Source: Chloroflexota bacterium (lineage in GTDB: Bacteria; Chloroflexota; Ktedonobacteria; Ktedonobacterales; Ktedonobacteraceae). Taken from it: a DNA stretch of 23,955 bases. Every line of letters begins with the position of its first letter. The first letter of the stretch is position 1. A model generated the notes under the pieces. That model did not search any database. It worked only from the letters and a program-made list of their open reading frames with translations, and was not told where the DNA came from. Shown in pieces: positions 1 to 23,955 of this stretch. Location: positions 1 to 23,955 of the forward strand of contig VBJK01000121.1 in assembly GCA_005879655.1 (NCBI GenBank), in the 5' to 3' direction. The translations under genes were made by a program, and so were the position numbers.

Positions 1-708
1 GCGGTCAGTCTCAACGTGACTGCATTACGCCAGACGTTGCAGCTGGCATATGATTTGGCGCAACAGGGTCATCTCGTTACGATCGGTATTAAGCCCTCTT
101 CCCCTGAAACTGGTTATGGCTATATCCACTTCGCTCAAGAGGTGTGTGAAGGGTATGAGCATCAGGCATTTCGTGCGCAACGTTTCGTGGAAAAGCCGAA
201 TCTGGCGACAGCGAAAAGCTATCTGGAAGACGGACATTATGTCTGGAATGCGGGCATTTTCATCTGGAAGGTAAGCACGATCCTCTCCGAGTTCAGAGAA
301 CATCTCCCCGACGTAGCACGTAAGATCAGCACGATCGTTGAGGCCCAGGGAACTCCACAAGAGCGTGACGTGCTGAATGAGCTGTGGCCTGAATTGCAAT
401 CCATTTCAATTGATTATGGCATTTTGGAGAAGACAAAAAACCTAGTGGTCATTCCTGCCAATCTAGGATGGAATGATGTCGGCAACTGGGAGCAATACGG
501 TGCGCTCTTCCCGGCTGATGAGCAGGGGGTGCGTGCGGTAGGCTCGCACATTGGTCTTGGTAGTCAGAATGTGGTTGTGTATAACAATACGCAACGTGGT
601 GTCTATACTATTGGCATGAAAGATATCATTGTGGTGGAGATGGATGATGTGACGGTGATCTGCCATAAAGATCATGTACAACGCGTAAAAGAGTTGGCGG
701 GGAAGTAG
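1..708 (+). CDS. manC: Mannose-1-phosphate guanylyltransferase, C-terminal part (5' end outside window)
   Basis: Makes GDP-mannose from mannose-1-phosphate and GTP in the cytoplasm, feeding polysaccharide and glycan synthesis. The reading frame is open from base 1, so the GTG at 16 is internal and the gene begins upstream. Visible family landmarks are TIGIKPSSPETGYGYI, FVEKPN, WNAGIFIW, SIDYGILEKT and the NLGWNDVGNWEQY block, followed by the usual beta-helical C-terminus. About 235 residues are present. The family is usually near 350 residues, so the N-terminal nucleotide-binding stretch (GG.GTRL.P type) is missing only because of the window edge. The last codons and stop (706-708) lie inside the left arm of a perfect palindrome shared with the convergent gene. 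Family call is firm; substrate specificity (mannose rather than another hexose phosphate) is inferred from the motifs. Confidence 0.9.
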   Translation, partial: AVSLNVTALRQTLQLAYDLAQQGHLVTIGIKPSSPETGYGYIHFAQEVCEGYEHQAFRAQRFVEKPNLATAKSYLEDGHYVWNAGIFIWKVSTILSEFREHLPDVARKISTIVEAQGTPQERDVLNELWPELQSISIDYGILEKTKNLVVIPANLGWNDVGNWEQYGALFPADEQGVRAVGSHIGLGSQNVVVYNNTQRGVYTIGMKDIIVVEMDDVTVICHKDHVQRVKELAGK

Positions 709-777
709 CAGAGAGTATGAGGGATCAGGCCGTGGTACTGACCCACGGCCTGATCCCTCATACTCTCTGCTACTTCC
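701..777. terminator. Perfect 35-bp inverted repeat, probable bidirectional terminator
   Basis: The arms 701-735 and 743-777 are exact reverse complements around a 7-nt loop (736-742). The left arm contains the stop codon of the guanylyltransferase gene (706-708) and the right arm contains the stop of the convergent gene (770-772), so both genes end in the same GGAAGTAG. A T-rich run follows on the plus strand. This fits a two-way terminator, although the arms are far longer than termination needs. Confidence 0.75.
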
Positions 778-1141
778 TGTTTCTTTGCTTTTTGGCTAGA
801 TTTTTTGCAGTTCTCTCTCCACGTAAAAAGTCAGATATATCGTTTTTAGCTTTATCAAAATCTGCAACATCATGAAATCCAGACGCTTTTAATTGCGTTA
901 TAATTGTTTGCCTCTTTTTAACATCTGATGATCCATAGCTGTAGAAACTAGCTTTCCATGTGATTCTGCTTAGTAGCTTGTTACAGTGTAAGCCACATTC
1001 CTTGCGTAGCATTTGTTCTACATGCTTCTTTGTCTTCTCGATTTGTCCTGCAACTGTGTCGATGTTACTGCTCTTCATTTCCACCAAGCAGATGACCTTT
1101 TTATCCTCCCCATTTTTACCATAGAAAATCAGTCCTCGCAC
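770..1141 (-). pseudogene. C-terminal part of a frameshifted small protein next to an AAA ATPase remnant
   Basis: This 123-residue frame begins at a GTG that overlaps the TGA stop of the upstream frame (1129-1317). It starts RGLIFYGKN and continues ICLVEMKSS..D....QI.KT, which has the look of the D...ExK core of PD-(D/E)XK nucleases. Joining the two frames gives a smooth protein (..NANDSRCE/GLIFYGKN..) of about 180 residues, with the switch equivalent to loss of one base near 1135. I read it as one gene broken by a frameshift, although start-stop coupling of two proteins is possible. It follows an ATPase fragment, as small nuclease-like partners often do in defence cassettes. The exact family is not recognised, and the nuclease idea is inference from a short motif. 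Confidence 0.5.
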
Positions 1142-1317
1142 CGGCTATCATTGGCATTCAAATCAAGCATGGGAGAGAGTTCTCGTTCATCATCGTCAAT
1201 TTGGAAGCAGAGAATTATTTCACCTGGTCTTGCTTGGACATGCAGCTTGTCTTCTTTTTTCTCGCCTGCTATATAATCTTTAGAATCTGTGGCAAGTAGT
1301 AATCTGCTAAAAACCAT
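1129..1317 (-). pseudogene. N-terminal part of the same frameshifted small protein
   Basis: A 62-residue frame with an excellent ribosome-binding site (GTAGGAGG, 6 nt before the ATG at 1317) that overlaps the stop codon of the ATPase fragment, so the two were one tightly coupled operon. It ends ..NANDSRCED and hits TGA at 1129-1131, exactly where the second frame (770-1141) picks up. The intact translation signals show that the start is genuine even if the gene is now broken. No known domain is recognised in this half alone. Confidence 0.5.
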
Positions 1318-1325
1318 ATCGCCTC

Positions 1326-1682
1326 CTACAGCTCAAAATGCACACGTTGAACATATTCTGTTACATCACTAAAGGTTTGCCAATTGATATCTCCATTTTG
1401 GCCAAGAATATTTTCAATAGTTCCGTTTTCTGTAACTTCATAGACTGAAACTAGCTTTTGATCAATAAAAGAGTCTTCGCGCTCCAACAGAAATAGGTCT
1501 ACAATTTCATCTTTCTTCTCGCATTTGTAAGCTTCAAGTAAGTTGCCAAGGTGATCGACCACGTAGGTACTATGAGTAGTAATGAGGATATGTAAACCTG
1601 CATTGACGAGCGTGGTTAGAAACTCAATAATTTTTACCTGAGCAATGGGATGTAGATTCATCTCTGGCTCATCAATAATCAC
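1326..1682 (-). pseudogene. Truncated AAA (OLD-like/SMC-like) ATPase, C-terminal part
   Basis: The frame carries the Walker B motif IIDEPEMNLHP at its very start and the downstream ILITTHSTYVVDHL switch block, typical of the AAA_15/AAA_21 ATPases found with OLD-like and other defence nucleases. The listed GTG start splits a core motif. In-frame sequence with a family-like flavour (LRLFSSNGRVYSGELV) continues upstream to about 1730 before a stop at 1731-1733. Walker A and roughly the first two thirds of the protein are absent, so it cannot hydrolyse ATP as it stands and is best treated as a remnant. It is followed after 8 nt by the frameshifted small gene. Together they look like a decaying two-gene cassette, possibly anti-phage. 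Confidence 0.7.
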
Positions 1683-1867
1683 AAGTTCTCCTGAGTAAAC
1701 CCTACCGTTAGAGCTAAAAAGCCTCAGCGGTTATTGTCGTTGCATCTTCTTGTGTGGCTGGTGTGTGTAACTTCATAATTATTGCACTTGGGATGAGCAA
1801 AAGCGGCTGAGATATGGTACAATGTACACTAACTAACCGAACGTGAAACGAAAAGAAGGAACCGCTT

Positions 1868-3259
1868 ATGCATCGTCGTGCCCCAAACTATCATACAGGA
1901 TTGATGACAGACATGTATCATCCAGATTCCGCTTATGTTTCCTGGCGCACGGGTTGTAATGGCCCCACAACCTTTGATCTGTATACACGCACAGCGCCTT
2001 TTGGTGGAGCTTATTTGCTGATTGCTGGCCTTGAAGCGGCACTGGAATTTGTCCAGGCGTTCCGTTATACGGCGAAAGAGCTAAAATTTTTGGCTCGTAT
2101 CCGTGATTATGATGCCGCCTTTCTCGATGAATTGGCGGAGCTGCGTTTCACAGGCGAAATACTCGCACTTCCTGAAGGTTCCATTGCGTTCCCCAATGAG
2201 CCGATTTTGCGCGTTACGGCACCATTCCGTGAGTCGATTTTGTTGGAAGCTGGCTTGCTGCAAGCGCTCGCACTCTCAACGCTGATCGCTACTAAAGCCT
2301 CGCGTATCGTCTACGCTGCATCGCTAGGACATCCACGCCGTGTGGCAGAGTTTGCCTTTCGCCGCGCACAAGAACCGATGACTGTGGCCCGCGCATCCTA
2401 TATCGGTGGTTGCTCTAGTACATCTTTATTAAATGCGGCCTATGAGTTTCGGCTTCCGGCAACGGGAACGGTACCACATGCCTTGATCGAACTCTTCCCA
2501 ACGGAAGAGGAGGCTTTTGAGGCTATTGCTCAGGCGTATAACCGCTATACGCTATTGCTCGATACCTATGATGCGCGTAATGCAATTCATCTAGCCATAC
2601 AGGTTGCCATGCGCTCTCAGGAGATGTTGGGGCATACGTTAGCTGCTGTGCGCCTGGATAGCGGTGATCTTGTTGCGGATAGTATCTATGTGCGTGAGCA
2701 ACTCGACGGAGCTGGCTTGCATAATGTACGCATTCTTGCCAGTGGCGACCTGGATGAATGGAAAATTGTGGAGTTGCTGGAGGCTGGTGCTGCTATCGAC
2801 TCATTCGGTATTGGCACTTCGTTAGGCAGTGGGCTAGGATCAGTTGAGCACAAAATTGGTGGTGGTTCGCTGGGCATGGTGTATAAAGAGGTCTGGTATG
2901 TCGATGCGGCGGGCAATGAATATCCCAAGGTGAAAATAGCTGGACCAAAGAGCACTTGGCCTGGCAAAAAAGAGATTTATCGCCATCCCAATTGGGAGGA
3001 GGATATTATTCAATTGGCTCATGAGCCGCGTCCAGATCAGTATCAACGTCTTTTGCGTCCTGTCATGCGCAACGGAGAAATGATTCCTGGTAGCCTGCCC
3101 CCGCTCTCCGAGATCCGCGAACTAGCTCAGCAGAATCTGGAGATGCTACCCAGGCGATACCGCGAACTTACGGTAGAGCAGTCCTATCCGGTACACTTTA
3201 GCGAAGGACTACAAGCTCTACGCAAACAAGCTGTGCAACTTATTGGCAAGGCGATTTAA
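1868..3259 (+). CDS. pncB: Nicotinate phosphoribosyltransferase
   Basis: Converts nicotinate and PRPP, with ATP, to nicotinate mononucleotide in the NAD salvage (Preiss-Handler) pathway. The 463-residue length is normal. The N-terminus has the LMTDMYHPDSAY block. Residues 180-204 carry GGCSSTSLLNA and LPATGTVPHAL (H204 is the probable catalytic histidine), followed by LLLDTYDA (229-236), RLDSGDL (262-268), ASGDLDEWKI (291-300) and DSFGIGT (311-317), the phosphate and PRPP-binding elements. The ATG at 1868 has AAGGA about 7 nt upstream. It stands alone, with a strong hairpin just after the stop. A TACAAT hexamer near 1820 could be a -10 box, but no convincing -35 is seen. Confidence 0.93.
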   Translation: MHRRAPNYHTGLMTDMYHPDSAYVSWRTGCNGPTTFDLYTRTAPFGGAYLLIAGLEAALEFVQAFRYTAKELKFLARIRDYDAAFLDELAELRFTGEILALPEGSIAFPNEPILRVTAPFRESILLEAGLLQALALSTLIATKASRIVYAASLGHPRRVAEFAFRRAQEPMTVARASYIGGCSSTSLLNAAYEFRLPATGTVPHALIELFPTEEEAFEAIAQAYNRYTLLLDTYDARNAIHLAIQVAMRSQEMLGHTLAAVRLDSGDLVADSIYVREQLDGAGLHNVRILASGDLDEWKIVELLEAGAAIDSFGIGTSLGSGLGSVEHKIGGGSLGMVYKEVWYVDAAGNEYPKVKIAGPKSTWPGKKEIYRHPNWEEDIIQLAHEPRPDQYQRLLRPVMRNGEMIPGSLPPLSEIRELAQQNLEMLPRRYRELTVEQSYPVHFSEGLQALRKQAVQLIGKAI

Positions 3260-3275
3260 AAGCTGTGTACACAAC

Positions 3276-3350
3276 AGAGAAAGGGGATGGGTTACAGTCT
3301 TGATCACAGAACTCCCAAATCATCAAGACTGTGGCCCGCTCTCTTTCTCT
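3276..3350 (+). terminator. Long hairpin downstream of pncB
   Basis: The 29-nt arms 3276-3304 and 3322-3350 enclose a 17-nt loop. In the plus-strand RNA, 28 of 29 positions can pair, five of them as G.U wobbles, with a single A.C mismatch. In the opposite strand those five would be A.C mismatches. The asymmetry supports a role in the pncB transcript, most simply as terminator or 3' stabiliser. No long U-run follows. Confidence 0.65.
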
Positions 3351-3410
3351 ATTTGGAAGAACACCTGCTAATACTACCTCTGTGCGTGGTTCATCACCTT
3401 GTTCGTTACT

Positions 3411-3524
3411 AGTGCATTTTCGCTTGACTCATGAGGATTTGGTGTGTATACTTCCCCTCTGGGGAGGCCGATGAAGCCAATGTCCTTTCCCGACCCGATT
3501 GGGGATTGAAACGGGGATTGAAAC
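3411..3524 (-). repeat. Dispersed repeat, intergenic copy
   Basis: The block 3411-3497 matches 12978-13064 in inverted orientation at 75 of 87 positions without gaps (my count). Similarity continues more loosely through a TTTCAATC segment beyond 3497. The plus strand ends with a 12-bp tandem, GGGGATTGAAAC twice (3501-3512, 3513-3524). That unit resembles the 3' end of many CRISPR repeats, but no spacer-separated copies exist. The other copy is inside a methyltransferase coding sequence. Confidence 0.8.
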
Positions 3525-3558
3525 CAAGAATAATCAGTAGATTAGGATGTAGCCGTGC

Positions 3559-4422
3559 ATGGCAGAAAGTATTACTAAGTCTCTTAATAATTACCCGGAT
3601 AAGACGCTTGAAACGACGGAGATTGGTCAAAACGATAAGCAAAGCACAGATGCAATAGCAGACAAAAAAGTTTTAAAGCCACAATCATCTATTATTTGGA
3701 CGCCACGTTTTATCATCAGATTCTCGTTGACGCTCGTTGTTGCGCTTAGTGCCGCCAGTCTTCTCACACAAGGATGGGAAAACCACTACTATACACCTGA
3801 TCTGGTACTGCTGAGCGAAACTCTCTTAGTCTTGTATGCTTGGGTAGTGACGATATTTCGTGCGCGTGCAACATGGTTACGCATTGGCGCTATTTTTGGA
3901 GGTCTGTGGATGCTTGTCGCAGGGGTAAACGTGGTGATCGATTGGATCACGGGGAACACTGCGGCCAGTACAAACCAGCCTGTTATTGCCTATTTGAATG
4001 CCGCGATGAATATTGCCATGCTGGGTAGCTATATCTGTCTCTCTATCAATCGCACACCGATCCGTCGCTGGGATACCGGCTTCTTTAGCATCGCGCCCAT
4101 TCTTAGTTGCTGTATTGTCGTTATTGCTTATTTTATGATCCCTGCTGATACTCGTTCTCTAACCAGCCTGGAGAGCATTACAGCAGCTATTGCGCTCTAT
4201 CTCAGCATCTTTGTGTGGTGGTTGCGACCATCCTGTTGGCGTACTCAGCCGGGGCCAGCGGTACTGTTCACGATCTCGCCCCTTATCCAGCTGCTACTCT
4301 CGCTTCCGCAAGCCTTCAGTGGAGGGGATAACTTTTTTCTGTTGCAGGTGAGCCTGTTCTTTACGCTCTTTGGTATTATGCGCTGTTTGCAAGGGGATAT
4401 GCGACTGGCGCAAGGACTATAA
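3559..4422 (+). CDS. Polytopic membrane protein of unknown function
   Basis: A 287-residue protein with a polar 45-residue N-terminus and about eight hydrophobic segments (near residues 50-69, 82-101, 107-129, 141-163, 175-196, 203-221, 235-250, 256-276). I recognise no family motif. The short polar loops and lack of conserved charged residues inside helices give no clue to substrate. The ATG at 3559 has a weak AGGA 11 nt upstream and no strong ribosome-binding site. The 3' end overlaps the stop of the convergent kinase remnant by six bases (4417-4422). It is probably real because of its length and consistent membrane topology. Confidence 0.65.
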   Translation: MAESITKSLNNYPDKTLETTEIGQNDKQSTDAIADKKVLKPQSSIIWTPRFIIRFSLTLVVALSAASLLTQGWENHYYTPDLVLLSETLLVLYAWVVTIFRARATWLRIGAIFGGLWMLVAGVNVVIDWITGNTAASTNQPVIAYLNAAMNIAMLGSYICLSINRTPIRRWDTGFFSIAPILSCCIVVIAYFMIPADTRSLTSLESITAAIALYLSIFVWWLRPSCWRTQPGPAVLFTISPLIQLLLSLPQAFSGGDNFFLLQVSLFFTLFGIMRCLQGDMRLAQGL

Positions 4423-5061
4423 TGGTTGCTTTACAGCCTGCTCAAGTGCCGTTGCAAATGCTTTGACGGAAGCAAAACGCTGTGCAGGATCTTTCTTTAG
4501 CGCTTTCATCACCACCTCCTCAACCATGGGCGAAAGGGACGGCATTTTCTGGCGTAGCGGTGGTGGTGCCTCGGTTAAATGCTGAACCACCATCGTCACT
4601 TCGCTCCCCTGGAAGGGTCGATCACCAGACAGCCATTCGTAAGTTACGACGCCTAAAGAGTATTGGTCGCTGGCGGGTTGAGGTCTGCCGCGAATCTGCT
4701 CAGGTGCTATATATGGAGCGGTTCCGGCTAGTTTTTGCTCAACCATAGAACTCTCGCTGTGGGCAACTGCTGCAATGCCGAAATCGCCTAGCACCCCCAG
4801 GCCTGTACATTGTACATCAGGCTCTGCTGCACCTTGCGCCGTATAGGAGACAAGTAAGCGCACCACAGAGACTCCTGCCCGATCCAGGGCCTCTTTCTGA
4901 CCTAAATCCGCTGGGATAGCATTGGCGGTAGCAGCAAATACTAGAGCAGGTGATGTACATTGTAAGGCTATGAAGACACAAAGAAAGATGATGGATTGTT
5001 TGAGAAACGCAAGCTGTCTATTGCTTTTCCCGCTAGAGAGTTGCGCGGTAGATATCTTCAT
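4417..5061 (-). CDS. Signal peptide fused to C-lobe of a Ser/Thr protein kinase (probable degenerate fusion)
   Basis: Taking the ATG at 5061 gives 214 residues. Residues 1-45 are a signal peptide or membrane anchor: a basic start, a hydrophobic stretch 19-43, and VFA/ATA as a possible cleavage site. Residues 46-90 (ALDRAGVSVVRLLVSYT..., VQCTGLGV) look like the start of a secreted trypsin-like protein. From residue 91 the sequence becomes a Hanks kinase C-lobe: LGDFGIAAV (DFG 93-95), GTAPYIAPEQIRG (APE 119-121), SDQYSLGVVTYEWLSGDRPF and the DPAQRF arginine near 195. The glycine loop, the ATP-binding lysine and the HRD catalytic loop are all missing, so no kinase activity is expected. An in-frame deletion joining two genes is the simplest explanation. 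A longer frame reaches 5304, but its extra N-terminus looks non-coding. Start confidence is moderate. Confidence 0.7.
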   Translation of the reverse strand: MKISTAQLSSGKSNRQLAFLKQSIIFLCVFIALQCTSPALVFAATANAIPADLGQKEALDRAGVSVVRLLVSYTAQGAAEPDVQCTGLGVLGDFGIAAVAHSESSMVEQKLAGTAPYIAPEQIRGRPQPASDQYSLGVVTYEWLSGDRPFQGSEVTMVVQHLTEAPPPLRQKMPSLSPMVEEVVMKALKKDPAQRFASVKAFATALEQAVKQPL

Positions 5062-5205
5062 CTGTACACACTCGTTACTGATATTCTTGCAGATACTTTG
5101 ATGAGTATAACATATTTCGCAGCAGAAATAATAGGAGGTGCGATAATTTGACGAACGGAGCCTTCTATGGTCTTCTTCAAGAAAAAGGGAGAGATATTTG
5201 TAGCT

Positions 5206-5261
5206 GCGCAATTCATTGCGCTTGTTCTGTGCTATGATGCGGTCGGCGCAATTCATTGCGC
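5206..5261. repeat. Two REP-like units, GCGCAATTCATTGCGC
   Basis: The 16-bp near-palindrome occurs exactly at 5206-5221 and 5246-5261, 40 bp apart, between the fused kinase gene and the CPBP protease gene. A variant with A/T in place of the outer G/C pair (GCACAATTCATTGTGC) occurs at 23540-23555. The 5206 and 23540 copies are both preceded by TAGCT, so they share more than the core. This fits a dispersed REP-type family. Confidence 0.6.
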
Positions 5262-5287
5262 GTCTACAGATCCTTTTCCCCTTTTGC

Positions 5288-6139
5288 CTATGCCCGTATG
5301 GCACCGCGCATCACCAAAACAATCAGTAGCGCACTCAGACCATTATTTAACATATGCAGGATGATAGATGGCCAGATAGAGCGCGTACGCCAGCGCAAGA
5401 ACGAGAGGGCTAGACCAATACCAAACAGGACAACGAACGAGCCTACATCCCCATGGGCTAATCCAAAAAGTAAGGCACACCAGAAAATAGCCATAAAGAC
5501 GGACACACCCTTCAATAAGCCTGGCAAGACAAAGCCACGAAAAAAGATCTCCTCGCAAAACGGAGCAACCAGCACAGCTTCTAACAGGATCGCGTAGGTC
5601 GTAAATGGGGTTGCTTTGCTCATCTTGAGGATGAACTGGTCATTGGTCTGCACGTTGAGGTGGAATGCCGTGACCAGTTGAGCATAGGCTATGCTGAGCA
5701 CAAAAATCGCTAGCAAGCAAGCTATGATTAGTGAAGAGACCTGCCGAGCGCTAAAGCTAGTGAAGCCTAATGTACGTAAGGCCAGTTGGAAGCGTTGCCG
5801 CCGTGGATAAGCCTGATAGGGACGAAGCGCATAGTGAAATGGTGCAATGAGAAACGCTCCGTGCACCACTAGAGAAAATATGAAGATCACGATAGCATTC
5901 GCTATATCCTTCCCTGGTGGTAGAGGTGCAGGATTGATAGCACGCCCATTCAGCAGGGATATGGCAAGTGTCAGTACCAGCCAGGGGAGCAGGGTCAAGA
6001 CAAGGCCAGTTTTTGTCTGTTGGATCGTCCAGGGAACGTCGTCAAATCGTTTTTCTTCTTGCACAGGCTTCTGTTCAAACAAGAGTTTCTCCACCCAAAA
6101 AAAACAAAGCAGACCATGTAGATATGCTATAATACGCAC
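5288..6139 (-). CDS. CPBP family (CAAX/Abi) intramembrane metalloprotease
   Basis: A membrane-embedded protease family related to Rce1, and in bacteria often linked to bacteriocin self-immunity or signalling. All three signature motifs are present: EEIFFR (E196, E197, R201), FGLAH (225-229) and HMLNN (262-266), which provide the metal ligands and catalytic glutamate. About seven hydrophobic helices start near residue 45. The GTG at 6139 has no ribosome-binding site. A TTG at 6082 (residue 20) preceded by GGTGGAG is a better start and also lies downstream of a promoter-like pair. The true protein is then about 264 residues. No bacteriocin gene is seen nearby, so its substrate is unknown. Confidence 0.88.
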   Translation of the reverse strand: MRIIAYLHGLLCFFWVEKLLFEQKPVQEEKRFDDVPWTIQQTKTGLVLTLLPWLVLTLAISLLNGRAINPAPLPPGKDIANAIVIFIFSLVVHGAFLIAPFHYALRPYQAYPRRQRFQLALRTLGFTSFSARQVSSLIIACLLAIFVLSIAYAQLVTAFHLNVQTNDQFILKMSKATPFTTYAILLEAVLVAPFCEEIFFRGFVLPGLLKGVSVFMAIFWCALLFGLAHGDVGSFVVLFGIGLALSFLRWRTRSIWPSIILHMLNNGLSALLIVLVMRGAIRA

Positions 6140-6159
6140 AGCACAAAGTGTCTTGTCAA
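6129..6159 (-). promoter_or_regulatory. Sigma70-like promoter for the CPBP protease gene
   Basis: On the minus strand, a perfect TTGACA (6159-6154) precedes TATTAT (6134-6129) with 19 nt between them, slightly longer than ideal. If used, transcription would begin near 6121, downstream of the GTG at 6139. That supports the internal start at 6082. Confidence 0.35.
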
Positions 6160-6427
6160 CTCTCGACTGCCAAGGAAACGCACCATACTTGCTCCTGCTA
6201 TGATATTATGCGATAGCGCACTTGATATGGCGTAAATGGGGGTGACGTGCAACCACATACTCATGTACAATTGCTTTCAGCTATGATAGACTGTAGATTG
6301 AATGCACAAGCAGGCAATCTCCGTCCCCCGCTGGCGTAGTGGACGCTTCCAAGCTGGCACAATGTTGGAAACAAGAAGCTGTGGATAGAGTCTTAAGTAG
6401 CTTTGAAGGAAGGATAAAGAAACAATT

Positions 6428-7381
6428 ATGACTACTCGTCCCTATCGTCATGGTATTCCAGAAGAGATTCTGGCCCTCTCTCACGAACGCGATGTCCTAC
6501 GCAGACGTGGTCAGTACGAGCGCGCTGATGTACTCAAAGAACGAATTGAGGCAGCAGGCTACGCTGTCAAAGATAATCCTCATGGTGCACATCTGGTTAT
6601 TTTGCCCAACATTGAGGTTGATGGCAAACTCTATCGTACAACGCGGCATATGCCTTCATTCCTTGATGAAAGCGACGTATATGCATTCTCGGTCAACATC
6701 CTGGCACAGAATACCTGTGAGCAAACACGCCGTTGTATAGAAAGCGTCTTACGTTTTGCGGGCAATACTAGTCTCGAAATCATCCTGGTCGATAATGCTT
6801 CGCAGGATGAGACGGCAGGATGGGCTGAAGTGCTGCAAGCACGAGAGCCACGCTTGCATCTGCTGCGTGCAACGCGTACTATGGGCACCGCTGAAGCGCG
6901 TAATATCGGGTTGAAGCAGAGCCGTGGCGGTTACATTCTGCTGCTTGACTCCGGCGTTGAGCTGACAGGAGATATCTTCACTCCACTAGCACAAACGCTG
7001 GCAAACAAAAAAGTTGGCGTGACCGGGCTTCGTGGTCTGCGTACTAATGATCTACGCCACTTTGAAGAAAGTCAGCAACTCGAAGTTGAGGCTATTGATT
7101 GTCAGTGCATGGCCTTTCGGCGTAAACTGCTGCGGCAAGTGGGCCTGTTTGATGAGCGCTACCGCTATCCAGACTTTATGGATATCGACTTCAACTTCGC
7201 GCTACGCGACAAAGATGCTCAGGCGGTTGTGACACCCGATCTGCCTATCATTTACCATCTTGATATACAGAATACACACCTCTCTGATACCGAGCGTCTG
7301 CGTCTGAACAAACGCAACTTTTACCGCTTCCTCAGTAAATGGGGTGATCGTGACGATCTGCTCTTACAAGACGAGGAATAA
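6428..7381 (+). CDS. Family 2 glycosyltransferase with CysS-like N-terminal segment
   Basis: Residues about 85-300 are a GT-A glycosyltransferase: SVNILAQNTCEQTRRCIESVL, IILVDNASQDET (nucleotide-sugar binding), MGTAEARNIGL and ILLLDSGVEL (DxD-like position), then MDIDFNFALRD toward the acceptor side. Residues 10-58 (EEILALSHERDVLRRRGQYE..AD.LKERIEAAGYAVKDNPHG) match the pattern of the extreme C-terminus of cysteinyl-tRNA synthetase (LI..R..AR...D...AD.IRD.L...G....D.P.GT). This is an unusual fusion. No transmembrane helix is seen, so it is likely a cytoplasmic transferase. The ATG at 6428 follows GAAGGAAGG by about 12 nt. It stands alone, with its own terminator. Donor and acceptor are unknown. 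Confidence 0.85.
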   Translation: MTTRPYRHGIPEEILALSHERDVLRRRGQYERADVLKERIEAAGYAVKDNPHGAHLVILPNIEVDGKLYRTTRHMPSFLDESDVYAFSVNILAQNTCEQTRRCIESVLRFAGNTSLEIILVDNASQDETAGWAEVLQAREPRLHLLRATRTMGTAEARNIGLKQSRGGYILLLDSGVELTGDIFTPLAQTLANKKVGVTGLRGLRTNDLRHFEESQQLEVEAIDCQCMAFRRKLLRQVGLFDERYRYPDFMDIDFNFALRDKDAQAVVTPDLPIIYHLDIQNTHLSDTERLRLNKRNFYRFLSKWGDRDDLLLQDEE

Positions 7382-7387
7382 TTTTCT

Positions 7388-7427
7388 GCGAACAAGGCAA
7401 TTGATATCTTCCAATTGCCTTGTTCGC
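7388..7427 (+). terminator. 16-bp perfect hairpin after the glycosyltransferase gene
   Basis: The arms 7388-7403 and 7412-7427 are exact complements around an 8-nt loop, starting 7 nt after the stop codon. Only a weak T-bias follows. The next gene starts 36 nt later. Confidence 0.7.
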
Positions 7428-7462
7428 TGCTCACATAGTTCTTTGCAAGGGATGTATCAACT

Positions 7463-8335
7463 ATGGCCTTTTTAGCACTCCTGAAGAAAGAATTACGGCT
7501 ACGCCTCCGGCGCGAGCGTACGGCCTGGGCCATCATTATCTATGTCGTCTTATTGAGCCTCTTAGGGTGGGTTACGCTCAACCAATTCATAAGAGCTGAT
7601 CCCTACGATCCCGATAACTTCGGCCACGCCGGTCTCTCTCTCTACTACCTGCTTTCGATGGTACAGCTCCTCCTCATTTTACTCATTACGCCAGCGTCTA
7701 CCGCTTCGACTATTAACGGAGAGAAAGAACGACAGACCTTTGATCTACTGCTATGTTCTCAATTGACGCGTTTCTCGCTGGTGGCGGGTAAAATCATCGC
7801 TGGTCTGGCCGATACACTATTGCTAGTGGCGGCCTCGCTGCCAATCTTTAGTTTTGTCTTTTTCTTCGGCGGGGTTTCACCTTTACAAATCCTAGCGGCG
7901 GTGCTGATTTACCTGGCGACGGCCCTCTTAGGGGCAACGGTTGGCATCTTCTGCTCGACCCTCTTCCAACGCCCAACGCCATCTATCATTATCACCTACC
8001 TGGCCGAAGCTATCTGGATCTTTCTGCCGTTCATTCTTGCTTACCTTGGGTTTATCGCCTCTCCACACTACTTTGCTGATCAAAATAGTGCCAAACTCTT
8101 ATTCCTCTGGCATCCTGTGATGGCACTCATTAGTACCTATACACCCAGCAACACCTTTTCCATTACTATAGGGACCATCACTATCGATATATGGATCAGC
8201 TATCTCTTCGTCTCGCTGGTTGCCACAGTGATCTTCTTCATCTTAAGCATGTGGATGGTTAAGCCTAGGCAGGGAAAAAAATTTTATATGCGCCATAAAA
8301 GACAACAAATGCAACAGAATGCAGTGGTGGGCTAA
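7463..8335 (+). CDS. ABC-2 type transporter permease subunit
   Basis: A 290-residue integral membrane protein with six predicted helices. The basic N-terminus LLKKELRLRLRRERTAW leads into helix 1, and the motif PASTASTINGEKERQTFDLLLCSQLT between helices 2 and 3 is diagnostic of ABC-2 permeases (NosY/GldF-like), where the EKE..T..LL helix contacts the ATPase. The ATG at 7463 is preceded by AAGGGA about 10 nt upstream. The cognate ATP-binding subunit, normally adjacent, is not next to it in this window, so substrate and direction cannot be told. It may pair with an ATPase encoded elsewhere. Confidence 0.85.
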   Translation: MAFLALLKKELRLRLRRERTAWAIIIYVVLLSLLGWVTLNQFIRADPYDPDNFGHAGLSLYYLLSMVQLLLILLITPASTASTINGEKERQTFDLLLCSQLTRFSLVAGKIIAGLADTLLLVAASLPIFSFVFFFGGVSPLQILAAVLIYLATALLGATVGIFCSTLFQRPTPSIIITYLAEAIWIFLPFILAYLGFIASPHYFADQNSAKLLFLWHPVMALISTYTPSNTFSITIGTITIDIWISYLFVSLVATVIFFILSMWMVKPRQGKKFYMRHKRQQMQQNAVVG

Positions 8336-8342
8336 CAAACGT

Positions 8343-8377
8343 TTCTCTGTCCCATCTGCCGCAGACGGGACAGAGAA
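8343..8377. terminator. 17-bp hairpin between convergent permease and transketolase genes
   Basis: The arms 8343-8359 and 8361-8377 pair fully except at one position, which is A.C in plus-strand RNA and G.U in minus-strand RNA. It lies 7 nt after the permease stop and 38 nt after the transketolase stop, and could serve either gene. Confidence 0.65.
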
Positions 8378-8415
8378 GTGTTCGTTAACGTATTGAGAAG
8401 AATGCTTATTGCTGA

Positions 8416-10239
8416 TTACAGTAATGCTCGCACGGCTAGCATAATATGGTGTGCGCTGATACCGGCTTCTTCCATTAACTGATCGGGAGTACCAGAGCCG
8501 GGCATTGATGATACGGCTAGCTTCACGACCTGTGGTAGCCCGCCATCGCGTTTAGAGAAGACTTCGAGGACAGCTTCGCCCAGTCCGCCTTCGGTCCAGT
8601 GATCCTCTACGACGACAAATTTGTTGCCGACCTCCGAATACGCGTCGATCACACGAATGAGCACACGCTGGCTACGCAATTGTTCATAAGCTTTGAGCGC
8701 CTCGTGCAGAGTAATGCCAGCTGCAATGACCGTGATGCGATCTTTGGGGGACTGTCGTACCACCTTGCTACCGCCAATTTTAAAGGTCTCGTCTGGACTA
8801 TAGATAGTCGCTGTCTTCTCACGGGTCGTACGCATATACACCACGCCATCATGCTTTGCCATATTTGCAACTAGTTGTGCAGTCTGATTGGGATCGCAGG
8901 GGTAGAGCACGGTACTACCATAGACGGCCCTCATCATCGCCAGATCCTCTAAGCCCATCTGTGAAGGGCCATCTTCGCCAATGGAGACGCCTGCGTGAGA
9001 ACCGACCAGGCGGATATTGGCGAGCGAGACGGCGGCCATGCGAATAAAGTCGTATGCTCGTGTAAAGAATGCCGCGAAGGTTGAGGCGAAGGGAATCTTA
9101 TGGCGTACACTCATACCTACGGCTGCTGCAATCATCTGTTGCTCTGCAATGTATTGCTCGAAGAAACGATCGGGGTAAGCTTTAGCAAACTCTTCGGCAA
9201 ATGTCGAATTACTTACTTCGCCATCGAGTGCCACCACCTCAGGATTAGCGGCACCAAGTGCCTTTAGCGTGTCCCCATAGGCTTTACGGGTTGCCACAGC
9301 TTCCTTTAGTTCGTAGCGGGGTAATACTAAGGGTTGCACTTCAGGCAAAGGTGCGGGCTGTGCTGTGTCGGTGGGCTTTTGTACGGGATACGTCATGCTG
9401 CGCACGGAGAGGTTTAACTCTCTGAGGGCCTGTTCTTCTTGTTCCTTGTTGAGTGCCTTACCATGCCAGCCATCCTTGTTCTCGATGAAAGAGACACCCT
9501 TGCCTTTGATAGTTTTGGCAATAATCAGTGTTGGTGCTCCATTTGGCTGGATAGCCTGAGCAAATGCCTTATTGATCTCTTCATCATTGTGTCCATCGAT
9601 GGTGATGGCATTCCAGCCGAAAGCGTTGGCGCGTGCAGCATAAGCCTCAGTATTCCAGCCCAGCTCAGTCTCGCCACGCTGGCCCAGCCGATTGCAATCA
9701 AGAATCGCAATCATATTATCTAGCTTGTAGTGTGAGGCATGATCGAAAGCTTCCCAGATCGAACCCTCGGCCATCTCGCTATCACCGAGCAGTACCCAGA
9801 TGCGATAAGGCAGCTTGTCAAGATATTTCCCGGCAAGTGCAATCCCTACGGCAATTGGTAAGCCCTGTCCTAAAGAGCCAGTTGCCACATCTACCCAAGG
9901 TAAAACTGGCGTTGGATGCCCCTCTAGCCGACTGCCAAGCTTGCGTAGTGTCATCAGTTCTTCATCACCGATAGCGCCAGCGGCCTTATACATAGCGTAG
10001 AGCAGTGGTGAGGCGTGCCCTTTGGAGAAGATGAGATGATCATTATGTGGATTCTGCGGGTGATCAAAATCGTAATGGAGATAGCTAATCATCAGTACAG
10101 CCATCAGGTCTGCCGCAGACATTGATGAGGTGGGATGGCCTGAACCGGCTTCTGTCGTACAACGAATACTATCCACACGTAATTGTTGTGCTAGATTTGT
10201 CCATTGTTGTACCTGTGGTTCTGTTTGCGTCGTCGTCAT
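8416..10239 (-). CDS. tkt: Transketolase (short, vertebrate-like type)
   Basis: A thiamine-diphosphate enzyme that moves two-carbon ketol units between sugar phosphates in the pentose phosphate pathway. The ATG at 10239 is chosen because AGGAAGG sits 8 nt upstream; a longer frame to 10323 has no such signal. It gives 607 residues, shorter than the roughly 660 of E. coli-type enzymes and similar to the animal form. Landmarks are SGHPTSS (33-39), FSKGHASPLLYA, the ThDP/metal motif GDSEMAEGS ending in N183 with RLGQRGET, catalytic glutamate in IAEQQM of the pyrimidine domain, and GVSIGEDGPSQMG. The GDS in place of the common GDG also occurs in thermophilic and archaeal-type transketolases. It is monocistronic, convergent with the permease gene. 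Confidence 0.93.
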   Translation of the reverse strand: MTTTQTEPQVQQWTNLAQQLRVDSIRCTTEAGSGHPTSSMSAADLMAVLMISYLHYDFDHPQNPHNDHLIFSKGHASPLLYAMYKAAGAIGDEELMTLRKLGSRLEGHPTPVLPWVDVATGSLGQGLPIAVGIALAGKYLDKLPYRIWVLLGDSEMAEGSIWEAFDHASHYKLDNMIAILDCNRLGQRGETELGWNTEAYAARANAFGWNAITIDGHNDEEINKAFAQAIQPNGAPTLIIAKTIKGKGVSFIENKDGWHGKALNKEQEEQALRELNLSVRSMTYPVQKPTDTAQPAPLPEVQPLVLPRYELKEAVATRKAYGDTLKALGAANPEVVALDGEVSNSTFAEEFAKAYPDRFFEQYIAEQQMIAAAVGMSVRHKIPFASTFAAFFTRAYDFIRMAAVSLANIRLVGSHAGVSIGEDGPSQMGLEDLAMMRAVYGSTVLYPCDPNQTAQLVANMAKHDGVVYMRTTREKTATIYSPDETFKIGGSKVVRQSPKDRITVIAAGITLHEALKAYEQLRSQRVLIRVIDAYSEVGNKFVVVEDHWTEGGLGEAVLEVFSKRDGGLPQVVKLAVSSMPGSGTPDQLMEEAGISAHHIMLAVRALL

Positions 10240-10528
10240 GAACGTACCTTCCTCATAAAACAGTTCAATTGTGCTCGCTACCAGACTGCTCTTAATTGTA
10301 GGCGGTCTGCAAGCAGACAGCAAGCTGAAGCTTTTGTTACAAATAGGACATCTAGCGTAAAAAATGTGGGTGGTCTTTATGGCTAAACCAATTTTTAGCG
10401 TTCCTCAATAGGCCAATTTGCTTGGTGGTATACTAGTATTAGTACTTCCATCAAGACACACTCATGAAGTCTTGAACTTACTTTCCCAATATCTTCCCAT
10501 CCGCTTTACAAGCCAGATATGAGGCTTT
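10240..10528. other. Intergenic region between divergent genes
   Basis: This 289-bp gap must hold the promoters of the transketolase gene (leftward) and the first methyltransferase gene (rightward). I see a short GTCTGC/GCAGAC palindrome near 10307 and a TCAAGAC/GTCTTGA inverted pair around 10451-10476. TATACT near 10431 is a possible -10 for the rightward gene. No gene is supported. Confidence 0.4.
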
Positions 10529-13500
10529 ATGATAAGCACCAACGACGTACGTGGAAAAAAGCGTCGGAGATGGGAAGATGAGATATGCATGACAACGGAT
10601 AAGCATATATCCGAAAAAACTAAACAAACGTTCGCTATTGAAAAAGTCACGAAAAAATTCTATGAACTCTTTAAAAAAGAACGTGCACGTTTTTTTACCT
10701 TGATCCAGGGCATCTCCAAGGTCAGCGATTGTGAATGGTATACATCTTTGATGCTCAACCGTCTCATGTTTATCTATTTCATACAGCGTCAGGGCTTCCT
10801 CAATACGAAAACGCTAGCCGCGCTGGATGGCGACATTCACTATCTACGCCGTCGCCTCAAGAAAATACAAGAGCAATATGGATATGATAACTTCTACCGC
10901 TCTTTCCTGCTGCACCTGTTCCAGCAAGGACTGGGTAAACGTGAACGTACACCCGAACTTGAGCACTTGCTAGGCAACGTTCCCTATCTGAACGGGAGTC
11001 TTTTCGATCAGCATACTCTGGAACAGAGATATCCGCACATCCAGATTCCAGATGCAGCATTTGAGCATATTTTCAATTTTTTCGATAGTTTCGACTGGTA
11101 TCTGGATGATCGTGCACTGAGCAAGGGGCATGAGATCAATCCTGATGTGCTTGGGTATATCTTTGAAAAGTATATTAATCAGAAGCAGATGGGAGCATAC
11201 TATACCAGGGAGGATATTACCGCCTATATCAGTAAGAATGCTATGCTCCCTTATGTGTTCGAGGCCGTAGCACAAGCATGCCCATCCGCTTTTCTGCCGG
11301 ATGGTCCGATTTGGTCATTGCTACGTGACCATCCAGATGACTATTTCTACGAAGCAGTGCTCAAAGGAGTTGAGTTAGCTCTGCCGCCAGAGGTCGAGGT
11401 GGGCATCAGCGATGTCTCCAGGCGTACAGAGTGGAACAAGCCAGCTCCCGCCGCGTATGCGCTACCAACCGAAATATGGCGCGAGGTGGTCGCACGTCGT
11501 CAGCGCTATCAAGAGGTGCGAGCAAAGATGGTAGCAGGCCAGATTACTTCGATTAACGATCTCATCACCTACAATCTCGCTCTTTGTCGGTTTGCCCACG
11601 ATGTGATTGTCTCTTGCGCTGGACCAGAGTTGCTGCTGGCCTTCTACGAAAGCATTGAGCAGATGACGATCCTCGATCCTACCTGCGGTTCCGGGGCCTT
11701 TCTCTTTGCCGCTCTCAACATCCTCAAGCCACTCTATGAAGCTTGCTTGGTGCGTATGCAAGCGCTGGTAGAGGAGTATGATCGCCTCGACGCTGGCCTC
11801 TTGGGGCAGGGATGGCCAACATCTGCTGCTATTGAGCGTTTGCGTCATATCTTGCAACGTGTAGCACAACACCAGAGTCGGGGTTACTTTATCCTCAAGT
11901 CTATCATGCTTAACAACCTGTACGGCGTTGATCTCATGCCAGAGGCCGTCGAAATCTGCAAATTGCGTCTCTTTCTCAAACTCATTGCGCAGATCACAAA
12001 AGTAGAGGATATTGAGCCGCTCCCTGATATTGACTTCAACATTCGTGCTGGCAATACACTCATTGGTTTTGCTAGCATGGAAGAGTTGCGTGAAGCTGTC
12101 CAGAAAGGGTTGAGTGGCATGATGTCTTCATCGGAGGTGTTGTGCTGCATCGAGTGCAAAATGAAAGATAGCGAGCAGGATGTTGACCACTTCTATGCAT
12201 TGCAAACCAATCTTACTCTCAATCATGAAGATTTGGCGACTGCAAAACAACGACTGCGGGTCCAGTTGGATGACTTATGCAATGAGCTTGACCCATTGCT
12301 GGCTGCTGAGTATGGGATTGATCGCAATCTTATCGAGTCAAAAGAAGAGTATGATGAGCGGTATGCTGAGTGGCGCGCAAGCCATCAGCCGTTTCACTGG
12401 TATGTGGAGTTCTATAAGATTATGGGGCAGGGTGGCTTCTCTGTGATTATTGGCAATCCTCCCTATGTAGAGTATAGAAATGTGAGGAAACAATATAAGG
12501 TCCTGAGATATGAGAAGGAGAGTTGTGGTAATCTCTATGCTGCGCTAATCGAACGTTCCCTAGCGCTCTGTCCTGCTGGACAGAGCTATCTCGGTATGAT
12601 TGTGCCTTTGAGCATCTGCGCAGGAACACGTTTTGCACAATTGCGTAACATGATCAAAGTCAAGACGGAGCACCTGCATCTGGCAAATTTTGAGATCTTC
12701 CCCAGTCGTCTCTTTGAGGATGCCTTTCAAAGGCTTACTATTTTACTGGCTAAACATAGCGTCTCAACAGGGCACCCACAAGGGATGCCCCTACAATGGT
12801 ACGAATCGGGTTGCGAGGTGTGTTCATACCATTGTAGGGGCATCCCTTGTGGGTGCCCTGCGGGGTGGGGTGGGGTGGTGGGGTGGTGGGGCTTACATGT
12901 CACCAAGGTGCAACGGTGGTATGCGCAAGAGCGTCCACACTTGATTGAGCTGACAACCTATTTTCAATCTCCTCAAACGGGTCGCGAAAGGACATTGGTT
13001 CCCGCTACCTCCCCCGAGGGAAAGTGTACACACCAAATCCTCATGAGTCAAGTGGAAATGCACTATACTACGGAGGCATGTGGTATGAAGTCGAACGTTT
13101 TCCCGAAACTGGCCTCTGCTCTGCAAGAGATTATTCTGTGCAAAGTGGCAGCGAAATCCAGGGGAGGGTGCCTGGGTGATATACTATGCCCAGGCAAAAC
13201 GGCGCACTTTGTCTATTGTCAGGAGGCAACAAACTACTGGGTGAAAGCCACCTGCCGTATCCCTTTTTATAAAAAAAATGGCATCGTGATGGAACCTGCA
13301 CATGGCAGATTTCTTTATTTCAATGACGAACGTATGGCGCATACCGTTATGGCACTGATGAATAGTTCACTCTTCTACGTATGGTTTGCAACCTACTCTG
13401 ATGGTTTCCACCTTTCGCATACGCTGGTCAAGGATTTTCCATATATGTCGCATAGTTTGCTGCGGGGGAGTGATCTGGCTCTCATTGATGAACTTCCTCA

Positions 13501-13783
13501 ACTGGCAACTTGCCTGGAAGCAGCTATCAAGCTTCATGCCAGATTGAGCACACGTAACACCAGGTTGGAGAACAAACTCAGCGGAGAAGGGTACATGATT
13601 GAGCTGGAAGAGTACCGCATGACTGAGACTAAGCCGCTTATTGATGACATTGATAGATTACTGGCACAATACTATGGCTTCACTGATAAAGAACTAGACT
13701 TCATCATCAACTACGATATCAAGTATCGTATGGATGCGATAATAGAGAGGAGAATGAGGAATAATGCCATGCATCTTCGATAA
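10529..13783 (+). CDS. Eco57I-type DNA adenine-N6 methyltransferase (possible type IIG-like) with in-frame repeat insertions
   Basis: A SAM-dependent DNA methyltransferase of 1084 residues. The N-terminal helical region contains FYELFKKERARFF, LMLNRLMFIYFIQRQGFL and DVLGYIFEKYINQKQMGAYYTREDITAYI. Motif I is DPTCGSGAFLF at residue 383 and catalytic motif IV is NPPY at 643; the C-terminus ends PLIDDIDRLLAQYYGFTDKELDFII. No PD-(D/E)XK nuclease site was found by eye. Compared with the neighbouring paralog, two extra blocks occur after motif IV: residues 747-788 (palindromic element plus G-rich run) and about 811-846 (dispersed repeat), both keeping frame. Whether the enzyme still works is unknown. 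The start may be ATG 10529 (GAGG upstream) or ATG 10589, whose length matches the paralog better. Confidence 0.85.
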   Translation: MISTNDVRGKKRRRWEDEICMTTDKHISEKTKQTFAIEKVTKKFYELFKKERARFFTLIQGISKVSDCEWYTSLMLNRLMFIYFIQRQGFLNTKTLAALDGDIHYLRRRLKKIQEQYGYDNFYRSFLLHLFQQGLGKRERTPELEHLLGNVPYLNGSLFDQHTLEQRYPHIQIPDAAFEHIFNFFDSFDWYLDDRALSKGHEINPDVLGYIFEKYINQKQMGAYYTREDITAYISKNAMLPYVFEAVAQACPSAFLPDGPIWSLLRDHPDDYFYEAVLKGVELALPPEVEVGISDVSRRTEWNKPAPAAYALPTEIWREVVARRQRYQEVRAKMVAGQITSINDLITYNLALCRFAHDVIVSCAGPELLLAFYESIEQMTILDPTCGSGAFLFAALNILKPLYEACLVRMQALVEEYDRLDAGLLGQGWPTSAAIERLRHILQRVAQHQSRGYFILKSIMLNNLYGVDLMPEAVEICKLRLFLKLIAQITKVEDIEPLPDIDFNIRAGNTLIGFASMEELREAVQKGLSGMMSSSEVLCCIECKMKDSEQDVDHFYALQTNLTLNHEDLATAKQRLRVQLDDLCNELDPLLAAEYGIDRNLIESKEEYDERYAEWRASHQPFHWYVEFYKIMGQGGFSVIIGNPPYVEYRNVRKQYKVLRYEKESCGNLYAALIERSLALCPAGQSYLGMIVPLSICAGTRFAQLRNMIKVKTEHLHLANFEIFPSRLFEDAFQRLTILLAKHSVSTGHPQGMPLQWYESGCEVCSYHCRGIPCGCPAGWGGVVGWWGLHVTKVQRWYAQERPHLIELTTYFQSPQTGRERTLVPATSPEGKCTHQILMSQVEMHYTTEACGMKSNVFPKLASALQEIILCKVAAKSRGGCLGDILCPGKTAHFVYCQEATNYWVKATCRIPFYKKNGIVMEPAHGRFLYFNDERMAHTVMALMNSSLFYVWFATYSDGFHLSHTLVKDFPYMSHSLLRGSDLALIDELPQLATCLEAAIKLHARLSTRNTRLENKLSGEGYMIELEEYRMTETKPLIDDIDRLLAQYYGFTDKELDFIINYDIKYRMDAIIERRMRNNAMHLR
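12768..12860. repeat. 93-bp palindromic (MITE-like) element inside coding sequence
   Basis: Perfect 34-bp inverted arms, 12768-12801 and 12827-12860, enclose a 25-nt centre. The length of 93 is exactly 31 codons, so the frame is preserved. The outer sequence GGGCACCCACAAGGGATGCC has the style of GC-rich palindromic intergenic repeats seen in Chloroflexi and cyanobacteria (recollection, not searched). It encodes cysteine- and glycine-rich residues absent from the paralog. Confidence 0.8.
12862..12891 (+). other. G-quadruplex-like run
   Basis: Five GGGG tracts separated by T, T, TGGT and TGGT directly follow the palindromic element, on the coding strand. This fits the G-quadruplex consensus in both DNA and mRNA. 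Confidence 0.6.
12961..13064 (+). repeat. Dispersed repeat, in-frame copy inside the methyltransferase gene
   Basis: The core 12978-13064 is the inverted counterpart of 3411-3497 (75 of 87 identical). The TTTCAATC preceding it is also shared, with a 2-nt length difference between. It adds roughly 30 residues compared with the paralog, between LTTYFQS and KSNVFPKL. Confidence 0.8.
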
Positions 13784-13840
13784 GATCGAACGAACTATGC
13801 TCATGGCACTCAAGTTAATATGACAGGAGACACATAAGTA

Positions 13841-16345
13841 GTGTCATTTGCAACAGAAAATGTATCGTTTGCTATCGAACGCATCACGGTGCGCTTCTAC
13901 ACTGGCTTCAAGCGTGAGCGAGCCGCATTTATCACAGCCATTGAAGGCATCAGTAATAGTGATGAACGGGAGAGATACGCATCACTGTTGCTACACCGCT
14001 TCATGTTCCTCTATTTTCTCCAGCACAAAGGCTTTCTGGATGGCGACAAACATTATCTCAGCAATAAACTCTGGCAGATGCAGGAACAACACGGCCCCAA
14101 TCTGTTCTATCATCATTTCCTGCTCCTGCTCTTTCATCAGGGATTGAGTAGCCCTGCACGTACACCCCATCAGCTAGCCCTACTGGGCAATGTTCCTTAT
14201 GTGGATGGCGACCTGTTCTCCATACACACCATAGAGCAGAATAATCCACACCTGAACATCCCTGACCAAGTATTTAGCAACCTCTTGCATTTTTTCGGCA
14301 CATACTCCTGGAGCTTGCACAGTAGTGCGACACGCGCCAAAAACGAGATCACCCCGGACATCCTGGGTTACATTTTTGAAAAATACGTGAACCAGCAACA
14401 AATGGGAGCCTACTATACAAAAGAGGATGTCACTGAGTACATTGCCAAAAATACCATCATTCCCTACCTGTTCGACCGCGTTGCACAACGCTGCCCACAA
14501 GCATTCCAACAGCAGGGGGCAATCTGGAGCCTTCTCCAGGCCGACCCGGACCGCTATATCTATACAGCAGTGCGCCAGCTCGATTATCTTTCACATGAAA
14601 CGCGTAGTGAATATAGAGTCCGCCGACATTATTATACAAATCTGCGAGTGAAATTGCTCTCTGGTCATATTCACAGCATCGATGATGTGATCACCTATAA
14701 TCTTGATATCTGCCGTTTCGCGCAAGATGTCATCAATAGTCTTAGCTCAATTGAACTGGCGCGGACCTTCTATGAGGAGCTGCAACAGATCACGGTGCTT
14801 GATCCCACCTGTGGTTCTGGAGCATTTCTGTTCGCCGCCCTCAATATTCTCGAACCGCTCTATAGGACCTGTCTTGCACGCATAGACGGCTACGCGGCGC
14901 AAGAAACAGGTGGCAGGGAGCAAGCCCATCGTCGCTACCACTTGCTCAAATCGATCATTGTAAGTAACCTCTACGGTGTCGATATCATGGAGGAAGCCAT
15001 TGAGATCTGCAAATTGCGCTTCTTGCTCAAACTGGTGACTGAGATTGATAGTGTGCATGATTTAGAGTTATTGCCAGCTATTGGATGTAACATCCATGTG
15101 GGCAATGCCTTGATTGGTTCCATTGTGCCTATACAATCAGCCATCGTCGAGAAAGATCAGCAGTTTGCCATGGAGGGGCAACTTCATCGCAGACTGGCGG
15201 TCTCCTACGGTATTGACATCACAGATGCTCAGGCATATGCAACTTGGTTAGTGCGACATAAACCATTCCACTGGTCCATACACTACGCTACGATTATCAA
15301 TAAGGGGGGCTTCAGTGTGATTATTGGTAATCCACCATATGTCGAGTACAAGCCCCAGGCGTTTCCTTACCAATTGCACGAGTTTACCACGCTCTCGTGT
15401 TCTAATCTTTACCCCTACGTGATTGAGCGCAGTCGTCAACTGCTGGCCCGTGATGGTCGTCATGGCATGATCCTGCCATTGGCTGCATTTGCCACCAGAA
15501 ATATGTTGCCATTGCTGGCAAGCTTTCAGCGCTGGTTTCCTACTAGCTGGCAGTCTTTTTATCACTTTCGTCCTTCGATGCTCTTCTCCGGTGGGAAAGT
15601 GGCCAGTATACCGACCGCTATCTATCTAGCCAAAGCAACAGGACCAGAGCGGCGTTTCAGCACGCACATCAACAAATGGTTCTCGGAGCAGCGTCATCTG
15701 CTCTTTCCTACACTGAAGTATTGTGAGATCACCATAGCCAGTGATAACCTGAATCTTCATTACTTCCCCAAATTTGGCCATGTGATTGAAAACTCTATTA
15801 TGGAGAAAGTCAGGTGTCATGAGCCAGTTGTCCGTTACCTAGCGCAGACAACAAATCATAATACGATGTATTACCGCTCAGCGGGAGGACTCTATTGGAA
15901 AGTTTTCACCAATTTTCCATGGCCCTATCATACTACGTCAAATAAACAGTGTTCATTTCACACAACTTATCAACGCGATGTGTTTGTTGCATTGTTTAAT
16001 AGCTCACTCTTCTGGTGGTATTATACCGTCACTTTTGATACATTTAACCTGAAAGACTATATGTTATTTGGCTTTCGTTATACATATCCTGACGATCAAA
16101 GTATAGTGAATGCATTAGCAGCGCTATGTAATACTCTCATGAACGACTTTTATGCTCATGCCAGACATCTCACGCGTGGTCGAACGGGAAGTTATACCAT
16201 CTATGCGAAAAAGTCTAAAGCCATAATTGACGAGATTGATGATGTGTTGGCTTATCACTATGGGTTAAATGACGAAGAACTGGACTTTATTGTCCACTAT
16301 GACATAAAGTATCGTTTAGGACTGACCCACACAATGCATCATTGA
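13841..16345 (+). CDS. Eco57I-type DNA adenine-N6 methyltransferase, second paralog
   Basis: An 834-residue paralog of the preceding gene, 57 nt downstream, almost certainly from tandem duplication followed by divergence. The same layout is visible: FYTGFKRERAAFI, LLLHRFMFLYFLQHKGFLDGD, DILGYIFEKYVNQQQMGAYYTKEDVTEYI, motif I DPTCGSGAFLF at residue 321, motif IV NPPYVEY at 497, and C-terminal IIDEIDDVLAYHYGLNDEELDFIVHYDIKYR. The region after motif IV (about 520-780) differs strongly from the first copy, as expected for a target-recognition domain with different specificity. It lacks the repeat insertions. The GTG start at 13841 has AGGAG about 12 nt upstream. No specificity subunit or separate restriction gene is adjacent, so it may be an orphan methylase or a type IIG enzyme with an unseen nuclease. 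Confidence 0.87.
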   Translation: MSFATENVSFAIERITVRFYTGFKRERAAFITAIEGISNSDERERYASLLLHRFMFLYFLQHKGFLDGDKHYLSNKLWQMQEQHGPNLFYHHFLLLLFHQGLSSPARTPHQLALLGNVPYVDGDLFSIHTIEQNNPHLNIPDQVFSNLLHFFGTYSWSLHSSATRAKNEITPDILGYIFEKYVNQQQMGAYYTKEDVTEYIAKNTIIPYLFDRVAQRCPQAFQQQGAIWSLLQADPDRYIYTAVRQLDYLSHETRSEYRVRRHYYTNLRVKLLSGHIHSIDDVITYNLDICRFAQDVINSLSSIELARTFYEELQQITVLDPTCGSGAFLFAALNILEPLYRTCLARIDGYAAQETGGREQAHRRYHLLKSIIVSNLYGVDIMEEAIEICKLRFLLKLVTEIDSVHDLELLPAIGCNIHVGNALIGSIVPIQSAIVEKDQQFAMEGQLHRRLAVSYGIDITDAQAYATWLVRHKPFHWSIHYATIINKGGFSVIIGNPPYVEYKPQAFPYQLHEFTTLSCSNLYPYVIERSRQLLARDGRHGMILPLAAFATRNMLPLLASFQRWFPTSWQSFYHFRPSMLFSGGKVASIPTAIYLAKATGPERRFSTHINKWFSEQRHLLFPTLKYCEITIASDNLNLHYFPKFGHVIENSIMEKVRCHEPVVRYLAQTTNHNTMYYRSAGGLYWKVFTNFPWPYHTTSNKQCSFHTTYQRDVFVALFNSSLFWWYYTVTFDTFNLKDYMLFGFRYTYPDDQSIVNALAALCNTLMNDFYAHARHLTRGRTGSYTIYAKKSKAIIDEIDDVLAYHYGLNDEELDFIVHYDIKYRLGLTHTMHH

Positions 16346-16391
16346 AAAATGTCTATGCAGAAGAAAAAAATATTGTAGGAGTGGCTGCTCT

Positions 16392-18194
16392 ATGAACGTG
16401 GACCCATTACTTGGCAAACAGCTTGGACAATACATTATACAGGCACCTCTTGGAGAGGGTGGCATGGCTCGCGTCTACAAGGCTTATCATACACGTCTGC
16501 ACCGTGAGGATGCCGTCAAGGTCATTTTGTCAAAGGTTGCTCACCAGCCGGAATTCAAAATACGTTTCGAGCGTGAAGCGCAGCTGGCCGCCAGCTTAGA
16601 GCATCCCAATATTGTACGCGTCTATGATGCAGGAGATGCTAATAACCTGCCCTACCTGTCTATGCAGTATGTAGGGGGAGGTGTGCTTTCTTCGTTGTTG
16701 CGACAGGGCTACGCACTCGAACCCGGTAGGGCGGTCCGCTATGCGCTACAGATGGCGCGTGCCCTCCACCATGCTCACCAGCGCGGTATCATTCACCGCG
16801 ATGTCAAGCCGCAAAATATGCTTATCTCCGCTAATGATCCTGGGCAGATCTTACTCTCGGATTTTGGCATTGCCAAACTCTTTGATAGCAGCCATGAAGA
16901 GACACGCATGAACCTGTCCCCCGCTGGTATTGCCGCTAGTGCTTCACTCACCAGCATTGGTCAGATCGTAGGTACTGCCTCCTACATGGCCCCTGAGCAA
17001 TGTGAGGGGAAGGAGGTTGGTCCATACAGTGATATCTATGCATTAGGCGTTGTGCTTTATCAGATGCTCACCGGGCGACTGCCATTTCAAGCTGCTGAGA
17101 CGACGGCGCTGATGTACCAGCACGTGAATGTACAGCCCAGGTCGGTACGGGACATCAATCCCAGCGTTTCTGAAATGCTCGCCCAGATTGTGGCCAGAGC
17201 GCTGGCCAAAGATCCCAGGGCGCGTTTCCGTACGGCAGAAGAGATGGCATTAGCTTTAGAGACTGCTCTCACCACCAACCAGCTCTCAACCATCAACTTG
17301 GCCAATAATCGGCCACCAGCGCTCGAAACACTAACCGCAACCCCATTTGTCGCGGCTCCTGTGCTATCCGCTAGCAGCGCCATCCCATACGCGCCAACAG
17401 CAAACATACCATCCCTCCCAACCAACATCTCAACAGCTTATACACCATCAGCTCCCATCGTCATTCCAATTCCACCACGGCGTAGAAAACTACCACTAGT
17501 CCGAGCAGTTGTCCTGACCACATTTCTTATAGCCATAGTTGTACTAGCTGGCAAGTTTCTATCACCAGCGGGAACTCCTCTCACGCCCGCACCAGTGCCA
17601 AGCGGAGCATTTGTCGATACCTTTAAGGATAACTACAACCATTGGCTCAACGGCAGCATTGCGGGTGGCTTAACGGCGGATGTCAGCAATAATCATTACA
17701 CGCTTTCCTACGATAACGAACCCAATACACATTTTCCGTATCCCGGTTCTGTGAGCCAATTGTCGTCAAGCTTTACACTGACAACCCAGATCTCGCAGGA
17801 GGCAGGCAATACAGAGATTCCCTACGGATTGGCCTTCCGTATGCAATACAGCGGCAACCAGATGGTCTCCTGCTATGCCTTTGCCATTCATAGTAGTGGT
17901 GCATACATTTTTATGCGATATGACACGGCAAACGGCCAGATTCAATCGAGTGTGCTGGCCCAGGGTTTTGTCAGCCAATTCCGCAAAGGGCTGCATCAGA
18001 GCCATCAGCTTCAGGCTATGGTCAAGAAGAATACATTTAGCTTTACAATTGATGACCAAGCTGTGCAACTCAAGTCAGGTATGACGCTCACTGATGCGAC
18101 TTATACAGATGGAACACTTGGACTACTGGTCTCTGGACCTAATTCGCGTTTCGTCGTTACGAGGGTGCAGTTTGATATTCCTGCTAGCTCATGA
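16392..18194 (+). CDS. Transmembrane Ser/Thr protein kinase with extracytoplasmic beta-sandwich-like domain
   Basis: A Hanks-type kinase with all catalytic elements: glycine loop GEGGMARVY (21-29), ATP lysine K43 in AVKVI, HRD (135-137) in IIHRDVKPQN, DFG (157-159), and MAPEQ (199-203) with SDIYALGVVLYQMLTGRLPF. A Pro/Ser/Ala-rich linker follows (about 300-362), then a basic stop and one membrane helix (about 367-389). The C-terminal 195 residues (DTFKDNYNHWLNGS..., ..GLAFRMQ...) resemble the 3-keto-disaccharide hydrolase/LamG-type beta-sandwich often used as a sensor in Chloroflexi, not PASTA repeats. ATG follows AGGAG by 10 nt. It starts 46 nt after the second methyltransferase and could be co-transcribed, but no link in function is shown. 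Confidence 0.9.
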   Translation: MNVDPLLGKQLGQYIIQAPLGEGGMARVYKAYHTRLHREDAVKVILSKVAHQPEFKIRFEREAQLAASLEHPNIVRVYDAGDANNLPYLSMQYVGGGVLSSLLRQGYALEPGRAVRYALQMARALHHAHQRGIIHRDVKPQNMLISANDPGQILLSDFGIAKLFDSSHEETRMNLSPAGIAASASLTSIGQIVGTASYMAPEQCEGKEVGPYSDIYALGVVLYQMLTGRLPFQAAETTALMYQHVNVQPRSVRDINPSVSEMLAQIVARALAKDPRARFRTAEEMALALETALTTNQLSTINLANNRPPALETLTATPFVAAPVLSASSAIPYAPTANIPSLPTNISTAYTPSAPIVIPIPPRRRKLPLVRAVVLTTFLIAIVVLAGKFLSPAGTPLTPAPVPSGAFVDTFKDNYNHWLNGSIAGGLTADVSNNHYTLSYDNEPNTHFPYPGSVSQLSSSFTLTTQISQEAGNTEIPYGLAFRMQYSGNQMVSCYAFAIHSSGAYIFMRYDTANGQIQSSVLAQGFVSQFRKGLHQSHQLQAMVKKNTFSFTIDDQAVQLKSGMTLTDATYTDGTLGLLVSGPNSRFVVTRVQFDIPASS

Positions 18195-18657
18195 GATCTA
18201 ATGTTAACAAACCTAAACATAAAAGTCATAGAGCTGTTTGTCTATTAGGTTGAAATGAAACAGCGGTCTGTGATATACTCTTATTTGTCTTCAATGCCAT
18301 GCTCATCCTTCCTGGGTGAAGAGGACCTTGATAGGGAACAACTAAGACAATTCATCACGCCTAGAGTCCTGCTCATAGATGCCTCTCTCTAATATAGAAC
18401 ACTGGTCTACATATATTACCCTGATAACGTGACAGGTAGGATTTTTTGGCGTTTGATGTTATAGACAAATTGCAGCATAAGATGGTGTGAGGAATTTAAG
18501 TGTAGTAATATTTTCTTATAGTCATTGGTATGTGGCAAAGAGCACCAGAGAGGGGGAGAGGCACACTGCTCAGGGGGTCAGAAAATAGATGCTTGGCTTA
18601 CATCTCATCCTGTGGATTAATGCAATTATGTGTAAAAACAGTAAGTTAGCCTCATCA
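18195..18657. other. Non-coding gap between kinase and RlmI-like genes
   Basis: This 463-bp gap lies between convergent genes. I find no credible coding frame; the small frame starting at 18589 runs antisense through the methyltransferase gene. A loose inverted pair (CAAACCTAA near 18208 and TTAGGTTG near 18246) could terminate the kinase transcript. The region is AT-rich relative to its neighbours and otherwise featureless to me. Confidence 0.4.
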
Positions 18658-19860
18658 TTACAGCACGCGACAAAACAGCGCCTTCAAGTAAGCAGTCTCA
18701 GGCATGGCAATATTCATGGGGTGATCGACGCCATGGGTATACGTCTCCAACAATTGCACCGCGCGTTGCAGACGTTGTGCGCTCTGAGAGACAACCCCCA
18801 GCAGATCATCCATGCCGACGACGCCAGAGCAGGAACAGGTCAGCAATATACCCCCTGGTCGCAAAACCTGCATGCCCAATGTGTTCAAGCGGCGATACGC
18901 TTTCAGGGCTTGCGTACGGGCACTCTGTGATTTGGCAAATGCGGGCGGATCAAGCACAACAACGTCAAAGAGTTCCTGTTGACGCAATGCCACTTCCAGG
19001 TAGTCAAATACGTCTGCGATATGCAATTCGTGCAGGGAGGGATCGAGTCCATTGAGCTTAAAGTGCTCATAGGTCGCATCAATGGCCGAGCTAGAGATAT
19101 CTACACTGCTCGTACGAGTTGTGGCATCGGAAAGCGCTGCGTAGAGGGAGAAGCCACCCGTATAGCAGAAACAATTAAGGATACGCTTGCCATGTGTATA
19201 TTTGCGCAAAGATTCGCGTTTGTCCCGTTGATCTAGGAAGAAGCCTGTTTTCTGTCCCGCCCACGGATCTACTAGAAATTGCACGCCATTTTCGCGGATG
19301 GCTACTGTAGCTGGCACATCTCCTGCAACCACGATAGGCTCTTCAATTGCGAGTCCCTCACGGCGTCGTGCCTGGCTATCGTTGCGCAACAGGATACCAC
19401 TCACTCCTGTCTCTTGCATTAATGCCTCAAGCAGAAAGGGGCGCAGGCGCTCTATACCGGCGGTATGAAGTTGGGCAACGAGGATATCGGCGTAACGGTC
19501 TACGACTAGTCCTGGCAAGCCATCGCCTTCTGAATGGATGAGACGATAGGCATTGGTGTAGGCTGGATCAAAGACCTGCCGCAGTTCTAGCGCACGCCGC
19601 ACACGCCGCCGCAAAAAATCGGCGTCAATAGCCTCTTCTGGATCACGTGTCAGAATGCGAATGGCGATATCTGTGTGTGGATTATAATACCCGCGCGCAA
19701 TAAATTGACCAGTGGAGGATTTGACATCAACTAGTCCACCTGCCTCAATCCAATGTGGTGGTTGCTGCAATGCACCAGAGAATATCCAGAGATGCCCACC
19801 TGTTAAGCTCTCTTCACGATGGGGCTTCAAGCTTGCCGTAGGATAACGAATAGAAGGCAC
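18658..19860 (-). CDS. rlmI: RlmI-like class I SAM-dependent rRNA (cytosine-C5) methyltransferase
   Basis: A 400-residue protein with the three-part layout of E. coli RlmI, which makes m5C1962 in 23S rRNA: N-terminal PUA-like domain (1-75, SLTGGHLWIFSGA), central domain (75-200, LIHSEGDGLPGLVVDRY) and Rossmann methyltransferase domain. Motifs are GFFLDQRDKR (206-215), LNCFCYTGGFSLYAA (228-242, SAM binding), VVLDPPAFAKS (301-311) and TCSCSG (341-346, the catalytic cysteine region). Start GTG at 19860 has AAGGAG 11 nt upstream, a little long. The long hairpin upstream separates it from the GH15 gene, so it likely has its own promoter. Exact rRNA position is inferred by family. Confidence 0.88.
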   Translation of the reverse strand: MPSIRYPTASLKPHREESLTGGHLWIFSGALQQPPHWIEAGGLVDVKSSTGQFIARGYYNPHTDIAIRILTRDPEEAIDADFLRRRVRRALELRQVFDPAYTNAYRLIHSEGDGLPGLVVDRYADILVAQLHTAGIERLRPFLLEALMQETGVSGILLRNDSQARRREGLAIEEPIVVAGDVPATVAIRENGVQFLVDPWAGQKTGFFLDQRDKRESLRKYTHGKRILNCFCYTGGFSLYAALSDATTRTSSVDISSSAIDATYEHFKLNGLDPSLHELHIADVFDYLEVALRQQELFDVVVLDPPAFAKSQSARTQALKAYRRLNTLGMQVLRPGGILLTCSCSGVVGMDDLLGVVSQSAQRLQRAVQLLETYTHGVDHPMNIAMPETAYLKALFCRVL

Positions 19861-19915
19861 AGTACCACTTACTCCTTGTTTTTGATATATGCCTCATTAT
19901 CTCACATCTGGCTAG

Positions 19916-19999
19916 TAGCCGAACAGCGAAGAATAGATAAAGTTGCCAGAGTAGTGTTACCCACTCTGGCAACTTTATCTATTCTTCGCTGTTCGGCTA
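19916..19999 (-). terminator. Perfect 37-bp inverted repeat after the GH15 gene
   Basis: The arms 19916-19952 and 19963-19999 are exact reverse complements with a 10-nt loop. On the minus strand it begins 12 nt after the GH15 stop and ends 55 nt before the rlmI start, so it fits a terminator or RNA stabiliser for GH15. There is no distinct U-run. Confidence 0.7.
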
Positions 20000-20011
20000 T
20001 AACCTGAAACG

Positions 20012-21436
20012 CTACGGTTGCTGTTTCTTTAACCTGATAGCCGCGATAACGGGATCGGTATGGTGTTCCGACATACGAACCTCGGCTTTACGGAGATTGT
20101 ATGCACTATTGATCAGGGCAATATGGGTATAGGCTTGTGGATAATTGCCCAAAGCTGCCCCGTTGGTACCGTCGATCTCCTCTGAGAAGAGGCCAAGACG
20201 CCCGGCATACGTCAGCAAGCGTTCAAAGAGCGAACGCGCTTCATCAACACGGCCCTGCATCGCCAGATTGTCAACCAACCAGAACGTACAAATGGTAAAC
20301 GTCCCTTCATCGCCGTGCAGACCATCGTCCGCTTCCTCTGGTTTATAGCGATAGACGAAGCCATGGTCATCGGTCAACTGTTCCATAATGCGATCTATCG
20401 TCGAGCGCATACGTGGGTCGTCGGGGGGAATGAAACCCACTAATGGCAGCAGCAGATTCGAGGCATCGAGCGTGCCATCGTCGTAGGACTGCGTGAATGC
20501 ACCAAGCACAGGATTGTAGCCATTCGCCAGGATATCGGCACGGATCTGGTCGCGTATCATGCGCCAACGGGGTAGATCAGCTACCAGCTTCAGTTGCTCT
20601 GCCGCACGAACGCCGCGATCCAGCGCGACCCAACACATCACCTTTGAGTAGACAAAGTGGCGTAAGCCGCCGCGCACTTCCCAGATGCCACAATCCTTCT
20701 CGTGCCAATGAGTGCAGACATGCTCGACCAGCGTACACATCAGATTCCACAATGGACCTTGCAAGGTCTCGCCGTAACGCTCAAAACCGCCCTGGCGTCG
20801 ATAAATGTGGATGCAATCCAGTACTTCACCGAACACATCGATTTGGCTTTGCTGAGCGGCACCGTTTCCAATACGTACAGGTTGGGAGTCACAATATCCG
20901 CTTAGATGATCCAGCACATACTCGGTCAGCTCACGCTCGCCACGAATGCCATACATAATCTGCAAATCTTCGCCACTCTTATAAGAGAGCCGTTGTAGCC
21001 AATGTGTAAAGGCGTGGGCCTCGTCCGTAAAGCCGAGTACATTGAGTGCATACAACGTAAAGGTCGCGTCGCGTAGCCAGGTGAAGCGATAGTCCCAGTT
21101 ACGCTCACCACCGATGCCTTCGGGTAGGGATGTCGTGGGGGCCGCTACAATAGCGCCAGTGGGAGCATAGGTGAGCAGCTTGAGCGCGAGAGCACTGCGT
21201 TGCACCCATTCAGTATAGCGTCCCTGATAATTGCAACTGGTCAACCAGCGACGCCAGCAGTGCAACGTATGGGCTAGTTCAGCTTCAAAATTGCGTTGTG
21301 GCAATTCCTCATCGACCAGACGGCGTGCGGCTTGCAGCGTCCGTCCCATGCCAATGACAAACATCAGGCGCTCGCCTTCGCGCAACGTGAACTGAGATGT
21401 AACAGATTGGTGTGGCTCATCATCAAGCTGAGTCAT
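20012..21436 (-). CDS. GH15 glucoamylase/trehalase-like protein, catalytic part (split gene)
   Basis: The (alpha/alpha)6-barrel domain of glycoside hydrolase family 15, which hydrolyses alpha-glucosides such as malto-oligosaccharides or trehalose. Residues 89-125 carry TYAPTGAIVAAPTTSLPEGIGGERNWDYRFTWLRD-type sequence, about 156-205 the MYGIRGERELTE and GN.A..Q.Q.D.FGE block, and GIWEVRGG (250-257) holds the likely general acid E253. The FSEEIDG..GAALGNYPQAYTH stretch near 425-445 holds the general base. The ATG at 21436 overlaps the stop of the N-terminal frame by 4 bp (ATGA), has no ribosome-binding site, and is preceded in frame by TGA and TAA. Most homologues are a single chain of about 600-650 residues, so this is either a frameshifted gene or a coupled two-part enzyme. 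Confidence 0.85.
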   Translation of the reverse strand: MTQLDDEPHQSVTSQFTLREGERLMFVIGMGRTLQAARRLVDEELPQRNFEAELAHTLHCWRRWLTSCNYQGRYTEWVQRSALALKLLTYAPTGAIVAAPTTSLPEGIGGERNWDYRFTWLRDATFTLYALNVLGFTDEAHAFTHWLQRLSYKSGEDLQIMYGIRGERELTEYVLDHLSGYCDSQPVRIGNGAAQQSQIDVFGEVLDCIHIYRRQGGFERYGETLQGPLWNLMCTLVEHVCTHWHEKDCGIWEVRGGLRHFVYSKVMCWVALDRGVRAAEQLKLVADLPRWRMIRDQIRADILANGYNPVLGAFTQSYDDGTLDASNLLLPLVGFIPPDDPRMRSTIDRIMEQLTDDHGFVYRYKPEEADDGLHGDEGTFTICTFWLVDNLAMQGRVDEARSLFERLLTYAGRLGLFSEEIDGTNGAALGNYPQAYTHIALINSAYNLRKAEVRMSEHHTDPVIAAIRLKKQQP

Positions 21437-21930
21437 TTATCATCGGGAGCTAAGAGGATCTTACTAGGAGATGCAGCATAATTTGGGCTGACCTTGAGCG
21501 TCATTGTGACTGGCATCTCACCATGGGTACACTCAACAATACGCACCAGACAGTGACACGAACCATCCTCACGCGTCCAGGTATTATTATTCATTCCCTG
21601 GTACGGCCAAGCGCTTAATGTCTCCACTGGCATAAAGTCGGTGAGCACGATCTCACCATGAATACTGGCAAACTTTGTTTGCAGTACATTGCTGCTACGT
21701 AGGTAGCGCTGTGAGCCCGGAATTGTTCCTTCAGTGGGAGTGATCTGGAAATATCCACCACGTTGTGCGTCTAAAAGACGGCAAAAAATGGCAGGGCTAT
21801 CAAAGTCGGGTAGACATCCCCAGTCAACAGACCCATCTGGTGCAATAAGCACCACTGAATGGCAATCTCCAATGACCCCATAAGAGTTGATGGGTTGATA
21901 AGCGCGATTGTTTTCGTTCATCCAGGCCAT
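21433..21930 (-). CDS. GH15 N-terminal beta-sandwich domain (split gene)
   Basis: The 165-residue N-terminal half of the GH15 protein, with the familiar opening YQPINSYGVIGDCHSVVLIAPDGSVDWGCLPDFDSPAIFCRLLD kind of sequence (residues 10-50) and a beta-rich supersandwich fold after it (LTDFMP, LVRIVEC, MTLKVSPNYA). It ends ...LLAPDDK at a TGA that overlaps the start of the catalytic half. Combined length (about 639 residues) equals that of an intact homologue, so little if anything is missing and a one-base change would restore a single frame. Alternatively the ATGA overlap allows termination-reinitiation. Confidence 0.8.
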   Translation of the reverse strand: MAWMNENNRAYQPINSYGVIGDCHSVVLIAPDGSVDWGCLPDFDSPAIFCRLLDAQRGGYFQITPTEGTIPGSQRYLRSSNVLQTKFASIHGEIVLTDFMPVETLSAWPYQGMNNNTWTREDGSCHCLVRIVECTHGEMPVTMTLKVSPNYAASPSKILLAPDDK

Positions 21931-22014
21931 TGTGATACAACACTTCTCTCTTAAAAACTAGGAGATCAACTTCCTTGGAAAAGTATTAATAACCCTTAAA
22001 GGGAGATTAAAAAC

Positions 22015-22159
22015 GGTGCCTATAACAGGAAAAGACGTAGATACGGGGTGAATAGTAACAAAGTCGTTACAATGTTTTTCACATTTATTTTTTCTCAGTA
22101 CTACGGATGTGGTTTCGTCCCTGCTACCATTTCCTGTTATGTCTCCCATTATAGGCACC
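22015..22159. repeat. Interrupted inverted repeat, possible degenerate MITE
   Basis: GGTGCCTATAACAGGAAA (22015-22032) is mirrored by TTTCCTGTTAT (22130-22140) and ATAGGCACC (22151-22159), with ten extra bases between the two right-hand parts. The outer arms bound a 145-bp block of AT-rich sequence. Confidence 0.5.
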
Positions 22160-22363
22160 AGGAAAAATGCCTATGCTGGTTCCTCAACCAAGATAGCCTA
22201 TAGGTGCTATGACATATTCCTATGAAGCTCAATAAAATAGAGTTTTCTGCTAAAAAAAGACGGCATTTGTCTGACTTTATGCGACTCAGCAACAAAAAAG
22301 TTGTAGCAATGTCACATCAATGTATCACAATAAAATCATAAATAGCAATTACCGGAAACACCA

Positions 22364-22482
22364 TATACAGACAGTACATCGATAAATTCTTTGCCTAGGT
22401 GTATGAACAGCGTCTATGGTCCTATCTTGTGTTCTCCTAGAGACGCAGCTTTCCCGGCTTAGCGGTGGCTACTGTCTGTATA
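22364..22482. repeat. 13-bp inverted repeats bounding a 119-bp block
   Basis: TATACAGACAGTA at 22364-22376 is exactly complementary to 22470-22482. The interior has no coding frame. A small non-autonomous element or a structured 3' region of the nitroreductase transcript are both possible. Confidence 0.4.
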
Positions 22483-22513
22483 CGGATCAATGGGCTTGAG
22501 AAATGAAAAAAGG

Positions 22514-23110
22514 CTATGACAGCCACGTAGTTTTCATAGAAAAATGTGTTGGTACACGTGTGGGGCGCGTTATTTGGGGGAAGCCTATGTAGACAAATCC
22601 CACAATGTGATCGTCAGGGGTCAGGTCAAACCAGCGTTTAACCAAGGGGTCATAAGCAGCATCGCCTGTACGCCAGATAGTAGCCAACCCCATCTCTTCA
22701 GCGGCCAGCAGCATATTCTGCGTGGCAGCTGCCGTGGCGGCAATGTTTTCGATGAGATTTCCTGCTAATTGCTGTGCCTTGGGAATAGTGACGACGATAA
22801 TAACTGGTGCTCGTAGCGCTTTGTTGCGCTCTTTCCACAGTCTTGCCTCTGCTTTGTCATCTATGGCTCCTTCCATGTGTAACCGTAGGGCAGCGGCCAT
22901 CACAGCGCCGAATTCCTCACGTGCTGCTCCAGTGAGTACGAAGAAGTGCCATGGTTCGGTTACATAATGGCTTGGCGCATAGGTGGCAGCCTCTAGCAGT
23001 CGTTCAATCTGCTCGCGTGTAGGTTCTTCTTGGGTTACTTGACCGATGCTACGCCTACGCTTGATAACTTCAAACAAGCTTGCGCTTGTGGCACTCATTA
23101 CAGTACTCAT
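22514..23110 (-). CDS. Nitroreductase family protein (YdjA/TM1586-like)
   Basis: An FMN-dependent NAD(P)H oxidoreductase of the nitroreductase superfamily, about 198 residues from the ATG at 23110, chosen for AAGGA 8 nt upstream; a longer frame to 23176 would add a non-coding-looking, isoleucine-rich start. FMN-contact signatures are IKRRRSIGQ (16-24) and APSHYVTEPWHFFVLTG (44-60), then IENIAATAAATQNMLLAAEEMGLATIWRTG (the helix and loop that cover the flavin) and YIGFPQITRPTRVP near the end. These enzymes act as homodimers in the cytoplasm, and the natural substrate is unclear. TATAAT occurs about 30 nt upstream of the start as a possible -10. No neighbour suggests a pathway. Confidence 0.88.
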   Translation of the reverse strand: MSTVMSATSASLFEVIKRRRSIGQVTQEEPTREQIERLLEAATYAPSHYVTEPWHFFVLTGAAREEFGAVMAAALRLHMEGAIDDKAEARLWKERNKALRAPVIIVVTIPKAQQLAGNLIENIAATAAATQNMLLAAEEMGLATIWRTGDAAYDPLVKRWFDLTPDDHIVGFVYIGFPQITRPTRVPTHFSMKTTWLS

Positions 23111-23305
23111 AATAGTTGTCCTTCTATCTATAATTATAATTATCTTGCATTTAATGGCAGCTGTCATGTCATCCAATCATCAGCTTATCATGACCTATCT
23201 ATTTGCCCGTGGATGGTCCATCAGCTCACAGGTGGCCTGACAACCACAATCTCAAGTATATGCAAGAGTGTACAATTTGCGCCAAGCGGTTTCAATGGAG
23301 TACGC

Positions 23306-23518
23306 TCACCAATATGACTTGTGGATATCGGCGATGATGCGGTTCGTGCCCTGCTGTTTTGTGCCTCGTTTGCGGAGCTGGGCCAAGCACAGGCTACAGC
23401 AACCACTGCCAACTGCTACTGCACATAAGGCAGGTATCAGATCTCCTCGTAAGAGGAAAAGGAAGGTCAATATATAGAGTAAGCTGGTAAAACCTAGCAG
23501 TAACTTCATTTGGTACAT
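23306..23518 (-). CDS. Possible small membrane protein
   Basis: A 70-residue frame beginning MYQMKLLLGFTSLLYILTFL, with one or two hydrophobic segments (about 4-23 and 27-46), a basic cytoplasmic-type tail and a GAGAAG a few bases before the ATG. It lies between the nitroreductase and Dps genes and is read in the same direction as both. Overlapping frames on the other strand are no better. It could be chance; the hydrophobic pattern and the translation signal are the only support. Confidence 0.4.
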   Translation of the reverse strand: MYQMKLLLGFTSLLYILTFLFLLRGDLIPALCAVAVGSGCCSLCLAQLRKRGTKQQGTNRIIADIHKSYW

Positions 23519-23539
23519 ATCTTCTCACATCTCGTAGCT

Positions 23540-23555
23540 GCACAATTCATTGTGC
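23540..23555. repeat. REP-like unit, GCACAATTCATTGTGC
   Basis: A variant of the two units at 5206 and 5246. The outer pair is changed on both sides (C to A on the left, G to T complementarily on the right), so self-complementarity is kept. TAGCT precedes it, as in the 5206 copy. Confidence 0.5.
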
Positions 23556-23575
23556 CTGATCCACGACAACACATC

Positions 23576-23625
23576 TTAGGCCATGCTAAATCAGAGTTTC
23601 TTACTCTGATATTAGCATGGCCTAA
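23576..23625 (-). terminator. 22-bp hairpin with one bulge after dps
   Basis: The arms 23576-23597 and 23603-23625 pair throughout except for one bulged base, around a 5-nt loop. It begins 36 nt beyond the stop of the Dps gene on the minus strand and is probably its terminator. Confidence 0.65.
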
Positions 23626-23660
23626 TGTATAAAGTCAAGGGAAGAATGGGAGTTTTGAGC

Positions 23661-23955
23661 TTAATCGGTATTATTCATGCCCTGTACCGTCTCGAAGAGG
23701 AACCATGTGCGACGTTCGCTCTGGTCGATGAGGTTTTCCAGGACGCTGGCTGTTGCGACATCGTGGTTGTGCACGCATACCTCGTGGGCGGCGCGCTGCA
23801 TTTGCGCCATATGTTTGTTATCCTCCATCAGTCGCCGGGCCATTTCACCTGCTTGCACAAAATCACTATTGTCAGCCTGGATGGTCTGCAACTGACTGAT
23901 ATGGCTGATGCTGCGGATAGTGGTGCCCCCGATGCGCCGCACACGCTCGGCCAAT
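23661..23955 (-). CDS. dps: Dps-family ferritin-like protein, C-terminal part (5' end outside window)
   Basis: A DNA-binding protein from starved cells: a four-helix-bundle dodecamer that stores iron and detoxifies peroxide. The frame is open to the window edge and begins LAERVRRIGG, which in Dps lies in the middle of the protein, so about 60-70 N-terminal residues, with the ferroxidase histidines and acids, lie outside. Visible are TTIRSISHISQLQTI, the helix QAGEMARRLMEDNKHM, and the closing block HNHDVATASVLENLIDQSER.TWFL, all typical of Dps helices C and D. The frame ends MNNTD, with no lysine-rich tail. It is followed by a hairpin. Confidence 0.88.
   Translation of the reverse strand, partial: LAERVRRIGGTTIRSISHISQLQTIQADNSDFVQAGEMARRLMEDNKHMAQMQRAAHEVCVHNHDVATASVLENLIDQSERRTWFLFETVQGMNNTD

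Follow-up and report, generated by a model that had tools for sequence, protein, structure and literature searches.

A DNA methyltransferase gene of a Chloroflexota bacterium carries, in frame, a 93-nt palindrome that is very probably a non-autonomous GTAG REP doublet (REPIN-like, of the RAYT kind). The insertion would be fairly recent and would lie in a loop of the enzyme that tolerates differences in length, where the element is most likely a near-neutral passenger. This reading draws on the sequence of the element, its frame, its absence from aligned homologues, its family resemblance to copies in relatives and one REP-flanked RAYT in one of these relatives. The window, that is, the whole stretch of DNA analysed here (23,955 nucleotides), and two loci of a related genome, G023, hold the following features.

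10529 to 13783, plus strand: host gene, an Eco57I/MmeI-type DNA methyltransferase of 1084 aa (PADLOC REase_MTase_IIG PDLC03628), with the motifs DPTCGSGAF and NPPY
12768 to 12860, no strand assigned: palindromic element, a tail-to-tail GTAG REP doublet (REPIN-like) of 93 nt, 31 codons, in frame
12768 to 12794, minus strand: left REP unit, with the GTAG tag at its inner end (12794 to 12791) and a core match at 12770 to 12794, minus strand, without mismatches
12834 to 12860, plus strand: right REP unit, with the GTAG tag at 12834 to 12837 and a core match at 12834 to 12858, plus strand, without mismatches
12861 to 12892, plus strand: G-rich, GGGGTGG-like tract directly 3' of the palindrome, encoding AGWGGVVGWWG
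12962 to 13066, plus strand: second insertion, a MITE-like dispersed repeat of about 101 bp plus 4 nt (105 nt, 35 codons), with CTAT at 12958 to 12961 and 13063 to 13066
3410 to 3511, minus strand: a further copy of the 101-bp repeat, intergenic (85.6 bits with the R1 model, in whose seed this copy was included)
13841 to 16345, plus strand: paralogous methyltransferase in tandem, with neither insertion
G023, L081, 859 to 2781, minus strand: eCIS_core (DUF4157) protein, an ORF of 641 aa adjoining a CIS tube gene
G023:C13, L215 (the same as L234), 1018 to 1521: RAYT ORF of 167 aa, matching Y1_Tnp at 29.9 bits (cut-off 23)

The outer 34 base pairs of the palindrome are perfect; with the arms extended to 38 nt the match is 97% around a 17-nt spacer. 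The host ORF reads through the 93 nt without a frame break. The sequence-only reading had described a mobile palindrome of 93 bp, with perfect arms of 34 bp, inserted in frame as 31 codons, and both its coordinates and the open frame are exact. Read outward from the inner GTAG, both arms give GTAGGGGCATCCCTTGTGGGTGCCC. Each arm shows the hallmark of a GTAG REP, a tag at one end of a short stem-loop (the stem, judged by eye, is imperfect, with one bulge), and the two together show that of a REPIN, an inverted REP doublet forming one hairpin. In the REPINs of Pseudomonas fluorescens SBW25 the tags point outward, unlike the GTAG tags of the window element, which point inward. At up to three mismatches the 25-nt REP core matches the window twice, once per arm, and nowhere outside both arms; 100 dinucleotide shuffles gave zero matches. 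An Rfam search returned 12 matches, every one under the gathering score. The window has other hairpins, located between ORFs or at their ends, at 701 to 777, 19916 to 19999, 8333 to 8387 and 3273 to 3353, with arms of 27 to 37 nt; two are perfect and two 78-85% complementary, and none of the four matches the REP core.

The G-rich tract that follows the palindrome probably lies outside the element, as a separate local expansion or a native linker. Its peptide is found in none of the 23 other rows of alignment A1, and the tract adjoins none of the six other element copies examined.

The host protein matches Pfam Eco57I (91.8 bits) and the PADLOC type IIG model PDLC03628 (863.6 bits) and has the catalytic motifs, as expected of the Eco57I-type/IIG class. 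An identical protein (P0001, source ENA; 100% over 1084 aa) is present in the protein database. AlphaFold predicts the fold with a mean pLDDT of 84.1 and a pTM of 0.87 (119-row alignment), and the best Foldseek matches of the model are BrxX/PglX methyltransferases, with modest TM scores of 0.36-0.37 for the best four.

We scored 8000 relatives of this protein, listed the best 120 and aligned 118, without P0001, which is identical, and P0064, which is over-long (1432 aa). The 31-codon block is absent from all 118, and it is likewise missing from the tandem paralogue, as had been claimed from the sequence alone. Between the strands at residues 736-743 and 788-795 the window protein has a linker of 46 aa as against 5-15 aa in the 118 aligned homologues (of the best 120 of 8000). 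None of these has a longer native sequence here, the point on which a check of orthologues had been proposed, and removal of the 93 nt leaves 15 aa, the top of the homologue range. The insert adjoins the presumed target-recognition part, where it had been placed before. Three homologous methyltransferases (P0017, P0091 and P0112) have other foreign-looking inserts, some of which resemble translated palindromes at the protein level.

About 100 bases past the palindrome lies the second insertion, a repeat unrelated to the REP element, so that the gene holds two unrelated mobile insertions within 299 bp, both in frame. The segment measures 41 aa in the window protein and 3-12 aa in the 118 aligned homologues; with the insertion taken out, the flanks join as ELTTYTTEACGMKSNVFPKL, similar to LIAYTTALGMIKPAVFPKL in P0026. 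The copy at 3410 to 3511, just upstream of the ORF at 3559 to 4422, is 85% identical to the one in the methyltransferase over 96 nt, in inverted orientation. The pattern of the first 31 nt occurs in 6 of the 47 genomes of the order (13 matches in genome G028), and the repeat shows the dispersed copies and fixed ends of a MITE: the model gives 25 matches across the window and 21 loci taken from that pattern, a few of them to the left end only. CTAA or CTAG precedes 9 of 21 other copies. As for a possible target-site duplication, identical flanking 4-mers were found in 3 of 15 other copies, a count to be read against a shuffle mean of 1.38, with 13% of shuffles reaching 3. At L265, L279 and L281 the repeat has beside it short stretches that partly duplicate its first 14 nt or so, and its reverse strand has, by eye, a promoter-like pair, TTGACT-17-TATACT. 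We also considered a CRISPR, as the first 30 nt are CRISPR-repeat-like, and rejected it: the 13 matches in G028 lie on 13 contigs, with no array in the stretches examined. As to a parent IS, no transposase ORF was recognised by eye at the left-end matches L267, L269 and L271, and six forms of the repeat, folded as single-stranded DNA, showed no consistent structure (z between -2.43 and 0.73). To our knowledge the repeat is not one of the named families ERIC, YPAL or Correia. In its outcome the second insertion is like the in-frame fusions of the MITE-like ERIC, Yersinia YPAL and Correia elements described in passages of PMC2229807.

Two foreign insertions so close together could mean that the methyltransferase is decaying, with selection lost, insertions accumulating and the frame left open by luck. 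The unaffected paralogue next door would fit such decay, and so would the lack, in both window methyltransferases (10529 and 13841), of the N-terminal domain present in most rows of alignment A1. That domain, however, is also missing in other homologues, P0002 and P0003 among them; all 1084 codons are open, the catalytic motifs are in place, and both insertions (31 and 35 codons) keep the frame. We regard decay as unlikely, though as the likeliest of the alternatives.

We searched for relatives of the element in the order to which Dictyobacter arantiisoli (genome G001) belongs, taken here to be Ktedonobacterales and represented by 47 genomes; the class of G001 comprises the same 47. Element-related DNA was found in 8 of them at E of 0.001 or less. 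G047 has the closest copies, and full-length copies in G047 and G023 share the architecture of the window element and closely resemble its inner sequence. In G005, G006 and G028 most matches are single REP units of 26-33 nt. For G023 a peptide search listed 75 places, counted by hand, with 10 left out, at least 7 of these at contig ends; the set used covers 63 loci and 76 places, or 70 once six duplicates are removed, fragments being counted. By ORF length and by eye, 68 of the 70 have no convincing gene, and only two fall inside a credible one. The many dispersed, mostly intergenic copies typical of GTAG REPs are thus present in relatives. We set aside as spurious, by eye, ORFs lying over G023 copies in L196, L198, L208, L161, L199 and L152.

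Both genic G023 places are in the eCIS_core gene, whose ORF translates, in frame, one full REP doublet with 34-nt perfect arms and one half copy, so that the proposed search for other genic copies with the frame kept did turn up one such gene. The tandem peptide repeats MQGER and MAQPATG stand beside the doublets in this ORF. The element is read in its third frame in the window methyltransferase and in its first frame in the eCIS gene; since the frames differ, no conserved peptide is added.

That an in-frame coding palindrome occurs in two unrelated genes of two genomes recalls the Rickettsia palindromic elements (RPEs), and a coding element of that sort, spreading specifically inside genes, would be an alternative to the passenger. 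Passages of PMC10969869 and PMC2229807 describe RPEs as about 150 bp long, with a conserved encoded peptide, and genic in nearly half of cases; those of the R. conorii type have a CGTC tag according to parts of PMC3733652. The parallel, drawn before in the sequence-only reading, holds for the outcome, a palindrome inserted in frame in a coding gene. It does not extend to the element: the tag is GTAG, not CGTC, no peptide is conserved in one frame, the two hosts use different frames, and a credible gene was found at 2 of 70 G023 places. We consider an RPE-like element extremely improbable. The GTAG doublet, the related copies and the REP-flanked RAYT of G023 argue for a passenger of the REP/RAYT type and not for a relative of the RPEs.

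The age of the insertion can be judged from the arms. We picked 34 G023 copies as full-length; in these the longest perfect arm without gaps measures 15 nt at the median, and the single copy that reaches 34 nt is the genic one in the eCIS gene; three G047 copies have perfect arms of 16, 24 and 19 nt. The two complete genic copies, in the window and in the eCIS gene, are thus the best-preserved palindromes of those compared, which lends some support to the earlier suggestion of a recent insertion. With n of 2, this fits genic copies being young insertions that selection has yet to remove.

Y1_Tnp matches occur in all six relatives searched, 32 in total, and the loci of 30 were scanned for REPs. 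One of the 30, in G023, is flanked by this REP family: REPs lie on both sides of the RAYT ORF of L215, at 503 to 591, 830 to 893, 1583 to 1607, 1659 to 1683 and 1731 to 1755, the nearest ending about 124 bp upstream of the start codon and beginning about 50-60 bp past the stop. The other 29 loci have no such REPs at up to three substitutions within the stretches scanned. Despite its having the closest element copies, none of the 12 scanned loci in G047 (of 14 matches) carries these REPs. These two counts and the G-rich tract are points against the REP-doublet reading. The RAYT link seen in this one relative would, by extension, apply to the window, and a RAYT would be what mobilises the doublet.

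In other methyltransferases of the family we scanned the best 80 of 324 stretches, which give 79 loci and 79 methyltransferase ORFs (259,242 bases), for REP-type palindromes, defined as perfect arms of at least 9, a loop of at most 8 and the presence of GGGGC or GCCCC. Such palindromes lie in frame in 3 of the 79 (L013, L031 twice and L050) and in none of 176 neighbouring ORFs of at least 300 codons (380,925 bases), a contrast that is a lead only, because the criterion was fixed after the first hits had been seen. The record titles describe L031 and L050 as MAGs, of Chloroflexi and Nitrospira respectively, and L013 as an unclassified bacterium. The L013 palindrome encodes VGAGLKPAPT; the L031 gene has three different in-frame palindromes, at 5644 to 5669, 6127 to 6159 and 6684 to 6704, two of them REP-type and one of another sequence. 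L021 also has a palindrome with GGGGC or GCCCC and was set aside as native-looking; a further repeat insert, missed by this motif, may be present in L059 (SPLPPGEG). When the motif is dropped, 22 palindromes compare with 9 in a non-reversed control (arm 9, loop 8), so many are due to chance or native; with arm 10 and loop 10 the two counts are 17 and 1, and with arm 8 and loop 6 they are 47 and 28. Hits at GYIFEKYI, PDIDFN.R and LFFEGFAKKE are native conserved motifs and were excluded from the count.

The 3 of 79 (best 80 of 324 stretches) against 0 of 176 also speak for an adaptive insert, a new loop or mRNA hairpin that would alter methylation specificity, activity or the expression of the gene and its downstream paralogue. 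The element does sit between the catalytic core and the presumed target-recognition part, and its RNA hairpin is predicted to be very stable (-76.6 kcal/mol). The insert sites, however, vary among family members (L013 and, for its first insert, L031 have theirs a long way upstream of the target-recognition part), the peptides are unrelated, and the numbers are small, come from a criterion chosen after the hits and, at arm 9 without the motif, include many hits of chance or native origin. We consider adaptation improbable. We give equally little credence to the idea that in-frame mobile palindromes repeatedly land, or are tolerated, in IIG/PglX-like methyltransferases of several bacterial lineages, with variation in loop length aiding the diversification of such defence enzymes.

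We favour near-neutrality of the REP doublet over altered specificity, because in the AlphaFold model the fold is well predicted and both inserts form loops of low confidence. pLDDT falls below 50 at residues 750-773, 777-784 and 811-842, and also towards both termini (1-12, 15-28 and 1079-1084); the model is consistent with surface loops, and low pLDDT, expected where no other alignment row has the inserts, is weak evidence of disorder. In the sequence of events that we propose, a RAYT (TnpA_REP), a single-strand transposase thought to copy such doublets, would have mobilised the element, which would have landed in a loop that joins the catalytic domain to the target-recognition part and tolerates differences in length. 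The ORF survived because the insert is 31 codons long and has no stop in the frame used. The insert would now encode a 31-residue loop, probably disordered, and the element, kept because it did no fatal harm, would persist as a near-neutral passenger, with a probably small effect on the enzyme.

Its kind is already known from published work. Di Nocera et al. 2013 (PMC3733652), in the parts that concern us, report GTAG REPs in Chloroflexi, define the TT dimer as having GTAG inside and describe intragenic dimers that encode, in frame, 20-30 aa. The window element shares with these the tag, the TT arrangement, the in-frame genic site, the approximate length of the encoded segment and a phylum, Chloroflexi, among those of that paper; it differs in its Ktedonobacteria-looking host lineage and DNA methyltransferase host gene. 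The words methyltransferase, methylase and restriction are absent from the main text of that paper. Passages of Bertels and Rainey 2011 (PMC3116915) define REPINs in P. fluorescens SBW25, where 14 of 1,067 occurrences of the most abundant 16-mers overlap genes; with those REPINs and RAYTs our element has in common the inverted doublet, one predicted hairpin and a mostly extragenic location, here with a RAYT nearby in a relative. A full-text literature search, by titles and the starts of abstracts, brought up no paper evidently on REP palindromes in frame in a methyltransferase, and others may exist. The second, unrelated in-frame repeat and the in-frame palindromes in a few family methyltransferases of other lineages come in addition to this precedent.

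Overall, a known process, ordinary in kind, is seen here in good resolution. Both empty sites can be read, and the case shows cleanly how small mobile repeats can enter a conserved enzyme without destroying it. Coding REP doublets also gain a host gene of a defence type, a methyltransferase. A bias towards the family, if true, would link the mobility of repeats to the diversification of restriction and BREX-like enzymes.
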